Shown: positions 1-64,000 of the stretch, one piece after another | How the letters are laid out: every line of letters starts with the position of its first letter | Position numbering within the stretch: position 1 is the stretch's first letter | From: a virus | IMG/VR virus record: IMGVR_UViG_3300021957_004962 | Coordinates: 43,581-107,580 of that record | Direction: 5' to 3' (one strand) | Length of the DNA stretch: 64,000 bases | Position numbers and translations under genes: made by a program | Notes under the pieces: model-generated | The model's input: the letters and a program-made list of their open reading frames with translations, nothing else | Databases searched by the model: none | What the model was told of the DNA's origin: nothing

Positions 1-349
1 GTACAGGAAACATATCACGCTTTTTAAATTCTTCAAGTTCCTCAACGCATCTGTCATAATTTTCTCTAGGACTTAGTCCTAGTATATAATCCACGATGTT
101 TAGTTGTTTAAATTCTTCTGGTATCCACCAATTGTCAGCATTTTTATAACTATACTTATCCTCACCATTTCTACTAGGATTAGATACTTCAATTTCATCA
201 CCAAATTTAAATAAGGTACTAAAATGATTAAATTGGTCAATAATTTCAGGGTTATAAGTTATAACCTTTTCAAAGGTTTTTCCTTCTAGCATTGCTTCCA
301 CTAGATCATTTTCCTTAACAACAATTTCATTATAGTTATTCAATTTCAT
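1..349 (-). CDS. Partial DnaE-like short phage protein
   Basis: The gene starts with ATG at 349-347, overlapping the TGA of the preceding gene, and runs off the left edge, so 116 residues are visible. They include NADNWWIPEEF (about 70-80) and a charged helix NYDRCVEELEEFKK. From memory, this resembles short marine-phage proteins related to the front of the DNA polymerase III alpha catalytic region, in which a GRGSS-like loop follows; that part would lie outside the window. The protein at 54421-54975 looks like the next piece of the same polymerase. This is inference by recall. Confidence 0.5.
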   Translation of the reverse strand, partial: MKLNNYNEIVVKENDLVEAMLEGKTFEKVITYNPEIIDQFNHFSTLFKFGDEIEVSNPSRNGEDKYSYKNADNWWIPEEFKQLNIVDYILGLSPRENYDRCVEELEEFKKRDMFPV

Positions 350-582
350 CCTATATTTAACACATCTTCATCAGGGTCTTTACCATCGTCTTGTGCTTTG
401 CGTAAATCATCACTTGCTAATTCAGATCTCATATGTATCTGCAAATAATCTATCATATTCTGAATTTGATCTACAACATCCTGTGACATACCAGTCTGGT
501 ATGCTATACTATGTTTTTTTCGAAGTTCTAATAATTTCTCTGTTAGTTGATCTTGTGACATTCCTGTATAATCTGTAAACAT
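346..582 (-). CDS. Conserved small phage protein
   Basis: A 78-residue, mostly helical protein with MSQDQLTEKLLELRKKHSIAY near its start. It resembles a recurrent marine-phage small protein of unknown role. I chose the ATG at 582 because a sigma70-like promoter (588-616) places its -10 box five bases upstream, so the longer start at 597 would lie before the transcript begins. The end overlaps the next gene by ATGA. Confidence 0.7.
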   Translation of the reverse strand: MFTDYTGMSQDQLTEKLLELRKKHSIAYQTGMSQDVVDQIQNMIDYLQIHMRSELASDDLRKAQDDGKDPDEDVLNIG

Positions 583-587
583 GTTTA

Positions 588-616
588 AATATAACACTAT
601 GACATAAATTTGTCAA
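588..616 (-). promoter_or_regulatory. Sigma70-like promoter, leaderless
   Basis: TTGACA (616-611), 17-base spacer, TATATT (593-588), then five bases to ATG 582. The predicted transcript would begin at or next to the start codon. Confidence 0.7.
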
Positions 617-1359
617 GTATCATCCTTTCGTATGCTATTGTTATAGTTGATTGCTTCTTGTAAGATAGATAAATTATATCCATTCTTTTTAGCTGTAGTT
701 ACTAAAGCAAATGTATCTTTAGGAAAACAATGTCCACCAAATCCACGTTCTGATGTTACTTGTGTATGGCTTTTGCCAATTCTTTCATCTGCTCCAATAT
801 ATTCTGATACTATTTTATAATCAATATTAGTTACTTTACACAAATCAGATATCTGATTAAAGAATGCAACTTTAGTTGCTAAGAAACTGTTGCGGAAGTA
901 TTTTATAAGAATAAGCTCTTCAGGTTTAAAAATATTAACGTTAACATCCATGGCACCTGTAAACAGGTTTGCCCAAAACGTAACATCGTCACCACCCATC
1001 ATTATTTCTTTAGTATTTGCGAAATCTTGTAATGCAGTATCTGCACGAAGAAATTCTGGACTAAATGTAAAATTGTTGTTTGGAAACATATGTTTTAGTG
1101 TTTGCCAACCTTCTAAACTAATTGTACTTTTAATCAGTATTGGAACATTAGGTGCAAGTCTAACCACATCATATACATTGTCCATATGACAGCCGCCATG
1201 TGAACCTTGTGGTGTACTCACACATATAATTACTGCATCAGGTTGATTAAAATTCTTATACTTTAATGCTGGGTCATATATTTCAATATCATGGTGAGAT
1301 TTTAAAACATTATGGTGTGCTTTACCAACAAATCCATAACCTGCTATTCCAATTTTCAT
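613..1359 (-). CDS. Short UDP-glucose/GDP-mannose dehydrogenase
   Basis: NAD-dependent sugar-nucleotide 6-dehydrogenase family. The N-terminal Rossmann loop is GYGFVG (residues 7-12). The catalytic cysteine motif GFGGHCFPKD sits at about 206-215, with Cys211 as the expected nucleophile. At 248 residues it ends soon after this motif and lacks the C-terminal UDP-sugar-binding domain of cellular enzymes of about 400 residues, as many phage versions do. It could supply UDP-glucuronate-like precursors for surface glycans. The exact substrate cannot be read from the sequence. Confidence 0.85.
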   Translation of the reverse strand: MKIGIAGYGFVGKAHHNVLKSHHDIEIYDPALKYKNFNQPDAVIICVSTPQGSHGGCHMDNVYDVVRLAPNVPILIKSTISLEGWQTLKHMFPNNNFTFSPEFLRADTALQDFANTKEIMMGGDDVTFWANLFTGAMDVNVNIFKPEELILIKYFRNSFLATKVAFFNQISDLCKVTNIDYKIVSEYIGADERIGKSHTQVTSERGFGGHCFPKDTFALVTTAKKNGYNLSILQEAINYNNSIRKDDT

Positions 1360-1388
1360 TCATATTCCTACTAGTATTAACAACTTTT

Positions 1389-1416
1389 ATTATACGCTAT
1401 AATAACCGTAAGTCAA
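1389..1416 (-). promoter_or_regulatory. Sigma70-like promoter for the sugar dehydrogenase
   Basis: TTGACT (1416-1411), 16-base spacer, TATAAT (1394-1389); the start codon is about 30 bases downstream. Confidence 0.65.
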
Positions 1417-1445
1417 GAAAAAAGGCCCTATTAAAGAGCCTTTTT
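1417..1445 (-). terminator. Intrinsic terminator after the PiT-like gene
   Basis: On the minus strand a 7-bp stem (AAGGCTC with GGGCCTT, one G-U pair) closes a 7-base loop and is followed by a run of T. It lies just past the stop at 1462 and shares its A/T run with the promoter of the next gene. Confidence 0.75.
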
Positions 1446-1461
1446 AGTCTATGTTTATTAA

Positions 1462-2433
1462 TTATAATCCGTTAGGTACAATAATATAATGGATCATCAG
1501 CACTAGTGCAACACTTGCACCTAGGCCTACCATCATCTTACCAAAGTCCTTTGCTACCAATGGGAATACAGACTTAGTTTTCTTCTTACCAAAGTATGTC
1601 GCCATAGCCAACTCACGTCCTGCTAACAAGCCTACAAACACCCAAGTAGTACTCATAGGAATGTCATTCAACTCTTTGAAGAAGTAAAGACACAACCAAT
1701 AGAACAAGTCAATCAATGTTGCTGATCGAACATATCTTGTGTTATGTTTTTCTAAAACAATCTGTTGAATCTTACCACCACGCTCTCTGAACATAAAGAA
1801 TAGACCAGCAACAAATACTACGCTGATCATTAACATTAGATCAACTGGAATGACTCTTGGAAGGAACACAGCTATGTTAGCCATATCATGTGACAACCAA
1901 GTCCACCATAAGCCACCTGTGGCTACCCATTGTGCGATGCGCCAGAACTTCTTATTGCTTTCAGTGACTGGAGCAGTTTCATCATACCAGCGTCCAAAGT
2001 ACTTGTGTATTGCAAACCATACTACATATGCAAAACCCGCCGCAACGCCGTAGCCCATGATTGATTTCATCAGCATCTTCTCTAGTACAAAGGTACTTGC
2101 GAATACACTTAGCACCAAGAAACTTGTGCTAACTGGTACACCCATCCTTGTAAGTGCTACAAGAATAGCAGGTGCGGCTGCGTGATACCATTGTACTTCT
2201 TGCCACGGTATTTTGTTTAGTCTTCCGTAACTGATGTCCCCACCATTTACTGTCCAACCGTACCATAAGGTTGCAAGTAACACTGCACTTGCGGCTCCCC
2301 ATAATACTTTGTAGTTGAATCGCTCATTGTTTGATGCCATCCAAGTACCGAGCGTTTGTACTGAATCGTTTGCTATAACTGCATAGGCAGCTAATAAGAA
2401 GCCAAGTAGGCTCCATAAAGTGAGTGCGTCCAT
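1462..2433 (-). CDS. PiT-family-like phosphate permease
   Basis: A 323-residue polytopic membrane protein. It shows the doubled signature of inorganic phosphate (PiT) transporters: ANDSVQTLG (21-29) and DMANIAVF (183-190), each followed by a P(V/M)ST motif (GVPVSTS 98-104, IPMSTTW 258-264). The first 20 residues form a membrane segment. The start has AAAGGAG eight bases upstream. The expected role is uptake of phosphate during infection. It is shorter than the E. coli proteins, so substrate and coupling ion are inferred from family likeness. Confidence 0.65.
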   Translation of the reverse strand: MDALTLWSLLGFLLAAYAVIANDSVQTLGTWMASNNERFNYKVLWGAASAVLLATLWYGWTVNGGDISYGRLNKIPWQEVQWYHAAAPAILVALTRMGVPVSTSFLVLSVFASTFVLEKMLMKSIMGYGVAAGFAYVVWFAIHKYFGRWYDETAPVTESNKKFWRIAQWVATGGLWWTWLSHDMANIAVFLPRVIPVDLMLMISVVFVAGLFFMFRERGGKIQQIVLEKHNTRYVRSATLIDLFYWLCLYFFKELNDIPMSTTWVFVGLLAGRELAMATYFGKKKTKSVFPLVAKDFGKMMVGLGASVALVLMIHYIIVPNGL

Positions 2434-2501
2434 AATAATCTCCTTTGCTTGACGGCTTTACCCCGTCGCTCACAAATATAATACTTTTGTATTACAAAAA
2501 T
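2434..2501 (-). promoter_or_regulatory. Structured 5' leader of the PiT-like gene
   Basis: Two small hairpins precede the ribosome site: AATAC/GTATT with an AAAA loop, and GACGG/CCGTC with a 7-base loop ending about 10 bases before AAAGGAG. The position suggests translational control, but I do not recognise a known riboswitch. Confidence 0.3.
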
Positions 2502-2508
2502 TATTTAT
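2502..2508 (-). promoter_or_regulatory. T4-late-like promoter motif
   Basis: The motif AATAAATA on the minus strand lies about 70 bases before the PiT-like gene and overlaps the stop of the MazG-like gene. Confidence 0.4.
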
Positions 2509-2864
2509 TACTCAACAAACTGTGCTAGTTGTGGTGCTTTCCAACCTTCTGGCTTTAGTACTTTTCCGTCTTCACGTTTGCGTACTTTGCCTGTGTCTGG
2601 ATCAATCTTAGCAAAGTTTGTGTCCATTACTTCTTTCCAGGCCGCTTCGCCATCCCAACCTGCGGCACGAATAGCACCCATAGTAACAACAAGAATATCA
2701 ATTAGTGCATCTAGTTGTTCTACTTTATCATTTGCAGCAACAGCTTCTAATAGCTCATCCATTTCTTCATCTACAAGACTTAGATACATCTTGTAATTTG
2801 CTTCACTGGGTGGTTGGTCACATGCTGTGCCAAATGTTTCAATATCTTTAAATGGGTTTGTCAT
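2508..2864 (-). CDS. MazG-like nucleotide pyrophosphohydrolase
   Basis: A 118-residue all-alpha NTP pyrophosphohydrolase-like protein. The metal-binding pattern is visible: LVDEEMDELLEA (about 30-41) followed by DALIDILVVTMGAI (about 52-65), the E-x-x-E ... D arrangement of MazG/HisE-like enzymes. Such phage enzymes hydrolyse dNTPs or alarmone-like nucleotides; the substrate here is unknown. It abuts the methyltransferase gene. Confidence 0.75.
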   Translation of the reverse strand: MTNPFKDIETFGTACDQPPSEANYKMYLSLVDEEMDELLEAVAANDKVEQLDALIDILVVTMGAIRAAGWDGEAAWKEVMDTNFAKIDPDTGKVRKREDGKVLKPEGWKAPQLAQFVE

Positions 2865-3575
2865 TTATATTCTTTCTTTTAAATTATCTAGCCACCATTG
2901 ACTAGTTGGTGTTAATGGATTTTTTTCTTTCTCATATATTTCAGATGGAGTACTAATACTTGTACATATTTCATCTATTTTAACATCACCAAATCCTGGG
3001 GTTGTTATTAATGTAATGCCACAATTACGTTCGTCTGTTCCGTATGGATAGTCGCTAATATCATAACTTCCATTATTATGTATGCGTAGATCTGCAATAA
3101 ATTCTCTACATCCATCTATTACTGCGGTATCATGAAATACTATTATACCTTGTGGATTCATATGCGTCCATACATTAAAGAAATCATTTTTAATTCCTTC
3201 ATAACTATGACAGCCATCTATAAATGCAAAATCAATACCAAGTGTAAAACGACTAGTAAGTTCTTTCCTAAATGTGTCTTGATCTTTTTGTGTGTCTAAT
3301 TTGACAAGTGAATAACGATCTCCAATATGTTTTAATTTTTCATCGACGTGTTCAAATGATCCCATTTGTGAAAATTGACCACTTACGCCATGTGTATCCC
3401 AAATATCAAATCCTGTATACCAAGATTCAATATCTGTATCTTGTGTGTTTTCATTTAATGCACTGTATATTGCATTAGCCATACGTCCTTCAGCAACTCC
3501 TATTTCTATTGCTATTCTAGGACGTTGTAGTTTAATTAAGCCGTGTATAAAAGACCATTCTTGTTTAGTACTCAT
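2865..3575 (-). CDS. Class I SAM-dependent methyltransferase
   Basis: A 236-residue protein of the Methyltransf_24 / macrocin-O-methyltransferase-like type. Motif I is AIEIGVAEGRMA (about 27-38), and the metal/substrate motif is FAFIDGCHSYEGIKND, followed by GIIVFHDTA. These are typical of O-methyltransferases acting on sugars or small molecules. It overlaps the upstream gene by four bases. The target is unknown; the nearby sugar dehydrogenase makes a glycan substrate possible. Confidence 0.7.
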   Translation of the reverse strand: MSTKQEWSFIHGLIKLQRPRIAIEIGVAEGRMANAIYSALNENTQDTDIESWYTGFDIWDTHGVSGQFSQMGSFEHVDEKLKHIGDRYSLVKLDTQKDQDTFRKELTSRFTLGIDFAFIDGCHSYEGIKNDFFNVWTHMNPQGIIVFHDTAVIDGCREFIADLRIHNNGSYDISDYPYGTDERNCGITLITTPGFGDVKIDEICTSISTPSEIYEKEKNPLTPTSQWWLDNLKERI

Positions 3576-3853
3576 TTTACTTCTAAATCTATAAACTGCC
3601 CTTGAGTTTCTCCTGGGCTTACAGTTTTACCGCTTCGGTCGTAGCGAGTAGCAGCTTGATCTCTTAGTTGTTGAATCTCTAACATTCGTTCTTCAACTTT
3701 CCTAGTTTGATCTAATTTTAGATCTGCTCGTGTAGCTGCTTCTATAACTCGAATACGTTCTTTTTCCATCGGCGGTTTAATGTGTTCGCTGTTAGGATAT
3801 ACATTAGGGTGTCCGTATTGACTTGCTTGTATCGCTTGTTTAATTTCAGTCAT
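3572..3853 (-). CDS. Hypothetical protein
   Basis: A 93-residue hydrophilic protein with a charged helical middle (about 30-70) and the tail QFIDLEVK. I chose MTEIKQ at 3853 because AAAAGGA lies eight bases upstream and the longer start at 3877 runs deeper into the aldolase gene. No family recognised. Confidence 0.6.
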   Translation of the reverse strand: MTEIKQAIQASQYGHPNVYPNSEHIKPPMEKERIRVIEAATRADLKLDQTRKVEERMLEIQQLRDQAATRYDRSGKTVSPGETQGQFIDLEVK

Positions 3854-3866
3854 ACATGATTTCCTT

Positions 3867-4730
3867 TTAACTTTCATTTCCTGAATTCGCTGCTTTATAA
3901 ATATTGGTTATATTTTTTGTAATAGCAACATCAAAATATTCTTCGCTGTCAGTATAATAAAGATGTTCACTAAGTGCTCTACTAAAACTTGCTGTCATAT
4001 TGCTATTTTTTGAAAGTCTCTCACATGCTTCTTTATTATCGTATCCGCCAGATAACCCTACTAGTTTGTGTACTTTAGGAGACTTGGATGTATGTAAATA
4101 CTGGTTAGACTCTTCAGGAAGTGTTAATTTAAGAATACACATTCCAGTATACTTTTCTAAAAATGCTCTAAGTCTAGCGTCTAATAATTTTTCTAATAGA
4201 TCTTTTTTTGGATGATCAATTGGAATTTCAGGTTCAATAATTGGCATTAGTCCTGCCTTGTAGATAGTAGTAGCAAGTGTAAATTGTTGCTCTAACACCT
4301 TATCCAATATTTCTGTAGTTTTTACAATACTACGCATCTTTGTTCCAATGCATCCATAGTTTTTAGCATATGAAATCATCTGTTTTACTGGAAACTGTTT
4401 AAGTGTTCCGTCTTCATTGCATCCACTATCTATTTTAAGATATGTTTTAATACCCTTTCTTTCTAGTACGTTAACAATTCCCCGATCAACACTATCTTTA
4501 TATACAATAGCCGCCTGAATGTAACTACTATTAAAATTATGATTGTTAATCATGCGCAATCTCATATCATGCACAAGATCCATTTTATTTTCTTCAGTAT
4601 ATTCTTGTCCGTAGCGTTCTAGTACGCCACCTGTTGAACCACCACTGTGATCCATTGCTGCGATAAATGTCATATCTTTCCATTTACTCCTATGTTTATT
4701 CATTGATGATAAATGTCTACCCACTGCCAT
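3867..4730 (-). CDS. Class I fructose-bisphosphate aldolase
   Basis: A 287-residue aldolase of the bacterial class I type (Schiff-base lysine, no metal). Recognisable blocks in order: AAMDHSGGST, KTYLKIDSG (Lys and Asp in the active site), GTKMRSIV, GLMPIIEPEIP (Glu-Pro-Glu of the barrel), CILKLTLPEE (Schiff-base Lys), and LSGGYDNKEACERL with ASFSRAL (phosphate site). It interconverts fructose 1,6-bisphosphate with dihydroxyacetone phosphate and glyceraldehyde 3-phosphate. It directly follows purS and GAPDH in one overlapping operon, supporting a role in rerouting host glycolysis or gluconeogenesis. Confidence 0.85.
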   Translation of the reverse strand: MAVGRHLSSMNKHRSKWKDMTFIAAMDHSGGSTGGVLERYGQEYTEENKMDLVHDMRLRMINNHNFNSSYIQAAIVYKDSVDRGIVNVLERKGIKTYLKIDSGCNEDGTLKQFPVKQMISYAKNYGCIGTKMRSIVKTTEILDKVLEQQFTLATTIYKAGLMPIIEPEIPIDHPKKDLLEKLLDARLRAFLEKYTGMCILKLTLPEESNQYLHTSKSPKVHKLVGLSGGYDNKEACERLSKNSNMTASFSRALSEHLYYTDSEEYFDVAITKNITNIYKAANSGNES

Positions 4731-5093
4731 CTAATTGTTTTCCGTTATTTCACTAACTTCATAGTCTTCCATTACTTCGTTAGTTTGACTTTCAGCAATT
4801 GCACAAGCCTGTTCTAGACTGTCTGCATTGTATTCTAATATCTTTCCAATACGTACACTGTTTACTTCTGGAAATCCTAAATATTTTAGTGCATGGGTAA
4901 CAGCATTTCCTGCATTATCTAGTATACCCAATTTTAATGTTATTACTGCTTTGTACATATTTGGTAACCTAACTTGCCTACAATCTTCTTTCTCTAAGCC
5001 GTATACTGTTCCATGACAGCCGGCGCATCGTACTGAAAATGCGCTACTAGGTAACTCCATTACAAGTTCTCTGTTGCGACATATGCAGTTCAT
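4731..5093 (-). CDS. purS: PurS-like protein with a cysteine-rich N-terminus
   Basis: Residues 46-117 match the PurS subunit of phosphoribosylformylglycinamidine synthase: MYKAVITLKLGILDNAGNAV, ALKYLGF, VRIGKILEYNAD and a closing VMEDYEV. PurS makes a small dimer that couples PurL to PurQ in the fourth step of purine synthesis. The first 45 residues carry C3, C5, C24, C27 and C38, possibly a zinc ribbon, which ordinary PurS (about 80 residues) lacks. An internal ATG at MYKAV with AGG about ten bases upstream could be a separate start. No phage purL or purQ is in this window, so it would act with host subunits. Confidence 0.75.
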   Translation of the reverse strand: MNCICRNRELVMELPSSAFSVRCAGCHGTVYGLEKEDCRQVRLPNMYKAVITLKLGILDNAGNAVTHALKYLGFPEVNSVRIGKILEYNADSLEQACAIAESQTNEVMEDYEVSEITENN

Positions 5094-6055
5094 AGTTTAG
5101 CTATATGTGCGGCATTATCAGCCATGCGACATGAAAACCCCCATTCATTATCATACCATCCTAACACACGAACCATCCTTTTGTCTACTACTTTTGTTTG
5201 GTCGGCTGCAACAATACAGCTTTCACTAGTATGGTTATAATCTATACTAACTAATGGTGCAATTTCATATCCAAGTACTCCGTTCATATCATTCACACTT
5301 GCATTGTATAAAGCCGTATTAATATCATCAACTGAAGTATCTGTATCACTTTCAAAAGTAAAATCAACACAACTTACATTTGCGGTTGGTACTCTAATTG
5401 CACTGCCTGTTAATTTTCCTTCTAATTCGGGAATAATTAATCCTATGTTTTTTGTTGCACCTGTGCTGGTGGGTATCATACTCATGCCTGCTGTTCTAGC
5501 ACGATAGGGATCTTTATGTCGTCGGTCAACTGTACTTTGGTCACCAGTGTAACTGTGTACTGTTGTCATTATTCCCCTTTTAATCCCAAACTCTTGATGC
5601 AATATCTTTGCCATTGGCCCAAGACAATTTGTTGTGCAACTTGCATTGCTGATAATTTTGTCACTACTGGTGGCTTCTTCATGGTTAACTCCATATACAA
5701 TTGTTTTGTCTACATTCTTAGCAGGCGCACTAATAAGAACTTTCTTTGCTCCGTTCTCAATGTGTACTTTTGATACTTCTCCATCGTTAAATGCGCCTGT
5801 ACATTCCAGTACAACATCAACACCGGACCAATCTATCATTTCTATGTCCCTAGTATGACTCCATTTTAGCTTGTCGCTTAGTTGTCCGGCCCAACGACCG
5901 TGAATACTATCGTAATGTAACAAATGGATATTAGATTCAACATCACCACTTGCGTTTATTTTTACTAGAGTCAGATCATCTCTCTCGTCAAGTATATGAC
6001 GAGCTACGCACCGACCTATTCTTCCAAATCCATTAATGCCTACTTTAACTGTCAT
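5090..6055 (-). CDS. gap: Glyceraldehyde-3-phosphate dehydrogenase
   Basis: Near full length (321 residues). It has the NAD-binding start VGINGFGRIGR, the catalytic SNASCTTNCL with the active-site cysteine, the histidine block TTVHSYTGDQ, the phosphate-binding PTSTGATK, and the late WYDNEWGFSCR. It oxidises glyceraldehyde 3-phosphate to 1,3-bisphosphoglycerate reversibly. It overlaps PRPP synthetase by four bases and purS by ATGA. The P-x-x-S coenzyme-specificity segment was not assessed, so NAD versus NADP is open. Confidence 0.92.
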   Translation of the reverse strand: MTVKVGINGFGRIGRCVARHILDERDDLTLVKINASGDVESNIHLLHYDSIHGRWAGQLSDKLKWSHTRDIEMIDWSGVDVVLECTGAFNDGEVSKVHIENGAKKVLISAPAKNVDKTIVYGVNHEEATSSDKIISNASCTTNCLGPMAKILHQEFGIKRGIMTTVHSYTGDQSTVDRRHKDPYRARTAGMSMIPTSTGATKNIGLIIPELEGKLTGSAIRVPTANVSCVDFTFESDTDTSVDDINTALYNASVNDMNGVLGYEIAPLVSIDYNHTSESCIVAADQTKVVDKRMVRVLGWYDNEWGFSCRMADNAAHIAKL

Positions 6056-6984
6056 TGAAATAGACTTGAGACTGATTCTTCATTAGTGATGCGTCTAATA
6101 GCTTCACCAAATAGTTTGCTTACTGTTACAGTTCTAATCTTTTTGGTTTTTCCAGTATATTGAATTGTATCACTAATAACAAGTTCTTCCAATACACTTT
6201 TTTGAATCTTTTCACTAGCTGTACCACTTAACACCCCATGTGTAATATAAGCACGAACACTTAATGCACCTGCATCTATAATTGCTTGAGCTGCATTACA
6301 TAACGTTCCTCCGCTGTCTACGATATCATCTACTAAAATTGCGTGTTTGTTTTTTACCTCCCCAATTAAATTCATTACTTCAGATTTTCCTGCTTCTGGA
6401 CGAACCTTGTCTACGATAGCAATATCACCAGCAAATGTATCAGCAAATTTACGAGCTCTCACAACACCACCTGCGTCTGGAGATACAAATACTGTCCCTT
6501 CACTTACATTAATATGTTGTTCAATGTCTTTAGCAAATACTACACGGCTTGTTAAATCATCTACTGGAATATCAAAAAATCCTTGTATCTGTCCTGCATG
6601 TAGATCCATTGTAAGGACTCTATCTGCACCTGCTGTTGTTAGTAAATCTGCTACTAGTTTTGCAGTAATAGGTGTACGACTTGCACTTTTACGATCTTGT
6701 CTCGCATAACCAAAATAAGGAATAACTGCGGTAATTCTTTTTGCACTTGATCGTTTTGCAGTGTCTATCATAATTAATAATTCCATTAAGTTATCATTAA
6801 CTGGAGTACAAGTGCTTTGAATTAAAAATAAATCTTTTCCACGGATATTTTCAAGTACTTCTGTACATATTTCTCCGTCTGCAAATTGTTTAATATTGGA
6901 TGGTACCAAATCGGTAAAACAGTGGGTGGCTACATTAGTAGCAAAAGGTAAATTACTATTACCGCTCAAGATTTTTACAGTCAT
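6052..6984 (-). CDS. prs: Ribose-phosphate pyrophosphokinase (PRPP synthetase)
   Basis: Full length (310 residues). Blocks include FADGEICTEVLENIRGKDLFLIQ, YFGYARQDRKSASRTPITAK (flexible catalytic loop), VLTMDLHAGQIQGFF, the Mg/phosphate region VSPDAGGVVRARKFA, and the PRPP-binding loop LVDDIVDSGGTL. It makes PRPP from ribose 5-phosphate and ATP for purine, pyrimidine and NAD synthesis. GAGGAAATA precedes the ATG. It heads the operon with GAPDH, PurS and aldolase. Confidence 0.93.
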   Translation of the reverse strand: MTVKILSGNSNLPFATNVATHCFTDLVPSNIKQFADGEICTEVLENIRGKDLFLIQSTCTPVNDNLMELLIMIDTAKRSSAKRITAVIPYFGYARQDRKSASRTPITAKLVADLLTTAGADRVLTMDLHAGQIQGFFDIPVDDLTSRVVFAKDIEQHINVSEGTVFVSPDAGGVVRARKFADTFAGDIAIVDKVRPEAGKSEVMNLIGEVKNKHAILVDDIVDSGGTLCNAAQAIIDAGALSVRAYITHGVLSGTASEKIQKSVLEELVISDTIQYTGKTKKIRTVTVSKLFGEAIRRITNEESVSSLFQ

Positions 6985-6999
6985 TATTTCCTCTTATGG

Positions 7000-7311
7000 T
7001 TAAACGTTAAAACTTTCGCCACAGCCACATGAAGCTGTCGCGTTTGGATTTTTGACAACTAGATAGTTGCCGCCAAGTTCTCTTATATAATCAACTGTAC
7101 AACCGAAAACAAACATTTCGCTCATTGGATCAAGTTCTAGAATATCGTCTATTACTTTTCCTTCTGGCTCATCTGTAAAGTCCCAATCATACTTAAATCC
7201 ACTACAGCCGCCGCCTTGAACTGCCAACCTTACATATTGCTTTTTGTTTTGTAGCAACATTTCTTGCAAGTAACTTTTAGCTGATTCGGTAACTGTTAAT
7301 GGTATCTGCAT
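7000..7311 (-). CDS. A-type iron-sulfur carrier (IscA/ErpA-like)
   Basis: A 103-residue HesB-domain protein with the three ligand cysteines: GGGCSGFKYDW (about 34-44) and the C-terminal ASCGCGESF. It delivers Fe-S clusters to apoproteins. A phage Fe-S client, the ferredoxin at 8441-8797, is encoded nearby. IscA, ErpA and SufA cannot be separated by eye. Confidence 0.88.
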   Translation of the reverse strand: MQIPLTVTESAKSYLQEMLLQNKKQYVRLAVQGGGCSGFKYDWDFTDEPEGKVIDDILELDPMSEMFVFGCTVDYIRELGGNYLVVKNPNATASCGCGESFNV

Positions 7312-7312
7312 T

Positions 7313-7759
7313 TTACTTCTCTATTGGTTCTGGTATAATGCCACGCTCTGTTAGCATTGCTCTGTTATTTAAGTGTGCTTGTGCAATATCATCTTTTGAC
7401 TGTCCATGATATGCTGTTGCATGTCCTTCAGTAATCATCTTAGCATTAATGTCTACTCCGTCTACTAGTACTGTTCCTAATATACGTCCGAACTTACCTT
7501 TTTCATTGTCTACTACAGTTTGCACAATAATTTCTTCGCCTTTAATGTTTTCATATAACCAGTCTTTTGCAAGTAATCCGTATGCTTTTTCTTCTAAATC
7601 TCGTGTACGGCTCTCCGGAGTATCTATACCCAACATCCTAACTCTTCCTGCTAGTAATACGTCGAATCCTAAATCTAGTATACAGTCAAATGTGTCACCG
7701 TCAACCACTCTTGTTACTTGTTTAACCCGAAAGTTATATAATTCAATTTCTTTACTCAT
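7313..7759 (-). CDS. Thermonuclease (SNase)-fold nuclease
   Basis: A 148-residue SNase-like protein: VTRVVDGDTFDCILDLGF with the metal-binding Asp, RVRMLGIDTPESRT with the catalytic Arg and Asp, then KGKFGRILGTVLVDGVDIN and a late arginine-containing GKFGR. These are the catalytic residues of staphylococcal nuclease. There is no signal peptide, so it acts inside the cell, perhaps in host DNA or RNA degradation. GAGGAG and a late-like motif precede it. A more degenerate relative is at 27950-28297. Confidence 0.8.
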   Translation of the reverse strand: MSKEIELYNFRVKQVTRVVDGDTFDCILDLGFDVLLAGRVRMLGIDTPESRTRDLEEKAYGLLAKDWLYENIKGEEIIVQTVVDNEKGKFGRILGTVLVDGVDINAKMITEGHATAYHGQSKDDIAQAHLNNRAMLTERGIIPEPIEK

Positions 7760-7778
7760 TGTGTACTCCTCTATGGAG

Positions 7779-7785
7779 TATTTAT
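7779..7785 (-). promoter_or_regulatory. T4-late-like promoter motif
   Basis: CATAAATA on the minus strand, with its last base 19 bases before the ribosome site and ATG of the SNase gene. Confidence 0.5.
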
Positions 7786-8444
7786 GAGCAACTCATGCTT
7801 TCCTTAATTTGTTCAATAGCCCTAATAGGATCGTCACTTTCAGTAATAGTTCTACCAATAACCAAATAGTCAGCGCCCATGTTATATGCTTCTTGGGCCG
7901 TAACTGCTCTCACTTGTCCTTTATTGCTTCCAATGCCAGGACAGACTGTTATCATATCTTGTGCTAAGGGCTTTACTATTGCTAAGTCTGCAGGGCTACA
8001 TATCATACCACTAAAACCGTGCTTTTGTACTCGTTCGATGTTGTCTCTCCACATTGCGTCTACACCTTTAGGCAAATAGTGCAATATGTTTAACAAGTCA
8101 CTGCCGCTCCAACTGGTGAGATATGTAACGCCCAGTAGTTTAATTTGATTTGAAAATTGTTTAAGTTCTTCAAATACTGCTTCATTATTGTGTGTGCATA
8201 TAGTTGTCATTGTAGCGCCCTTGTCTACAATTTTCTGTACAACTTGCTTTACAGTATTTGGTGTGTCCCATAGTTTACAGTCAACAAATAGTTCTTTACC
8301 TTCTGTATAATCTTTAATGTAAACACTTTGACTCCACAGTGTGTGATTAGTTTTAAATCCGTCTACATGGTGTCTTAATTTTGCCGCCATTTCTAATGCA
8401 TCTAATGGATTAGTATAATCTAATGCGACAATAATTTTACTCAA
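7782..8444 (-). CDS. pyrF: Orotidine 5'-phosphate decarboxylase
   Basis: A 220-residue TIM-barrel decarboxylase. The start [10 protein letters not shown], the catalytic D-x-K-x-x-D tetrad motif in [14 protein letters not shown], and the phosphate-binding [16 protein letters not shown] are all present. It converts OMP to UMP, the last step of pyrimidine synthesis, and depends on PRPP, which the upstream prs could raise. It overlaps the ferredoxin gene by four bases. Confidence 0.88.
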
Positions 8445-8797
8445 CTGCCTTCTCCTGGATTTTTACTGAACAAATGTAGTTTTGATTTTAATGGATCCCA
8501 TGTACCACCTTTGGGACCATAGTATTTGTGGTCAGGTAGTGGTTCTCTTTTTTCAGTAATTACTGGCCATATATCAGCATATCTTTGATTAATTTCAACC
8601 CATCCTTCAGATTCTGGTGCAGTATCTGGAAATATTGCACCCTCTGGGCATTCTGGCTCACATACCCCACAGTCGATACATTCAACTGGATTAATTACAA
8701 GAGTGTTTTCGCCTTCGTAAAAGCAGTCTACAGGACAAACCTCTACACAATCTGTATGCTTACACAAAATACAAGCATCGTTAACAATATACGTCAA
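8441..8797 (-). CDS. 7Fe-type ferredoxin
   Basis: A 118-residue bacterial ferredoxin. Its N-terminal half has [19 protein letters not shown] and [16 protein letters not shown], the paired cysteine sets of [3Fe-4S][4Fe-4S] FdxA-type ferredoxins. The first set lacks the regular CxxCxxC spacing, as expected for a 3Fe site. The C-terminal extension (60-118) is longer than in minimal ferredoxins. It carries electrons in the cytoplasm; its partner is unknown. Confidence 0.88.
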
Positions 8798-8803
8798 TTA
8801 AGT

Positions 8804-9097
8804 TTAATCCTTACTTGCTTCTGCTAAAAACTGATTTATAATATCAACTTTTTTATTTCTTTGATCTATTTCTATTCCCAATTCATCTGTAGCTAGATCA
8901 ATTAGCTGTTTTTTATTTAACTTATTTAAGCTACGTACAGTATGTTTGTTAGATTCGTTAGTAATTTTTTCTCTTGGACTAATAACCAATGCGTTAGTAG
9001 CCGTGGCATTTTTAAATACATTAACTACTTCATCCATTGCTTCTTTTTGATTAGATTCTGTTGAATTATAACCAAAGAGTTTGTTAATCCATTTCAT
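8804..9097 (-). CDS. Small protein with SAP/HeH-like C-terminus
   Basis: 97 residues. The last 45 (VRSLNKLNKKQLIDLATDEL and on) have the two-helix spacing of SAP/HeH DNA-binding motifs. The first part is low complexity. AAGGA lies before the ATG. The fold assignment is tentative. Confidence 0.6.
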   Translation of the reverse strand: MKWINKLFGYNSTESNQKEAMDEVVNVFKNATATNALVISPREKITNESNKHTVRSLNKLNKKQLIDLATDELGIEIDQRNKKVDIINQFLAEASKD

Positions 9098-9109
9098 AAT
9101 ATTTTTCCT

Positions 9110-9559
9110 TTATATATCGCCCATGTATACGCCAGTTTCATTACCAACAGTACATTCTACAGATGCAATCCAACAACGATTATCAGTATTTCTTTTAATA
9201 TAGATGCTTCCATAACTCAGAACTTCTTTTGCAAACGCATGTACACCAGTGCCGTCTACTTCAAAAAGTTTTAGCAGGTCTAACTTTTCCATATTTCGAA
9301 ACTCGTCAAGATAAGGATCTGCTATGTCTACTATTACAGTGTTACGCCATCTGGTGAATAACCAGTCTTCCAACCAGTTAAAACTGCTTATAACTTCAAG
9401 ATTTTCATCAACATCATGGCATGCAATTGTAATTTTAAAGTTTAAAGTGTGACCAGTTAGGTGTCTTTTTGGATTTTCAGTTTCCATATTTTCGAATACT
9501 CGAAATGCAACTGACAAATTATACTCATCACCATAAGTTTTAACTTGAAAATGTGGCAT
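9110..9559 (-). CDS. QueD/PTPS-like paralogue, degenerate site
   Basis: 149 residues, clearly related to the neighbour at 9559-10011 (shared KTYG, SxxFRxF, DREDPYL-like DIADPYLDEF, TDNRCW near the end). It resembles 6-pyruvoyl-tetrahydropterin synthase / 6-carboxy-tetrahydropterin synthase, but the cysteine-containing stretch is replaced by KRHLTGHTLNF. Loss of the catalytic cysteine suggests a changed or structural role. The genes overlap by one base. Confidence 0.65.
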   Translation of the reverse strand: MPHFQVKTYGDEYNLSVAFRVFENMETENPKRHLTGHTLNFKITIACHDVDENLEVISSFNWLEDWLFTRWRNTVIVDIADPYLDEFRNMEKLDLLKLFEVDGTGVHAFAKEVLSYGSIYIKRNTDNRCWIASVECTVGNETGVYMGDI

Positions 9560-10011
9560 TATTTCTCCATTTCATAAATTGCTGAGTTTGCGCCGTGTTC
9601 ACTACATTCAGCACTCACACAATAACAACGATTGTCTGTGGCTTCACGTATTAATTTATCTGCAAATTTACATGCGTGTTCTGCAAACTTTTCTGCACCA
9701 ACTCCATCTAGAACCGTAACTTCACATAACCCCATACTCTCAAGTTCAGAAAACTTATATAAGTATGGATCTTCACGATCAATTACTGTCTTGTGATCAA
9801 ATGTATCTTCCAACCACTTCTTGAGTGGCTTCAATCCACCGAAGTCAACAGCCCAGTTTTTGTTATCTAGTTCGTCGCATCCAAACGTAAACTTGAATGC
9901 CAAACTATATCCATGTAAAAACTTGCAATGTGAATGATCTGCATGTGGTTGACGGAATACTGCACTTAGTCCAATGTTGTGTCCGTATGTTTTTGTGCTA
10001 TAATAAGCCAT
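9559..10011 (-). CDS. QueD/6-pyruvoyl-tetrahydropterin synthase-like protein
   Basis: 150 residues of the T-fold pterin synthase type. HSHCKFLHGYSLAFKF (about 25-40) holds the catalytic Cys and a His-Gly ligand motif, though the usual HGH is HGY. VDREDPYL and SAECSEHGAN follow, the late Glu and His matching the family active site. In phages these proteins go with queuosine or archaeosine-like modification of tRNA or DNA; no other pathway gene is visible here. Confidence 0.7.
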   Translation of the reverse strand: MAYYSTKTYGHNIGLSAVFRQPHADHSHCKFLHGYSLAFKFTFGCDELDNKNWAVDFGGLKPLKKWLEDTFDHKTVIDREDPYLYKFSELESMGLCEVTVLDGVGAEKFAEHACKFADKLIREATDNRCYCVSAECSEHGANSAIYEMEK

Positions 10012-10089
10012 AATTTCTCCTTATGATGTGTTAGGAGCGGAGTCTTTATAGTGGGTCGATCCTTTTTTAGTCCACTGTACTATATTTAT
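10012..10089 (-). promoter_or_regulatory. Late-like promoter and structured leader of the QueD pair
   Basis: AATAAATA at 10089-10083 is followed by a leader of about 70 bases containing a GTGG/CCAC stem and AAGGAG just before the ATG at 10011. The motif overlaps the stop of the exonuclease gene. Confidence 0.4.
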
Positions 10090-10628
10090 TGCTGTACACA
10101 TAGTAGTTTTTGATGTGCTATTTGAATTGCTTTTGCTTGATAGTAACTATCAGCAAGTGCATTATGTAAATCTTGTTGCATAGTTTTACGTGGATCACTT
10201 GGCAATATACTGATAAATGTTCTTGCATCTTTTACTTGCCAGAAGTTATAAGGAATTGGAATACCTTTTGATCGGTACATATCTTCAATAATAGTTAAAT
10301 CAAATCCATATCCCCACCCCCAGATTGTATCAGCACCAACAAGCCATTTACTAAGAGCAGTTAACATTGCCTCCATACTAACTCGGTCACCATTATCACC
10401 AAATGCTTCTTCTTTTACTTTGGGATCTTGTTTACCCCACCATTCAATTGTTGAGTCGGTAACTGTTCGACCAAGAGCGTCTTGTTCGTCAATATCTAAT
10501 TTATAGTAAAACTCGTCATATGGTTCATTATCGTTATTCGGATTAAACTTAACACCGCCAACTGTCAGCACTGTACAGTGTGGGTCGGTTGCCAATGTTT
10601 CTAAATCAATCATTGCGTGAATTGGCAT
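10086..10628 (-). CDS. DexA-like 3'-5' exonuclease
   Basis: 180 residues of the DEDD exonuclease type, close in layout to T4 DexA / Rv2179c-like proteins: AMIDLETLAT (first Asp-Glu), DALGRTVTDSTIEWW, WGWGYGFDLTIIEDMY (second Asp), and HNALADSYYQA (final Asp pair with His). I chose ATG 10628 because GGAGGAAAA lies directly upstream. It probably degrades DNA or trims RNA 3' ends. Confidence 0.82.
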   Translation of the reverse strand: MPIHAMIDLETLATDPHCTVLTVGGVKFNPNNDNEPYDEFYYKLDIDEQDALGRTVTDSTIEWWGKQDPKVKEEAFGDNGDRVSMEAMLTALSKWLVGADTIWGWGYGFDLTIIEDMYRSKGIPIPYNFWQVKDARTFISILPSDPRKTMQQDLHNALADSYYQAKAIQIAHQKLLCVQQ

Positions 10629-10758
10629 TTTTCCTCCAGTTTTCATATTGTATCCATAGTATACAATGTATTGCTAAAGAAAGCAAGTTAAAAGATAACA
10701 AACTTATCCAAAGATTAAAGGCAAAGAATATGCAAACTGGATAGTCCCACCATTTCAT
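10606..10758 (-). CDS. Small membrane protein
   Basis: A 50-residue ORF starting by TAATG overlap with the stop of the upstream gene and ending inside the exonuclease start. It begins MKWWDYPVCIFFAFNLWISL and has two hydrophobic stretches before a charged tail (YENWRKNANSRND). Position and translational coupling support it; function unknown. Confidence 0.6.
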   Translation of the reverse strand: MKWWDYPVCIFFAFNLWISLLSFNLLSLAIHCILWIQYENWRKNANSRND

Positions 10759-11108
10759 TATCGTCTCATACTCGCAATATCTTTTGCATCTTCTTTTTTA
10801 TCGGCGAAGATAGGAACCATATTTGATTTATGCATCGTGGCAATACCAAGTAACTGTCTCTCTCCACTGTATGTCATACTTTCTTTAGCAGGACCATGTC
10901 CAGCAATCTGATTACTAAGCTCTACTTCTTGTGTAGTACTGTAATCAGGTATTTCGTTAGTGTGTTTGGTTTTAGATTTACCCACGCCCATTTTAGCTAA
11001 CCATTTTTCATGCTCTGCGTTTGCCTTTATTGTTTTGGCGTTGACTTTTTTCTTTTTACGATTGTACTGTGTAGTGGTCATGTATGGACCAACTAAATGC
11101 ATACTCAT
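10758..11108 (-). CDS. Conserved marine phage small protein
   Basis: 116 residues, basic. MHLVGPYMTT at the start and GIATMHKSNMVP ... DIASMRR at the end are hallmarks of a recurrent marine phage protein of unknown function. GGAG lies eight bases before the ATG. Confidence 0.75.
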   Translation of the reverse strand: MSMHLVGPYMTTTQYNRKKKKVNAKTIKANAEHEKWLAKMGVGKSKTKHTNEIPDYSTTQEVELSNQIAGHGPAKESMTYSGERQLLGIATMHKSNMVPIFADKKEDAKDIASMRR

Positions 11109-11156
11109 GTTTACTCTCCAGCGTAAATTATTGTTTCTTACGGTATAGCGTAAATG

Positions 11157-11702
11157 TTAATTTAACATTTGATAGCGAATACGAAAGGTTTTCCATTGCC
11201 CTACACGTAACCGTTCACCTTGTGCTCGGTTAACACGAAAGCTAACATTTCTACCGTCAATATTATAAGTGATATCATACTCATTAATAACCCTGGTACT
11301 AACATATTGATAGGTAGTATTACATTGTCTCTGCGTACGATATCCAGTAATTACACGCTGTCCTTGTGAATTATTGGCCCCTACAATACCACCAATTACT
11401 GCACCTGCAGCGGCGCCTTTATCTTTTCCAGTAACACCTTTACCAAGTAATCCACCAATAATCATGCCTGCAAGTGCATTGGCACCAGCATCACCGCCGC
11501 CAGCTTGACCGTAAATTGGTACATCAACATTTTGACAACTTTGTTGTGGCTGTTGTTGTCGTACTTGAGTATATACTGGTGTAATATGTTTTACAATACC
11601 CTGTGTTTGATAACTACTATTTGCCATTGCAGACAATGGCATTGTTGTACATCCTGCTACTGTCAAAAATGACATTGCTAATAATGTTTTAACTACTTTC
11701 AT
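11157..11702 (-). CDS. Glycine-zipper outer-membrane lipoprotein
   Basis: 181 residues. The N-terminus MKVVKTLLAMSFLTVAGC is a lipoprotein signal with a lipobox ending at Cys18. A glycine-rich double segment (AGANALAGMIIGGLLGKG and GAAAGAVIGGIVGA) matches the 2TM glycine-zipper domain of SlyB/17-kDa-antigen lipoproteins. The C-terminal part is a beta-rich domain (VITGYRTQRQCNTTYQ). ATG 11702 has AAGGAG upstream. It would sit in the host envelope, perhaps affecting superinfection or stability. Confidence 0.8.
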   Translation of the reverse strand: MKVVKTLLAMSFLTVAGCTTMPLSAMANSSYQTQGIVKHITPVYTQVRQQQPQQSCQNVDVPIYGQAGGGDAGANALAGMIIGGLLGKGVTGKDKGAAAGAVIGGIVGANNSQGQRVITGYRTQRQCNTTYQYVSTRVINEYDITYNIDGRNVSFRVNRAQGERLRVGQWKTFRIRYQMLN

Positions 11703-11862
11703 TTTCTTCTCCTTGAATTGGATACACCATCTTACCAGTATCGTCAATAACATGTCGTAGAGGTTCATCAATTTTAAATGGACCTTGACATAATGCAATA
11801 GCATCATGTAATTCACTAGCCATAGCAAATACTTTGTTTGAGGTATCAACAACACTATACAT
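11689..11862 (-). CDS. Small hypothetical protein
   Basis: A 57-residue ORF (MYSVVDTSNKVFAMASELHD and on) with AGGAG six bases before ATG 11862. It ends 14 bases inside the lipoprotein gene in another frame, a typical coupled pair. No family recognised. Confidence 0.65.
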   Translation of the reverse strand: MYSVVDTSNKVFAMASELHDAIALCQGPFKIDEPLRHVIDDTGKMVYPIQGEENESS

Positions 11863-11880
11863 TTTTTCTCCTATAAAACT

Positions 11881-11909
11881 AACTTAACACTACTATAAGT
11901 CTTTGTCAA
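11881..11909 (-). promoter_or_regulatory. Sigma70-like promoter for the lipoprotein operon
   Basis: TTGACA (11909-11904), 17-base spacer, TAAGTT (11886-11881), about 19 bases before the ATG at 11862. The -10 is a weak match. Confidence 0.5.
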
Positions 11910-12090
11910 CATATTTTGTTTTATTATACACAGGCTCTTGAAAATCAGTGGTAATTTCTAAATCGTCCGCAAGGCTGCTATTCCGGGAAATTAGTTTCTC
12001 CATTATCGCTAATGCAGTATCCTTATCCGGCAAACACTCATATAAAATTTTGCTTGTTGAAGTTTGTTTTATTTGATATATATCAAACAT
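11893..12090 (-). CDS. Small hypothetical protein
   Basis: 65 residues from MFDIYQIKQTS. The longer reading from 12135 would overlap, out of frame, the 30-codon ORF just upstream, so ATG 12090 is preferred. Hydrophilic, no known domain. Confidence 0.55.
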   Translation of the reverse strand: MFDIYQIKQTSTSKILYECLPDKDTALAIMEKLISRNSSLADDLEITTDFQEPVYNKTKYVDKDL

Positions 12091-12091
12091 T

Positions 12092-12184
12092 TCATAACCC
12101 TGTAATCCAGTGTGTGCAGTCATCGCACGGATCATCTCGCCAATTTTTATCAGTAATTATGTAGTCCTCACTATCACGATTCAT
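12092..12184 (-). CDS. Very small CxxC protein
   Basis: A 30-codon ORF, MNRDSEDYIITDKNWRDDPC with a CDDC pair, ending at TGA one base before the next start. Its place between a promoter and a coupled gene favours translation. Too short to be sure. Confidence 0.35.
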   Translation of the reverse strand: MNRDSEDYIITDKNWRDDPCDDCTHWITGL

Positions 12185-12205
12185 CGTTCTTTATTTAATG
12201 TTAAA

Positions 12206-12244
12206 TAGACATATAGTAATACACTACTATAATTAAATAGTCAA
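12206..12244. promoter_or_regulatory. Divergent pair of sigma70-like promoters
   Basis: Minus strand: TTGACT (12244-12239), 17-base spacer, TATTAC (12221-12216), for the genes at 11893-12184. Plus strand, interleaved: TAGACA (12206-12211), 16-base spacer, TATAAT (12228-12233), for the DUF3307 gene at 12258. The two would exclude each other. Confidence 0.5.
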
Positions 12245-12257
12245 TAGAAAGTTATAT

Positions 12258-12617
12258 ATGAGTACAATATTATTATTCCTCTTAATGATAAAGCATGCAA
12301 TAGCAGACTTAGCATTACAACATCGACATTATAATAAAGGAGACAAGGGGTCACTTAAAGATAGTAGAAATTATCTACATGCTCTGGACCATGCAGTACT
12401 GACCGGATTAGTAGTACTAGTTCTAGTAGGGCTGCCCACTGCTATTGCCCTTTCTTTACTAGATTTTGTGTTACATTTTGTTATAGACTATGCAAAAACA
12501 ACTTACATAAACCGTAAGAAATTAACAATGAAATCTCAGAAATTTTGGACTTTGCAAAGTATTGATCAAATTGCACATATGGTCTGTTACTTGTTTTATG
12601 TTATTGTGGCTTTGTAA
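12258..12617 (+). CDS. DUF3307-like membrane protein
   Basis: 119 residues, three to four membrane segments. It matches the DUF3307 pattern: HAIADLALQHR near the start, NYLHALDHAVLTGL in the middle, FVIDYAKTTYI, and a closing FWTLQSIDQIAHM. It is one of the few plus-strand genes, converges with 12646, and looks like a separately acquired unit. Function unknown. Confidence 0.65.
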   Translation: MSTILLFLLMIKHAIADLALQHRHYNKGDKGSLKDSRNYLHALDHAVLTGLVVLVLVGLPTAIALSLLDFVLHFVIDYAKTTYINRKKLTMKSQKFWTLQSIDQIAHMVCYLFYVIVAL

Positions 12618-12645
12618 ATTTCTTTAACTTATCTTTCATTAGTTT

Positions 12646-12994
12646 CTAATCCCAAGGACTGCTATACTTTTCTTTTTTGGGCTTGGCAGGCTCTGGCTGT
12701 TTTGGTTCAGGTTTTTCCAAGGAGCTTTGCTTTGAGTCTCTCTGCTTCTGTGATTTCTGATTTGATTTGAGACTCTTTAGATACCGTTGGTCCTTGAGTA
12801 AGGCTTCTTCTGAGGTCAGCACTTTTGATACGGAGTCTTTGGATTTCTTTGGTTTCGTCCATCCTCGGTGTGGGAAGAACTGGCTTCTGGGGATTTTGTG
12901 CTTCCCAGATGCGTCCTCGTATATCACGTACTCGCTGTTCCAGTCTATCAATATCACTCCTATCAATTGGGGTAGGTTTAAACCAGTTGAACAT
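12646..12994 (-). CDS. Two overlapping frames, possibly one frameshifted gene
   Basis: Frame A (12994-12707, 95 residues) starts MFNWFKPTPIDRSDIDRLEQ and is an arginine/glutamate-rich helix. Frame B (12966-12646, 106 residues) ends in a Pro/Glu/Lys tail with KYSSPWD. They are offset by +1 and share about 260 bases. At the end of frame A the sequence GGAAAAACC stops frame A, and a +1 shift there would fuse the helical part to the proline-rich tail. This is either programmed frameshifting, an assembly indel, or two overlapping genes. Confidence 0.5.
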
Positions 12995-12999
12995 AATCG

Positions 13000-13006
13000 T
13001 ATTTAT
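13000..13006 (-). promoter_or_regulatory. Late-like promoter motif five bases before ATG
   Basis: AATAAATA, then CGATT, then ATG 12994. By T4 late-promoter geometry transcription would start at the start codon. Confidence 0.45.
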
Positions 13007-13018
13007 TTAAAATTTACT

Positions 13019-13047
13019 CAAAAAAAAGACATTACCGAAGTAATGCC
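13019..13047 (-). terminator. Intrinsic terminator with UUCG loop
   Basis: On the minus strand CATTAC/GTAATG closes a TTCG tetraloop and is followed by seven or more T. It ends the small gene 13072-13245. Confidence 0.85.
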
Positions 13048-13071
13048 TTGTAGTCGAGTAGTTCTGATTTA

Positions 13072-13245
13072 CTATTTAATTTTAGATCCAGCTGTAATTT
13101 CACCGTTATTATCAATAGCTAATACATTTTGTGCTATCATCCCATCAATAGCAGCTTCAATGCCGTCACGAATTCCTTTTCGGTAACCCATGTAACATAT
13201 TAATAATGCCAATGCACATCCAATATATGGTTCATATCCAGCCAT
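13072..13245 (-). CDS. Small single-pass membrane protein
   Basis: 57 residues: one membrane segment (GCALALLICYMGYRKG) then a charged GIEAAIDGMIAQN helix. It has its own good promoter and terminator, so it is a monocistronic unit. Function unknown; similar small proteins occur in marine phages. Confidence 0.7.
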   Translation of the reverse strand: MAGYEPYIGCALALLICYMGYRKGIRDGIEAAIDGMIAQNVLAIDNNGEITAGSKIK

Positions 13246-13284
13246 TTAATCATCCTAACTCATTATGTTATTTGTTATACATCT

Positions 13285-13313
13285 AATATAGTATACTTAT
13301 CCGTATAAGTCAA
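13285..13313 (-). promoter_or_regulatory. Sigma70-like promoter
   Basis: TTGACT (13313-13308), 17-base spacer, TATATT (13290-13285), 40 bases before ATG 13245. Confidence 0.7.
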
Positions 13314-13324
13314 GAGATAGCCGT

Positions 13325-13347
13325 AAAAAAAGGCTCCGAAGAGCCTT
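13325..13347 (-). terminator. Intrinsic terminator after the porin gene
   Basis: Minus strand: a perfect 7-bp stem AAGGCTC/GAGCCTT, UUCG tetraloop, then seven T. Confidence 0.9.
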
Positions 13348-13368
13348 AATTTATTTTATGTTTTTAAC

Positions 13369-14139
13369 TTAGAAGTTAAAGCTAAGTCCAACTGTTGGAG
13401 TTAAATCTTCACTATCCAAATTGTAGTTTGTGCCTGCTGAAAATTCTACACCTTCAGACATAGTATATGTATACTCAGCACCAATGTTCTGTAATAGGTC
13501 ATCTTGATCACCATTTAGGTAAGATTCGATGCTACCTGTTTTTGCTACTGTTTCAAAGCCAAACATTTCTGCATCCATGTCATATGTTGCAGCGCCGCCG
13601 ATTAATGCTACACCAAGATCTTGGTCTGCAACTTCCGCACCTAGTACAACATTATCTGTATCGAGATTCATATCAACACTTGCTGTTACTACATCGCCTA
13701 ATGTGTAAGCACCTTGAACGTTGCTGATATCTGTGATATCGCTTGTCCAGTCAGTAAAACCAATTGCTACACTTGCTGCACCTACTGATAATTGTAGTGA
13801 TTCAGTCATTGCTGGCGCTGCTAGTGTTTGTTCGCCTTCTGCACCTGGCATAAGACTATTGTCATCACCAAATGCCATTGATACGCCACTTACTGACGTT
13901 CCAACTGTCCAGTTGTCAAGTTTTAGGTTGCCGCCATCTGTAGCACTAAAGTCCAGTGCTACGCCGCCTAATGCTGAGTCAACATCAACGTCGACTCCCA
14001 TTTTTCCGCCCCAGTCGCCTGAAGTCTGTTCACTAAAGTCTAGTGAAACTTCTCCGCCGATTGTAGCATCTTGTGCAAATACATTAGTACTGAGTACCAT
14101 TGTGCCTGCTGTTAAAATTGCTAATACACGATTCATCAT
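13369..14139 (-). CDS. Outer-membrane porin-like beta-barrel
   Basis: 256 residues. A clear Sec signal (MMNRVLAILTAGTMVLSTNV, cleavage after VFA) is followed by alternating beta-strands rich in Gly, Asp and Ser. It ends in VGLSFNF, whose terminal Phe is the outer-membrane insertion signal recognised by BamA. There are no cytoplasmic domains. It probably forms a small barrel in the host outer membrane during infection, which could alter nutrient entry or receptor display. It has its own promoter, 5' hairpin and terminator, suggesting strong independent expression. Confidence 0.8.
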   Translation of the reverse strand: MMNRVLAILTAGTMVLSTNVFAQDATIGGEVSLDFSEQTSGDWGGKMGVDVDVDSALGGVALDFSATDGGNLKLDNWTVGTSVSGVSMAFGDDNSLMPGAEGEQTLAAPAMTESLQLSVGAASVAIGFTDWTSDITDISNVQGAYTLGDVVTASVDMNLDTDNVVLGAEVADQDLGVALIGGAATYDMDAEMFGFETVAKTGSIESYLNGDQDDLLQNIGAEYTYTMSEGVEFSAGTNYNLDSEDLTPTVGLSFNF

Positions 14140-14154
14140 ATTTTCCCTGTTCGT

Positions 14155-14180
14155 AAAAAAAACAACTGGTAATCAGTTGC
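14155..14180 (-). promoter_or_regulatory. Hairpin with T8 tract at the 5' end of porin mRNA
   Basis: CAACTG/CAGTTG stem with a 5-base loop followed by eight T, between the predicted start site (about 14182) and the ATG at 14139. It is either a 5'-terminal stabilising hairpin, as on ompA mRNA, or an attenuator. Confidence 0.6.
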
Positions 14181-14188
14181 TTCATATA

Positions 14189-14217
14189 TATTTAACACTT
14201 TCTTGGTTAAAAGTCAA
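14189..14217 (-). promoter_or_regulatory. Sigma70-like promoter for the porin
   Basis: TTGACT (14217-14212), 17-base spacer, TAAATA (14194-14189). The predicted transcript begins at the foot of the hairpin at 14180. Confidence 0.6.
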
Positions 14218-14290
14218 CTTTCATAGTAAGTTAACTAAAGTTTGTTGCAAATATGCAACGCCTGTGTTACTGATACATTACCAATTATCA

Positions 14291-15214
14291 CTAACTTATT
14301 TTTTTATAAAAATCTATTACACGATCTATTCTATTTTCCATTGTATTATCTGTATTGTCAGCAATAGAACATAAAAAATCTTTACCCACTGATGTTGTGA
14401 AATGGATGAAGCTAATTGGTAACCAATCATATTTTGATTTATCAAATATCGCATGGTCCAATTCAGAATTATTTCTTACTATGATATTACTAGACCAGTT
14501 AAGTAACTCTGGGAGAGAATCGTATTCTGCTAATTGTGAAATTACTTCACAAAATAATACTTCGTCATCTGCTTTAAATCCATGTTGCTGACATTGTATA
14601 TATCTTAACAAAAATTTAGTTTTGTTCCAAAATGTTTTGTCAAATGAAACCACACCTGTATTACACTGTACACAATTACTGATCTGTTTATATCTAGAGT
14701 GTTCTTCATACCTACTTTTATAATACTGATTAAGTAAATCATATTTAGGAGATCTCGGTTTGTCATAAGTTACTTGTAATTTATAACTATCTGTAAAAAT
14801 AGATTTATAAGAATCTTTTTTAAAAATAAACGGAACTACGTCTATGTCTAAATAAGCTACTTGGTCATAACCCAGTTCATTAAAAAGATAATCTATCAGC
14901 AAAAATGCATAATGATACACATCTTCAAATCCAGTTCTTTTTAAATTATGTTTTTCCCAAAGGCTGTTTAAGAAATCTATATCGTTAAAAAACTTGTAGT
15001 CTGCTCCTACATGGTCTGCATACGCATTTTGTTTTGCACATACGTAATCTGTATGTTTACCTCTATATCCTTGAGTAGAAGTTTCTTCTTGATAAGGAAA
15101 AAACTCACCTGGAAAACGTACAGGCTGCTGAAGGAAAAAGCCACTGTTCTCTTGAAATATATCTATAAAGCAAGAAAAAACACATTGTTTTTTAGAAGTC
15201 ATATCTTTACTCAT
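14291..15214 (-). CDS. Glycosyltransferase (GT-A-like)
   Basis: 307 residues. The DxD-type metal site is in QVAYLDIDVVPFIF (about 118-131), within an order (Cys-rich start, then NAYADHVGADYKFFNDIDF) seen in nucleotide-sugar transferases. It is immediately downstream of the sulfotransferase. Likely roles are host-surface or virion glycan modification. Confidence 0.65.
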   Translation of the reverse strand: MSKDMTSKKQCVFSCFIDIFQENSGFFLQQPVRFPGEFFPYQEETSTQGYRGKHTDYVCAKQNAYADHVGADYKFFNDIDFLNSLWEKHNLKRTGFEDVYHYAFLLIDYLFNELGYDQVAYLDIDVVPFIFKKDSYKSIFTDSYKLQVTYDKPRSPKYDLLNQYYKSRYEEHSRYKQISNCVQCNTGVVSFDKTFWNKTKFLLRYIQCQQHGFKADDEVLFCEVISQLAEYDSLPELLNWSSNIIVRNNSELDHAIFDKSKYDWLPISFIHFTTSVGKDFLCSIADNTDNTMENRIDRVIDFYKKIS

Positions 15215-15216
15215 GT

Positions 15217-16002
15217 CTAGTCTATACTTAACATTCCATCTTCAGATATTTCAATTCCATCAACAATAAATTCTTCTACTAAAGTTAAAAATAAAGTATG
15301 TAATTCTTCATAGTTCTCTATCATATCTTTATTATCAATATTTTTTGTCAAAACATGTTGTACTTGATCTTCGTTATTTAAATCTGCAAACCCATGCACT
15401 TTACGTTTAATATCAACATGATCATCTGAAAAGTCTTCATATGCTAATACAATGTGGTTTTTAAATTCATTCATAAACTCTACAAGAATCTTATATTGTT
15501 CTACATAGAACATAAACTTTTCAGTAAAGTATTCTTGATCAAATGTAAGTTGGTTGCTTAGTTTAGCAGTATGAGTTTGAAAATGATTAATGTCATCATC
15601 ATTTTTATTTTTATATTCTGCTATACAGTAACTAATTATTGTAGAAAAAAGATCTTGTCTATATAGTATTACAGTATTCCAATTATGTTTTATGTATTCT
15701 TCCCATAAAATAGGATGGGAGTCTTTCATTTCTTTTAGTGGCACTACTACATTCTTTACCACTACATTGTCACTGTTTAACGAATCGAAAAATTTTGAAT
15801 TTTCAATAACATATTGTGCATCAGATAAATCCTCTTCGTCGAAAAGTTCTCCTCCTAATAGTAGATCGTCATAAGGTACTCCAATTGGCTCATTGAAACG
15901 ATATACACTATCGCCCACCAATTCATCACTTAAAACTTGATGAAGAAAAGTACTGCCAGTTCGACCAGGTGCAACGATTTGTATTTTATATTTCTCTGTC
16001 AT
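15217..16002 (-). CDS. Sulfotransferase-like protein
   Basis: 261 residues. The PAPS-binding P-loop is APGRTGSTFLHQVL (about 11-24), and a second motif NTVILYRQDLFSTIISYC matches the 3'-phosphate-binding region. It transfers sulfate from PAPS to a sugar or other acceptor. AAAGGA precedes ATG 16002. Transcription from the tmRNA promoter could run into it, as only about 20 bases separate them. Confidence 0.7.
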   Translation of the reverse strand: MTEKYKIQIVAPGRTGSTFLHQVLSDELVGDSVYRFNEPIGVPYDDLLLGGELFDEEDLSDAQYVIENSKFFDSLNSDNVVVKNVVVPLKEMKDSHPILWEEYIKHNWNTVILYRQDLFSTIISYCIAEYKNKNDDDINHFQTHTAKLSNQLTFDQEYFTEKFMFYVEQYKILVEFMNEFKNHIVLAYEDFSDDHVDIKRKVHGFADLNNEDQVQHVLTKNIDNKDMIENYEELHTLFLTLVEEFIVDGIEISEDGMLSID

Positions 16003-16020
16003 TAGATGTCCTTTACATTA

Positions 16021-16186
16021 GAGTGGCACTTCTGTTGCTAGGCAGTACCCGCCCCCACATACCCTTAGGCTGCTAATGCCATTTCTGGCGCTCTATTTGC
16101 GTTTGCATTTAGAAATGTTGACCAATAACGCAGTCATCCGGTAAACTCCACTTCACTACCACACCTGTCGATCCTATTTCATCCCC
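16021..16186 (-). ncRNA. ssrA: tmRNA coding piece (permuted, alphaproteobacterial type)
   Basis: Starts GGGGATGAAATAGGATCGAC at 16186: the 5' acceptor-stem strand followed by the conserved D-loop-like GGATCGAC. The tag frame at 16106-16065 reads GCA AAC GCA AAT AGA GCG CCA GAA ATG GCA TTA GCA GCC TAA, giving ANANRAPEMALAA, a normal-length tag with the ALAA ending read by ClpXP/ClpAP. The first seven bases pair with CATCTCC of the acceptor piece, including the G3-U70 wobble that alanyl-tRNA synthetase needs. The 3' end is estimated at about 16021-16030. It would rescue stalled ribosomes and tag unfinished proteins. Confidence 0.93.
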
Positions 16187-16187
16187 A

Positions 16188-16376
16188 TCATAAAGACACT
16201 GAATCTAAAGGTTTACAGATATATTCAACTGTATCCCAATGTCCGTCCGCTGGCATTTCTGTATATTCTACAAGCATAGTTTTACACTGTGCTTTAGTTT
16301 CAAACTGTTGTACATCTTGTTCTAAGCAGGTTGTGCCAGAACAAACTGTTAATAGTATGTGCCAGATAATTTCCAT
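16188..16376 (-). CDS. Small protein inside the tmRNA intervening segment
   Basis: 62 residues from ATG 16376: a hydrophobic start (MEIIWHILLTVCSG) then a domain with paired cysteines (TTCLEQ, KAQCKT, EYICKP). AAGGAC lies nine bases upstream, starting right after the acceptor-piece CCA. The TGA at 16190-16188 stops one base before the mature 5' end of the coding piece. The upstream reading to 16445 is not a gene, because it runs through the acceptor RNA. Small secreted or membrane-anchored Cys proteins of this shape occur in marine phages. Confidence 0.65.
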   Translation of the reverse strand: MEIIWHILLTVCSGTTCLEQDVQQFETKAQCKTMLVEYTEMPADGHWDTVEYICKPLDSVSL

Positions 16377-16390
16377 TCTCAATGTCCTTA

Positions 16391-16452
16391 TGGTGGAGAT
16401 GCGCGGTACTGCCCCGCGGTCCAGTATGCGTTCACGTTGCTTCAACGTTTAC
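16391..16452 (-). ncRNA. ssrA: tmRNA acceptor piece (permuted)
   Basis: It ends CGCATCTCCACCA at 16391, with encoded CCA. Upstream is a 5-bp T-stem, CGCGG/CCGCG, around the 7-base loop GGCAGTA, which differs from the usual T-loop but resembles what I recall for alphaproteobacterial two-piece tmRNAs. Further 5' is a small hairpin ACGTTG/CAACGT. The 5' end (about 16452) is set by the promoter. In the precursor it lies upstream of the coding piece, which is the permuted order. Both pieces are needed for function. Confidence 0.88.
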
Positions 16453-16457
16453 AATAT

Positions 16458-16488
16458 TATTTATAACAGTAGTATATAACGATGTCAA
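16458..16488 (-). promoter_or_regulatory. tmRNA promoter, sigma70-like with a coincident late motif
   Basis: TTGACA (16488-16483), 17-base spacer, TATAAA (16465-16460). The -10 region is also a perfect TATAAATA late motif, so the RNA could be made both early and late. Confidence 0.75.
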
Positions 16489-16498
16489 TCTTTATTAA

Positions 16499-16505
16499 AT
16501 AAATA
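16499..16505 (+). promoter_or_regulatory. T4-late-like promoter motif
   Basis: AATAAATA on the plus strand, 21 bases before ATG 16527, with AAGGGA between. Confidence 0.5.
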
Positions 16506-16526
16506 TTAATATGTAAGGGAAAATAA

Positions 16527-16661
16527 ATGTCAGACAATGTATTAAAATTTCCAGAACTAAGTGAGCTGGACAAACAATTTATTATTTTAGATAAACAGCG
16601 AGAATTAATCAAACAGCAGAAGGAAATGATTGATAAAATAAATCATAACAGAAAGAACTAA
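16527..16661 (+). CDS. Small coiled-coil protein
   Basis: 44 residues (MSDNVLKFPELSELDKQFII ...) forming a charged helix, as in other marine phage mini-proteins beginning MTDNV-KFP. Start by AAGGGA; end overlaps the next gene by TAATG. Confidence 0.7.
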   Translation: MSDNVLKFPELSELDKQFIILDKQRELIKQQKEMIDKINHNRKN

Positions 16662-16999
16662 TGTGGCAACGGTTTCGCAAATGGTTGAATATAGACCATG
16701 TTGTGGATCTATCTGTTGACTTATTTTTACTACTGATTGAAGTTGTATCATCACCAATATTAATAGTGATGCGATTACTGAGATGGACTGTGGGAAAATA
16801 TATATTGGACGGATTAAAGAGTAAAATAAAAAAATTAATATATTGGACAATGGGAAAACATCCAGTACTACAAATTTGGATATGGACGCTTACAATATGT
16901 GTGGCAGCATGTATACTTGTATTAATATGGATCTTTGGTCAGGCGTTTGGAGAATTTGTAATGGAAGAATGGGGTCAAGGTTGGGGGAGTAACTTATAA
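16661..16999 (+). CDS. Membrane protein
   Basis: 112 residues with two hydrophobic regions (DLFLLLIEVVSSPILIVMRL and IWTLTICVAACILVLIWIFG) separated by a basic stretch. Middle gene of a three-gene plus-strand cassette with TAATG overlaps. No family recognised. Confidence 0.65.
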   Translation: MWQRFRKWLNIDHVVDLSVDLFLLLIEVVSSPILIVMRLLRWTVGKYILDGLKSKIKKLIYWTMGKHPVLQIWIWTLTICVAACILVLIWIFGQAFGEFVMEEWGQGWGSNL

Positions 17000-17214
17000 T
17001 GGAACCAAATGAAACAGAAAGAACTGCTATAGAGTTTAGTGCAGATGGCACAGTCGAAGCAATTACCGTCGATCCATCGTCTATGGGTGATGTTCAAGCA
17101 GGAATAGAGTTCATCTATCATATGCGAGAACATCTAGTAGACGTAGGAGTAGCAACAATATATTTGTTTGTGTGTTATACTGCTTATCTATTATTAAAAA
17201 AATATATAAAGTAA
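16999..17214 (+). CDS. Small membrane protein
   Basis: 71 residues: acidic N-terminus, then one membrane segment (VGVATIYLFVCYTAYLLL) and a short Lys tail. Translationally coupled to the previous gene. Function unknown. Confidence 0.65.
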   Translation: MEPNETERTAIEFSADGTVEAITVDPSSMGDVQAGIEFIYHMREHLVDVGVATIYLFVCYTAYLLLKKYIK

Positions 17215-17219
17215 ACTAA

Positions 17220-17444
17220 CTACCACTTGGTTGACATTGTAACATTAAGTTGTTGTTGACTTTGAACAGCATCGATAATTTTACGACATGTATCTACTGG
17301 TGAATTATCGACCATACCTTTGGTTAAAAATCCACTATATGTTTTACGTTTATCCGCCTCTAATGCCATTTGTGATCTTGCTAATTTTTCAATAAATTTA
17401 AGTTCTTCATTGGATAGAGATTGTATTTTGTTGCTTATTACCAT
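17220..17444 (-). CDS. Hypothetical protein
   Basis: 74 residues, helical, beginning MVISNKIQSLSNEELKFIEK. It overlaps the upstream ORF by 38 bases and converges with the plus-strand cassette. No family recognised. Confidence 0.55.
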   Translation of the reverse strand: MVISNKIQSLSNEELKFIEKLARSQMALEADKRKTYSGFLTKGMVDNSPVDTCRKIIDAVQSQQQLNVTMSTKW

Positions 17445-17661
17445 TTTTGGTTTCCCATGCTATTACAAAATTATCTTCACTGATTGATGATATGTCTTCA
17501 TTTCCCCATGTTTCAGCGAAATATGTATCGTACATATTTATAATGTCCGTGTTGTTCCAGTTTTCAGGTATTAGATGACCATTAACTTTCCAAAACATCC
17601 AATTGGCTTCTTTGATAGTAACTGGTAAATATGCACTATAAGAATTGATGAAATGTTTCAT
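17407..17661 (-). CDS. Hypothetical protein
   Basis: About 84 residues from MKHFINSYSAYLP, rich in aromatic residues (EANWMFWKVNGHLIPENW). The N-terminal extension to 17685 is possible. It shares 38 bases with the next gene. Unknown. Confidence 0.5.
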   Translation of the reverse strand: MKHFINSYSAYLPVTIKEANWMFWKVNGHLIPENWNNTDIINMYDTYFAETWGNEDISSISEDNFVIAWETKNGNKQQNTISIQ

Positions 17662-17704
17662 AAGTCTATTTAATCTGTACCTCAAATGTTGTGCGCTAAC
17701 ACTA

Positions 17705-18253
17705 CTAAAAAGTAATCAAGCTCTTTACTTTATTAGATGCACTGGCTTTTAATCCAGTACTCCATTGGTAACTACTGATAGTATTCCACATAAGATCTTC
17801 TCTATACGGTATATTTGTCCATAAACTTTTACCCTGTGTTCTACTTCCATAAATTTCACTTTCTAATTGACCAGGTCCCCATTGACTTTGACCAATTACA
17901 ATCTTCCATTTAGATGGGAAATTTCCTAAATTAAGCATATTGATTATATGCTTTTCTCTAGTTAGGCACAAATTTTCAGTTAATTCAATAGTGTTACTAA
18001 GCCTTAAATCAGGAGTATGCAACACATATGCTTGCTCTACATTAACTGGACCACCGAAATAAATAGGTTGGTTTTTTTCCTTTAGCCCCATTTCTTGTGA
18101 TACACTAGCACTACTCTTATCATCAAGCGGCTTATTAATTATCCATCCAGCTGCTCCGTTACCATTATGTTCATGCATATAAATCAAACTATTACTGAAT
18201 TTTTTAGTTGCCATGGTAGGCAAACTAATTAAAAAGTCTTTACTTAAATTCAT
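17705..18253 (-). CDS. YqgE/AlgH (UPF0301) family protein
   Basis: 182 residues. Family blocks in order: FLISLPTM, SLIYMHEHNGNGAAGWIINKP, IYFGGPVNVEQAYVLHT, LCLTREKHIINML, and KIVIGQSQWGPGQLESEI. The biochemical role of YqgE is unsettled, and I do not recall it as a common phage gene. It is divergent from the lipase. Confidence 0.85.
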   Translation of the reverse strand: MNLSKDFLISLPTMATKKFSNSLIYMHEHNGNGAAGWIINKPLDDKSSASVSQEMGLKEKNQPIYFGGPVNVEQAYVLHTPDLRLSNTIELTENLCLTREKHIINMLNLGNFPSKWKIVIGQSQWGPGQLESEIYGSRTQGKSLWTNIPYREDLMWNTISSYQWSTGLKASASNKVKSLITF

Positions 18254-18297
18254 ATACTATCCCTTTAGGTACTTTAATATATTTACCCAGTTTACCA

Positions 18298-18304
18298 ATA
18301 AATA
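18298..18304 (+). promoter_or_regulatory. T4-late-like promoter motif for the lipase
   Basis: AATAAATA on the plus strand, 31 bases before ATG 18336, with GGGAG between. Confidence 0.55.
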
Positions 18305-18335
18305 TAGTATGAGAGAGTAATACAGGGAGTCTAAG

Positions 18336-19097
18336 ATGACAAATTATAACATAACAAATAATTTTAGTTATGCTAACGCCGCTCATTTTGCAAAATTAAG
18401 CGAATGGGCATACAAGGACAAAGTCAATTTTACAAAAAGTGTCAAATCATTAGGATATAAAGATATTATGTTTTTTGACAAAAATGGTGCGCAAGCATAT
18501 GGTATAAGATTTAAGGATTATGTTATATTAGCATTTAGAGGAACTGAGCCCACACAGTTTAGTGATATAAAAGCAGATCTCAGAGCATTTCATGTAAAGA
18601 ACGAACTAGGTATAGGAAGAGTACATAAAGGATTTAAAAATCAAGTAAATCATCTTTGGCCAGAAATTGAAAAATGGTTATTGAAAAAACCATATAAACA
18701 AGCATATACCTGTGGGCATAGTTTGGGTGCAGCAATGAGTACTATTGCAACTAGTAGACTGCCTGCTGGAACAATATGTTATAACTTTGGAAGTCCAAGA
18801 ACTGGCACTAAAAGTTGGGTCAAGGAAGTTAATAAAAATTTTACAATACATCGTTTTGTAAACAATAATGATATTGTAACTCGTGTTCCTCCAGCTTCAT
18901 TATTCTTTAAACATGCTGGAAATTTACATTACATTAATACATATGGAAATATTCGTAATGCTACGTTATGGCAACGATTTAAAGACAGGTTTAGGGGATA
19001 TCGTGCAGCGTGGAAACAGCGCCAATTTTTTGATAGTTTAAGTGATCATAGTATGACCCACTATGTTAAACACATATCAAATAAAATCGAAGCCTAA
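18336..19097 (+). CDS. Class 3 lipase-like alpha/beta hydrolase
   Basis: 253 residues. Lipase_3 landmarks: the oxyanion region VILAFRGTEPTQFSDI, RVHKGF, the nucleophile elbow CGHSLGAAMS (Ser about 128), the acid in NNNDIVTRVPP, and the late His in DHSMTHYV. There is no signal peptide, so it is cytoplasmic unless a holin releases it. It may attack membrane lipids at lysis. A lone plus-strand gene with its own late motif; its end overlaps 19094 by four bases. Confidence 0.85.
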   Translation: MTNYNITNNFSYANAAHFAKLSEWAYKDKVNFTKSVKSLGYKDIMFFDKNGAQAYGIRFKDYVILAFRGTEPTQFSDIKADLRAFHVKNELGIGRVHKGFKNQVNHLWPEIEKWLLKKPYKQAYTCGHSLGAAMSTIATSRLPAGTICYNFGSPRTGTKSWVKEVNKNFTIHRFVNNNDIVTRVPPASLFFKHAGNLHYINTYGNIRNATLWQRFKDRFRGYRAAWKQRQFFDSLSDHSMTHYVKHISNKIEA

Positions 19098-19309
19098 CCG
19101 CTTACAAATTTACCTTTAGGCCTGTACCATACTTTTTGATCATGAATACGTCCGAGTAGTGCTTGTATCTCTGTCATCTCCGAATGGAGTTGGGTTGATG
19201 TATCACCTTGAGCAATAGCCATTCCTCTGCGTCCAGCTTTTGCTCTTAGTGCTGATTCAATGACTTCAATGTCACGAACTGATAAGTCAAAGTTGTTATT
19301 TGGTTTCAT
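19094..19309 (-). CDS. Conserved marine phage small protein
   Basis: 71 residues from MKPNNNFDLSVRDIEVIESA; ends LLGRIHDQKVWYRPKGKF, a pattern recurring in marine phages. The start at 19309 overlaps the upstream mini-gene by ATGA. Confidence 0.75.
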   Translation of the reverse strand: MKPNNNFDLSVRDIEVIESALRAKAGRRGMAIAQGDTSTQLHSEMTEIQALLGRIHDQKVWYRPKGKFVSG

Positions 19310-19413
19310 AATCCTAAACTCCACATCCAAATTGGTATAACGACTATATGTAATACAACGCATAAGGCAAGCATTAATATAACTATTTTAGGATTGCCTC
19401 TGTCGCCATGCAT
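19306..19413 (-). CDS. Mini membrane protein
   Basis: 35 residues with one membrane helix (IVILMLALCVVLHIVVIPIW). Coupled at both ends (TAATG upstream, ATGA downstream), which is good evidence for translation. Confidence 0.65.
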   Translation of the reverse strand: MHGDRGNPKIVILMLALCVVLHIVVIPIWMWSLGL

Positions 19414-19616
19414 TACTTTGTACTTAGTCCTGAAGGGTTATACTGTGCGCCATTGTATCCCGAGTACTTACTTTCGTCGACACCGAAGTTACACGATGCT
19501 GCAACCAACAAAGCCGCAATTGCCGCATATGATCCTCGCTTACTCCACAAGATAAATCCAGCAAATGTTTTCTCTGCTTCGGCTTGTAGTGAGGCTCTCA
19601 TTTCTTCGTCGGTCAT
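19413..19616 (-). CDS. Small membrane protein
   Basis: 67 residues, one membrane segment (GSYAAIAALLVAASCNFG) after an acidic helix. The leader AGGAAACAGAAC before its ATG is repeated before the next gene upstream. Confidence 0.65.
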   Translation of the reverse strand: MTDEEMRASLQAEAEKTFAGFILWSKRGSYAAIAALLVAASCNFGVDESKYSGYNGAQYNPSGLSTK

Positions 19617-19632
19617 GTTCTGTTTCCTCTCA

Positions 19633-19803
19633 TTACCACCATCCTAATTTTTTGGTGTTGTGTATAATAATTGCAAAGCAAGTGAGGATGTGTACTACCC
19701 ACCAAAACGTTCGAATTGCTGCTACTGCATTTGCTTGCGCATCAGTTTCACCAACTTTTTCGCCAAGGCTTTTAGCCCATATCCGCCACCATCTTTTAAT
19801 CAA
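19633..19803 (-). CDS. Small membrane protein, TTG start
   Basis: 56 residues ending RTFWWVVHILTCFAIIIHNT with KKLGWW. It is a paralogue of 56316-56525. The TTG at 19803 overlaps the DoxX stop (TTGA), and the same AGGAAACAGAAC leader precedes it as precedes 19616, so TTG is preferred over the ATG at 19845. Confidence 0.65.
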   Translation of the reverse strand: MIKRWWRIWAKSLGEKVGETDAQANAVAAIRTFWWVVHILTCFAIIIHNTKKLGWW

Positions 19804-20207
19804 GTTCTGTTTCCTCGCAGAGCGAAGTACATTCCACCTACCCATAGTAGGACATGAAAGTGATCATATAGTATAACGTCTGTGAAACTTTCAGGCTCGC
19901 CAGTCCATATAACACCTGTCATAATACTGGCAATAGTAATGCCCGAGAATCGTGTAATCATATCGCCAAGCTCTTTAATACGCTTTTGCAGTCCAATTAC
20001 ACCGCCAACTACTAAACCTAATGCGGCGCCCAGTTCACCTAATACAACAACTGACCACACCAGTAGAGTTAATTCTACTGGTGAGTCGTTTACGTCGATT
20101 GGCCACTTGTCCATTCCTTGCTGTACAAATACAACAATAAGCGGTAAGCGTAGCAACCAATGAGTCATACAAAACTCTGGGATTTTGTTTACCAAGTTTT
20201 TAAGCAT
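19800..20207 (-). CDS. DoxX-like membrane protein
   Basis: 135 residues, four membrane segments. LLRLPLIVVFVQQGMDKWP at the start and LGELGAALGLVVGG resemble DoxX/quinol-oxidase-associated proteins. Directly after the pseudoazurin gene, which hints at a shared redox or envelope role. The family call is by pattern only. Confidence 0.6.
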   Translation of the reverse strand: MLKNLVNKIPEFCMTHWLLRLPLIVVFVQQGMDKWPIDVNDSPVELTLLVWSVVVLGELGAALGLVVGGVIGLQKRIKELGDMITRFSGITIASIMTGVIWTGEPESFTDVILYDHFHVLLWVGGMYFALRGNRT

Positions 20208-20210
20208 AAC

Positions 20211-20630
20211 TTATAACTCTTTCAACAATGCCTTTAGTTTTTTCTTTGACTTGCCTTTTACTTTGGCTTTGGATACATCATTGTCTCCGTCACCTACGAC
20301 AACAATAGCAATCATACCCATTGACTTGTGTGGTGAACACTGATATAGATATACGCCTGGTGTGTCAAATGTAATCGCAACTTCTTTGTTGAGTTTTGAT
20401 TTACGTGGTGCATCCCAGCCATCTGGACCAGCAATGAATTCTACATTGTGACCTTTTGCTGTTGGTACCCAAGTAATCGTATCGCCTACATCAATACGTG
20501 TGATATCTTCTGAGTACACCATTTTGGCGCCGTCATCACGTTTGTTTAACATTTCGACTGTAGTGTCTGCGGCAAAGGCAGTAGTTGTGAAAGCAGTTAG
20601 TACTGCTATAGTAGCTAGTAATTTTTTCAT
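20211..20630 (-). CDS. Pseudoazurin-like blue copper protein
   Basis: 139 residues. Sec signal (MKKLLATIAVLTAFTTTAFA, cut before ADTT), then a cupredoxin domain. The type-1 copper ligands are all present: His in KGHNVEFI, Cys and His in YLYQCSPHKSMGM, and the final Met. The C-terminus is lysine rich. Pseudoazurin shuttles electrons in the periplasm, for example to copper nitrite reductase. AAGGA precedes the ATG. Confidence 0.87.
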   Translation of the reverse strand: MKKLLATIAVLTAFTTTAFAADTTVEMLNKRDDGAKMVYSEDITRIDVGDTITWVPTAKGHNVEFIAGPDGWDAPRKSKLNKEVAITFDTPGVYLYQCSPHKSMGMIAIVVVGDGDNDVSKAKVKGKSKKKLKALLKEL

Positions 20631-20646
20631 TTTCTATCCTTAAAAT

Positions 20647-20808
20647 TTATTCGCCTAATCCTAAGCAAGGAATTAGTATACTTTGTTTACAGTTGTCTGG
20701 ATAAGCAATCGCCGATCCAAGAATAGGCATACCTACCATCCCGATAATAATAATCAAGAAAGCTAATCCTAATCCTTTTGTAGTACAATAGTTAGTTTGT
20801 TCGCTCAT
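20647..20808 (-). CDS. Small membrane protein
   Basis: 53 residues from MSEQTNYCTTKGLGLAFLII; one membrane segment then YPDNCKQSILIPCLG. GGAGG lies nine bases before ATG 20808. Unknown. Confidence 0.6.
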   Translation of the reverse strand: MSEQTNYCTTKGLGLAFLIIIIGMVGMPILGSAIAYPDNCKQSILIPCLGLGE

Positions 20809-20814
20809 TATTAG

Positions 20815-20880
20815 TGCCTCCATATAATGTATATAGCAGGCTTTGAACAAAAATCAAGCCTGCTATTGTATTTTTTAGTG
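20815..20880 (-). promoter_or_regulatory. Hairpin and weak sigma70-like promoter
   Basis: An inverted repeat GCAGGCTT/AAGCCTGC spans about 20840-20867. On the minus strand TTGATT and TATATA sit 16 bases apart across its right arm. The stem may end the upstream operon or cover the promoter. Confidence 0.4.
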
Positions 20881-20898
20881 CGCTAAAACGTAGCAGTC

Positions 20899-21033
20899 TT
20901 AGTGTGTTGGGTACATGGTATGCTTGTACTCAGAAATCTTATTAGCTTCTTTAAACATACCTTTGTTGCGCAATTCACGAATTGCCATGCAGTATGAACG
21001 ATATTCCATTGCTTTCAAAAATCTCTTAAACAT
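20899..21033 (-). CDS. Small DUF1127-associated protein
   Basis: 44 residues, MFKRFLKAMEYRSYCMAIRE and on; the RELRNKGMFKEANKI part is a paralogue of AELHRQGYYKEAKAL in the next gene upstream. It overlaps that gene's stop. Confidence 0.6.
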   Translation of the reverse strand: MFKRFLKAMEYRSYCMAIRELRNKGMFKEANKISEYKHTMYPTH

Positions 21034-21220
21034 CTTTATCTCCAAGCATAAGTGCTTTGGCTTCTTTGTAGTAGCCTTGACGATGTAGTTCAGCGGCAGC
21101 CCTGGCTCTACCTGCTGATTCACCAAATGCCCATACGCCCATAGCAAATGCAACGGCGTACTTGTTGAGTGTTTTGATAAATGTTGGTGTTTCTACTGGT
21201 GTGTTTCCTACTGCTTCCAT
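21026..21220 (-). CDS. Small DUF1127-associated protein
   Basis: 64 residues from MEAVGNTPVETPTF; a short hydrophobic segment, then RARAAAELHRQGYYKEAKAL. The start at 21220 overlaps the DUF1127 stop (TAATG). Confidence 0.65.
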   Translation of the reverse strand: MEAVGNTPVETPTFIKTLNKYAVAFAMGVWAFGESAGRARAAAELHRQGYYKEAKALMLGDKDV

Positions 21221-21480
21221 TATACCCAACCTCTCAAGTTGCGGTTTGCTTCTACAACACTTCTGTTATCGTGAAAGGTTCCATTAGCAATTGAAGTAAT
21301 ATCACTGCGACCAATGCCCAAGTCTTTTAACTCATAGTCTGAAAGTCTTGACAGTTCAATTTTTGTTTTACGTACCAATGCACGTTTTTGTGATTTAATT
21401 TTCATGTCATGTATAAGGTCCATTAGTCCTTGTACTGCGTCTGTTAAGATAGTTGATGCTGTTAAAATTGCTTGTGTCAT
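21220..21480 (-). CDS. DUF1127 protein
   Basis: 86 residues. The C-terminal half RKTKIELSRLSDYELKDLGI followed by GRSDITSIANGTF is the DUF1127 (YjiS-like) domain common in Alphaproteobacteria, where small members bind RNA and affect phosphate and carbon regulation. The start at 21480 overlaps the upstream stop by TAATG and has GGGAG about ten bases upstream. Confidence 0.8.
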   Translation of the reverse strand: MTQAILTASTILTDAVQGLMDLIHDMKIKSQKRALVRKTKIELSRLSDYELKDLGIGRSDITSIANGTFHDNRSVVEANRNLRGWV

Positions 21481-21650
21481 TAGTTGTGTACTCCCATTCG
21501 TGGCCCAGCGCCGTTGTGTGTCATCATATAGTGATAAGCAAACTGCCAATCACTTTTGTATTCTGTTTTTGCGTATAGTCGCATATCATCAGAGTGCTTA
21601 TTTTTCCTCGCAAACAAGCTCGCAAGGTTATTGTATAGTATATTAACCAT
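21480..21650 (-). CDS. Small basic protein, first gene of the DUF1127 operon
   Basis: 56 residues, MVNILYNNLASLFARKNKHS then an aromatic stretch (SDWQFAYHYMM) and GAGPRMGVHN. GGAGATTCAAA precedes the ATG. The longer ORF in another frame (21763-21524) is rejected. Confidence 0.6.
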   Translation of the reverse strand: MVNILYNNLASLFARKNKHSDDMRLYAKTEYKSDWQFAYHYMMTHNGAGPRMGVHN

Positions 21651-21887
21651 TTTGAATCTCCATATTCAGTTTTGTGGATGCTTGAGGAAAGCAATACCCC
21701 AGGTCTTTTCCTGGCGTCATTCGCTTGATATGGCAGTCTGCGCCTGCCCCTCATTTTTTGCAAGCTGAGGACGCTTGTTGTTGTACTTTTATTTATTTTA
21801 ATATAACACTAAAAACCATGGTTTACTAGTGCTGTATGCGCAAAGACGATATGCGTTTTGTGCAACTGTGCGTATCTGCACATAAGA
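21651..21887 (-). other. Non-coding, structured region before the DUF1127 operon
   Basis: About 235 bases without a convincing gene. Minus-strand hairpins: CCAGG/CCTGG and GGCAG/CTGCC in the proximal leader, and a 25-base inverted repeat at 21813-21837 (CACTA...TAGTG). AAATAAATA at 21796-21790 could be a late motif. Confidence 0.4.
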
Positions 21888-21913
21888 AAAGGGAGAACAA
21901 AATGTCCTCCCTT
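21887..21913 (-). terminator. Intrinsic terminator
   Basis: Minus strand: AAGGGAG/CTCCCTT stem (7 bp), 11-base loop, then TTTT. It ends either the GMP reductase transcript or the candidate small RNA upstream. Confidence 0.7.
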
Positions 21914-21985
21914 AACGCCGTCTCTGGGTTGTGATACTATTTTAAGCCTGTGTGTTACACCTCTGCTCTAGCATAGTTGCTATAC
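21888..21985 (-). ncRNA. Candidate small RNA
   Basis: A stretch of about 100 bases between the GMP reductase stop and a terminator, with a possible promoter (TTGACT 22018-22013, 17 bases, TACAAC 21995-21990). It has a 6-bp hairpin near the 5' end and no ORF. The -10 is weak, so it may simply be the 3' UTR of guaC. Confidence 0.3.
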
Positions 21986-22021
21986 GACTGTTGTAGCGTA
22001 TTAAAAGATCATAGTCAACAG

Positions 22022-23155
22022 TTATTTTGCATAAATTGCATTAAATTGTTGAGTGCATCTAATAAACGTGGTACACTTACTAAGTTGTTTTAACTTCATG
22101 GCACCAGCATATGTACATGTACTACGAATACCACCAAGTAAATCTTGTATTGTGGCTTCTACATTCCCTCTATAAGGAACAAGTACTTCACGCCCTTCTG
22201 ATGAACGATAGTCTTTAAGTCCACCAAAATGTTTTGTGTTAGCCGCATCACTACTCATACCGTAGAATTGTACAAACTGTTTTCTTTCGATTACACGTTT
22301 GCCATGTAAATCTTCTAACTGGTTAGTTTCATAAAATTTTTCAATTACTTCGCCGCCGCCTTCATCATGGCCAGCAAGCATACCACCGAGCATAACAAAA
22401 TCTGCTCCACCTGCAAAGGCCTTAGCGACATCGCCAGGGCAAGTACACCCACCGTCAGCAATAATGTGACCCCCAAGTCCATGGGCGGCATCTGCACACT
22501 CGATAACCGCAGATAACTGCGGATATCCAACACCAGTTTGTATCCTAGTAGTGCAAACAGAGCCGGGACCAATGCCCACTTTAATAATATCTGCTCCACT
22601 TAAAATTAACTCCTCTGTCATTTCTCCGGTTACTACATTACCTGCTATAATTACCAGTCTTGGAAACTGGTCACGTACTTTACGTACTCTTGCTGCAAAA
22701 TGGTCACTATAACCATTTGCAATATCCATACATACATATTTTAAGTTGCTACCAACTTGTGCTTGAACTTCAACTAATTTTAAAAAGTCAGCATCGCTTG
22801 TACCAATACTCATAGCAACATTTTCTCGACGTCTGCTGTCTGGATAATCACTGTTAAAGAATTTTGAAAGTTGTTCTGCACTGTATGTCTTTACTAGGCA
22901 GGTAAAGATTTTTTGTTCAGTAAGTTTATCGGCCATATGCATAGTACCAACACCATCCATGTTAGCAGCCATAATAGGAATACCCTCATAAGATGGTCTA
23001 CCCTTAATAAACTCTATACTCATCGGATCTGGAATATAATTTCTAAATTCAAACTTACGCTCTAGTTTTACTTGGCGTCTGCTTTGTAGTGTACTACGTT
23101 TTGGACGTATAAGAACATCTTTATAGTCAAGACGAATTTCTGGATCGATTCGCAT
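22022..23155 (-). CDS. guaC: GMP reductase
   Basis: 377 residues of the IMPDH/GMPR barrel. [12 protein letters not shown] holds the catalytic cysteine, followed by [44 protein letters not shown] and [10 protein letters not shown], the GMPR-specific arrangement without CBS domains. It converts GMP to IMP with NADPH, so purines from degraded host RNA can be turned toward AMP/dATP, sensible for an AT-rich phage. AAAGGA precedes the ATG. Confidence 0.9.
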
Positions 23156-23166
23156 AAAATTCCTTT

Positions 23167-23466
23167 CTAAGTTTCTTCAATCTCAAGAACTAATGGATAT
23201 CCCAAGGATCTACTTGCAAGAATACCTTCTGCTACTTTTTGTTCAGCAATTTCATAAAAATACACACCAGCTATACCAGAACCTTCTACATGTATAGATA
23301 ATGTAATTTTTTCTGCACTTTCTCTTGTGTGTTGAAATGTGTTTACTAATAATTCGATAACGAACTCCATTGGAGTAGCATCATCATTATGTACTATAAC
23401 TTTGTATTTTTTTGGGGTTGCTAGGTTTATCTTTTCTTTCTGTTGTAGATTTTCTTGAGTGCTCAT
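23167..23466 (-). CDS. clpS: ClpS-like adaptor
   Basis: 99 residues. [20 protein letters not shown] is the ClpS core with the N-degron-pocket Asn-Asp-Asp and Met; [19 protein letters not shown] follows with the conserved His. ClpS hands N-end-rule substrates to ClpA and blocks ClpA from ssrA-tagged ones. Its presence alongside a phage tmRNA suggests retargeting of host ClpAP. Confidence 0.9.
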
Positions 23467-23484
23467 ACATTTACCTATAAAGTT

Positions 23485-23508
23485 CTTGGGGAGGAATTCC
23501 TCCCCAAG
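23485..23508. terminator. 24-base perfect palindrome between hsp20 and clpS
   Basis: Arms CTTGGGGAGGAA and its complement with no spacer; the folded hairpin would have about a 10-bp stem. No T run follows on the minus strand, so it may be an RNA processing or stabilising element rather than a terminator. Confidence 0.5.
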
Positions 23509-23514
23509 TATTAC

Positions 23515-23949
23515 TTATTTAATTTGAATAGTGCGTGGTTTCTTCTCTTCTGGAATAATACGCTCTAGTTCGATGAATAGCATACCATTTTCCATTCTAG
23601 ATCCATTTACTACAATGTCGTCGCTAAGTGTAAAGTTGCGTTTGAAATGACGCTGGCTGATGCCTTTGTGTAACCATTCCCATCCGCTAGACTCTACTTC
23701 GCCTTCCGGTGTGTGTTCAACTGTAAGTACACCCTCTGCTACTGTAATATCCAAATCTTCTTTGGCAATACCAGCTAGTGCAATTTCAATTTGAAACTTC
23801 TCACCATCACGTACAATGTTGTAAGGTGGATATCCCCCTGTACTATTTTGGTTATGATTTGCATATTTGAACATATCGTCAAATACTCTATCAAAGCCAA
23901 CAGCATATGGAGTAAGTTTATTGATGTCTAATGTTGTTAATCTATTCAT
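23515..23949 (-). CDS. Hsp20 small heat-shock protein
   Basis: 144 residues. The alpha-crystallin domain is clear: PPYNIVRDGEKFQIEIALAG, DITVAEGVLTVEH, HKGISQRHFKRNFTL, VNGSRMENGMLFIELERIIP, then the C-terminal IQIK. I chose MNRLTTLDIN at 23949 because AAGGGGG lies six bases upstream. Holds unfolded proteins; several T4-like phages carry one. Confidence 0.9.
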   Translation of the reverse strand: MNRLTTLDINKLTPYAVGFDRVFDDMFKYANHNQNSTGGYPPYNIVRDGEKFQIEIALAGIAKEDLDITVAEGVLTVEHTPEGEVESSGWEWLHKGISQRHFKRNFTLSDDIVVNGSRMENGMLFIELERIIPEEKKPRTIQIK

Positions 23950-23960
23950 ATCCATCCCCC

Positions 23961-24158
23961 TTACACTTTCAATGCCGCTGTATAAGCAGTGGTCATTGAT
24001 TCTGTTGCAGTTGCCCAAGATTTAGCAAACTCTGTGTTTGCGTCAGCCATTGCCCGTAGAGGCGTTGTGTACTGTTCACTTGGATCAATTGTGTTGAGGA
24101 AAGTTTTTGTTTGTGTGTGGATTTGGTCCACTAGTCCGTTGATATAATTTGCTTTCAT
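23961..24158 (-). CDS. Small hypothetical protein
   Basis: 65 residues, Thr/Ala-rich amphipathic helices (MKANYINGLVDQIHTQTKTF ...). AAGGAG eight bases upstream. Resembles a short phasin-like helix bundle, but that is only an impression. Confidence 0.6.
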   Translation of the reverse strand: MKANYINGLVDQIHTQTKTFLNTIDPSEQYTTPLRAMADANTEFAKSWATATESMTTAYTAALKV

Positions 24159-24186
24159 AATAATCTCCTTTTAAAGCAAGATTGGT

Positions 24187-24560
24187 AAAAGTAGACCCTA
24201 TTGGCATCTACATGTTTATTTAGTAATTTAGGGACTAACCGTGGTCCCTAACGTGCGTATTATGGCGCAACCCCTACTACGTTGTTTTTCTTGTAGTGAC
24301 ACTATAATTCTTATCTAGTGGGATCCTTTCTTGTTACAGTTAGGATATAAAGTGATAGGGAGGATTACAGTCTACCTCCAACAACCTAGTAAGTATTTCA
24401 TACCTTCAGTTGCGCCTAGTATCAAACAGTTACGTTCGAAATACGTGTCTTCATGTCTCCATGCTCATACGCTGCCACTACGGCTACTAGCCAAGTTATT
24501 GTCCTTACAAAACAACATTTCCTTGCACTATCTAACTCTGGGATATCTCCCAAGCTATGT
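24187..24560 (-). ncRNA. Candidate structured non-coding RNA
   Basis: About 370 bases without an ORF over 20 codons that has a ribosome site, starting at a good promoter (24565-24593). Minus-strand hairpins in order: TGGGA/TCCCA (loop GATA), CATG/CATG (loop GAGA), GGAGG/CCTCC, CACTAC/GTAGT, a strong 8-bp TTAGGGAC/GTCCCTAA, then GTAGA/TCTAC followed by TTTT (24211-24187) as a terminator. I do not see the conserved cores of RNase P, SRP or 6S RNA. The same transcript may continue into 24158. Confidence 0.45.
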
Positions 24561-24564
24561 ATAT

Positions 24565-24593
24565 AATATAGTACGTTTCACTTGCAAAGTCAA
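24565..24593 (-). promoter_or_regulatory. Sigma70-like promoter
   Basis: TTGACT (24593-24588), 17-base spacer, TATATT (24570-24565). The first gene downstream is 400 bases away. Confidence 0.65.
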
Positions 24594-24596
24594 GAG

Positions 24597-24827
24597 TTAT
24601 TTTTCTTTTTTCTTTTCTAATTCTTTAAGGTGTCGTTTTCTGGCGGCTGCTTTAGCTTTCTTTTTCTTTAAGCTAGGCTTTTCGTAATATTCTTTGTCTC
24701 GAAGTTCTTTAACTAACCCTTCAGTATTCACTAATTTTTTTAACTTGCGTAAAGCACGAGTTACATCGTTATTCCTAACTTCAACATAAAGCCCACGTTT
24801 TTGATATTCTCTTTTAGGTTCTCTCAT
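24597..24827 (-). CDS. rpsU: Ribosomal protein bS21
   Basis: 76 residues. GLYVEVRNNDVTRALRKLKK, the EYYEKPSLKKKKAKAAARKR stretch and the lysine-rich tail are the bS21 signature, near normal length. bS21 joins the 30S subunit near the anti-Shine-Dalgarno region and affects initiation. ATGA overlap with infC and GAGGAAAG upstream, so the two are co-translated. Confidence 0.92.
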   Translation of the reverse strand: MREPKREYQKRGLYVEVRNNDVTRALRKLKKLVNTEGLVKELRDKEYYEKPSLKKKKAKAAARKRHLKELEKKKEK

Positions 24828-25363
24828 TCTTTCCTCGTTTTTAATATGCCTATTAGTCTATTACCATTTAAACTAGGCTTAATGTCCCATTCAGTTGATG
24901 TAGTGTTTTCAATAATGCGTTCCATTATTTCAAATCCTATTTGTTTATTAGCGTTTTCTCTTCCACGATACTTGATAACACATTTAACTTTACAATCTTT
25001 ACTAAGAAATTTTTCAATATGTCTTAATTTTGTATTGAAATCATTATCTCCAATACCTAATTTAAATTGCATTTCTTTAATTACAGTTGTGCTTTCACGC
25101 TGCTTACGTTGTAGGTCTTTTTCTTTGCGTTTTTGCTCGTAAAAGTATTTACCCGCATCTAACAATTTTGCAATAGGAGGATCTGCTTTTTCATTAATAA
25201 GTACTAAATCTAAATTAATTGCATCAGCCATTTGTAATGCTCGATGCTTATCAATTATCCCATGTTGTATTCCATTTTGATCAATTAATCTCAACTTAGA
25301 TTGACGTATATAATTGTTAATGGGTGCCGTCTTATTTTCTTGTTTAAATGCTGATCTATTCAT
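24824..25363 (-). CDS. infC: Translation initiation factor IF3
   Basis: 179 residues, complete two-domain IF3. N-domain: INNYIRQSKLRLIDQNGIQH, ALQMADAINLDLVLINEKAD and PPIAKLLDAGKYFYEQKRKE; C-domain: VIKEMQFKLGIGDNDFNTKL, HIEKFLSKDCKVKCVIKYRG and GIL near the end. Some positions diverge from cellular IF3 (NAN where R-G-RE usually runs). IF3 keeps 30S subunits free and polices start codons. It starts inside the end of 25356-25784 and overlaps rpsU. Confidence 0.9.
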   Translation of the reverse strand: MNRSAFKQENKTAPINNYIRQSKLRLIDQNGIQHGIIDKHRALQMADAINLDLVLINEKADPPIAKLLDAGKYFYEQKRKEKDLQRKQRESTTVIKEMQFKLGIGDNDFNTKLRHIEKFLSKDCKVKCVIKYRGRENANKQIGFEIMERIIENTTSTEWDIKPSLNGNRLIGILKTRKE

Positions 25364-25784
25364 AGTGCATCGAATCCAGCATCATTTCTGCATATTCATT
25401 TAAGTCTTCAAAAACAGCACACTTAGAGCTCTGTTTGGTATTAAGTAATTTTACAATACTTTTACGCTTATTGGTTTTAGTAATAAACACTTTATTAGTA
25501 TTAGCCATTAAACTTACTACTATACCTAATTCATTTATACTATCAAGATCAATGTATAGTGTATCACTAAAACGAGCCATTGACATTAGCCACCCACTGT
25601 TTGAATCATTTACAATGCCGCCAGGGTGATACAATGTAATTGGAACACTTTTAAATAAGTTCTCATAAAGTGTTTCTACTTGATCAACAAATGATTGTTC
25701 TGTGGTTAATAATGTAATAATCGGTCCACGATCAGGTAGCATCATATCTGGTGGAGTTACTGTGTAGATTGGATTTTCCCTCAT
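25356..25784 (-). CDS. Conserved phage protein
   Basis: 142 residues, with TPPDMMLPDRGPIITLLTTE near the start and a Rossmann-like alternation (FSDTLYIDLDSINELGIVV, KVFITKTNKRK). ATGA overlap with the coiled-coil gene. I recall similar proteins in T4-like marine phages, without known function. Confidence 0.65.
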   Translation of the reverse strand: MRENPIYTVTPPDMMLPDRGPIITLLTTEQSFVDQVETLYENLFKSVPITLYHPGGIVNDSNSGWLMSMARFSDTLYIDLDSINELGIVVSLMANTNKVFITKTNKRKSIVKLLNTKQSSKCAVFEDLNEYAEMMLDSMHYE

Positions 25785-27946
25785 TGGGTGTTCTTGTCCT
25801 CTTTCGATTTAATGGTTACTTTTTTAATAGCCTTGCCTCTATTAGAAACTAACACCCCACTAGGGCTATATAGTTTCATATCATGTCTAGCTGATAATTG
25901 AATTTTTGTTAATTCTTCGTCAGGTCTATCATCAGTATACGGGTTATATGCTTTCTTGTCAACTATTAAATCGGTCGCTTCTTGCTCTGGTATCTCTCCA
26001 GAACTTCCTCCGGTGTCCTGTTCGGTATCAGTTTGCTCCTTGGCTTCTCCACTGTTAAGAACTTGTTCTTGTGCAGATTCCAATTTGCTCCGTCCTGATA
26101 AACTTTCCTCATCAACGGTTTCTCTATCTCGTTCATTATGTCCCATATCATCATCTTGCATATCTTCTGGTAGTTTGTCCCCATTATCCGGTCCATCGTT
26201 TTTAGGTTCTGGAGGTATAGGTCTATCATCTGTGTGTACATTGTGTGTTACCTTTTCTTGTCTACGCCATTCAAATGTATATTGGCTTGCTATTAATAAT
26301 AATACCGCTAGTGGATCAAATACAAATATAATGACTAAAATAACCCATCGTACGGCTTGTTCAAGGATGTCTTGATCTGCTACATCACCATAAACAAACT
26401 CTGCTAGATATTTAATCGGCCCTACTTCTGCCTCAAGTTTTCTATACTCTGCTTGTAATTCATATTTTTGTTCAATTAATATGTCAGTTGCATCATTGGC
26501 ATCACGTATGATTGTATTTTGTTGGCGGATAATATCGTCTAAGTCCACATTATCACCAATTTGTATTTCATTACGTAACTTGTTAATAATACTTTGTGCA
26601 GCGGCTATTTCACTATCAGCACTATTACGTTGTCTAGTAATTTCTTCTCGAGCTGATTCAACAATAACATTAGGTGCATTTCTTAATTCTGTTATTTTAT
26701 TTTGCGCAATTGTTCTATCTTGTCTAACATCTGGTATATCGGTGGCAAGGATATAATCAATCTTTTCTTGAATGGTATTACGAGTTGTTTGTAAACCACT
26801 TGCCGCATCATTGCGTAATGATGCAATGGTGTCGAGCAAGCCTTGCTTACGACTATTTGCTTGCTCAGTTTTTGTGCCACGCAAGTCTTTAACAAGGTCA
26901 GTTAGTCTTGCACGTTCATTATTAACTGTATTTTGTGCTTGCGTTCTTAATTCCGACTCTTGTGCTTGTAGTTGTGCAATACGTTCTTGTTGTGCTTCTA
27001 CCCAAGTTGCTAATGCTCGACGAGTATTGCCCCCAAATAGTCCGTCACTAGTTACACCAATAACAGCCTGACCGGCCTTAATTTGATCTCGTTCTGTACT
27101 TTGCAATTTATTTGTAGTTACTACAATTGCTTCTTCAACATTTGTAATTTGTTCTTGTAAACTTTGTATTGCGGTATTATCCACTTGTACTTGACTAATA
27201 CGAGCTTCATATTCATTTGCTTGTGTGTTAATACGTTCTAAATCTACATCTAGTTGTGCAATTTGATCTTGATAAGGTTGTATTTGTTCTTCTACACTTG
27301 CAACAGTTGTACTATCAAGTTGTGTACGATATTCATTAACTAGTTCATTTAACCTTGTTAATTCATCGCCTAAGTCTTTAATTTCATTTTCATATACTGT
27401 GACACGATCTTCTAATGCAGTAGCTTGTGCTAAAATTATTGCATTTTGTTCTGCAATGGCAGGTTCACGTCGATTATAAGCACTATCAATTCTTTCTTGC
27501 TCTTTATCAATTTTTTCTTGTATACCTGTATCTTGTTTGTCAGCATTATTTTCTGCTTTAATTATACGAGTTTCTGCTCGTTCAATAATAGCTTCTTGAC
27601 GCAGTACATCTTGATCGATTCTTTCAATTTGTGCTAACCCTTCTTCTGCACCAGAAGTTTGTTCAATATGTGCTTTAGACAAGAATCCAAAAATTCCCAT
27701 ACTTGTGATAAACATTAATACAAATACAGCAATACTTAGATAACCTTTAAGCCACCATTTTGCTTTTGCCCAATTTTTATGTAGCCATAATGCTGTTACC
27801 AATTTACCAATCTCAAGGGCACCACCCATAATTATAATTGGTAGGGCGGCTGCGGCAAATATTGCAACTAGTCCTGCTACACTATAGTAGATAGCCACTG
27901 CACTAATAGTTAGTGCTATTATTAATGTTAATATACCTAAAAACAT
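25781..27946 (-). CDS. Large membrane-anchored coiled-coil protein
   Basis: 721 residues. Three N-terminal membrane segments (MFLGILTLIIALTISAVAIY, then the two around GGALEIGKLVTALWLHKNWA and SIAVFVLMFITSMGIFGFLS), a coiled coil of about 400 residues rich in Gln/Glu/Arg, one further membrane segment (AVRWVILVIIFVFDPLAVLL), and an acidic, disordered C-terminus. The middle contains a short peptidoglycan-binding-like SDGLFGGNTRRALATW.  The architecture recurs in marine phages. Likely spans the inner membrane during infection; role unknown. Confidence 0.75.
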   Translation of the reverse strand: MFLGILTLIIALTISAVAIYYSVAGLVAIFAAAALPIIIMGGALEIGKLVTALWLHKNWAKAKWWLKGYLSIAVFVLMFITSMGIFGFLSKAHIEQTSGAEEGLAQIERIDQDVLRQEAIIERAETRIIKAENNADKQDTGIQEKIDKEQERIDSAYNRREPAIAEQNAIILAQATALEDRVTVYENEIKDLGDELTRLNELVNEYRTQLDSTTVASVEEQIQPYQDQIAQLDVDLERINTQANEYEARISQVQVDNTAIQSLQEQITNVEEAIVVTTNKLQSTERDQIKAGQAVIGVTSDGLFGGNTRRALATWVEAQQERIAQLQAQESELRTQAQNTVNNERARLTDLVKDLRGTKTEQANSRKQGLLDTIASLRNDAASGLQTTRNTIQEKIDYILATDIPDVRQDRTIAQNKITELRNAPNVIVESAREEITRQRNSADSEIAAAQSIINKLRNEIQIGDNVDLDDIIRQQNTIIRDANDATDILIEQKYELQAEYRKLEAEVGPIKYLAEFVYGDVADQDILEQAVRWVILVIIFVFDPLAVLLLIASQYTFEWRRQEKVTHNVHTDDRPIPPEPKNDGPDNGDKLPEDMQDDDMGHNERDRETVDEESLSGRSKLESAQEQVLNSGEAKEQTDTEQDTGGSSGEIPEQEATDLIVDKKAYNPYTDDRPDEELTKIQLSARHDMKLYSPSGVLVSNRGKAIKKVTIKSKEDKNTQ

Positions 27947-27949
27947 GTC

Positions 27950-28297
27950 CTATTCTCCAAAATGCTTTGCAAAGCCTTGTTGAATTAGCATATCATTGAC
28001 ATCTATCTTATTTCCACTGGCATCAGTAGTATTAATTTTTCCCATAATTCTACCTGCTCTGCCACGTTTATTCATAATAGTTTCACATACAAATTCTTTT
28101 CCTAATATTTCTGACAATTTTTCTTTTGATTTAATTGCCATATTCTTAATTTCACTGTCAGTGCTTTTAATATCTTCCACATAAACACCATATAACTTTA
28201 TACGCTGAGATATAGTTACATTAAATCCAAGATCAATGATAGCATCAACAGTATTTCCATCTACCACTCTTATTGTTTGACATTTATAGGTGTGCAT
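27950..28297 (-). CDS. Degenerate SNase-like protein
   Basis: 115 residues from MHTYKCQTIRVVDGNTVDAI. It follows the SNase layout of 7313-7759, but the metal Asp of VDGDT is Asn and the R-x-x-G-x-D-T-P-E block is reduced to RIKLYGVYVEDIKS. KRGRAGRIMGKI keeps the late Arg. Probably non-catalytic or altered. Confidence 0.6.
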   Translation of the reverse strand: MHTYKCQTIRVVDGNTVDAIIDLGFNVTISQRIKLYGVYVEDIKSTDSEIKNMAIKSKEKLSEILGKEFVCETIMNKRGRAGRIMGKINTTDASGNKIDVNDMLIQQGFAKHFGE

Positions 28298-28323
28298 TTC
28301 AGTTATTCCTTTTCTCACTGATG

Positions 28324-29013
28324 TTAAGTACTTTTTCTGTGAGAGTTAATCCACTGAGTTGCTGCTCTATGTGTGGGGTTTTTTGTAAGAAAATTTCTAA
28401 CTGCTTTTTCTACATTAAGAATATTTTCTTTTCGGTCTGGATCTTCTAATCCACCGCTGTTATCAACAATATGAAAATTACTAGCACCAAATACTTGTTG
28501 AAACTTCATTAAATTAGATTGGACTTTATTCCACATCTGAGTTACAAGTTCTGTTGGCACACGTCTTGCTCTTTTTGCATTTCGTCCTTGTGCCACGTCT
28601 AAATCTGTATTAACCATAACCATCATACAATCATATCCAATAGCTCTAAGACCGATAACTTGTTTGGAAACAGTGTTAAGATTTTTTCCAGTACCGTCAA
28701 TCACCATACCTAAGCGGCCACGTAAATGACTACCTTTTTTATTGTTGGTTATATCTTTAGCTTTTCCTCTAATTTCTTGCCCTTGTTTACTAATAATTTG
28801 TGACGGATCAGACATGTCCAAATCATTCTTGTTAGCAAGGTATTCATATATATCATCACTGTTTACAAATTTAAGACCATAGCCTTGCAAGATTTGTCGA
28901 GCCACATAGCTTTTACCGCTACCTGGCCCACCAGAAAGGAATATTGCTTTAAAAATATGAGGGTCGTGTGGACCCTCATCAAGCTGTGATAATACTATTT
29001 CATTTATTTTCAT
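28324..29013 (-). CDS. P-loop kinase (zeta-toxin/PNK-like)
   Basis: 229 residues. Walker A is FLSGGPGSGKSYVA (about 26-39); VNSDDIYEYL supplies an acceptor-site Asp pair, GMVIDGTGKN a Walker B-like Asp, and NAKRARRVPTELV a lid Arg cluster. This order fits small-molecule or nucleic-acid kinases of the zeta/AAA_33 type. The N-terminus MKINEIVLSQLDEG looks like a separable leader (see findings). First gene of the run toward rpsU. Confidence 0.7.
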   Translation of the reverse strand: MKINEIVLSQLDEGPHDPHIFKAIFLSGGPGSGKSYVARQILQGYGLKFVNSDDIYEYLANKNDLDMSDPSQIISKQGQEIRGKAKDITNNKKGSHLRGRLGMVIDGTGKNLNTVSKQVIGLRAIGYDCMMVMVNTDLDVAQGRNAKRARRVPTELVTQMWNKVQSNLMKFQQVFGASNFHIVDNSGGLEDPDRKENILNVEKAVRNFLTKNPTHRAATQWINSHRKST

Positions 29014-29018
29014 GTATG

Positions 29019-29025
29019 TATTTAG
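29019..29025 (-). promoter_or_regulatory. Late-like motif variant five bases before ATG
   Basis: CTAAATA, then CATAC, then ATG 29013; same spacing as other late-motif starts here. Confidence 0.35.
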
Positions 29026-29559
29026 CTATTCCCACCTATAATATATGTGTGAACCAATGCGACCTACTAGCTGTAGTTCTTTCACCCATACTGGACTGGA
29101 AATATAATTAGCATGATAATGTGTTGAACCTTCAGTAATTCCTCTATAATTGGCGAAATTATATAAATTAAATGCAATTGTTTGTGCTTCAATCCATGCA
29201 TCGCCTGGTTTTGGAATATCTGATTTACCATCACACCACCAACTAAACTGACATTTATGAAGTTTAGGGTATCCGTTGTTAGCAACAGGCCCTTGCTTAA
29301 TTACTTCACATACAGTGTTTGGATATCTGCTATCTAATACCCGATTAAGAACAACATCTGATACTGCATACTTATCTGCTAAATTACTGCTTCTTGCTTC
29401 GTAATATACATTAAGAGCTAAACAGTGTTCTTCAGGATATGTTATTGGATCAAAAACAACAGTTGGATGTATTTTTGACTTTGGACGGGTAATCGTTTCT
29501 GCGAACGATTCTTGTGCCCACAATAGCCCAATTGATACTACTATTAAAACTGCCTTCAT
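29026..29559 (-). CDS. SleB-type cell-wall hydrolase
   Basis: 177 residues with an N-terminal signal (MKAVLIVVSIGLLWAQESFA). Hydrolase_2 landmarks: EEHCLALNVYYEARSSNLAD (catalytic Glu), DVVLNRVLDSRYPNTVCEVI, CQFSWWCDGKSD, and a late GSTHYHANYISSPVW. It would cut peptidoglycan from the periplasm, so it is a good endolysin candidate that uses Sec export. Confidence 0.85.
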   Translation of the reverse strand: MKAVLIVVSIGLLWAQESFAETITRPKSKIHPTVVFDPITYPEEHCLALNVYYEARSSNLADKYAVSDVVLNRVLDSRYPNTVCEVIKQGPVANNGYPKLHKCQFSWWCDGKSDIPKPGDAWIEAQTIAFNLYNFANYRGITEGSTHYHANYISSPVWVKELQLVGRIGSHIYYRWE

Positions 29560-29586
29560 TTTTACTCTGCCTCGTAATAATTATGA

Positions 29587-29826
29587 TTAAGTTTCACGTG
29601 TAGATAACAAAGTACCTATTTTAATTTCCTCTCTAACGACACCTCGTTCATCTACAAATTTTATGCATCCCTCTTTAACTGCACCTTGTTTTTTTAGGTG
29701 TTCTCGTTTAGATGCTTTATAATGCATATGCTTGATAGCTTTTTGTTTAGTATCAAACAACTCACATTCCTTCGTACGAATTCCTCCTAAGTTGTTATAA
29801 AAAATAGTTTCAATCTCGTATGTCAT
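29587..29826 (-). CDS. Small hypothetical protein
   Basis: 79 residues, beta-rich and basic (MTYEIETIFYNNLGGIRTKE ...). No domain recognised. Confidence 0.55.
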   Translation of the reverse strand: MTYEIETIFYNNLGGIRTKECELFDTKQKAIKHMHYKASKREHLKKQGAVKEGCIKFVDERGVVREEIKIGTLLSTRET

Positions 29827-29850
29827 TTATTGCCGTATCTTTCTGGAGGG

Positions 29851-30042
29851 TTATGACCCGTCATCCATTTCATATTCTTCTATATCACGTTGATGTACGT
29901 GATTTTTAATAACTTGCACTGGAATTTCTGGACATGCATATGCAATCTCATTTTCAGTAAATGTATCAGGATGTCTGATACCATATTTGTTTATTTGCAC
30001 CATTGCCCATTCAGTAATATCTTCTTTATTATTAAATCCCAT
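29851..30042 (-). CDS. Small hypothetical protein
   Basis: 63 residues, MGFNNKEDITEWAMVQINKY then a short helix-turn-helix-like stretch (DTFTENEIAYACPEIPVQVI). It follows the promoter at 30063-30101. Confidence 0.6.
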   Translation of the reverse strand: MGFNNKEDITEWAMVQINKYGIRHPDTFTENEIAYACPEIPVQVIKNHVHQRDIEEYEMDDGS

Positions 30043-30062
30043 AGTCTACCTTTACAACTAAA

Positions 30063-30101
30063 TTATATACGATTATATACGATTATATACGATTAGTCAA
30101 T
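30063..30101 (-). promoter_or_regulatory. Sigma70-like promoter with three tandem -10 boxes
   Basis: TTGACT (30101-30096); TATAAT at 30088-30083, 30078-30073 (17-base spacing) and 30068-30063, created by a 10-base unit (TATATAATCG) repeated three times. Confidence 0.7.
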
Positions 30102-30103
30102 CT

Positions 30104-30313
30104 TTACAGATTCACAATTTCCATTCCATTAATATTTTTCTGTAACCAACCTCGTTGTTGTGCATATACAGAAATTGCACTTGTACGGTCTTCATAACCA
30201 TTTTGTTTTGCCCACACATTCATGTCAAGTTGTACCATCTCGGCTTGCTCTCCTTGTTTGGATGTAGCATTAATCTTAGACACTTCATCTGCAATAAAAT
30301 TTTCTACGCTCAT
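30104..30313 (-). CDS. Small conserved phage protein
   Basis: 69 residues, MSVENFIADEVSKINATSKQ, with a helix-turn-helix-like NGYEDRTSAISVYAQQRGW. Coupled to the upstream mini-gene by ATGA. Confidence 0.6.
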   Translation of the reverse strand: MSVENFIADEVSKINATSKQGEQAEMVQLDMNVWAKQNGYEDRTSAISVYAQQRGWLQKNINGMEIVNL

Positions 30314-30429
30314 AGTGGAAGACTCCCTGTATAAAGTTCAATACCTAAACCAATCATGCCCATTAAAAATATTACAATAATCGCGACTTGGGCAAATCGT
30401 GCCGCAATATAATCTGGTAAATTGTTCAT
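30310..30429 (-). CDS. Mini membrane protein
   Basis: 39 residues with one membrane helix (VAIIVIFLMGMIGLGIELY). AAAGGAG lies just before the ATG at 30429. Confidence 0.65.
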   Translation of the reverse strand: MNNLPDYIAARFAQVAIIVIFLMGMIGLGIELYTGSLPL

Positions 30430-30442
30430 TTCCTTCTCCTTT

Positions 30443-30471
30443 AAAAAGGATGCATTTTACTGCATCCTTTT
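30443..30471 (-). terminator. Intrinsic terminator
   Basis: An 11-bp perfect stem (AAAAGGATGCA and complement) with a 6-base loop; on the minus strand it ends in five T and then overlaps the ribosome site of the next gene, so readthrough is probably partial. Confidence 0.75.
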
Positions 30472-30476
30472 ATAGT

Positions 30477-30728
30477 TTATTCTATGTTGTTGTTACGCAT
30501 CCAAACACGGTGTTTGGCTTCGCCCCACACCATACTTGCAATCATGTATACAAAAAATGGTACTGCAAATGTGCCAATTCCATACATTTCTGCTAGTGTT
30601 CCTTCTACGCCATATTGTTTATATAGCCATGTAAAAGCAGTGATGCTAGCCATTAATACAACAAATATAAATGCAAATTTGCCTACAATTTTTGTTGCTT
30701 CAACAACAGTTTCAGTTTTTTCACTCAT
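30477..30728 (-). CDS. Membrane protein
   Basis: 83 residues, two membrane segments (FAFIFVVLMASITAFTWLY and FAVPFFVYMIASMVW) with a charged tail. AAAGGAG precedes it. Unknown. Confidence 0.65.
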   Translation of the reverse strand: MSEKTETVVEATKIVGKFAFIFVVLMASITAFTWLYKQYGVEGTLAEMYGIGTFAVPFFVYMIASMVWGEAKHRVWMRNNNIE

Positions 30729-30794
30729 TGGGATCTCCTTTATGTTGAGCGGGGCATTATTGCCCAGGTGGTAATTTTGCCTCCCAAAATTATT

Positions 30795-31178
30795 TTATAT
30801 TAGACCCTGTTCCCGGGCCGCTGCCATTACAATTGGCGTAAACTTTTCTTCAACTTTTTCTTCAATCTGGTCCCAATTTGCAGGATAACAAAACCGACCA
30901 TTAATATATGTTGCAAACGCAAGTTCTGCTTTGGTAAGTCCATCTAATGCATGTCTGCATTGATAAGCACGATTGCCTAACCCATTGTTAAAGATATCAT
31001 AGACAACATTTTGTGCTTTACGAAACTTTTCCATAGCAGGATTATTTTTCTTATCTTCAACTTCGCCAGCCGATGGCCAAGTACTAAGAGAAGTAAGACC
31101 TTCTGCTAGTTGTTTGGTTTCAGTAGTGCATCCCCATGATGCATTTTTTGGGTTCCAACCAGTGTTTGCAAAAGCCAT
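30795..31178 (-). CDS. Hypothetical phage protein
   Basis: 127 residues beginning MAFANTGWNPKNASWGCTTE, helical with conserved-looking GNRAYQCRHALDGL and GRFCYPANWDQIEE. It follows a good promoter. Unknown. Confidence 0.6.
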   Translation of the reverse strand: MAFANTGWNPKNASWGCTTETKQLAEGLTSLSTWPSAGEVEDKKNNPAMEKFRKAQNVVYDIFNNGLGNRAYQCRHALDGLTKAELAFATYINGRFCYPANWDQIEEKVEEKFTPIVMAAAREQGLI

Positions 31179-31209
31179 TTTATGTTCCTCTGTGTTAACT
31201 TACTCTTAA

Positions 31210-31238
31210 TTTATAGCATCATAGCATGTTAATGTCAA
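31210..31238 (-). promoter_or_regulatory. Sigma70-like promoter
   Basis: TTGACA (31238-31233), 17-base spacer, TATAAA (31215-31210), about 30 bases before ATG 31178. Confidence 0.7.
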
Positions 31239-31243
31239 CAGTT

Positions 31244-32293
31244 TTATGCCGCTAGACTACTTTTTATTTGAGATTGTTTGAATAATTGATTACTGGCTAA
31301 GTTTTTGTGTTTAGCCTCGACCATAATATCAAAGTCGTTCCAGAAACTTAAGGCCCAATCGTTAACCGCAGTATTCCACATGTAATCACTGTGTGCTCGC
31401 ATCTTTGCTTTCTTATATCCTGCTTCTAGCAACTGTTGATAATCTGGCTTTATGGATGCATTATGATCTACTAATAAGTCTTCACGGCTTACGCTGTAGT
31501 GCATAGTAGGACGTACACCACGCCAACTGTCACGTACACGCTTGATACGGTCATCTGTAGGAGATATATATTCGCCACCACTGTTTACCCAATGGTGATG
31601 GATATCTACAACTAGTGCAACATCTTTTTCTAGTTCTAAGCTAGCTTCGAGACCCCAGGCGTTTTCGTCGTTTTCGATAGTAATACAGTTTCTTGCTTCT
31701 GGAGAGAGTCTCGGAAGGACGGCTTTGATACCGGCTGGACCTTGGCGTCCTGAGATGTGGACGTTACATTTGAAATCTTGCCACTTTTGACCGTAGCCCA
31801 TCCACCTGATGATATCCGCATGGTATTCAAACTCCTCTATACTTCTATTTACAATATCAGGACTATCACTTGCCAGCACAGTAAACTGACCAGGGTGCAT
31901 AGACAGGCGTACATCAAGCTCGCGAGCAAGAGTGCCGATTGCTGAGTATCCTTTCTCGAGCCTTTCTTGGAGACTTCTTTGCCTATAAAAATAAGACCAA
32001 TCATGGTGAGTATAAGCAGGTAAAAGATTACTACCAATACGTACCATACGTAATTGTGGTGGTAAAGATCCAACATATCTGACTAGCCTTTCTAAGTTTG
32101 CAATATTATCAAATGCAATCTCATATAGACGTTCTTCAGCTACCTCACGTGTCTGTCTGTTAAGCCATGTAATAGTTGTACTACGCTCAGTATACTGAGA
32201 TTGTATTTCTTTAAGTATTTTAGGTTTTTGTGTTTGGTCCGGGTGCATATATTTACATGCAAATCCGATACGCTGTATGTTTTGATTAGACAT
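31244..32293 (-). CDS. uvsE: UV-damage endonuclease (UvdE)
   Basis: 349 residues. TIM-barrel landmarks: GFACKYMHPDQ at the start, RLSMHPGQFTVLASDSPDIV, CITIENDENAWGLEASLELE, VVDIHHHWVNSGGEYISP (metal ligands) and TMHYSVSREDLLVDH. It nicks 5' to UV photoproducts, useful in sunlit water. ATG 32293 overlaps the upstream stop by TAATG; the reading to 32344 is rejected. Confidence 0.92.
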   Translation of the reverse strand: MSNQNIQRIGFACKYMHPDQTQKPKILKEIQSQYTERSTTITWLNRQTREVAEERLYEIAFDNIANLERLVRYVGSLPPQLRMVRIGSNLLPAYTHHDWSYFYRQRSLQERLEKGYSAIGTLARELDVRLSMHPGQFTVLASDSPDIVNRSIEEFEYHADIIRWMGYGQKWQDFKCNVHISGRQGPAGIKAVLPRLSPEARNCITIENDENAWGLEASLELEKDVALVVDIHHHWVNSGGEYISPTDDRIKRVRDSWRGVRPTMHYSVSREDLLVDHNASIKPDYQQLLEAGYKKAKMRAHSDYMWNTAVNDWALSFWNDFDIMVEAKHKNLASNQLFKQSQIKSSLAA

Positions 32294-32478
32294 TACAATT
32301 CTTCTACTTCTGAGTATATTTGCTTTAGAAGTGTTTGCAAACACTTAGCCATTTTGAGCTGTGCTGGAGTTAGGCTAGCAATGAAATCTGAACATTCTTT
32401 TGCTGTTTCTAATTCTTGCATATGCTCTAGCATTACAATTTGCATATAGGTTAAGCCGTCTATGTCATATGTTTGCAT
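32293..32478 (-). CDS. Small hypothetical protein
   Basis: 61 residues, MQTYDIDGLTYMQIVMLEHM ..., acidic and helical. AAGGAG upstream; coupled to uvsE. Confidence 0.6.
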   Translation of the reverse strand: MQTYDIDGLTYMQIVMLEHMQELETAKECSDFIASLTPAQLKMAKCLQTLLKQIYSEVEEL

Positions 32479-32503
32479 GTTACTCTCCTTGTTATACTAG
32501 AAT

Positions 32504-32532
32504 ATCGTATAGGAATAAGGATACATTGTCAA
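32504..32532 (-). promoter_or_regulatory. Sigma70-like promoter
   Basis: TTGACA (32532-32527), 17-base spacer, TACGAT (32509-32504), for the uvsE pair. Confidence 0.6.
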
Positions 32533-32744
32533 GCCATATCTATTTTAAATTCTTTTCCAGCACTTGGATCTTCAAAATGGAATGTATGCTCATAGACGTC
32601 AGTCCATTGTGTCATACTCCATTGATGCCTTTTTAAGTTTTTTCGACACCAAGTCTTACCTTTGTCAACCCAGTCACTATGTAATTTAACACTGTAACCT
32701 GGTTTCCAATTTAGTTTATATTCAAACATTTCTACTGGTGTCAT
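32529..32744 (-). CDS. Small conserved phage protein
   Basis: 71 residues rich in Trp and aromatic residues (YSVKLHSDWVDKGKTWCRKN and WTDVYEHTFHFEDPSAGKEF). The late TFHFEDP pattern recurs in marine phage proteins. Overlaps the upstream gene by one base. Confidence 0.65.
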   Translation of the reverse strand: MTPVEMFEYKLNWKPGYSVKLHSDWVDKGKTWCRKNLKRHQWSMTQWTDVYEHTFHFEDPSAGKEFKIDMA

Positions 32745-33073
32745 TAATTATAATCGTCTGTATTAAATGTGTAAGAATCATTACTATCAAATGTATACGA
32801 CACAGTTTCAGTTTGAATGTTCTCAGGATCTGATGACATGATATCTCTAAACAATCGTTTTATTGATTCATCAGACCAGTTTTGTATACTTCCTGGTGTT
32901 TCCATATTTTGAACCATTGCATTGAATTCCTGCTCGTTAAAATAATTAACTCCATCTATGGAATTACACGGATCATAACCATTATCCAGCATATCCTTAA
33001 TTAATGCTGTATCAGTTATTCCGCTCTTACGCTTTGCTTTTTCAAATTTAAAGTCAATAATATCATCAGCCAT
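32744..33073 (-). CDS. Hypothetical protein
   Basis: 109 residues, acidic, with a Ser/Asp/Thr tail (TVSYTFDSNDSYTFNTDDYN). One-base overlaps with both neighbours. Unknown. Confidence 0.6.
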   Translation of the reverse strand: MADDIIDFKFEKAKRKSGITDTALIKDMLDNGYDPCNSIDGVNYFNEQEFNAMVQNMETPGSIQNWSDESIKRLFRDIMSSDPENIQTETVSYTFDSNDSYTFNTDDYN

Positions 33074-33360
33074 TAATCACACTCCGGAAATTTATTTTTG
33101 ATTACAGCATGAAAATGCGGTAAATCTTTATTGTTTTTCGTAATATACATCTTGGGTTCTTCTATCCCCCAATTTCGTATAGCTGTTTTCGCCATATTAA
33201 ATATCTCACGTTTTTGACTGCTATCAGCAGTTTTGCAAGGTTTTTTATCTTCCATCTCCGTTAAGTAACGTAATGCATATATTGCAATATCATCTACTCC
33301 TAGTGGAACTTCCACCTTTGCTATAATTTTTCTACCGTCACCAGTATCTTTGGACCTCAT
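33073..33360 (-). CDS. Hypothetical protein
   Basis: 95 residues, MRSKDTGDGRKIIAKVEVPL ..., mixed alpha/beta. First gene after the promoter at 33430-33458. Unknown. Confidence 0.6.
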   Translation of the reverse strand: MRSKDTGDGRKIIAKVEVPLGVDDIAIYALRYLTEMEDKKPCKTADSSQKREIFNMAKTAIRNWGIEEPKMYITKNNKDLPHFHAVIKNKFPECD

Positions 33361-33429
33361 TTTGTTTGCCTTTCTTTATGCCAAAATATTCTATTTTAGA
33401 TGTGCCATGACGTCTAACCATATAGTAAA

Positions 33430-33458
33430 AGTTTATGGTAAGACGACTTACTTGTCAA
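33430..33458 (-). promoter_or_regulatory. Sigma70-like promoter
   Basis: TTGACA (33458-33453), 17-base spacer, TAAACT (33435-33430). An A/T hairpin (AAGTAAAA and complement, about 33454-33472) overlaps the -35 and may end the upstream gene. Confidence 0.5.
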
Positions 33459-33482
33459 GTAAAAAGTTTTACTTTTTATTAA

Positions 33483-36014
33483 TTATGCCTCAACATACGT
33501 TAATCGTATGCTCCAGTTTACAGTTGTTGATATTTCTCCTTTAACTCTTATTTTAAAAGCAGATGAATTTATATCTGCACTAGCATTCCAACCAGTATAT
33601 GTTACCTGCCAATTAGATCCTGCTTGATCAGGAGATAATCCACCACCAGTAATCGCAGTGTTAGCTTGATATACATTGAGATCATATTCTACTAAATCAC
33701 TTGTATTATATGTCTGCATTGCATCCCATACTCCCAATGGTTGCGCATCTGCAGTATTTCTTTGATAATACACTTTACTTACACTGCCAATTAGACTCGC
33801 TGCTCCACTGTTATCCTGCACCATACCTTCAAGTTTCCAACCTTGATTTTCTGTCCCATTTTTTGCTAAAACTAACGCATTAAATAACCATGTTTTTCCA
33901 GTAGGTATATTAAGTGACGCTGAATTAAATAACACTTCAGTTACGTTATTGTTTGTAGTAGTAAGTGTCGCTTTAAGAACATTTGGATCTCCACTTACGT
34001 CAATAGTATCAGCATTATTTGTAATCACTACACTATTATCTGTACTTGTTAATGATTTAAATTGTAAATCATTCCCGTTACGTTGTTTAAATACGCCAGC
34101 ACCAGATCCTTGATTACTAGCAGTAATACTATCACCAATGGTAATTTGATCACCATCTGCAATTGTAATTGCACCATCTGGTGTGAGACTTTTAAACTGT
34201 TGTACTGTTCCAGCAGTTTGTTTAAATATACCAGTACCAGATCCAATGTTTGCGTTATTAACACTTGCTGTTACAATATCAGGAAGTAACGCAATACTTT
34301 TCCAAGAATTAGTATCACCAAAATATCCTTCAATTCTATCACTATCTGTATTATATCTTATTTCACCGATTTCAGTGTTAGGACGTTGACTTGTTGAACC
34401 AGTTGGTATTTTTATAGCTTCTGTTCCTGGCATCCTTGCATTTTCAGCTATCTCAACTTTTATATTACCACCTTGTCCTGTTGGGTTGGCAATAGATATC
34501 TGTCCAGCTTGGCCTTCTAATGCTCTTGCACGACTAGTATTTCCATCTTTAATGATAATTCCACTATTGTTTGTAGTATTTAAATCTGCCACAAACGGAT
34601 TTAATATTGGTGTACTAGGTTGATAATCAGCCATTGTTCCAGTATTAAATGTTGCTGTATCTAATCTAACATATGTTGCTAACTGATCAGATCTGACTAC
34701 AAGATCATTGGTATTAACAGACAAAGAAAGTTGTCCAGCTTCACTGCTTACAATATATAACGTAGCACCACCACTGGTAAAATTATTGATAACAGTGACA
34801 TCACCACCTGTTGATGTCGTACCAGAAGTACTTGTTGGTAATCCTCCTGCTAGATATCCTGGGCTATTTGGCACAGATGGATTTGTGCCTTGACTTTTTT
34901 CATCTAAGTCACGCTGACTTAAATTGCTAGTATATCCAATTATATTCCCACAGTAGTCATATACTGGTACTTGGTTATTAATTTCAGGTTGGGGATCATC
35001 TAATGTATCTAATAGAGCAATCATTTCCGGATCAAGTAATAAATGGAATATATTAGGATATTCAACTACATCACCAGATAAAATACGTTTACCATTTGAA
35101 TCAAATTGGTGTCCAGTACCGCTGCCGCCTGTACTTGCTCCTAAACTATATTGTACTGGATATCCAGCCATTCTGTCATATAAGCTCTTTAAACTACTCG
35201 TAAGTCTTGCATTATCTGCAATATTGCCACTGGTTGGATTATGTAATACACCTACTTCACTATTACACGATCCGTCTGGTGTGGCAAATTGACTTCCGCC
35301 ACTAGAATAACTTCCGCTAATATTATTTTCAAATGCTAGTAAACCTGATACTGCGTCTCCAATACTAGAAATATCATTTGTGATTGCATCTAGTTCACTT
35401 TGCAGTAAATTTCCACTAGTAATATCGTTAATATTGTTTGCAATACGTCCTAGTACGCCGCCATTGAATACATTGGCGTTAAATCCACCATCAAGACTTA
35501 AACATGCACACACGTTTTCAGGAGCAATAGAACCAATATCGTCAATAATTGATTTACCAGCACCAAGAAAACTACCAAATGCACGTTCTAACATATTTGG
35601 TATAGCAATTGGATCAACTGGTGCGCTACAGAAATTAATTAAATTTGCGACCTGTTGTGCTTCTGCTAATATACCGTTAAGTCTTCCTAACACACTATCA
35701 AGTTTAGTATGCTCCATAAAATTATTCATTGACGAATCAAGATTACTAAGTGCGTCGAATAATTCAGATTGTATTCCTGGTATGTTTAATAATGCATTAA
35801 TATTACTACTCATGCATATTTGCAAGTTAGGCATTTTTAAGCCATTACCGCCTAGTACTCCACACAAAATTTCTCTGAGAGAAAAACTGTATTCAGCATT
35901 TGCCACTACACGAAGTGCATCACTTCCTAGTGCAGTTGTTCCACTTAAATGGTGCCGAGTATCGAGGTAATCACTAGCACTTTGTAAACCACTTGTAAAA
36001 TCTGTTAATGCCAT
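33483..36014 (-). CDS. Large virion fibre-like protein
   Basis: 843 residues. N-terminal third is alpha-helical with Cys-containing segments (ALSNLDSSMNNFMEHTKLDS; FCSAPVDPIAIPNMLERAFG). The middle is Gly/Ser/Thr-rich, with two diverged repeats: GSGTGIFKQTAGTVQQFKSL and GSGAGVFKQRNGNDLQFKSL, about 45 residues apart. Near the C-terminus WDAMQTYNTSDLVEYDLNVY resembles a CBM5/12-like carbohydrate-binding motif. This reads as a tail-fibre or baseplate-associated adhesin, and host binding is the likely role. Confidence 0.7.
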   Translation of the reverse strand: MALTDFTSGLQSASDYLDTRHHLSGTTALGSDALRVVANAEYSFSLREILCGVLGGNGLKMPNLQICMSSNINALLNIPGIQSELFDALSNLDSSMNNFMEHTKLDSVLGRLNGILAEAQQVANLINFCSAPVDPIAIPNMLERAFGSFLGAGKSIIDDIGSIAPENVCACLSLDGGFNANVFNGGVLGRIANNINDITSGNLLQSELDAITNDISSIGDAVSGLLAFENNISGSYSSGGSQFATPDGSCNSEVGVLHNPTSGNIADNARLTSSLKSLYDRMAGYPVQYSLGASTGGSGTGHQFDSNGKRILSGDVVEYPNIFHLLLDPEMIALLDTLDDPQPEINNQVPVYDYCGNIIGYTSNLSQRDLDEKSQGTNPSVPNSPGYLAGGLPTSTSGTTSTGGDVTVINNFTSGGATLYIVSSEAGQLSLSVNTNDLVVRSDQLATYVRLDTATFNTGTMADYQPSTPILNPFVADLNTTNNSGIIIKDGNTSRARALEGQAGQISIANPTGQGGNIKVEIAENARMPGTEAIKIPTGSTSQRPNTEIGEIRYNTDSDRIEGYFGDTNSWKSIALLPDIVTASVNNANIGSGTGIFKQTAGTVQQFKSLTPDGAITIADGDQITIGDSITASNQGSGAGVFKQRNGNDLQFKSLTSTDNSVVITNNADTIDVSGDPNVLKATLTTTNNNVTEVLFNSASLNIPTGKTWLFNALVLAKNGTENQGWKLEGMVQDNSGAASLIGSVSKVYYQRNTADAQPLGVWDAMQTYNTSDLVEYDLNVYQANTAITGGGLSPDQAGSNWQVTYTGWNASADINSSAFKIRVKGEISTTVNWSIRLTYVEA

Positions 36015-36313
36015 TAACCACTCCCTGCTCTAACATTTGGACTTGCGCTAGATGCTTTTGGTCCACAATGAGCGCCGCCAGCCGTCGGACATAATGAGTC
36101 TGGACTAGCTGGATCATTAAGGATTATAACTGAAATGTTATTTGCCCTAACTTTTCCTAATGTTTCCGTGGCTTTTAATGCACCGCCACCATGGGTATTA
36201 GGGTTACCTTGTGTGCTTATTGGCTCGTAATTTACTCTAACATTTGGACTTGTAGCTACTGTTCTAGCACCACAAGCTCGTGCGTCATTATTTCGGTGTA
36301 CATAATTTGTCAT
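36014..36313 (-). CDS. PAAR-like small protein
   Basis: 99 residues of low helical content, with twice-repeated ATSPNVRVN / SASPNVRAGS motifs and Cys/His residues (RACGART, NTHGGG, DSLCPTAGGAHCG). PAAR proteins cap the tail spike tip with such Gly/Pro turns and metal-binding His/Cys. One-base overlap with the fibre gene supports a tail role. Confidence 0.5.
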   Translation of the reverse strand: MTNYVHRNNDARACGARTVATSPNVRVNYEPISTQGNPNTHGGGALKATETLGKVRANNISVIILNDPASPDSLCPTAGGAHCGPKASSASPNVRAGSG

Positions 36314-36318
36314 ACCAG

Positions 36319-36325
36319 TATTTAT
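36319..36325 (-). promoter_or_regulatory. Late-like promoter motif five bases before ATG
   Basis: AATAAATA, CTGGT, ATG 36313. Drives the PAAR-like and fibre genes; likely leaderless. Confidence 0.55.
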
Positions 36326-36648
36326 TAAATTAGTAGAGTAGATTTCTCTTGCATTTTAACTGAACTAGTACTGTTAATATAACTAGTCGCAAGTCCTTCA
36401 CTAGGCTTTGCAAGTGCAACAACTTGTGCATTATTAATCGTAACAACATCATTATTTTCTGCATCAGTACTCATTAACCAAGGTATAAGCATTGCAGCAC
36501 CAGTTTGTGGATTTAAAGTCAGTACTTTTGCTTTGGTTACCTTGAGTTCATCTCGTGTACTTGTATGAAATCTAGCTACGACTTCCTCTCCTGTACCAAG
36601 TTTAATTGATATTGCATTATTTTTCTTAAAGTTTGAAGTCACTAACAT
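36325..36648 (-). CDS. Small conserved phage protein, Sm-like fold possible
   Basis: 107 residues. NAISIKLGTGEEVVARFHTS followed by KVTKAKVLTLN and VVTINNAQVVALAKPSE is the five-strand pattern of Sm/Hfq-like small barrels; similar proteins recur in cyanophages. Overlaps the glutaredoxin gene by 23 bases. Confidence 0.65.
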   Translation of the reverse strand: MLVTSNFKKNNAISIKLGTGEEVVARFHTSTRDELKVTKAKVLTLNPQTGAAMLIPWLMSTDAENNDVVTINNAQVVALAKPSEGLATSYINSTSSVKMQEKSTLLI

Positions 36649-36904
36649 CTATTTGTTCATCTCCTATTAATTTTCTTACATATCCTGGATCAAGTCGGAC
36701 AAGTGCTTGTCCCCCGCCAGACACTAATAATGTTCCGTTGTGATAAATCTGCGGCATTGATTTATGTCCTTTCTCTATTAGAAAGTTTCTCACTTCTGGA
36801 TTATTATCAGCACGGATTTCTTCAAATTTAAATCCGTGCTGATTTAGGTAGTTTTTTGCCATTGTACAATAATGGCATAACGGCTTAGTATAAAGAGTTA
36901 TCAC
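36626..36904 (-). CDS. Glutaredoxin
   Basis: 92 residues, active site LCHYCTMAK (Cys10, Cys13), cis-Pro in KSMPQIYHNG, then GGGQALVRLDP. It re-reduces ribonucleotide reductase, whose genes lie just upstream (ATGA overlap with nrdB). Confidence 0.9.
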   Translation of the reverse strand: MITLYTKPLCHYCTMAKNYLNQHGFKFEEIRADNNPEVRNFLIEKGHKSMPQIYHNGTLLVSGGGQALVRLDPGYVRKLIGDEQIDVSDFKL

Positions 36905-38028
36905 AATTTCATACCCGCAAACGTACTTCCATTTACATCTTGTTTAGTACCGCCGATTACATAGCTACTAATTTCTGTTTCTTGTGGTGCCACTTGTACT
37001 TCTGCACCAGCAATCCATTTCTGTGTCCATGGTAATGGGTTACTACTCCCTTTATACGGACTCGGTAAACCAACAGCAATCATACGCTTGTTTGCAATCC
37101 ATTCTACGTACTCAGCTAAAAGTTGTGCATTAAGACCAATCATCGATCCATCTTTAAACAAGTAATCTGCCCAAGCCTTTTCTTGGTCTACTGCATCTAC
37201 AAATAGTTGTACCATTTCGTCCTGAGTTTCTTGTTGGATACGAGCAAAGTCAGGATCATCTTTGGGCATCAGTTTAAGTAACGTTTGGGTACTACCCAAG
37301 TGTACATTCTCATCTCTACAAATAAGTTTAATAATCTTAGCATTGCCTTCCATCTTTTTAAGTTCAGCAAATGCCCAACTACATGCAAACGATACATAAA
37401 AGCGAACGCCTTCAAGTATGTTTACACTCATCATAGCTTTCCAGATTAGTTTTTTAAGTTCATATTTGTCCACTGTAATTTTCTTACCGTTAACTGTATG
37501 TGTTCCTTCACCTAATAGGTTATACCACATACCCATTTCAATAAGATCATCGTAGTGCTTACTAATATCGCCTGCACAATCCATAATGGGTGCAATGTCC
37601 ATCATTTCATCAAAGATGATACTTGGATTAGTGTAGATATTACGAATAATATGTGTGTAACTGCGACTGTGGATCGTTTCATTGAACGTCCATGTTGTTA
37701 CCCAATTCTCTAATTCAGGTAAACTAACAAGTGGATTAAAACTGTCAGCTGGTGCTCGGCCTTGTACACTATCTAATAGAATCTGCCGTTTTAAGTTACT
37801 ACTAAAAATATGCTGTTCATGATCAGTTAATGCTTTAAAGTCTTTACTGTCCTTAGTTACATCCACTTCTTCAGGACGCCAAAAGAATCCCAACTGCTTG
37901 TCAGTTAATTTATCAAACTGACGATACTTTAATGTATCATAACGCTGAATATCTACCCCACCGTTTGGGTCGAGAAACATCAGACTTTCCATGTGTTTAT
38001 TTCGTTGATTTTGATTTAGTACGCTCAT
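36901..38028 (-). CDS. nrdB: Ribonucleotide reductase small subunit
   Basis: 375 residues, class I beta subunit. Iron ligands are visible in TDHEQHIFSSN, FNETIHSRSYTHI (Glu-x-x-His), NILEGVRFYVSFA and LICRDENVHLGSTQ (Glu-x-x-x-His). The protein holds the radical cofactor. The expected metal-proximal Tyr position was not verified. It follows nrdA by 15 bases. Confidence 0.93.
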   Translation of the reverse strand: MSVLNQNQRNKHMESLMFLDPNGGVDIQRYDTLKYRQFDKLTDKQLGFFWRPEEVDVTKDSKDFKALTDHEQHIFSSNLKRQILLDSVQGRAPADSFNPLVSLPELENWVTTWTFNETIHSRSYTHIIRNIYTNPSIIFDEMMDIAPIMDCAGDISKHYDDLIEMGMWYNLLGEGTHTVNGKKITVDKYELKKLIWKAMMSVNILEGVRFYVSFACSWAFAELKKMEGNAKIIKLICRDENVHLGSTQTLLKLMPKDDPDFARIQQETQDEMVQLFVDAVDQEKAWADYLFKDGSMIGLNAQLLAEYVEWIANKRMIAVGLPSPYKGSSNPLPWTQKWIAGAEVQVAPQETEISSYVIGGTKQDVNGSTFAGMKL

Positions 38029-38043
38029 TAATTCTCTCTCTTA

Positions 38044-40353
38044 TTACAGTACACAGCTTTCGCAGTCTTCTTCTTCTAATATTTCTAGCTCACTAGATAT
38101 AGTTATATTACTAGATTCATTTAATTTGTCAATATCTATTTCACCTTGACCATCGTAAGTATTGAAATAATATAATTGTTTACCACCATATTTGTAAAAT
38201 ATCATTAAATGCTGTAACATTGTACTCATTGGTATTTTCTCATCATCAAAAAATGTAGGATTATAACTTGTATTAACACTAATTCCTTGATCAATATACT
38301 TTTGTAGTATTGCCATGATACTCATATAACCTTCAGGACTAGACTGATCCCATAGTAGTTCATATTTGTTTTTCAGTTTATGAATGCCAGGAACAACTTG
38401 CCGTAATACACCGTGTTTACTTTGCTTGACACTTACTAGGCTACGTGGCGGTTCAATACCGTTTGTAGCATTACTAATTTGTGCTGATGTTTCAGCGGGC
38501 ATGAGTGCCATCAGTGTACTATTACGAATGCCTGTTTCTTTTAATTGTTCACGCAATCCTGCCCAGTCCATACGCTCTACTGGCGCACATAAATCATCAA
38601 CATCTCTTTTGTATGTGTCAATGGGAAGTAATCCATCACTATATTTTGTTTGGTCATTCCACAAACATGCACCTTTTTCTGCTGCTAGGTCTGCACTTGC
38701 TTTGATTAGATAGTAACTCCATGCTTCTGCATACTCATCAATTTTAACCAAGTCTGGATTGGAATAAGTCATATCATTCTTGGCCATCCAATACGCAAGG
38801 TTAATAATACCTACGCCTAATGGTCGTCTTCCCATTGTAGCTCGTTCCGCTGCTTTAACTGGATAATTCTGATATGTTAAAAGTGCATCAAGACCACGTA
38901 CTGCATATGTACATGCTTTTTCAAAATCTGCTGGACTACGCATATTGCCCCAATTAATTGCACTCAGTGTACACAGTGCAATCTCACCTTCTTCGTCATT
39001 GAAGTCGTTAAGTGGCTTAGTAGGTAAATTAATTTCACAACATAGATTACTTTGTTTTACTGGTGCAATATCTGCTTTAAAACTACTATGATCATTTGAG
39101 TTATCTACGTTTTGTAAGTAAATGCGTCCTGTGTTTTTACGCTCTTCCATAAAACTACTGAATAGTTCAGTTGCGCTTACTACTTTTTTACGGATGCTAG
39201 TTTTACGTTCTGCTGCTTCATATAGTTCACGAAATTTATCTTGGTCAGCAAAAAAAGCATCATACAATCCTGGAACATCATGTGGACTAAACAAAGTAAT
39301 ATTTCCGTTGCTGATTAGTCTTTCGTAAAACAATTTACTAAACTGCACACCATAGTCCATATGACGCACTCGATTTTCTTCTGTACCTTTGTTATTCTTT
39401 AGCACAAGTAAATCTTCTACTTCATAATGCCATATAGGGTAATATAAGGTTGCAGCGCCGTTTCGTACACCACCTTGTGAACAAGATCTTGTAGCACTTT
39501 GAAACATTTTGTAGAAGGGCACTACTCCTGTATGATAGGCGTCACCCTTACGTATGGGGGATCCGAGAGCTCGTATACTTCCTGCTCCGATACCAATCCC
39601 TGCTTTTTGACTAACATACTTAACAATACTGCTAGTAGTAGCATTGATGCTATCAAGACTATCGCCAGTTTCAATAAGGACGCAGCTCGAGAACTGTCTC
39701 TGCGGAGTTCTGACGCCAGCCATAACAGGAGTAGGCAAACTAATGTCAAAAGTTGAGACGCTATCATAATAACCTTTTACCCATTTCATTCTCGTTTCCA
39801 CAGGATAGTCTGCGAATAAAGTTGCTGCAATTAACATATACGCCACTTGTGGAGTTTCATGAATAACACCAGTAACACGATTTTGTACTAGGTATTTACC
39901 TCTCCATTGCTCCATTGCAGCGTATGTCATTGTTTCATCACGATCATGTTTAATATGATCTTCCAATTCTTGCCATTCAGATTCTGAATAATTGGTTATT
40001 AATTCACTGTCATAAAATCCACTATCAGTATTATGTTTTACAATATCAATTAATGGCCACGGATCATATTGTCCATATACCATTTTACGTAAATGATAAA
40101 CTATAAGTCTGCCAGCAACCCATTGGTAATTTGGTGTATCTTCAGTAATCAAATCGGCGGCGCTTTTAATTAAAGTTTCTTGAATTTCACTGCTAGTAAT
40201 ACCATTGTAAAATTGTAAATGACTTTTAATTTCTACTTCGCTTGCACTTACGCTATTAATTCCTTCACAGGCATGAAATACTACTTTGTGTAATTTTTCT
40301 AAATCTAGTTTGTCTTTAGTGCCGTCTCGTTTTGTTACTTGAATTTCACTCAT
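38044..40353 (-). CDS. nrdA: Ribonucleotide reductase large subunit
   Basis: 769 residues, class I alpha subunit. An N-terminal ATP-cone (VTKRDGTKDKLDLEKLHKVV) is kept; active-site Cys blocks QFSSCVLIETGDS, NLCCEINLP and LCTLSAINWG, and the C-terminal redox pair EEDCESCVL. It makes dNDPs with NrdB. TAGGA precedes the ATG. No intein or split is visible, unlike some phage nrdA genes. Confidence 0.95.
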   Translation of the reverse strand: MSEIQVTKRDGTKDKLDLEKLHKVVFHACEGINSVSASEVEIKSHLQFYNGITSSEIQETLIKSAADLITEDTPNYQWVAGRLIVYHLRKMVYGQYDPWPLIDIVKHNTDSGFYDSELITNYSESEWQELEDHIKHDRDETMTYAAMEQWRGKYLVQNRVTGVIHETPQVAYMLIAATLFADYPVETRMKWVKGYYDSVSTFDISLPTPVMAGVRTPQRQFSSCVLIETGDSLDSINATTSSIVKYVSQKAGIGIGAGSIRALGSPIRKGDAYHTGVVPFYKMFQSATRSCSQGGVRNGAATLYYPIWHYEVEDLLVLKNNKGTEENRVRHMDYGVQFSKLFYERLISNGNITLFSPHDVPGLYDAFFADQDKFRELYEAAERKTSIRKKVVSATELFSSFMEERKNTGRIYLQNVDNSNDHSSFKADIAPVKQSNLCCEINLPTKPLNDFNDEEGEIALCTLSAINWGNMRSPADFEKACTYAVRGLDALLTYQNYPVKAAERATMGRRPLGVGIINLAYWMAKNDMTYSNPDLVKIDEYAEAWSYYLIKASADLAAEKGACLWNDQTKYSDGLLPIDTYKRDVDDLCAPVERMDWAGLREQLKETGIRNSTLMALMPAETSAQISNATNGIEPPRSLVSVKQSKHGVLRQVVPGIHKLKNKYELLWDQSSPEGYMSIMAILQKYIDQGISVNTSYNPTFFDDEKIPMSTMLQHLMIFYKYGGKQLYYFNTYDGQGEIDIDKLNESSNITISSELEILEEEDCESCVL

Positions 40354-40403
40354 GTTTTCCTATCCTATCTATCATTTATATATTATTCTTACCTGACTGG
40401 CCG

Positions 40404-40856
40404 TCATCTATTAACTATATCATCAACACTAATTTGATTTGTTATATCAATTTCACTGGCTGGTAATCTACTTATTACGCCGTGTTCGTAGTTAAGCAAG
40501 TGTTTATCCCCTATCAACGAACATAATATTTCCTTACTATTTTTTCTGTCAGTTATGTACAATAGTTCATTTTTAATATTTGGATTAGCATAATAAATCG
40601 TATAACTCATACCTAATGCTAAACTATTTTCACAAAAATTTCCACTATGTAACATCTCCCAGGGAGTTGGCCAAGCTGACCAGTTTACTGGGTCGATGGT
40701 CATACTACTAATAGGAGCAGTTTTCCACCAAGTTATTACTGTATTACATACTTCATGAGTATCGCTTGTATCTAGACTTTGCCTAAATTGTCTCCACATA
40801 CTCAGTCGAGTTTTTGGGGATTCGAACCAAGCTCTATGGTTTAATTGCTGTTCCAA
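40404..40856 (-). CDS. Conserved T4-like phage protein
   Basis: 150 residues. WSAWPTPWEMLHSGNFCENS followed by ALGMSYTIYYA is a pattern found in cyanophages next to tail genes. It overlaps the fibre-like gene upstream by 16 bases. Unknown. Confidence 0.65.
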   Translation of the reverse strand: MEQQLNHRAWFESPKTRLSMWRQFRQSLDTSDTHEVCNTVITWWKTAPISSMTIDPVNWSAWPTPWEMLHSGNFCENSLALGMSYTIYYANPNIKNELLYITDRKNSKEILCSLIGDKHLLNYEHGVISRLPASEIDITNQISVDDIVNR

Positions 40857-41500
40857 AGTTTATACGTATATTTAAAGGTTGAAATTAAATTATCAGCATC
40901 AGTGTATTTTAGTTTCATAGTATTTGCAGTTGCAATGTCTACACTAAACGTAATGCCTACTGCGGCAGTTTCCGTCATAACATCGTCGATTGTGCTAGTA
41001 CTTGCACTGACATCTGTTGCGAAACGCAATTCACCAACTCTGACGCCATTAGTACTTTCCAATGTATAATTCATAATCACTACATTATATGTAGTAGTGT
41101 CAACCTGAAATCCAGTTTCAGCGGCACTAGCATTAGCTGCTAACGATACTGACGTTGGTCTTACACCGTTATTATATATTTCTAGTTCATTATTAAATCT
41201 AGCAGTAATTACACCTGTTGGTGCACTATTAAAAGTCAAGGTAGTTCCTGAAACAGAATAATCTCCAGCTGAAATTGCGGTTCCATCAACATATACTGTT
41301 ATTAAACTTGGGTTGCCTAAACTAATTGGTACAGTAAATGCAGTTAAAACACCATTACCAGTAGCAATTGACACTGAGTCATTACCAATATAAAGTTGAC
41401 GAGTATCTTTTGCATACCCAAACTCTCCTGCATCTAAAACTGGTAAGTCTGAATAATTTCCTTGTCGTACTTGTATTTTACTAATTCGTGTATCTGCCAT
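40841..41500 (-). CDS. Tail-fibre-like virion protein
   Basis: 219 residues. The start RISKIQVRQGNYSDLPVLDA then GEFGYAKDTRQLYIGND matches the N-terminal attachment region of phage fibre/Mtd-type proteins; the rest is beta-rich (Ser/Thr/Val). Probably a small fibre or collar protein. Confidence 0.65.
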   Translation of the reverse strand: MADTRISKIQVRQGNYSDLPVLDAGEFGYAKDTRQLYIGNDSVSIATGNGVLTAFTVPISLGNPSLITVYVDGTAISAGDYSVSGTTLTFNSAPTGVITARFNNELEIYNNGVRPTSVSLAANASAAETGFQVDTTTYNVVIMNYTLESTNGVRVGELRFATDVSASTSTIDDVMTETAAVGITFSVDIATANTMKLKYTDADNLISTFKYTYKLWNSN

Positions 41501-41519
41501 CTATTTTTCCTCTATACTA

Positions 41520-41526
41520 TATTTAT
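41520..41526 (-). promoter_or_regulatory. T4-late-like promoter motif
   Basis: CATAAATATAG, 19 bases before ATG 41500, with GAGG between. Confidence 0.6.
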
Positions 41527-42197
41527 GACAAATTATAAAACTCTGCAACCCGTAAAGCCCATTTTTCTGTCCATTGTTTAAATTCTTCTGGCCCTACTTC
41601 CCATAATTGCCAATCACAATCTCTGCTACACATAAAGATAGCAGCATTTTCAATTTTAGTTTCATATAATTCGTTATGTGCCATTCCATAAGCGGCAGCT
41701 TGCATGAAATAATCATCAATCCATTCACGTTTCTTTGGACGATTGGTTTGTTTGAAATCCATAATTGTAGGACGGCCTTTATATATACCTACTAAATCTG
41801 TAGTACCTGCATATAGTCCTGGATAACACAAGTTTACTTCACTTCCCCAAACTTCGTCAATATCATCTTCTACATTTTTAATAACAGTGTCTGCCATCAT
41901 CTTGGCTTGTAGCATATTAGTGCCCGTGTATTCCTCATTAAGGCTCCACGACTCTAACATGTTATGCATGATTGTGCCTACATTCGCGGCTTCAGTTGTT
42001 ATTTCCTGTGCTTTCTTTTCGCCTACCCGTTTTTTCCAGTTATTAAGCGCCTCACGTTTTTCACGTGGCTTTGTTTTATCTAGAATGGTAGTAACACTAG
42101 GTACAGGATCTCCCCACGGGTTTGCATAAAGGCGTTTACCTTCTACACTTTTACGCTTTAATTCCTGATATTGATAAGGTGATGTGATTTTTAACAT
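41523..42197 (-). CDS. PD-(D/E)XK exonuclease
   Basis: 224 residues of the RecB/Cas4-like nuclease fold: GTIMHNMLESW (His motif), YAGTTDLVGIYKGRPTIMDF with the D-x-K-like DFKQTNR, and the helix motif DYFMQAAAYGMAHNE (Q-x-x-x-Y). It probably acts in recombination or host-DNA degradation. The promoter at 42204-42232 would make it leaderless. Confidence 0.82.
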   Translation of the reverse strand: MLKITSPYQYQELKRKSVEGKRLYANPWGDPVPSVTTILDKTKPREKREALNNWKKRVGEKKAQEITTEAANVGTIMHNMLESWSLNEEYTGTNMLQAKMMADTVIKNVEDDIDEVWGSEVNLCYPGLYAGTTDLVGIYKGRPTIMDFKQTNRPKKREWIDDYFMQAAAYGMAHNELYETKIENAAIFMCSRDCDWQLWEVGPEEFKQWTEKWALRVAEFYNLS

Positions 42198-42203
42198 ATA
42201 GTT

Positions 42204-42232
42204 AAAATAACATTAATAATATGTTTTGTCAA
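42204..42232 (-). promoter_or_regulatory. Sigma70-like promoter, leaderless
   Basis: TTGACA (42232-42227), 17-base spacer, TATTTT (42209-42204), six bases to ATG 42197. Confidence 0.6.
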
Positions 42233-42241
42233 TAGTAATGA

Positions 42242-42859
42242 TTAATAACTAATTACCCATTTAAATGTTTTTCCAGTAACTGAATTTGTAACACGGTCAA
42301 TTGAATATCCTAAGTTTTTAAAATATAATTCAACTTGATTCATTTGGTCTGTCTTAGCTCTATCAGCAACGTTGCCTTGCCATACACTATTGTAACTGAC
42401 ACTTGACGGATCAGTAGCATATGTAATACCTGACGTAAGACCCAGTTCAGTATTAGCTGTACCAGATCCAACTTCTACACTCCAAGTCGTAGATGCTGGT
42501 GCTTGATATGTTAATATTAAATTATTATTTGTATTCTTACTAGCAACCAATCCAGAAATTGATGCATCATTGATGTCTGCAATAATAGAATTTAAATTTG
42601 TTCCAGTTGAACCTAATGTAGTTGTGTGTCCTGCTATTATAAGAGTTGGCGTTCCAGTAATTGTAGGATCAGACGCACCAATAACTGTCACTGATGGGGT
42701 AGATTCAGTCATCGTTGTAGCATCTGATATAGTTGTTTGGTACAACCCATTTCCAGCATCTGTGATTACTTGTTTCATTAATGCCTGTACTTCATTAAAA
42801 ATTGTTAGGTCATTTCTAGCAGTAGCCCTTGCTTCATTTTTATTAATATAATAACTCAT
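42242..42859 (-). CDS. Virion protein
   Basis: 205 residues, beta-rich Thr/Ser/Gly middle between helical ends (NEVQALMKQVITDAGNGLYQ; QMNQVELYFKNLGYSIDRVT). The C-terminal NPVTGKTFKWVISY-like end is typical of cyanophage tail/structural proteins. ATGA overlap downstream. Confidence 0.6.
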   Translation of the reverse strand: MSYYINKNEARATARNDLTIFNEVQALMKQVITDAGNGLYQTTISDATTMTESTPSVTVIGASDPTITGTPTLIIAGHTTTLGSTGTNLNSIIADINDASISGLVASKNTNNNLILTYQAPASTTWSVEVGSGTANTELGLTSGITYATDPSSVSYNSVWQGNVADRAKTDQMNQVELYFKNLGYSIDRVTNSVTGKTFKWVISY

Positions 42860-43173
42860 TTCATATCTTTCTTCATTTGTCTACTAGCTAGCTTACTAAC
42901 GGTATCATCCTCTGGATCATCAACGGATGGGGGGATTGCGATATCCAGAGTGACTGTTTTTTCATTTGCTGACCCTACACTTGATATTGAACTGAGTATA
43001 GGAATTAATGTTTCCATTTCAATGCTGAAGCCTTGAGACTGGAGTTTTCCCAATAACATTGGTGTACTAATCTTTGCCAAATTTCTTGCTTTTGCTCTAG
43101 CCACAAATTCTTGAATAGCATCAATAATGTCATCCTGTGGTAATGTTCCGCCTATGACTTCAAATATCTTCAT
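42856..43173 (-). CDS. Hypothetical, with MKIFEV leader
   Basis: 105 residues starting MKIFEVIGGTLPQDD; helical with an acidic linker (SVDDPEDDTVSKLA). The N-terminal octapeptide is shared with 44751-45110. Possibly a capsid-targeted protein. One-base overlap upstream. Confidence 0.6.
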   Translation of the reverse strand: MKIFEVIGGTLPQDDIIDAIQEFVARAKARNLAKISTPMLLGKLQSQGFSIEMETLIPILSSISSVGSANEKTVTLDIAIPPSVDDPEDDTVSKLASRQMKKDMK

Positions 43174-44018
43174 TACTTTGCCTTATCAAACTCACTAATA
43201 ATATTAATAAACTGCTCTTGTGTTAGTTTACCTTCTTTTACCATAGTGAAAAGTTTATCTTTACTCTCTAAAAACTTTTTCTCAGCTAATGCTTCGCCTT
43301 CCATATTAGAAAGAACACTTTCGTCTTTAAGTTCTCGACCTACAGCGTTTTCTTCACCTGCTGCGGCTTCATCTCCTGCAAACTCGTCCTCATCAGTATC
43401 CATGTCCATGTCCATATCCATGTCTGGTTCCATAGCCATGTCAGTTGCACCTGATGTTGGTTTGCCTTCTGCACTAAGTGTTGCATCATCTAGTGATGTT
43501 TTTGCTGCTTTTGCTGCATCAAGTAAGGCACCCAATGTTGCATCTGCTACTGCATTGTATGCTTCAGCTTGCTCGAATCCAAGTTGATCCTTCATTGCAT
43601 CAACAATTGGCATTAATTCTTGAACTTGCATTTTAGCAATATCCTCTGCCATATCTTGAAGTTGATCAACCAATTCTCTTGCTGCCAATAATACTTCTGC
43701 TTGTTCCAAATCTGCTTCCATTACTGTGCTTTCCATTGTTCTTTTGGTTTTACCATCTGAACGCCCTGGTGCAATTTCAGTAATATATGTTGAAAGTGTA
43801 TGCGAGATTAAACTTAATTTATTATATTGTGGATTTTCCCAATATGTTGCATTGCTTTCTTTAATTGATTGAATTTTAGCGTTTGTTGTGTTTAACATTT
43901 TCTCTAAGCTACCAAAGCTCATTTCTGCCAAGTTAACCTCATGGTCAAAACTATCAGCTAGAACCTTGTTTAGTTTTTGCACACTATGCTGTGCTGAATT
44001 TAAATCGTTTAAGTACAT
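43173..44018 (-). CDS. Acidic core/structural protein
   Basis: 281 residues, helical, with LEQAEVLLAARELVDQLQDM and a DMAMEPDMDMDMDMDTDEDE tract, then Glu-rich helices. I recall relatives in T4-like marine phages near head genes; acidic helical proteins of this size are typical of prohead cores. It follows a perfect TATAAATA motif. Confidence 0.65.
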   Translation of the reverse strand: MYLNDLNSAQHSVQKLNKVLADSFDHEVNLAEMSFGSLEKMLNTTNAKIQSIKESNATYWENPQYNKLSLISHTLSTYITEIAPGRSDGKTKRTMESTVMEADLEQAEVLLAARELVDQLQDMAEDIAKMQVQELMPIVDAMKDQLGFEQAEAYNAVADATLGALLDAAKAAKTSLDDATLSAEGKPTSGATDMAMEPDMDMDMDMDTDEDEFAGDEAAAGEENAVGRELKDESVLSNMEGEALAEKKFLESKDKLFTMVKEGKLTQEQFINIISEFDKAK

Positions 44019-44041
44019 GTTACCATTCCCATCCTTTAGTA

Positions 44042-44048
44042 TATTTAT
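44042..44048 (-). promoter_or_regulatory. T4-late promoter, perfect TATAAATA
   Basis: TATAAATA with 23 bases to ATG 44018, as in T4 late genes. Confidence 0.7.
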
Positions 44049-44518
44049 AAGTTCTTTAATATTTTTCGTTTTGTTTCTTGTAATTTGTGTTTTGCATTAC
44101 TCATTTTAGCAATCATAACGTCTTCATTGATACCTGTGCTAGCTTTATTCTTATACATCCAAACTTCATATAAGGCATTACTATATGCGTCATCTAATAA
44201 TTTTAATTGGCGCAATTCTTGCGACCCAGTGTTAGATCCAGACAATAATTTTTTAACTATTCCTTTAGCAGTTTCAAATAGTCCCAAGTGTTCATAAATT
44301 ATTTCATTATTAGTAGTATCTACAATATTATAAAATTTCTTTTGTTTACTGGCAAATTCATTTAAAATAATATCAATTCTATATTTTTGTATAGTGATAC
44401 TATTTTCTGTAATTTTACTAGTAATTGCTACTTCAAGATCCATATCATTATACGATTCTTCAACAAGTTGTTGAGTAACTAAGTCTATTTTTGATAGTGT
44501 ATCTATAATTTCTCGCAT
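44045..44518 (-). CDS. Hypothetical phage protein
   Basis: 157 residues from MREIIDTLSKIDLVTQ. Beta-rich front (ISKITENSITIQKYRI region) then a helix pair with EHLGLFETAKGIVKKLL. Two bases after the next gene upstream. Unknown. Confidence 0.6.
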   Translation of the reverse strand: MREIIDTLSKIDLVTQQLVEESYNDMDLEVAITSKITENSITIQKYRIDIILNEFASKQKKFYNIVDTTNNEIIYEHLGLFETAKGIVKKLLSGSNTGSQELRQLKLLDDAYSNALYEVWMYKNKASTGINEDVMIAKMSNAKHKLQETKRKILKNL

Positions 44519-44526
44519 CTGCATAA

Positions 44527-44751
44527 TTATTGTCCAAATTTATTAATGTTTAGTTTATAATTGACTTGTTTGCCACTAACTACTTTATCTAGGACGCCTC
44601 GTCCAACGAGTGTTTGTGCAATATATTTTTCACGCTCATTTAAATTTGTTTGTTCTAGTAAAACATCTCCAGAAAAGTGGGACTCAATGAATTCGCTTTC
44701 AACGACATTGATCCAAGTAAGTATCCCGCCTTTGGTTACCATACTACGCAT
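44527..44751 (-). CDS. Small conserved phage protein
   Basis: 74 residues. ILTWINVVESEFIESHFSGD and NEREKYIAQTLVGRGVLDKV recur in marine phages beside head genes; looks like a small winged-helix-like domain. Unknown. Confidence 0.65.
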   Translation of the reverse strand: MRSMVTKGGILTWINVVESEFIESHFSGDVLLEQTNLNEREKYIAQTLVGRGVLDKVVSGKQVNYKLNINKFGQ

Positions 44752-45110
44752 TATACACCTGCTTCCGGTTCTATTGCTCTAATAGGTATTCCAGTTGGCT
44801 GTACTTTTGCATTTCGGTCTATTTTTCTTTGTTGTCTTTTTGTAGAAATATTAATCTCGTCTGCATTATTTCTAGCACTATTATTTGCCCGCTTATTAGA
44901 ATTTATACTAGTACTAGTTTGGGTACGTGCCATTGCTGTGCCCTTACGCATACCATATCCTTCATTTACTTTATAACAATCACAATGTTTGCAATCTGGA
45001 CCGCATTCGCATTCAGTAACAGGTTGACCGCAACAGTCTTTGCTGCACATTTCAACGCCATCCTTCATCCAAGTCTTTTTATCTTCTGCAATAACTTCAA
45101 ATATCTTCAT
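44751..45110 (-). CDS. Cys-rich protein with MKIFEV leader
   Basis: 119 residues. Leader MKIFEVIAEDKKTW, then nine Cys in about 25 residues (CSKDCCGQPVTECECGPDC, then HCDC), likely zinc-binding, then a basic Asn/Arg tail. The leader and basic tail suggest packaging with DNA. One-base overlap with the neighbour. Confidence 0.65.
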   Translation of the reverse strand: MKIFEVIAEDKKTWMKDGVEMCSKDCCGQPVTECECGPDCKHCDCYKVNEGYGMRKGTAMARTQTSTSINSNKRANNSARNNADEINISTKRQQRKIDRNAKVQPTGIPIRAIEPEAGV

Positions 45111-45400
45111 TTTCTTCTCGCTGGTTTGTTTAAACGTTTCAGTGCTTTGCTTGCTGGATTAAACTTTTTTGTCTTGGCTGCTTTACGTGCCATTTTCTTT
45201 CCAAACTTAGCTTTAGTTCTTTTTAATGTCATTCTTTTTTTGATATCAATAGGTGCGCTACACTGACCAGGCTTAGAAACTAGCCTACCAGCACGTTGTC
45301 CTACTGTGCATCTGTATTTACGAGTAAGTTGATTACCTTTCCTCGCCCAAACAAGTTGTGCTTCAATCACAGTGTCATTATGTAATTCATTTAAATTCAT
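45107..45400 (-). CDS. Basic, DNA-binding-like virion protein
   Basis: 97 residues. KYRCTVGQRAGRLVSKPGQC and a Lys/Arg tail (RMTLKRTKAKFGKKMARKAA) recur in marine phages. High positive charge suggests DNA binding inside the head. A late motif sits five bases before ATG 45400. Confidence 0.65.
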   Translation of the reverse strand: MNLNELHNDTVIEAQLVWARKGNQLTRKYRCTVGQRAGRLVSKPGQCSAPIDIKKRMTLKRTKAKFGKKMARKAAKTKKFNPASKALKRLNKPARRK

Positions 45401-45405
45401 AATAC

Positions 45406-45412
45406 TATTTAT
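45406..45412 (-). promoter_or_regulatory. Late-like promoter motif five bases before ATG
   Basis: CATAAATA, GTATT, ATG 45400; likely leaderless. Confidence 0.6.
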
Positions 45413-45425
45413 GTGGGAAAGATTA

Positions 45426-45719
45426 TTAGGACATTACTAGTACAACTAGTGTACTCAATACACCAGCTACTACGGTTGCCGCCGCAGTAATTATTATTCT
45501 GTTTGCCGCCGCATTTGATTTGATATTTTCTTCTCGCATTTCAGCAATAGATTGTTTTGTTTCGTCTCTAAATGCATACATGTTTTCAGCCATGGCGTCT
45601 AATCGTCGATCAATATTATTAACTTTTTCTTCCAATACCCGATACCTCTCAGCGCACAGATCAACATGTGCTTCTAAATTTGTGCGCTCTAAAGCGGTGG
45701 TTACTAATCCTACGGACAT
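45426..45719 (-). CDS. Coiled-coil protein with C-terminal membrane anchor
   Basis: 97 residues: GLVTTALERTNLEAHVDLCA, a coiled coil (ERYRVLEEKVNNIDRRLDAM), and a C-terminal membrane segment (IIITAAATVVAGVLSTLVVL). Just upstream, in another frame, lies DPSTVKTLDEYREAIN, which in relatives I recall would be its N-terminus, so the start may be disrupted by a +1 shift near 45720. Confidence 0.6.
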   Translation of the reverse strand: MSVGLVTTALERTNLEAHVDLCAERYRVLEEKVNNIDRRLDAMAENMYAFRDETKQSIAEMREENIKSNAAANRIIITAAATVVAGVLSTLVVLVMS

Positions 45720-45878
45720 AATTTATTGCTTCTCTATATTCATCCAGTGTCTTAACTGTTGATGGATCTTGATATTGAATTAATTAATATTAATGCCTTT
45801 TGATATCGGAGGCTTGTGACTAACTCCGCATTTGCCTAAGTATTTGTTGCCGTACGTCTATTTAGTAAAATTCTTAGA
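45720..45878 (-). other. Intergenic with remnant reading frame and hairpin
   Basis: No complete gene. It holds the out-of-frame peptide segment noted for the next gene, a CGGAG/CTCCG hairpin (45808-45829), and CTAAATA at about 45864-45858. Confidence 0.4.
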
Positions 45879-46283
45879 CTATTTAAAGTACAGGTTAATT
45901 TTATACTGGTCAGTAGTTTCAAAACATCCAGTATTAATATTTGCTGTTTCTGATAAATTAGATATAATAGCAATACCATCAGAATCATTATATAAATGAT
46001 GTAATCTATTACCCTTATAACTAAAAACGTCACTATGTTCTATACTAAATTTTATTTTCCATACAGTATGTAGTCCTTTATACTGCTTTCCGAACTGATA
46101 TTTAACTAGATCTTGTGTAGATTCAACTACAACTATTGGCGATAATGGCTGACTCCTAATCCCAATTGTCTGTATTAAGGTGTTTAAATTTTGTTGTTGA
46201 TTATATGCTAAAATATTATTAAACGGTCTAGTAATTCCACTGTTGGTAATATCAACCAGCGTGTACGCAATAAAGGTATTCAT
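45879..46283 (-). CDS. Conserved T4-like virion protein
   Basis: 134 residues, beta-rich (MNTFIAYTLVDITNSGITRP; LHTVWKIKFSIEHSDVF). A cyanophage-like hypothetical beside tail/head genes. One-base overlap upstream. Confidence 0.6.
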   Translation of the reverse strand: MNTFIAYTLVDITNSGITRPFNNILAYNQQQNLNTLIQTIGIRSQPLSPIVVVESTQDLVKYQFGKQYKGLHTVWKIKFSIEHSDVFSYKGNRLHHLYNDSDGIAIISNLSETANINTGCFETTDQYKINLYFK

Positions 46284-47068
46284 TATTTGGCTATACGTCT
46301 ACCAAATGCTCTACCAGCAGCAAACCCCCCAGCCGCCACAGCAACATTTGCTGCTACACTTTTAAGTGTGTCAACTCCTCTTGCTTTGGGGTCTTCTGCA
46401 TTACCTGCACCTTTAATTTCTAAGCCCTGTGTTCTTGACATATCTCTTATATATGTGTATAGCTCACTGCGCAATGCTTTAGCTCTAAAAAACTGTAACA
46501 TTCGAGTAACTACTAAACTTTTTTGCATACCGTTTAATCTGTCCCAGTCTTGTGCTAATCTTCTAACACTTCTATAGTTAGAACTTTGTATATCAAGTCC
46601 TCGTTCTAATGCAAGAAAAAATGCTGATGGGTTCAACACTGGTCTGCCAGTCATTATTTGTCTTAAAAATACTTTAATTTTTTGATCAGGCAAACTAATT
46701 TTATTATTTTGTATTTTATCTTTATCGCTAGTACCGCTACTATTATTTTGTAGGCTATTAAGAGCAATATATAGATCTGTACCAGTCTGTCTATATGCAG
46801 AAAAATTACCAAACATCATAGTACGTTTAGCATATCCTTGCATAGCTGGAGCAAAATCGTATTCTTTACTTAGAATATAAACAGCTAACATATTCATAAA
46901 AGCAAAATCTGCCATATCTCTGGCATTAGTACCAACTACGCTTTGCTTAGTACGATACATTCTACTTTCATTAAGGTTTGATATAAATCCAAATTTAGTT
47001 TCTTGATTATTGGACATAGTATGTCCACCTTGAATTTCAGACCATTGTTTTGCTGTATATTTTTCCAT
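46283..47068 (-). CDS. Conserved phage structural protein
   Basis: 261 residues from MEKYTAKQWSEIQGG. Helical middle (ARDMADFAFMNMLAVYILSK; RSVRRLAQDWDRLNGMQKSL) and a Gly/Ala C-terminus (VAVAAGGFAAGRAFGRR) that may insert in a membrane or pack tightly. A late motif sits five bases before the ATG. Confidence 0.65.
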   Translation of the reverse strand: MEKYTAKQWSEIQGGHTMSNNQETKFGFISNLNESRMYRTKQSVVGTNARDMADFAFMNMLAVYILSKEYDFAPAMQGYAKRTMMFGNFSAYRQTGTDLYIALNSLQNNSSGTSDKDKIQNNKISLPDQKIKVFLRQIMTGRPVLNPSAFFLALERGLDIQSSNYRSVRRLAQDWDRLNGMQKSLVVTRMLQFFRAKALRSELYTYIRDMSRTQGLEIKGAGNAEDPKARGVDTLKSVAANVAVAAGGFAAGRAFGRRIAK

Positions 47069-47073
47069 AATAA

Positions 47074-47080
47074 TATTTAT
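47074..47080 (-). promoter_or_regulatory. Late-like promoter motif five bases before ATG
   Basis: GATAAATA, TTATT, ATG 47068; likely leaderless. It overlaps the stop of the ligase-like gene. Confidence 0.6.
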
Positions 47081-48159
47081 CCAACTTGAACTGGTGTCCA
47101 TCTATCTCTAGGTACTAGCTTAATTTTATCCCTAGTAACTACATATCCTTCGCCGCCTGGCTTATTACCAGTCACTGCTTTAACATCAGTGCTAGTAGCA
47201 TCTAATTGATCAATTATATTATTTTTTGCTGTCTGTATTTGTGCAACTAAATCTAATATAATATCAAGTCCTTGACTGTCATTAGACATTAACTTAGTTT
47301 GTTGGCCTGGACTTACTTTACTTTGTTTAAGCCAATCAAAAAATCCACTACGTATCTGGTCTAGTTTGCCCATCTTAGTCATTTGATTAACATAGGTATA
47401 AAGTATTTGATCTTTCCTACTCAATCCTTGTTCTGGTGCTAGCCAATTATCAATCTTAGTGCTATTGTTTCGTGTTGTGTTTACAATATTTTCAACTGCA
47501 CTAGTATCTATAGCAGGAGTTTGGGTAACATATGTTTGTCCTAATACTGTTACTAACTCACTATTAAGTTTTTTTGGTGCTTTAATTGGTGTTCCAACCT
47601 TGTCACCAAATGCATCATGCCAAGTATGTACTACTACACAAACACTACTTTTAGACATTTTTTGTCCCAATGGGCTTTGACTGTCAACAGTATATGTTAC
47701 ATTATTAGGCTTAAATGTTATACTATCTTTATTTTTAACTGCTGGCTTTCCTGGATGGAACAATAGATCTCCATACACATATCCACGCATATCAGCAGGA
47801 GTACTATCTTCCATAATAGCAAAAAGAGAACTCATGCCTGCTGCAAATTCTTTACGCCAATCTTCACCTTTTCCAGTATTTAAAATATAATCTGATAAAT
47901 CTTCTGGTGTGGTACTCATACGCTTACCCCAACCATTTTTGCCTACTAATACAAATGTACCATTTGGTTGACGTCCCCAAAATATAGTTGGACTGCCATC
48001 CCATTTAATACTAACATCACCAGTATCCTGTCCAAGACGTGTTAGTAACTGTGCTGCTTTAAATGCACCACTGGATCCTTCAAAAAATACAAGGTCTTCT
48101 AAATGATTATACTCTCTACCTTTAGAGGTAGATTCTTTAAGGATTGATTGCAGTCTCAT
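47077..48159 (-). CDS. KxDG ligase-like protein (DUF6267-like)
   Basis: 360 residues from MRLQSILKESTSKG. The block SIKWDGSPTIFWG is the K-x-D-G adenylation motif of the DNA/RNA ligase superfamily; RGYVYGDLLFHPG and DSITFKPNNVTYTV fit later ligase motifs (Glu replaced by Asp). I recall this as DUF6267, common in marine phages. It is encoded with a nucleotidyltransferase, overlapping by 23 bases. Substrate unknown. Confidence 0.6.
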   Translation of the reverse strand: MRLQSILKESTSKGREYNHLEDLVFFEGSSGAFKAAQLLTRLGQDTGDVSIKWDGSPTIFWGRQPNGTFVLVGKNGWGKRMSTTPEDLSDYILNTGKGEDWRKEFAAGMSSLFAIMEDSTPADMRGYVYGDLLFHPGKPAVKNKDSITFKPNNVTYTVDSQSPLGQKMSKSSVCVVVHTWHDAFGDKVGTPIKAPKKLNSELVTVLGQTYVTQTPAIDTSAVENIVNTTRNNSTKIDNWLAPEQGLSRKDQILYTYVNQMTKMGKLDQIRSGFFDWLKQSKVSPGQQTKLMSNDSQGLDIILDLVAQIQTAKNNIIDQLDATSTDVKAVTGNKPGGEGYVVTRDKIKLVPRDRWTPVQVG

Positions 48160-48970
48160 TAGTTTTTTCTTTCCAGTTAGGATCATTTGCTCTAATGTTT
48201 GCTAACAGGTCTTGTCCTGCATCGCCTAATGCTGATACTATAGCTTCTACGCTCCCCATGTCAAGTGGTTTTGCGTTTGGACCCAATAATAATTGTGCAA
48301 TTTTATTAATATCACTGGTAATAAATCCGTTGGGATCTTTTTTACCGTTTGGTAAACGTTTAAACAATCCAACATAGTTACTCCACAGCATACCTTTTTC
48401 TCTAGCAATAATACTCAGCAGCTGATGCTTGTTAGTACCTTTGAAAGGACTGCCTTTTGGAATATTGTGTGTATGAAATTGTGCCGCATTGGCTGCATTA
48501 GGTACAACCATAACATCTGCTTGATATAAGTTACCTTTTACGTTAAGTCCAACATGAACAATAACACCAGTTTGTACTGTTTGAAATCCAGCTAAATCAA
48601 ATAATTGTTTTAGCTTTTTTCTAATAACTCCATCAGTTTGGTCTTCCATCTTAAAGTGCTTTTTAAGATCATTAACATCAACAATTATGTCTATATCACC
48701 ACTGGTCTCTCCGGGTATAGGAGTTGCGCCACTTCCAATGGGTATGCCTGTGCTATTGGTTTTTGCTAGAACGCTGTTAATTATTTTTACCAAACTTGGC
48801 ATAATTTCATGTGGTACTTCTAGTGAACCAGGTATTGCATTTTTTTCACTAAGACGTTTAATAGCATGTTTACCACTTTTAGCCAGTAAACTATTTCCAT
48901 TAATTCTTACTTGGCGCTTGTTACGTATTTTACGTGACTTTTCGCCAACAATTATATCAGATACTTTCAT
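48137..48970 (-). CDS. Pol-beta-superfamily nucleotidyltransferase
   Basis: 277 residues with leader MKVSDIIVGEKSRK. The NTase motif is PIGSGATPIPGETSGDIDII (Gly-Ser ... Asp-x-Asp), and GNLYQADVMVVP provides the third carboxylate. The order matches minimal nucleotidyltransferases. Pairing with the KxDG protein suggests joint end-processing of RNA or DNA. Confidence 0.7.
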   Translation of the reverse strand: MKVSDIIVGEKSRKIRNKRQVRINGNSLLAKSGKHAIKRLSEKNAIPGSLEVPHEIMPSLVKIINSVLAKTNSTGIPIGSGATPIPGETSGDIDIIVDVNDLKKHFKMEDQTDGVIRKKLKQLFDLAGFQTVQTGVIVHVGLNVKGNLYQADVMVVPNAANAAQFHTHNIPKGSPFKGTNKHQLLSIIAREKGMLWSNYVGLFKRLPNGKKDPNGFITSDINKIAQLLLGPNAKPLDMGSVEAIVSALGDAGQDLLANIRANDPNWKEKTNETAINP

Positions 48971-49206
48971 AATACTTTACCAATACCTCGTTGAAACTTA
49001 CGTGGGTCTTTTGCCCTAATACTGTTAATTAAACGTTTGTTAAGGTCGTTAGCTGTTTCTTCGTCGAACGATTCATTTATTAAATCAATAAGATGTATTG
49101 CTGTACCAATTACTTGTTGTGCATTACTCTCAACAATTTGCTTCTTGTCACGCTTGGGTGACATAGAATTAATTTCTTCCAGTAAAGATCTAGTTTTTCT
49201 TTTCAT
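48967..49206 (-). CDS. Small conserved phage protein
   Basis: 79 residues, MKRKTRSLLEEINSMSPKRD and AIHLIDLINESFDEETANDL then RRLINSIRAKDPRKF-like end. Recurs beside head genes in marine phages. ATGA overlap downstream. Confidence 0.65.
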   Translation of the reverse strand: MKRKTRSLLEEINSMSPKRDKKQIVESNAQQVIGTAIHLIDLINESFDEETANDLNKRLINSIRAKDPRKFQRGIGKVL

Positions 49207-49414
49207 TGTAACACTATTTAGTTAAAGTTAAGTTAAATAAGTTTAGTTGAGGCATTGGTGATTAGCACTTATGGCAATTGCAGAAACTGGTATTAGAACA
49301 TAGGATCCGTTAACGATAAGATTAATTCACCAACGCTTAAATTGGCCTACTACAGGTTAATAGTTCAGGACCACATATATAAAAGATAAGGTACACTGCA
49401 CCTTTGCTTCAACA
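49207..49414. other. Intergenic region without a recognisable gene
   Basis: 208 bases. CTAAATA at 49216-49210 may be a promoter of 49206. A segment at 49256-49335 has GGTGA/TCACC ends about 78 bases apart but no consistent tRNA arms. The only ORFs are below 15 codons. Confidence 0.4.
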
Positions 49415-49816
49415 CTAAACTGCGTATTCAAAGTTTTGGCAAGTATCACTTTTGCCAATTAACTTTGCACCATTACTAATATGAAAATGTTCCGCCATAT
49501 CTGTTAATGGGCTTAATGTAACCAATTTTTTTACATGTTTTTCCTTTACTATACCCAATAAATTATTAACGATGGTTCTACCTGCACCTTTTTTACTACT
49601 CCATACGGTATATGCTACTGCAACCGTTCCAGTATCGTCACGATATTCTTCCAACTCTAACTCATTAGTTGGTATGCCCGTACAGTAGCATATACATATT
49701 ACGGCTGTCAAGTCATCTAATACATATACTTGTTTACCTATGTCTATTTTATTAATATGAGGTCTTACTGGATCATTATTAAGTAAATCTAGTTCAGTGT
49801 TGCTGATCAATCTCAT
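49415..49816 (-). CDS. GNAT-like acetyltransferase
   Basis: 133 residues. AVAYTVWSSKKGAGRTIVNN (acetyl-CoA-binding loop variant) followed by LVTLSPLTDMAEHFHISNGA matches the GNAT C-terminal half in marine phage proteins. Substrate unknown. Confidence 0.6.
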   Translation of the reverse strand: MRLISNTELDLLNNDPVRPHINKIDIGKQVYVLDDLTAVICICYCTGIPTNELELEEYRDDTGTVAVAYTVWSSKKGAGRTIVNNLLGIVKEKHVKKLVTLSPLTDMAEHFHISNGAKLIGKSDTCQNFEYAV

Positions 49817-49817
49817 A

Positions 49818-51212
49818 TTACTCGCTCTTTCTTAATAAACTTTTAAGTCTGTCAGTTGGATTTATTTGTGGATCAGCTGTCATATTATTTTCTGTTACGC
49901 TTTCCCCTGCTTCAATAGTTGATTTTGTTTTTAATTTTTGATATATGCTTGTAGTGTCACTATTTGGATCATCACGTTCACTTTCATCTAAATCCTGTAT
50001 CCGTAAACTATCAATATTAAACGATAAATCTAGTTTACTACCAACTCCACTACTACTACGTGTTTTCATAAATTGTATTTGTACTCTACCACGCTCTCGC
50101 ATTGGCCTGCTACTAAAGATACCAATTAAGTTATCTGCTGTATTGATCTTACTAATACCTCCAGCAATATGGCTATGATCAAATTCAATCTCATCAACAG
50201 CACCACGGTTTAACTGTGATGCAGTTACAAATAATATGCCCAGCTCAGTTGCTAAATTGCGCAATTCTTCACTAACAAATTTATCTTTAATAAATTGATC
50301 GCTTGGATTAACTTTAACTGTAACTGGCATCATAAGATCCAAATAGTCAACCAGTAGTGCATCAACATGCAAGTTGTGCTGTATCTGATATTCTCTCATG
50401 TATGCTTTGATGTCGTTAACAGTAGTACCATTCTTCATTTGTATTACTTGTAGTTTACCTGCTTTCTTACTGGCCATCTTAACTTGTAACTCAACATCGC
50501 TACTATTCTTCATTACGTCTTTGGTGCTCATGCCTGTAAGCATAGCATCCAATCTCATAGCACACAGTTCTTCACTAAGTTCTAAACTGATGTACACAAC
50601 GTTTTTACCTTGCAACGCCCAGTTTAGTGCTAAGTTCTGCATAAACAAACTCTTACCACTACCACTACCACCTGCAAAGATGTTTAATTCGCCTGGATTA
50701 AATCCACCATACAATACTCTATCAAATGTCTCCCAGCCACTACTATTCTGTCCTCTGTTGTCTTTGATGCTTTGAATGCGTCCTGCAGGATCATCCCAAT
50801 AGTTTGTACCAAAGTTCTTAGCAAGTCCAATCTCTGTTGCCGCTTTGATGATGCCTTCTACTGTACCATACTCTTTGTTCTCTAACATATCAGCACTTTT
50901 TAGAATTGCTGCTTCCAACGCTTTGTGTCTACAGAACTGTTCAAAGTTATCCATAAACCAATTTTTATGTTCTGTGGTTAGTTTGTCTCGCACATCAGAT
51001 ATTTCAACACCAGCTACGCCTTTAACTTGCTCTAGCATGGGAACATCGTTGTATTCATCTGCATGTTTTTGTATAAAATCTACTGTGTCTCTGAATTGTC
51101 TGTCAAAGTAACTGCTTTCTAAGATAGCATTACACCGCACAAACAGATCCTTGTCAGCCAATAAGAACTCCAAGTATAACTGTTGTAGGTCTGCGCTGTA
51201 ATCTTCACTCAT
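49818..51212 (-). CDS. Replicative DNA helicase (gp41/DnaB-like)
   Basis: 464 residues. Walker A AGGSGSGKSLFMQN; Walker B region ALLVDYLDLMMP; VTASQLNRGAVDE (H3/sensor region) and a late IQFMKTRSSSGVG (arginine finger area). The N-terminal domain is helical. It unwinds the lagging-strand template and pairs with the primase at 51455. Confidence 0.92.
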   Translation of the reverse strand: MSEDYSADLQQLYLEFLLADKDLFVRCNAILESSYFDRQFRDTVDFIQKHADEYNDVPMLEQVKGVAGVEISDVRDKLTTEHKNWFMDNFEQFCRHKALEAAILKSADMLENKEYGTVEGIIKAATEIGLAKNFGTNYWDDPAGRIQSIKDNRGQNSSGWETFDRVLYGGFNPGELNIFAGGSGSGKSLFMQNLALNWALQGKNVVYISLELSEELCAMRLDAMLTGMSTKDVMKNSSDVELQVKMASKKAGKLQVIQMKNGTTVNDIKAYMREYQIQHNLHVDALLVDYLDLMMPVTVKVNPSDQFIKDKFVSEELRNLATELGILFVTASQLNRGAVDEIEFDHSHIAGGISKINTADNLIGIFSSRPMRERGRVQIQFMKTRSSSGVGSKLDLSFNIDSLRIQDLDESERDDPNSDTTSIYQKLKTKSTIEAGESVTENNMTADPQINPTDRLKSLLRKSE

Positions 51213-51510
51213 TCATATCTCCTTGCAACTTCTTTGTGATGTATTCTTCCCGAGTATAGATCATCCGCCAAGCGGTGCCTTTAATTGGCACTGCGCCATT
51301 CATATCCATAGTTATAGCGTATTCGTAGTAAGATGTCAACCAAATAAACTTGTCGTTACCATTGCTACGCTTTGGTAACCAAGCAAAATATTTAGTCCAA
51401 CAACTTTGTAAATCAGTGTACGCACTAACATGTTTCATATCTAAATACTCTATACTATTTGCATCTTGACTTTGCCAAGATCTTAATCTTCGTGCTACTT
51501 GTCTCGACAC
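51205..51510 (-). CDS. Conserved phage protein between helicase and primase
   Basis: 101 residues, aromatic-rich (WTKYFAWLPKRSNGNDKFIW). It starts inside the primase gene (56-base overlap from 51510); an internal Met at 51438 would avoid this. Its position is conserved as I recall in marine T4-like phages. Confidence 0.6.
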   Translation of the reverse strand: MSRQVARRLRSWQSQDANSIEYLDMKHVSAYTDLQSCWTKYFAWLPKRSNGNDKFIWLTSYYEYAITMDMNGAVPIKGTAWRMIYTREEYITKKLQGDMNE

Positions 51511-52471
51511 TTTCTAATACACTCCTAACTGTGAATAATCTTCCATATTTGTTTACTGCATCACATGCATCTTTAACATCTTCCCAGGGAGGAAAACTTA
51601 CAGCCCAGCCGTGTTTAATTGCTATTTCAATTGTTTCTTTACCAGCAGCGTCAAAATCTGGCAACAACACAACTTGTTTACCTAATTGATTAATAATAGC
51701 GCATTGCGTGTCATTAGGTGTGTTTCCAGCTAGCGCAACTCCGCCAACTTGAAGTGCATCAAGTTGTCCTTCTGTTACAATAACATATTGATGTTTTTCT
51801 TGCTCATCCAAATTATATACAAAATTACTAGGCATTTGGTTATAGTATTTTGGCATTTTATCTGGTCGATCGTTCCCACACCATCTTGCTGTGTATCCTA
51901 CTATCTTTCCTTTATAATAAAATGGTAAAATTACTCTACTTGCAAAATGCATATGTGGAGACCAATACCAATGTTCATAATGATCCAGGCCACGTTCTAC
52001 TAGATAAGTGCATGCTCGGGTTAATTTATCTAACTTATCATCATTTAACTTAGCGACATCAACCTCACCAATACGAACTGCATCCATGGGCAAATCTTTT
52101 AACTGCCAATCTAGACAAACAACTTTTTCTTTTTGTGTATTTAAAAATTGTCCAGCTATATCTGATTCTTTTTCCTGTTTAAGTATTTCAAAGTTAACAC
52201 GCTGAATCTGAGCCATGTCTGTACCAAATGTTTGTAGTAATTCAGCAAGTTTATCACCAATACGTGACCCAACACTCCAGCCAGTTTTAAAGCCACAGTT
52301 AAAACAATTATAGCTAAACTTATCTTCACTGAATATAATACCGCCACGTTTGCGCTTATCTGGACTATGCCCACGTTTATTACACATGGTACAGTTGCCA
52401 CTTATCCACCCACTAGGAGTTTGTTTCCAGCCAGACGGTATCTGTTGCTTTAAAAAAGTTAATACTTCCAT
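51455..52471 (-). CDS. DNA primase (gp61-like)
   Basis: 338 residues. A zinc ribbon (GNCTMCNKRGHSP and YNCFNCGFKTGW) followed by a TOPRIM domain: QYVIVTEGQLDALQVGG (Glu) and VVLLPDFDAAGKE (D-x-D). It makes primers with the helicase. The promoter at 52478-52506 predicts a leaderless mRNA. Confidence 0.92.
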   Translation of the reverse strand: MEVLTFLKQQIPSGWKQTPSGWISGNCTMCNKRGHSPDKRKRGGIIFSEDKFSYNCFNCGFKTGWSVGSRIGDKLAELLQTFGTDMAQIQRVNFEILKQEKESDIAGQFLNTQKEKVVCLDWQLKDLPMDAVRIGEVDVAKLNDDKLDKLTRACTYLVERGLDHYEHWYWSPHMHFASRVILPFYYKGKIVGYTARWCGNDRPDKMPKYYNQMPSNFVYNLDEQEKHQYVIVTEGQLDALQVGGVALAGNTPNDTQCAIINQLGKQVVLLPDFDAAGKETIEIAIKHGWAVSFPPWEDVKDACDAVNKYGRLFTVRSVLESVETSSTKIKILAKSRCK

Positions 52472-52477
52472 AGTTGT

Positions 52478-52506
52478 ATTCTAGTTTGAATAAGTTACTT
52501 TGTCAA
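52478..52506 (-). promoter_or_regulatory. Sigma70-like promoter, leaderless
   Basis: TTGACA (52506-52501), 17-base spacer, TAGAAT (52483-52478), six bases to ATG 52471. It lies inside the end of the previous gene. Confidence 0.7.
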
Positions 52507-53266
52507 CTGTTCCTGTATTATTTTCTGAATCAGGAGTATGAACTAATCGAACCCATGCATATCTTCCCGTCCATTGAAATAATGTATCCCCAGTAAATGA
52601 AGTTAATGTATCATTGATATTTGGAACATCAAGCCAATCAGCTGGTTGTGGAGTTGGAGCTAACGTAGCTTGTACTTTTAGTACGCCAGTATAAGAAGTT
52701 GAAGAAACTACCATATTCTGGTTACCAATGGTATTAAAAGATTGAGTTGTTGAAGCAAGATCCCCTCCCCAATACTCATTACCATTGGAAGCAAAAAAAG
52801 TATTTTCCACAGTAGTTCTAGCACCAGCCGCTGGATTTAATTTACTTTCTAATACATAACCAATTCTGTTATTTTGATCGCTTTGCATACTAAATGTTCT
52901 ATTTGCACTATCTGTGAATGTTAATACCATATCATATAATGCAGACCCAAGTATTGATGTTTCGGCTGCGGTTAATTTTAATAAAGCTCGTCCATCTTCA
53001 TAAGAAGTAATTTGTAGTGCTTTTGTAAGTACTACGACACGGCTTGTACGATGAATAATTTTTACATTTAATGTTATATTGTTAACATCAACTGGCTTTC
53101 TGTCAGATCCAATTACAAAAAATTCTATATCAGAATCATAACCTGCGTAAACTATAAAATTTTTATGATTGCTAGGTATATTATATGTTGTACCTGTTCT
53201 ATTAGGAACGAATACTTCGCCTCTTTGATTATATTTGTATGCTGTTGCTTGATAACTCATTGACAT
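52481..53266 (-). CDS. Tail/baseplate-like virion protein
   Basis: 261 residues, beta-rich. The N-terminal half (FIVYAGYDSDIEFFVIGSDR, VKIIHRTSRVVVLTKALQIT) resembles BppU-like baseplate domains; the C-terminal half (WGGDLASTTQSFNTIGN; VKVQATL-like) is also seen in marine phage tail proteins. GGAG five bases before ATG 53266. Confidence 0.6.
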   Translation of the reverse strand: MSMSYQATAYKYNQRGEVFVPNRTGTTYNIPSNHKNFIVYAGYDSDIEFFVIGSDRKPVDVNNITLNVKIIHRTSRVVVLTKALQITSYEDGRALLKLTAAETSILGSALYDMVLTFTDSANRTFSMQSDQNNRIGYVLESKLNPAAGARTTVENTFFASNGNEYWGGDLASTTQSFNTIGNQNMVVSSTSYTGVLKVQATLAPTPQPADWLDVPNINDTLTSFTGDTLFQWTGRYAWVRLVHTPDSENNTGTVDKVTYSN

Positions 53267-53276
53267 TCTCCACTAT

Positions 53277-53283
53277 TATTTAT
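53277..53283 (-). promoter_or_regulatory. T4-late-like promoter motif
   Basis: CATAAATA, ten bases before ATG 53266; very short leader with GGAG. Confidence 0.55.
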
Positions 53284-53298
53284 GTGCTAAGTATTAGT

Positions 53299-53679
53299 AT
53301 GAGCCAAATACCAATAAAGTATCAACACTTATTAGACGATTTTCCATTTTTAACGCTAGTTAAATATGGTGGAAATGAATATATCGGAATTATTCAAAAT
53401 ATTGACAATAACTTAGCTAGTATGTATGATTATAATAAAATTAAAACTCTAGAACTTAAACAAAATTTTTTAGATCTAGGAGACGAATGGTGGTGGGGAA
53501 CAAATAGAATGATCCCCATTAACATTATTTTTAAATCAGCATTTGAACATTATAGGAGTTCACTAGTTACATTTAGCGGTAAAGATTTTGAAGTTATGCA
53601 CGGTCCAATAATAAGTTTAAGTAACATCATACAAAAACGTATTAAACGAAGAAATATTCAGCTAGTACGCAAACTCTGA
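53299..53679 (+). CDS. Conserved phage protein on the plus strand
   Basis: 126 residues from MSQIPIKYQHLLDD. LVKYGGNEYIGIIQNIDNNL, DEWWWGTNRMIPINIIF and KRIKRRNIQLVRKL recur in marine phages. The ATG at 53299 fits that family start better than 53239. It converges with the PhyH gene, overlapping it by 22 bases. Confidence 0.7.
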   Translation: MSQIPIKYQHLLDDFPFLTLVKYGGNEYIGIIQNIDNNLASMYDYNKIKTLELKQNFLDLGDEWWWGTNRMIPINIIFKSAFEHYRSSLVTFSGKDFEVMHGPIISLSNIIQKRIKRRNIQLVRKL

Positions 53680-54419
53680 TTCTTTTGAGGATCAACTGTT
53701 TTAAGATGTCTAGCAGTCTGTTTTTCAGCAGCATGTAGAAGCAATCCACGTCGGATGCCATCCGATTTATTGGGCATACTACTGTGCAAAACTCGTGGAT
53801 GCCAGCATACAAAACTTCCTTTAGGTGCAGTATGTTGTTTATAATTATCCTGAAAGAATATATCAAAATGTGCATTTTTTACATATAGGTCTTGATAATA
53901 ATCATAAATGTATTTGTGTGATCCAGGAACATAACCAGTTGCACCATTATCCGGTGTGAAATCACATAGCATTACCATAAACTGTAATCCTAATAATCCT
54001 TTTGCATATTTAAATTCTTTAAACCTATACGGTGTATCAATGTGTGGCCTAATAAAGTTCATGCCAGGATGTAACACAATAAAGTCACACATATACCATT
54101 CCCAATTATTTTCTCCAAATGCAGCATCTGCACATTTACCTAACTCAGGCTTAATAATATTGTCAATAAAATTGTTGCCCTTGGGTTCAGCTGTCCAGAA
54201 GTAAGCCCAATCAATTTCGTTATGTGGATCTTTACCTTTTTCAATTTGTTCAGAAATCTGATTCCAGCCCCACCACTTTAAATCTTTTGTATGTCCACGC
54301 TCAGGTGCAAATGTACTTGCGTATTGATTGAGTTCAGAAATACAATCTTTATCAAACACATCTTGATGTACAGTGAACCCCACATCATTGATGTCATCTA
54401 CAAATCTAGTTTGATCCAT
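53658..54419 (-). CDS. Phytanoyl-CoA-dioxygenase-like 2OG oxygenase
   Basis: 253 residues. The iron triad is visible: IRPHIDTPYRF (His-x-Asp) and CWHPRVLHSSMPN (His), with the 2-oxoglutarate Arg in DGIRRGLLLH. Phage members modify unknown targets such as DNA bases or host metabolites. Confidence 0.75.
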   Translation of the reverse strand: MDQTRFVDDINDVGFTVHQDVFDKDCISELNQYASTFAPERGHTKDLKWWGWNQISEQIEKGKDPHNEIDWAYFWTAEPKGNNFIDNIIKPELGKCADAAFGENNWEWYMCDFIVLHPGMNFIRPHIDTPYRFKEFKYAKGLLGLQFMVMLCDFTPDNGATGYVPGSHKYIYDYYQDLYVKNAHFDIFFQDNYKQHTAPKGSFVCWHPRVLHSSMPNKSDGIRRGLLLHAAEKQTARHLKTVDPQKNQSLRTS

Positions 54420-54420
54420 A

Positions 54421-54975
54421 TTAATATCCTAACTGTTCGCATATAAGATTTATATGCACGATAACTGCCATTGCATAACTTACTGCATGGGCTTTTTTAA
54501 AATAATAGTCATTATTTTTTGGCTTTAGCCAAACGTGTTCCATTATATACGGCCAAGGCTTGCTTGCCAGGTGTCTTTTCGCTGGTCGTATAATCGCTAG
54601 TGCTGCCGCCAATTGTTCTACCGATTGCGGCTTCAATTGTTTTAAGAGCATATCGTGCCCTGACAGATGAAATACTTTGTCGACGAAGTCCTTGTGCTCC
54701 AGTAGTTGCCATACTGTTTCCCTTTCTATTAAATGCGTCAAGTGGTCATCATCTTTGACGTCTTTATATATACTGACATTTAACATATCAAGTTTAAAAA
54801 ATCCAGCTTCGTCTGCTTTTGTGTGTTCAACAGTACACAAGCCAGTAAATGGATCTGTTGGAACATTATGAAAGTACACACCTGTATTATGTTTTTTGTT
54901 CTTAAGCCTAGCTGGTGTGTTCCTAAGAACATCTAACGCTAACTGTCTATCTGCAAAATCAATATCAATATCCAT
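54421..54975 (-). CDS. DnaE-like fragment (palm region)
   Basis: 184 residues starting MDIDIDFADRQLALDVL, matching the P-D-I-D-I-D-F block of bacterial DNA polymerase III alpha with two catalytic Asp. TVEHTKADEAGFFKLDMLNV and FKKAHAVSYAMAVIVHINLI match later DnaE blocks. PHP and tau-binding parts are absent. With the partial gene at 1-349 it looks like a split mini-DnaE. Confidence 0.7.
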   Translation of the reverse strand: MDIDIDFADRQLALDVLRNTPARLKNKKHNTGVYFHNVPTDPFTGLCTVEHTKADEAGFFKLDMLNVSIYKDVKDDDHLTHLIERETVWQLLEHKDFVDKVFHLSGHDMLLKQLKPQSVEQLAAALAIIRPAKRHLASKPWPYIMEHVWLKPKNNDYYFKKAHAVSYAMAVIVHINLICEQLGY

Positions 54976-55688
54976 TAAAATTTAATTCCATCTATCATTT
55001 CTTCTACAAAATATGCATCTTTAGGATTCATTGTTCTTTTATTCCCCCAATAATCTGCATCTATACAATTGGCAATTCTCTCGAAACATTCACTTGGCAT
55101 ATTACCTAGTGCGGTTTGTGCTCGTTGACTACATATTATAATCCAAGGAGATATTTTTCCACCCTCGATCCAATCTGCAATTAAGTAACCGCTTGCACGT
55201 TCCCAAAATTCTTCAAAGTACCCAGTGGCTATAGCATACTCAACAAAACGTTCTAATGCACGTTCTACACTTTCACGTTTAACAAAGTCTTTGATAAACA
55301 TTAAATAAAAACGTTCACTTGCCCAATCACGTAATTTAACTTCTTTATTTATTAGCCATCTAGTATATGCTTCAATATCAATAACATTACTATTATAGCA
55401 CCAGTTTCCGTATTTAATAAACGCTGTATAGTATTGGCTATCTACAAAAGACTTGTAATCTTTTCCTTTGCTTCCCATACTAATACGATAAAATAAATCA
55501 AATGCTGAAAACCCTGCAAGTGTTTCCTTATCGTCTTTTTGTTGCCAACGCCTCTTTTTCTCACAACTATGAGCTAACATAGTTCCTTCTCTTTTAAAAC
55601 TTTTATTACAGTATTCGCACTTAAATGCACCAGGAGTATTTTTTATAGATCCTGCCAACGCAACTAACTCCTCTGCACTAATATTCAT
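54975..55688 (-). CDS. Zinc-finger protein of unknown function
   Basis: 237 residues. One C2H2-like finger at the start (FKCEYCNKSFKREGTMLAHS), then a large helical domain with YKSFVDSQYYTAFIKYGNWC and RTMNPKDAYFVEEMIDGI. Recurs in marine phages next to replication genes. One-base overlap with the DnaE-like gene. Confidence 0.65.
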   Translation of the reverse strand: MNISAEELVALAGSIKNTPGAFKCEYCNKSFKREGTMLAHSCEKKRRWQQKDDKETLAGFSAFDLFYRISMGSKGKDYKSFVDSQYYTAFIKYGNWCYNSNVIDIEAYTRWLINKEVKLRDWASERFYLMFIKDFVKRESVERALERFVEYAIATGYFEEFWERASGYLIADWIEGGKISPWIIICSQRAQTALGNMPSECFERIANCIDADYWGNKRTMNPKDAYFVEEMIDGIKF

Positions 55689-56155
55689 TTTTTAAAGATC
55701 TCTTTAATTTGTTTTTTGGTTAATCCCAGTTGTTCTGCTATATTTTTAAAATCAGATATTTCATTTGTGCTCACTAGTAGCTCAAGTTCATCATCGTTAT
55801 ATGTTGGGTATAATTCACTTAACCAATTATATAACTTACCCATTGACTGTTTCTTTTGTTTTCCAGGAGGTATCCATTTATGGTATTGTGACACCCCAAG
55901 ACCAACACACTGTAACAACTTAAACTGTAATTCAGGATGATGACGTACAATATTATAATGCTTGTTTACTAGTTCATTTACTAATGCAATATAATGAAAT
56001 TCGATATCTGAATTAGAAGATTGTACTGCACTGGTCCAACGCATTAAGACAAATGGACTAATTTTTTTAACTTCTTCTTCAGTAAGACTTTCCCACCAAC
56101 CTTTAACACGACAATCAATTGCCCGCATCTCTTCTTTGATAGATAGTTTACTCAT
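55685..56155 (-). CDS. Conserved phage protein
   Basis: 156 residues, helical. SPFVLMRWTSAVQSSNSDIE then HYIALVNELVNKHYN and WIPPGKQKKQSM recur in marine phages among replication genes. A clamp-loader link is not supported by motifs I can see. Confidence 0.65.
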   Translation of the reverse strand: MSKLSIKEEMRAIDCRVKGWWESLTEEEVKKISPFVLMRWTSAVQSSNSDIEFHYIALVNELVNKHYNIVRHHPELQFKLLQCVGLGVSQYHKWIPPGKQKKQSMGKLYNWLSELYPTYNDDELELLVSTNEISDFKNIAEQLGLTKKQIKEIFKK

Positions 56156-56316
56156 CCAAACACCGTTATTACAATTACAATAATCACAAACCAGCCAAAA
56201 ATACCTATACCATTATTTCCTACTAGCCCTCTACTTCTAGCACAATCGTAGCAATAGCGATATTTCTTTGGTGTTTTATTACTACAAAAGAATGCATCAC
56301 ATGTCTTTTTTGTCAT
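56152..56316 (-). CDS. Zinc-ribbon mini membrane protein
   Basis: 54 residues: MTKKTCDAFFCSNKTPKKYR then CYDC (four Cys) and a C-terminal membrane helix (GWFVIIVIVITVFG). Coupled at both ends (TAATG, ATGA). Confidence 0.7.
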   Translation of the reverse strand: MTKKTCDAFFCSNKTPKKYRYCYDCARSRGLVGNNGIGIFGWFVIIVIVITVFG

Positions 56317-56525
56317 TACCATAATCCAATTGTTTTACTGTTACCTACTATTATAAAGCCACATGTGACAATATGCAAGACAATCCAGAACGTTCTAAAA
56401 GCAAGTGCTTTTAAAACGTCTGTTTGTGTAATAGGCAAAAACTCCGGCTTGTCGTCGTCATTGAGTCCAACAGGCATGCCCACTGTTCTCGCCCACAATT
56501 TAAGCCATCGTCTTTGCCCACTCAT
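56316..56525 (-). CDS. Small membrane protein, paralogue of 19633-19803
   Basis: 69 residues. RWLKLWARTVGMPVG start, then ALAFRTFWIVLHIVTCGFII and GNSKTIGLW. The RTFW...HI-TC block is shared with the protein at 19633-19803 and with marine phage relatives. Confidence 0.7.
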   Translation of the reverse strand: MSGQRRWLKLWARTVGMPVGLNDDDKPEFLPITQTDVLKALAFRTFWIVLHIVTCGFIIVGNSKTIGLW

Positions 56526-56527
56526 TT

Positions 56528-56716
56528 TTAGTAGGGCTCGGCGCGAGCATTAACAGTTGCTTGGATTTCTGCTCGTCTTTCTTTAGCTAATTTTCCCATT
56601 TCACTTAGTGCTTTACGAGCACGAGCAGATGATGCCTTAACACCTTTTACTTCAAAGTTTTCAGATTCTGCTAGATATGTACGAAATGCTTCTTCAATTT
56701 TTTCATGATTTGTCAT
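56528..56716 (-). CDS. Small basic helical phage protein
   Basis: 62 residues. KGVKASSARARKALSEMGKL then AKERRAEIQAT, a pattern recurring in marine phages, perhaps histone-like. AAGGAG upstream. Confidence 0.7.
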   Translation of the reverse strand: MTNHEKIEEAFRTYLAESENFEVKGVKASSARARKALSEMGKLAKERRAEIQATVNARAEPY

Positions 56717-56743
56717 TTTTTTCTCCTTATAACATCATTTGTT

Positions 56744-57247
56744 TTACCAAAGGTCTTCTGTACTCAGTACATCAGGTACCTTGTTGGTGTCTTTTACAAA
56801 GTAGGCACATTGTGGATTGTCGCCTTCTTCAAGTGGAATTGCAAGGATATGCCCAAACTTTAGTTTAGGGAAATACCACTTGACTTCCTGATACAAGTTA
56901 ACAATTTCAACTTGATCAAAGCTCGGTAGGAACCCAGTAATTGGATTAAAAACAAATGCTTTAAATCCTCTATCATTTAAGCTAGTAACTGGTAATATTT
57001 CTGGATCACCTACCATTGGGTCACATACAATTAAACTCCAATCTAATGGTATTTTAACAGTACGTTGTCCAATCTTTAAAACTGCGGCTGGGCTATTGAA
57101 ACTTTCTAAGAATACCAATGGCACAAAAATATAATCAGCATTTTTTGCATCACTATAATCTAATACACAGTAACGTATGTCGTCGATTTCTTCTGGTACG
57201 AAATCTAAATCATACATTTGATTTTCCACAGTTAGTATTTTTGTCAT
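56744..57247 (-). CDS. Conserved T4-like phage protein
   Basis: 167 residues. VFLESFNSPAAVLKIGQRTV, PLDWSLIVCDPMVGDPEILP, VTSLNDRGFKAFVFNPITGF and WYFPKLKFGHILAIPLEEG are strongly conserved among marine phages. ATGA overlap with uvsW. Unknown. Confidence 0.75.
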   Translation of the reverse strand: MTKILTVENQMYDLDFVPEEIDDIRYCVLDYSDAKNADYIFVPLVFLESFNSPAAVLKIGQRTVKIPLDWSLIVCDPMVGDPEILPVTSLNDRGFKAFVFNPITGFLPSFDQVEIVNLYQEVKWYFPKLKFGHILAIPLEEGDNPQCAYFVKDTNKVPDVLSTEDLW

Positions 57248-58698
57248 TTATAATTCACCTTTTCTATATGAAAGGGATACTTGGCTTCTCGATAAAATTT
57301 CTTTCGCTCAGTCAAATGTCTCTTGCTAAATTTTGCACTACTCGTTATATCCCAGATTTGAACACTGTCTTTATCTTGTGCTTTTCGAATACCTCTACCG
57401 ATACTTTGAATTACACGAACAAAAGATTTTCCAGGTTCAAAAAGGACTAAATTAAAAATCCTAGGGATGTTAATACCAACAGCGGCAACCCCATAGGTTG
57501 CAACGATAATTTTACCAGTTGCATCAGCTACTTCATCATATTCGTCTTTTCTATCCTTACTTTTCATACTACCACTAATAAACACAACATCATCTCCCAG
57601 TCGTTCAACTAGTCCTTCACCTGCTTTGATTCTGTCAACTAATACAAGTGTATTTCCTGACTCGGACATTGTTTTAATAATACCTGACATATAGTCTAAT
57701 CGTTCTTTATTAGTAGTTAAGTAAGTAAGCTCACTTTGATAATCGCCATACGCTACAGTATCCTGAAGTTGTAATACATTAACTTCACATTGTGCTAGCA
57801 CACCCATGTCTTGTAATTCAGCTGCACTAAGTTTATTTACCACTTCCCCCAAACTTACCTCTAAGCTCAGTCGTTCAAGTTCTGCTTTGGGTATTGTACC
57901 AGTTAACCCCCAACGTATTGGAACATTACTAAATGCACCTGTTAGTAGTTTTTTAAGTACATCTGCTTTTGCTTGGTGTACTTCGTCTACCATAACACAT
58001 ACTACACCTTCTGCAAATGCATGCAACCCCCAGTCTTGTTCACCATCGCGGAAACGCTTTTCCATAATGTTTAAACTTTGCCAAGTACAAATGGTATGTG
58101 TTTTACCAAACTCTTTACGGTCACCAAAGTACACACCTACATCTAAACCTAAGTTAATGTAGTCAGCTTCTGTCTGTGTTACTAGATCCTTGTTGGGCAC
58201 GATAACAATACTGCGTCCGTATGCTTCAATTTTGTAACTCAGAGCCGCTGTAATTAAGGTCTTGCCTGCACCTGTGGCAATCTCTTGTAAACATTGTGGT
58301 GTTTGTAAAAACTGATTAATTATCTCAACCTGATAGTCTCTGAGTGTAATAGGCTGACCAGCCGCTGGATGTTTATCTGGCCATACTCTATCTGAAAACA
58401 ATTCTTCTGTTACTAATTCAAAAGACAAATCATGAGCTTCACGTTCGTCTTGTATTTCAATTTCATAACCCTCATTTTGAATAATTGGCAAACACTTGGG
58501 AAGGCAACTAATAAATGTATTTCCTCCCATAGTAAAATACCCAACACAACCATCCCAACGTCCTAGTTTGTAAGCAGGAACATGTCTGGCATGTGGCAAC
58601 ATAAATTTAAGTTCTTTTTCTAACTTCTTACGAGTGCTGAGCTCAAGACCTTCAAACTTACAATTTACTTCGTCTTTGATAATCAGTTTAGTTTTCAT
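57244..58698 (-). CDS. uvsW: UvsW-like helicase
   Basis: 484 residues, SF2. Walker A EIATGAGKTLIT, VIVPNKDLVTQ, DEVH box CVMVDEVHQAKA, RWGLTGTIPKAELE, then the second RecA domain (IVATYGVAAVGINIPRIFN; RVIQSIGRGIRKA). It remodels R-loops and forks. The promoter makes it leaderless. Confidence 0.9.
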   Translation of the reverse strand: MKTKLIIKDEVNCKFEGLELSTRKKLEKELKFMLPHARHVPAYKLGRWDGCVGYFTMGGNTFISCLPKCLPIIQNEGYEIEIQDEREAHDLSFELVTEELFSDRVWPDKHPAAGQPITLRDYQVEIINQFLQTPQCLQEIATGAGKTLITAALSYKIEAYGRSIVIVPNKDLVTQTEADYINLGLDVGVYFGDRKEFGKTHTICTWQSLNIMEKRFRDGEQDWGLHAFAEGVVCVMVDEVHQAKADVLKKLLTGAFSNVPIRWGLTGTIPKAELERLSLEVSLGEVVNKLSAAELQDMGVLAQCEVNVLQLQDTVAYGDYQSELTYLTTNKERLDYMSGIIKTMSESGNTLVLVDRIKAGEGLVERLGDDVVFISGSMKSKDRKDEYDEVADATGKIIVATYGVAAVGINIPRIFNLVLFEPGKSFVRVIQSIGRGIRKAQDKDSVQIWDITSSAKFSKRHLTERKKFYREAKYPFHIEKVNYK

Positions 58699-58704
58699 AA
58701 TATT

Positions 58705-58733
58705 ATTATACGCTTTTTAAATAAATGTGTCAA
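58705..58733 (-). promoter_or_regulatory. Consensus sigma70 promoter, leaderless uvsW
   Basis: TTGACA (58733-58728), 17-base spacer, TATAAT (58710-58705), then AATATT and ATG 58698. Confidence 0.85.
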
Positions 58734-58746
58734 TCGTTAATAAGAT

Positions 58747-58834
58747 GAGGGGACTAGTATTTAATACTAGCCCCCTCCTTATACTAATTGACTTGAGTGA
58801 GAGTGCAGACAGAGGAGTCCTAGTCAATTAGTAT
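58747..58834 (-). terminator. Two strong stacked hairpins after the AAA ATPase gene
   Basis: Element 1 (58747-58777): CTAGTATT/AATACTAG capped by a short loop and extended by GAGGGG/CCCCTC with one mismatch. Element 2 (58781-58834): a perfect 13-bp stem (ATACTAATTGACT and complement) around a 28-base loop. No long T run follows. They lie between the AAA gene stop and the uvsW promoter. Confidence 0.65.
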
Positions 58835-58840
58835 TTTCCG

Positions 58841-59857
58841 TTAACCTCGCTTCATGCAGGTCATTTCCACATAACGTTTCCACTTTACACCGTTCATCTT
58901 CTTGAGATCGGCAATTTTAAGTACCATACGCAAGCTCATCTCACGTAGCTTAGTACGGTTATCATGTATGTGATTCAACATGTCCTGCTTTTCGTCTTGA
59001 GGGAAGTTGTATTCATCTAGCATGCCATCTGAAACAATCTGCTTACAACGCAACCACTTTTCGTGCATTGTGTCCAGTGTAAGGTCCAAATAGTGGCAAC
59101 GTGACATAATAGCATCTAAGTGATCCTTAATCTTACCACGTGTTTTCTCAAACTTAAGGTTAGTAATAAAGATAATACTTCCTTTAAATTCGAACTTATC
59201 TGGAATTCCTTCGTTATGCAGTACACGGCTTTCGCTACGCCAGCTTAGGAACCGCTTTGGGCTACTGTCTAATGCTGCCTTTAACAAGTTAAGCGAAGTT
59301 TCATCATACAGTACACTATCGCAATCATCTAGTACAAGTACACTTCCTGCATTTGCATATTCAAATAGTAGCTTGTACAAACCAATGGCACTTGCTGCAC
59401 CTTTTTCCATTCCAAACTTGCGTCCAGTTGATTCTGCACCTCCACTTAGTTTGTTCATAGTTTCAGCTTCACGCATTACTTTTTCAACACCGTATGATTT
59501 GCCTACGCCTGGAGGGCCTGTAACAACCATTCCACGTACTACACCATCACATGATGCATAGCTCATATCTTCTAGTACTTGAAAACGCTCACGCAGACGT
59601 TCAATTATTTGATCATCTGTTTCAGTTATTTCTGGAACAGTTACTTGTGGCTCTCCAGTTTCTGACATTAAAGAAAAACAAGTTTTATCTGACACGCCAA
59701 TTCTTACATTACGATCTGGCATATTAATTTGGTCAGTTCCGTCTACTGTAATATACGCACCGTTTGCGCCGTTACGAAAATCTTTTGTTAGATTAAAAAC
59801 TCGTTCAGTTACTGGTTCGTTACGATATGTTCCGTTATGTACTAACACTTGCTGCAT
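58841..59857 (-). CDS. AAA+ ATPase
   Basis: 338 residues from MQQVLVHNGTYRNEP (GGAG nine bases upstream). Walker A VVTGPPGVGKSYGV, Walker B SVLVLDDCDSVLY, sensor-1-like SIIFITNLKFEK, and a helical lid. Common in marine phages; partner unknown. Not the clamp loader by any motif I can see. Confidence 0.8.
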   Translation of the reverse strand: MQQVLVHNGTYRNEPVTERVFNLTKDFRNGANGAYITVDGTDQINMPDRNVRIGVSDKTCFSLMSETGEPQVTVPEITETDDQIIERLRERFQVLEDMSYASCDGVVRGMVVTGPPGVGKSYGVEKVMREAETMNKLSGGAESTGRKFGMEKGAASAIGLYKLLFEYANAGSVLVLDDCDSVLYDETSLNLLKAALDSSPKRFLSWRSESRVLHNEGIPDKFEFKGSIIFITNLKFEKTRGKIKDHLDAIMSRCHYLDLTLDTMHEKWLRCKQIVSDGMLDEYNFPQDEKQDMLNHIHDNRTKLREMSLRMVLKIADLKKMNGVKWKRYVEMTCMKRG

Positions 59858-59891
59858 GGTTCTCACTCCGTTTTGCATTAACTATATGTAT

Positions 59892-59919
59892 ATAATAGCA
59901 TCACTGTATTATATGTCAA
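59892..59919 (-). promoter_or_regulatory. Sigma70-like promoter for the AAA ATPase
   Basis: TTGACA (59919-59914), 16-base spacer, TATTAT (59897-59892). Confidence 0.65.
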
Positions 59920-59933
59920 CTGTTTTTTTTATT

Positions 59934-60488
59934 TTAATAAAAAACTGCATTAATTATTGCTCTAAATCCCACCGCTTCATAATTAGGATGCACGGCTTTG
60001 TGTGGTATACGAGTATCAAATAATACCATTCTTCCAGGAACATATTCACTACAGTATTCTATATTTTTTAAATCCTTAGATTTAAAAATAGTTTGACCGT
60101 CCCAGTCTGGATCCCATTTTAAATTTGGATAAAACAGCATACTCATTGAATTTGGCTCAATATGGTCTACATGATATCGATATAATTCCCTGCCAGTATG
60201 TAAGTTTATCCAAGCACGTTGTTGTGTTCTACTATCAAGATGTGACCTTATATGTTTCCAGTTAGGATGACGTTCTAATCCAAAGTTATCCCATTTTTCT
60301 TTATTCCACTGGACGCCCAATGTACTTGCACTTTTAAAGTCAGTAACTTGGCTATCCCAGGATGTGGCAAACCTAAAATCAGATTGGTATATTATATTCA
60401 TCATTAAGGTTCTATCATTGAAATTGAACAAATCATCAATGACAATTATTTTTAAACCATCTCTGGTATTAATAATTTCTTGTTTCAT
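59934..60488 (-). CDS. Prolyl-4-hydroxylase-like 2OG oxygenase
   Basis: 184 residues. Iron ligands in LYRYHVDHIEP (His-x-Asp) and TRIPHKAVHPN (His), with Arg in GFRAIINAVFY. The P4H-like fold is common in marine phages; target unknown. It overlaps the upstream gene by four bases. Confidence 0.75.
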   Translation of the reverse strand: MKQEIINTRDGLKIIVIDDLFNFNDRTLMMNIIYQSDFRFATSWDSQVTDFKSASTLGVQWNKEKWDNFGLERHPNWKHIRSHLDSRTQQRAWINLHTGRELYRYHVDHIEPNSMSMLFYPNLKWDPDWDGQTIFKSKDLKNIEYCSEYVPGRMVLFDTRIPHKAVHPNYEAVGFRAIINAVFY

Positions 60489-61177
60489 TGCTGTATCCTA
60501 ACATAATTGAATACTGTTTCTTTACAGTCACTAAATTTACTAATATCATGTGTTTTAACTTTACCAGTAAGCATAGCATCTTTCCCTTCAATAATACCTG
60601 AAATATCAGGCTCTTTATTAAAGAAGAATTTAATAATATTTTTATTATTATCAACACAAGTTACCAAGTGTATTGAATACTTACTAATGAATTTAACATC
60701 TTTAATATGTACAGCGAGCTTAATACGATCCCCAATAACACCAACGAATTCACTAGTTTTACGATGTGCATCAAACCATTCATCAAGTGTTTGTCGTTTA
60801 GACTGTACTCTAAAACTATTAGGCAAACTTGCTAGTACAGCAACACCAAATGCCTCAACAGTTTCATTACTGATGCTTTGTAAAACATTTGTTTCAAAGT
60901 CATTGATGCGTCCTGACATTTTCTTGCCAATTAATTCTAATTTAAAACTTTCAATAATTTCTTCAACTTGTGTCATTATATCCTGATCAATTTCTGGCAT
61001 TTCTGCTTCGCCATTGATATAATTCATAATAGTTGTTTTATTATCATATATCATAGTAGCATTTTCTTGATCATAATAACCATAACCGCTCTTAACAAAA
61101 CCTTGTGCTTTATCAACATAGATGGCTAATTGAAGGATCTGCTGAGTGTTATATGTTGGTTTTTGTCGCTTTGTCAT
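60485..61177 (-). CDS. Conserved phage protein
   Basis: 230 residues. Helical start (TYNTQQILQLAIYVDKAQGF) and a C-terminal part that looks OB-like (KFISKYSIHLVTCVDNNKNI, GKDAMLTGKVKTHDIS). Perhaps nucleic-acid binding. Unknown family. Confidence 0.6.
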   Translation of the reverse strand: MTKRQKPTYNTQQILQLAIYVDKAQGFVKSGYGYYDQENATMIYDNKTTIMNYINGEAEMPEIDQDIMTQVEEIIESFKLELIGKKMSGRINDFETNVLQSISNETVEAFGVAVLASLPNSFRVQSKRQTLDEWFDAHRKTSEFVGVIGDRIKLAVHIKDVKFISKYSIHLVTCVDNNKNIIKFFFNKEPDISGIIEGKDAMLTGKVKTHDISKFSDCKETVFNYVRIQQ

Positions 61178-61203
61178 TTTCTTATCCTTGTTTTTTCTTA
61201 TTT

Positions 61204-61347
61204 TTATAGTAGCACTGGAAATATTAATGTCAATAATATAATAGTGTATATTACGACTTTTATAGTGCTTGGCTTTTTAAAGCTAGTGGTAAATGTGTGT
61301 TGAAGATCACGTTCTGCCGCTTCAACACTTAGGTACTCAGGTTCCAT
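61204..61347 (-). CDS. Mini membrane protein
   Basis: 47 residues: a charged front (MEPEYLSVEAAERDLQHTF) then a C-terminal membrane helix (VVIYTIILLTLIFPVLL). Coupled to the gene upstream by TAATG. Confidence 0.65.
   Translation of the reverse strand: MEPEYLSVEAAERDLQHTFTTSFKKPSTIKVVIYTIILLTLIFPVLL
61206..61233 (-). promoter_or_regulatory. Sigma70-like promoter
   Basis: TTGACA (61233-61228), 16-base spacer, TACTAT (61211-61206), inside the end of the mini membrane gene; for 60485-61177. Confidence 0.6.
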
Positions 61348-61730
61348 TATGCATAGTCGTATGCACAATGCGGACTAGTATAACCACGGCGAGCTTCTTG
61401 CTTTGCTTTGAAAGCAAACATCACTTTGTAATACCAGTCCTCATTTTTGTTTTTAAGGATTTGTAATGGTGAGCTGTCAAGACCATCTTTTGCTCTCTCA
61501 GCTACATACTCTTCAACTGTGAAGTTTTTAATAAGTTGTGCAAGGAATTTAGCTTTAGTAAATGGCGTTCCTGAATACTTGAAACGTGCAATAAACAAAT
61601 CAATTCCACGTCCAACATTACTGGGGTGAACATTTTTACCTGCTTCATAAACTGGACGACCTTCATAATCGCCTGTGTACATTAAGTATCCGCCATGGTA
61701 GCTAAAATCTGCTTTATTAAACTGTGTCAT
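61347..61730 (-). CDS. Conserved phage protein
   Basis: 127 residues from MTQFNKADFSYHGGYLMYTG; ISLFIARFKYSGTPFTKAKF-like and EDWYYKVMFAFKAKQEARRG segments. ATG 61730 has GGAG six bases upstream. Unknown; recurs in marine phages. Confidence 0.65.
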   Translation of the reverse strand: MTQFNKADFSYHGGYLMYTGDYEGRPVYEAGKNVHPSNVGRGIDLFIARFKYSGTPFTKAKFLAQLIKNFTVEEYVAERAKDGLDSSPLQILKNKNEDWYYKVMFAFKAKQEARRGYTSPHCAYDYA

Positions 61731-61761
61731 GTTCAACTCCGTTTGTTTAACTTATGTATAT

Positions 61762-61790
61762 GTTCTAACACCAATACGTCTTGGTGTCAA
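61762..61790 (-). promoter_or_regulatory. Promoter with an inverted repeat in its spacer
   Basis: TTGACA (61790-61785), 17-base spacer, TAGAAC (61767-61762). The spacer holds ACACCAA/TTGGTGT (61768-61774 and 61781-61787), a possible operator. Confidence 0.45.
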
Positions 61791-61815
61791 CAATAAAAGT
61801 GAACTTTTTTAAAAA

Positions 61816-61822
61816 ATAAATA
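61816..61822 (+). promoter_or_regulatory. T4-late-like promoter motif for the HNH gene
   Basis: AATAAATA, 23 bases before the TTG at 61846, with AGAAGGA between. Confidence 0.55.
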
Positions 61823-61845
61823 TAATTAATTAGAAGGAACATCAC

Positions 61846-62355
61846 TTGGCAGATACTCTGTTACTAAATGCAGACGCACAACCGATTTCATATTTTCCAA
61901 TTAGCGCAATTCAATGGAAAGAAGCAATTACATACCTTTGGCTTGATAAAGTACATGTACTAGAATGGTATGATGATTGGATGGTAAGATCAGAAAAGTG
62001 GGAGACTCGAGTCCCGGCTGTGATGATGCTTAAAGAAATGCAGCGACGGCGAGCTCGTCCTAGATTTTCAAAAGCCAACTTATATATTAGAGACACTTAC
62101 ACTTGTCAATATTGTAATACTCCATATTCCAAAGCAAATTTAACCTTAGACCATGTTATACCGTTAAGTAAAGGCGGTAACACTTCATGGGAAAATATTG
62201 TAGCTGCATGTGGACCATGTAATCATAATAAAGGTGACAAAACGCATATGAAACCAATCAAAGTTCCGTATGCGCCTGATTATTACGATCTTGTTAATAA
62301 ACGTAAACAACTACATATGAATATGCAACATCATAGTTGGAGTTCTTACCTCTAA
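61846..62355 (+). CDS. HNH endonuclease, TTG start
   Basis: 169 residues. Two CxxC pairs (YTCQYCNTPY; ACGPCNHNKG) flank the HNH core LTLDHVIPLSKGGNTSWENI. The N-terminal region (MADTLLLNADAQPISYFPIS from TTG) resembles the NUMOD/HNH proteins found alone in phages. A plus-strand singleton, possibly a free-standing homing endonuclease. AGAAGGA supports TTG. Confidence 0.85.
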   Translation: MADTLLLNADAQPISYFPISAIQWKEAITYLWLDKVHVLEWYDDWMVRSEKWETRVPAVMMLKEMQRRRARPRFSKANLYIRDTYTCQYCNTPYSKANLTLDHVIPLSKGGNTSWENIVAACGPCNHNKGDKTHMKPIKVPYAPDYYDLVNKRKQLHMNMQHHSWSSYL

Positions 62356-62765
62356 CGTATCCAAGCTATTTTTTCACCAGCGGTTGTTCTGCGTTCTTGT
62401 TCAGCAACTGTGCCTGGATATCTCCACGCCCAGATTGCGACCAGTGCCATAAAACCACCGCTCCATACAACTGCCATAATATTGCCAGTAGTAAACCAAA
62501 GAAATGCAAGTGATGATGACATCACAATTACCATTGCATATTTTCCCTTGGTTGGAAATACTCTTTTCTCTACCCAATTAGTTAAAAACGGGCCAAAGTA
62601 TTTGTGATTGTATAACCAATCGTGCATACGTTTACTAGACTTAGCAAATGCCCAAGCTGCAATAACCAAGAAGATACTAAATGGTATCCCTGGTACTACA
62701 ACTCCAACGTAGGCCATACCTAGACATAAAAAGCCTAGAGCCATGTACAAATATTTTTTAATCAT
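62352..62765 (-). CDS. DUF454 (YbaN-like) membrane protein
   Basis: 137 residues. LGFLCLGMAYVGVVVPGIPF, AAWAFAKSSKRMHDWLYNHK and YFGPFLTNWVEKRV are DUF454 hallmarks. Inner-membrane protein of unknown role. It converges with the HNH gene. Confidence 0.8.
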   Translation of the reverse strand: MIKKYLYMALGFLCLGMAYVGVVVPGIPFSIFLVIAAWAFAKSSKRMHDWLYNHKYFGPFLTNWVEKRVFPTKGKYAMVIVMSSSLAFLWFTTGNIMAVVWSGGFMALVAIWAWRYPGTVAEQERRTTAGEKIAWIR

Positions 62766-63006
62766 TTACTTTCCTTATTTGATTGGCATATTCAACTGAA
62801 TGTTTTCTTACTACTTCATTAGTTAAAATACCGTTAATATAATTGTTAGCTGCATCCTTTACATAATGAAAACTATTATTAGGATAATGTATAGTTCCAA
62901 TATATTCATTATTTTCATAACAAACTAGCATTAATACTTCATCATCCATTATGCTAATAGATGCAGTTTTATTATTTTCTTTATTTTTAAATTCATTATA
63001 AGACAT
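62758..63006 (-). CDS. Hypothetical protein
   Basis: 82 residues, beta-rich, KNKENNKTASISIMDDEVLM and FHYVKDAANNYINGIL. Overlaps the DUF454 gene by eight bases. Unknown. Confidence 0.6.
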   Translation of the reverse strand: MSYNEFKNKENNKTASISIMDDEVLMLVCYENNEYIGTIHYPNNSFHYVKDAANNYINGILTNEVVRKHSVEYANQIRKVND

Positions 63007-63014
63007 CTTAATTC

Positions 63015-63620
63015 CTACGTAATAGCATCAGCTAATGCACTTAGTGAGTCAACCACTGATACTTTCTTTGCAATAGAACGATACGTAAATTTATGAAGTT
63101 CCTTTTCTGTAGCTTCTCCATAACCAGTTCTAACTAAAATTGGTCGAGCTCCTATCTTAACAGCGGCTTTCATGTCAGAAAGTTTATCTCCAACATATAA
63201 TCCACTTTTAAATTTTATATGTGGATGTTCTTTTTGGCAACGCTGAAACATGCCTAAATTTGGTTTAGCGTAAATATCGTCTTTTCGACTACTAGTACTA
63301 TAATATAGTGCATCAATACTACTGCATCCAGCCTTCCCTAGAAGTTCAAACATATACTCATGAAGTTTATCTACATCAGCTGGAGTAAACAAACCTTTTT
63401 CAATACCACCTTGATTGGTGATGATCACAATTTTATGTCCTGCATTGCGTAACCTAGCTATTGCTTCTATACTACCAGGTATAGGCTGGAAGTCAGCAGA
63501 TCTAAATGTGTAAGTTCCTCGGTCCACATTAATTACACCATCTCTGTCCAGACCAATAACGCACTTATCATATAAAGAAATATTGTTACTAACTTGACCT
63601 AGTTCTGTAATATTAGCCAT
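63015..63620 (-). CDS. HAD phosphatase, GmhB-like
   Basis: 201 residues. HAD motifs: IGLDRDGVINVDRG (Asp-x-Asp), IVIITNQGGIEKG, and YAKPNLGMF ... YVGDKLSDMKAAVKIGARPI. The layout is that of D-glycero-D-manno-heptose 1,7-bisphosphate phosphatase, though the family's zinc-loop cysteines appear to be missing. Possible role in LPS precursor supply. Confidence 0.8.
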   Translation of the reverse strand: MANITELGQVSNNISLYDKCVIGLDRDGVINVDRGTYTFRSADFQPIPGSIEAIARLRNAGHKIVIITNQGGIEKGLFTPADVDKLHEYMFELLGKAGCSSIDALYYSTSSRKDDIYAKPNLGMFQRCQKEHPHIKFKSGLYVGDKLSDMKAAVKIGARPILVRTGYGEATEKELHKFTYRSIAKKVSVVDSLSALADAIT

Positions 63621-63645
63621 CTACAATTAATATCTTTTCTTTATT

Positions 63646-63852
63646 TTAGCTAAAATGTACATTTAACATTTCAATACGATCAGTTGCCGCGGCCATTTTA
63701 TCAAGTTCTTCTTGAATAGCCTCAACAATATCACTATGTTCACCAATACCAACAGCCTGATGCATATACACCATGATGTTTGTTTTGGCACGTTCTAGCT
63801 CACCTTCGGCGTGCATACGTGCGGCTTTAACTAATTGAGCACTCATACTCAT
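63646..63852 (-). CDS. Small conserved phage protein
   Basis: 68 residues. ARMHAEGELERAKTNIMVYM and GIGEHSDIVEAIQEELDKMA recur in marine phages. Coupled to the upstream mini-gene. Confidence 0.7.
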   Translation of the reverse strand: MSMSAQLVKAARMHAEGELERAKTNIMVYMHQAVGIGEHSDIVEAIQEELDKMAAATDRIEMLNVHFS

Positions 63853-63983
63853 TTTACATTCCTTTCATTATATTTTATCATAATTGTCCATTCTGGGTGT
63901 TTGTTAACAAGTTCATTTGCTTCTAACAAACTATCATAGGTATCTATGATACTTCCAGTTTTAAGATTCATTACATAATACAT
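63849..63983 (-). CDS. Small hypothetical protein
   Basis: 44 residues, MYYVMNLKTGSIIDTYDSLL then EANELVNKHPEWTI. ATG 63983 overlaps the stop of a gene that enters from the right edge (visible end GGEHE, 63983-64000). Confidence 0.65.
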   Translation of the reverse strand: MYYVMNLKTGSIIDTYDSLLEANELVNKHPEWTIMIKYNERNVK

Positions 63984-64000
63984 TATTCGTGTTCGCCGCC

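Follow-up and report, generated by a model that had tools for sequence, protein, structure and literature searches.

We identified, in a family of marine phages, an overlapping gene pair (infC and rpsU) that encodes a complete translation initiation factor IF3 and a ribosomal protein bS21 and that, judging from sequence comparisons, probably helps steer host ribosomes toward viral messages. The analysed DNA (hereafter the window) is a 64,000-nt stretch covering positions 43,581-107,580 of the 107,580-bp IMG/VR virus record IMGVR_UViG_3300021957_004962; positions given below are those of the window unless another locus is named. On its minus strand, infC (24824-25363) encodes 179 amino acids from an ATG start codon. 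It is followed by rpsU (24597-24827, minus strand), whose product of 76 amino acids is assigned to bS21 by the Pfam S21 model (3.6e-17; 62.2 bits against a curated cut-off of 27). IF3s 54-99% identical to that of the window are encoded on 21 further marine phage contigs. A literature search of open-access text found no report of an overlapping infC-rpsU pair in a phage, or of the wider cassette described below, and both the overlap in the marine family and the location of the two genes inside an old phage cassette look new.

The product of infC comprises an N-terminal and a C-terminal IF3 domain with a helical linker. Both domains score far above the Pfam cut-offs (IF3_N, 1.7e-23, residues 15-83; IF3_C, 1.6e-21, residues 94-175), and the protein matches PHROG 9787 "translation initiation factor" (1.5e-41) as well as IF3 chains in the PDB (up to 1.5e-33). 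An AlphaFold2 model based on 21 relatives has a mean pLDDT of 86, with confident predictions for the two domains and partly lower confidence for the linker. The best PDB matches of this model in Foldseek are IF3 structures, many of them taken from 30S complexes. These profile and fold matches bear out the first-pass annotation of this DNA, which had noticed a complete two-domain IF3 in a phage. Its further remark that a full phage IF3 is rare does not hold, as 98 phage records match, some unannotated ones among which may be bacterial contamination, and published huge phages carry IF3; jumbo phages known to do so include GAP32, 121Q, and Atu_ph07.

To relate the protein to characterised factors, residues were compared in E. 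coli numbering across the 16 distinct IF3s of the marine clade, 23 bacterial-type sequences, and 11 other phage IF3s. Eleven positions are the same as in E. coli in 16/16 clade members (N16, R25, Q33, K72, Y75, E76, K110, G132, R133, E134, and G167), and arginine or lysine is retained at positions 99, 112, 116, 129, 131, and 147. Residues important for fidelity and rRNA contact, including Y75, K110, R133, and the six basic positions, are thus in place, and the lack of 30S-binding residues that had been raised as a possible objection is not observed. We therefore infer that infC encodes a working IF3, which would act on the 30S subunit. Other positions have changed throughout the clade, namely Y70A, K97Q, M135N, and the tip of the beta-hairpin, where the E/D-G-R168 of cellular IF3 is replaced by N-G-N-R. 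Position 168 is asparagine in all 16 marine sequences, with an arginine at the next position (R169), while it is arginine or lysine in 23/23 bacterial-type sequences and asparagine in 3 of the 11 other phage IF3s. The loss of the basic R168 does not by itself exclude the protein from the IF3 family. In T. thermophilus IF3, the hairpin residue Arg159 lies near the anticodon stem, and our own alignment places it opposite E. coli R168. Tyr75 touches 16S h23, and Tyr75 mutants lose fidelity but keep their 30S affinity (PMC5037330). A literature search for arginine mutants of IF3 gave nothing relevant. The replacements Y70A and R168N could come at the cost of certain IF3 functions; in view of position 70 and the hairpin, the phage factor may be a modified one, but the known fidelity residue Y75 is kept.

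The two genes meet in the sequence GAGGAAAGA[ATGA] (24824-24836, minus strand), which combines the Shine-Dalgarno sequence of rpsU (GAGG, 24833-24836), located within the 3' end of infC, with a stop-start overlap (ATGA, 24824-24827). The shared ATGA had been pointed out before and is confirmed here. The same annotation had described infC as fused in an operon with bS21, which is accurate as regards overlapping genes but not in the sense of a fused protein. The infC end GAGGAAAGA[ATGA] is identical in 22/22 contigs, as expected of a translationally coupled pair with a conserved stop-start overlap. Across the 16 distinct IF3 sequences, 61 columns hold a single degenerate residue, and a single codon is kept in just seven of them; three of these seven are the last three codons of infC (AGG AAA GAA). 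This codon invariance indicates that the nucleotides themselves are constrained, as Shine-Dalgarno sequence and start of rpsU. The junction is therefore of the coupled type, and translation of rpsU would be expected to depend on that of infC.

The order of the surrounding genes is the same wherever the flanks were checked in the marine family: a coiled-coil, membrane-type protein of 721 amino acids (25781-27946), a conserved protein of 142 amino acids without assigned function whose gene overlaps infC by 8 nt (25356-25784), IF3, bS21, an Hsp20 chaperone (23515-23952), a ClpS adaptor (23167-23466), and an IMPDH-type protein. All four flanking genes with coordinates lie on the minus strand, and Hsp20 and ClpS were assigned by Pfam. 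In distant phages, relatives of the 721-aa protein are encoded just ahead of a ClpX-IF3 or ClpX-S21 arrangement. A 146-kb contig shows the order membrane protein-ClpX-IF3, and a 296-kb phage carries membrane protein-157 aa-ClpX-IF3-...-bS21-...-Hsp20, with 1.3 kb between infC and rpsU. Homology between the 142-aa protein and the 157-aa protein of the latter phage was considered and rejected, as BLASTP gives none. In Atu_ph07 and Phosso, ClpX-IF3 is followed by bS21 at a distance of about 1.4 kb (spanning the record start) and 7 kb, respectively. Salicola SCTP-2 has membrane protein-ClpX-bS21-ClpS, PA5oct has ClpX-bS21-Hsp20-ClpS, HTVC008M has CobS-bS21-Hsp20, and both 121Q and GAP32 have IF3-ClpS, with a DnaJ-like gene coming next in 121Q. 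For phage AP-J-162, the clpX-infC neighbourhood has already been noted, and bS21 is also present (PMC11242549). Together, these arrangements suggest an old cassette of coiled-coil membrane-type protein, ClpX, IF3 and/or S21, Hsp20, and ClpS that recurs in distant phages and, as a recurring unit, looks new. HTVC008M, PA5oct, and SCTP-2 encode bS21 without IF3 and 121Q and GAP32 encode IF3 without bS21; hence, neither protein requires the other everywhere. Two side observations concern the chaperones. In locus L003, Hsp20 (8210-8713) is 98% identical to that of the window and IF3 (5995-6516) just 64%, which may reflect strong constraint or a recent exchange between phages. Locus L013 (15836-18950, minus strand) encodes a Clp-type double AAA ATPase beside a DnaJ-type chaperone, in addition to the ClpS and Hsp20 near infC.

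The presence of infC on 21 more marine contigs, the invariant junction, and the same flanking order wherever checked exclude chance and bacterial contamination as the source of the gene. A contaminating bacterial contig, the other objection foreseen in the first-pass annotation, is thus not what we find. The record itself contains genes for a phage-type clamp loader, a DnaB-type helicase, a second DNA helicase, a primase, PhoH, and ribonucleotide reductase. The Terminase_6N model, the single terminase model tried, found no match in it, and the record is probably incomplete. It also encodes a permuted tmRNA of alphaproteobacterial type (16020-16503, minus strand), with the predicted tag ANANRAPEMALAA and a late-type motif inside at 16464; this tmRNA type fits an alphaproteobacterial host, though without proving one. 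Elsewhere in the record, inspection by eye suggested a metabolic-looking run (1462-8797, minus strand) with phosphate transporter-like, aldolase-like, GAPDH-like, PRPP synthetase-like, IscA/ErpA-like, OMP decarboxylase-like, and ferredoxin-like genes, and a plastocyanin- or pseudoazurin-like copper protein with a signal peptide that adjoins a DoxX-like membrane protein (19800-20630, minus strand). L013 (6105-7223, minus strand) encodes a CCA-adding or poly(A) polymerase-type enzyme, and ARAGORN finds no tRNA gene in the record.

In the phylogeny, the 16 marine IF3s form a single clade with a long stem (ultrafast bootstrap 100, SH-aLRT 99), which groups with 121Q, GAP32, and the 146-kb phage contig (96/95), with long branches involved. 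A union of the marine IF3s with the sampled alphaproteobacteria, all of which are copies on large plasmids, was not rejected by the AU test (p 0.27). A common origin of all phage IF3s was rejected when those sampled were constrained to one clade (p 0.02). Most pairs of infC have a dN/dS of about 0.05-0.2, the value of 0.45 coming from one pair with just 6 changes, and the IF3 protein is therefore under purifying selection. On these comparisons, infC was present in the marine phage family before its diversification.

We also surveyed start codons and promoters. ATG is the first possible start in 129 of the 168 ORFs, and 45% of ORFs have a Shine-Dalgarno core, versus 6% of internal ATGs. The motif ATAAATA-N5-ATG is present at six sites in this record and at six and five sites in two relatives. 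The gap is exactly 5 nt with no other spacing below 10, and permuted motifs occur at most twice. The 5' ends of ATAAATA lie at 47080, 45412, 36325, and 13006 of the window (minus strand), at 2130 in L013, and at 14631 in L014. At other genes, this T4-type late motif is located 16-28 nt before ATG, often with a Shine-Dalgarno sequence in between. There are thus two classes of late genes that differ in ATAAATA spacing, one of them probably leaderless; from the geometry of T4 late promoters, the mRNAs of the 5-nt class would be predicted to start at the A of the ATG. HTVC008M has nine such sites, and all seven in the annotated stretch examined coincide exactly with annotated gene starts; several of these are virion genes, and baseplate, tape-measure, and DNA end protector genes are represented. 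As for infC itself, no late motif was found on its strand from infC to 36325. The best sigma-70-like site ahead of the dense gene run 29826-24597 is a weak TTGACT-17-TATAAT (30072-30100, minus strand), and the sigma-70-like scan taken as a whole did not exceed shuffles. The missing late motif and the sigma-70-like site weakly favour early or middle transcription of infC as the likelier timing.

Considering these features together, we think it reasonably likely that a working phage IF3 and a co-made phage bS21 take over initiation on the host 30S subunit in favour of phage messages. During infection, the phage IF3 would bind host 30S subunits, hold them apart from 50S, and check start codon and initiator tRNA as is usual for IF3. 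Expressed from one overlapping gene pair, IF3 and bS21 would arrive jointly and act on a shared face of the 30S subunit, its platform side, where the two might favour initiation at phage messages. Ribosomes terminating on infC would largely be the ones to read rpsU, so that excess IF3 may limit the output of the pair. Such a restraint of bS21 synthesis, exerted at the ATGA junction, is conceivable because in E. coli excess IF3 cuts re-initiation about threefold, less so with a Shine-Dalgarno sequence, and blocks growth of M13 (PMC2268962). In F. johnsoniae, the formation of 30S complexes shows a joint dependence on IF3 and bS21, and bS21 is described as by far the commonest phage-encoded ribosomal protein (PMC9976891). 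When ribosomes of E. coli incorporate the bS21 of pelagiphage HTVC008M, they are inactive, and the authors suggested that further viral or host factors are involved (PMC6375957). The general idea that a phage IF3 redirects translation is not new, as it has been proposed for huge phages (PMC7162821).

A more elaborate version, in which a dedicated viral module pairs an IF3 with an altered anticodon-side hairpin that works best on phage-bS21 ribosomes with a preference for viral messages, leaderless late ones included, and self-limits bS21 through re-initiation at the ATGA, seems rather improbable to us. So does, to a slightly lesser degree, the simpler view that a host-like IF3 just enlarges the pool of free 30S subunits in a slow-growing host, with no message preference and no tie to bS21 beyond shared expression. 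The retained canonical residues, the occurrence of IF3 without bS21 in 121Q and GAP32, and the ordinary ATG starts of most phage genes, 45% with a Shine-Dalgarno core, agree with such a dosage effect; the clade-fixed replacements of Y70 and M135 and in the hairpin, the long separate history of the marine IF3s, and the conserved nucleotide-level tie of infC to rpsU do not. An extremely small chance is left for a contaminating or recently acquired host gene without a role: IF3 is universal in bacteria and an alphaproteobacterial origin is compatible with the AU test, but 22 contigs share the junction and a conserved neighbourhood, and the proteins form one deep clade with low dN/dS.

The first-pass annotation had proposed instead that an altered IF3 relaxes the rejection of unusual starts, citing TTG starts and several predicted leaderless mRNAs. 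The leaderless part is partly right, since some leaderless-type late promoters in the marine family are real; normal IF3 antagonises leaderless messages (PMC4611024), and Y70A and R168N with the adjacent arginine are fixed in the clade. However, HTVC008M has its nine leaderless-type sites without an IF3, while the IF3-bearing 121Q, GAP32, and Phosso have one, two, and none, which argues that IF3 and leaderless design are not tied. Nor do TTG starts call for a changed IF3, because IF3 does not discriminate against AUG, GUG, or UUG (PMC4611024), and most ORFs have ATG as the first start anyway. With Y75 also retained in 16/16 sequences, a change of initiation rules is possible but not favoured, and we rate it as quite unlikely. 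Alternatively, high levels of phage IF3 might mainly hurt competing phages or host operons whose expression depends on re-initiation or on leaderless messages, in line with the effects of IF3 overexpression on re-initiation and M13 in E. coli (PMC2268962). This would harm the phage itself unless timed, because it has tightly overlapping genes itself, some of them apparently leaderless, and we regard it as very unlikely. Under the favoured reading, in which IF3 and bS21 jointly direct the host 30S subunit to phage messages, the conserved viral IF3 is, for the marine family, a concrete candidate for the factor missing with pelagiphage bS21, and the overlapping genes make phage-specialised ribosomes a directly testable idea. 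The recurring neighbourhood of ClpX, IF3/bS21, Hsp20, and ClpS also suggests an old phage programme in which regulation of translation is linked to protein quality control.

Among known systems, the closest parallel is the IF3 of jumbo phages (PHROG 9787), represented by GAP32 of Cronobacter, 121Q of Escherichia, Atu_ph07 of Agrobacterium, and Phosso and AP-J-162 of Sinorhizobium. These are likewise two-domain IF3s of large phages, and their genes adjoin clp genes as in the window (clpS in 121Q and GAP32; clpX in Atu_ph07, Phosso, and AP-J-162). However, they are about 28-34% identical to the IF3 of the window, their genomes are much larger, and those inspected show no overlap of rpsU and infC. 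The bS21 genes of HTVC008M, PA5oct, and Salicola SCTP-2 have a neighbourhood of like kind (ClpX or CobS, with Hsp20 and/or ClpS), but these genomes have no IF3. Cellular IF3 (TIGR00168; E. coli, T. thermophilus) shares the domains, linker, fidelity residues, and most rRNA-contact residues, and differs in lacking the Y70A, M135N, and N-G-N-R hairpin of the marine clade. The E. coli infC starts with AUU, and the infC of the window lacks the thrS/rpmI/rplT neighbours of the E. coli gene. Many Azospirillum plasmids carry infC, and an rpsU-infC pair is found on Azospirillum brasilense plasmid p5 (L089). The Azospirillum plasmid pair (NZ_CP033323) likewise consists of neighbouring genes that are not part of the usual infC operon, but there rpsU comes first, the pair is plasmid-borne, and the two genes do not overlap.
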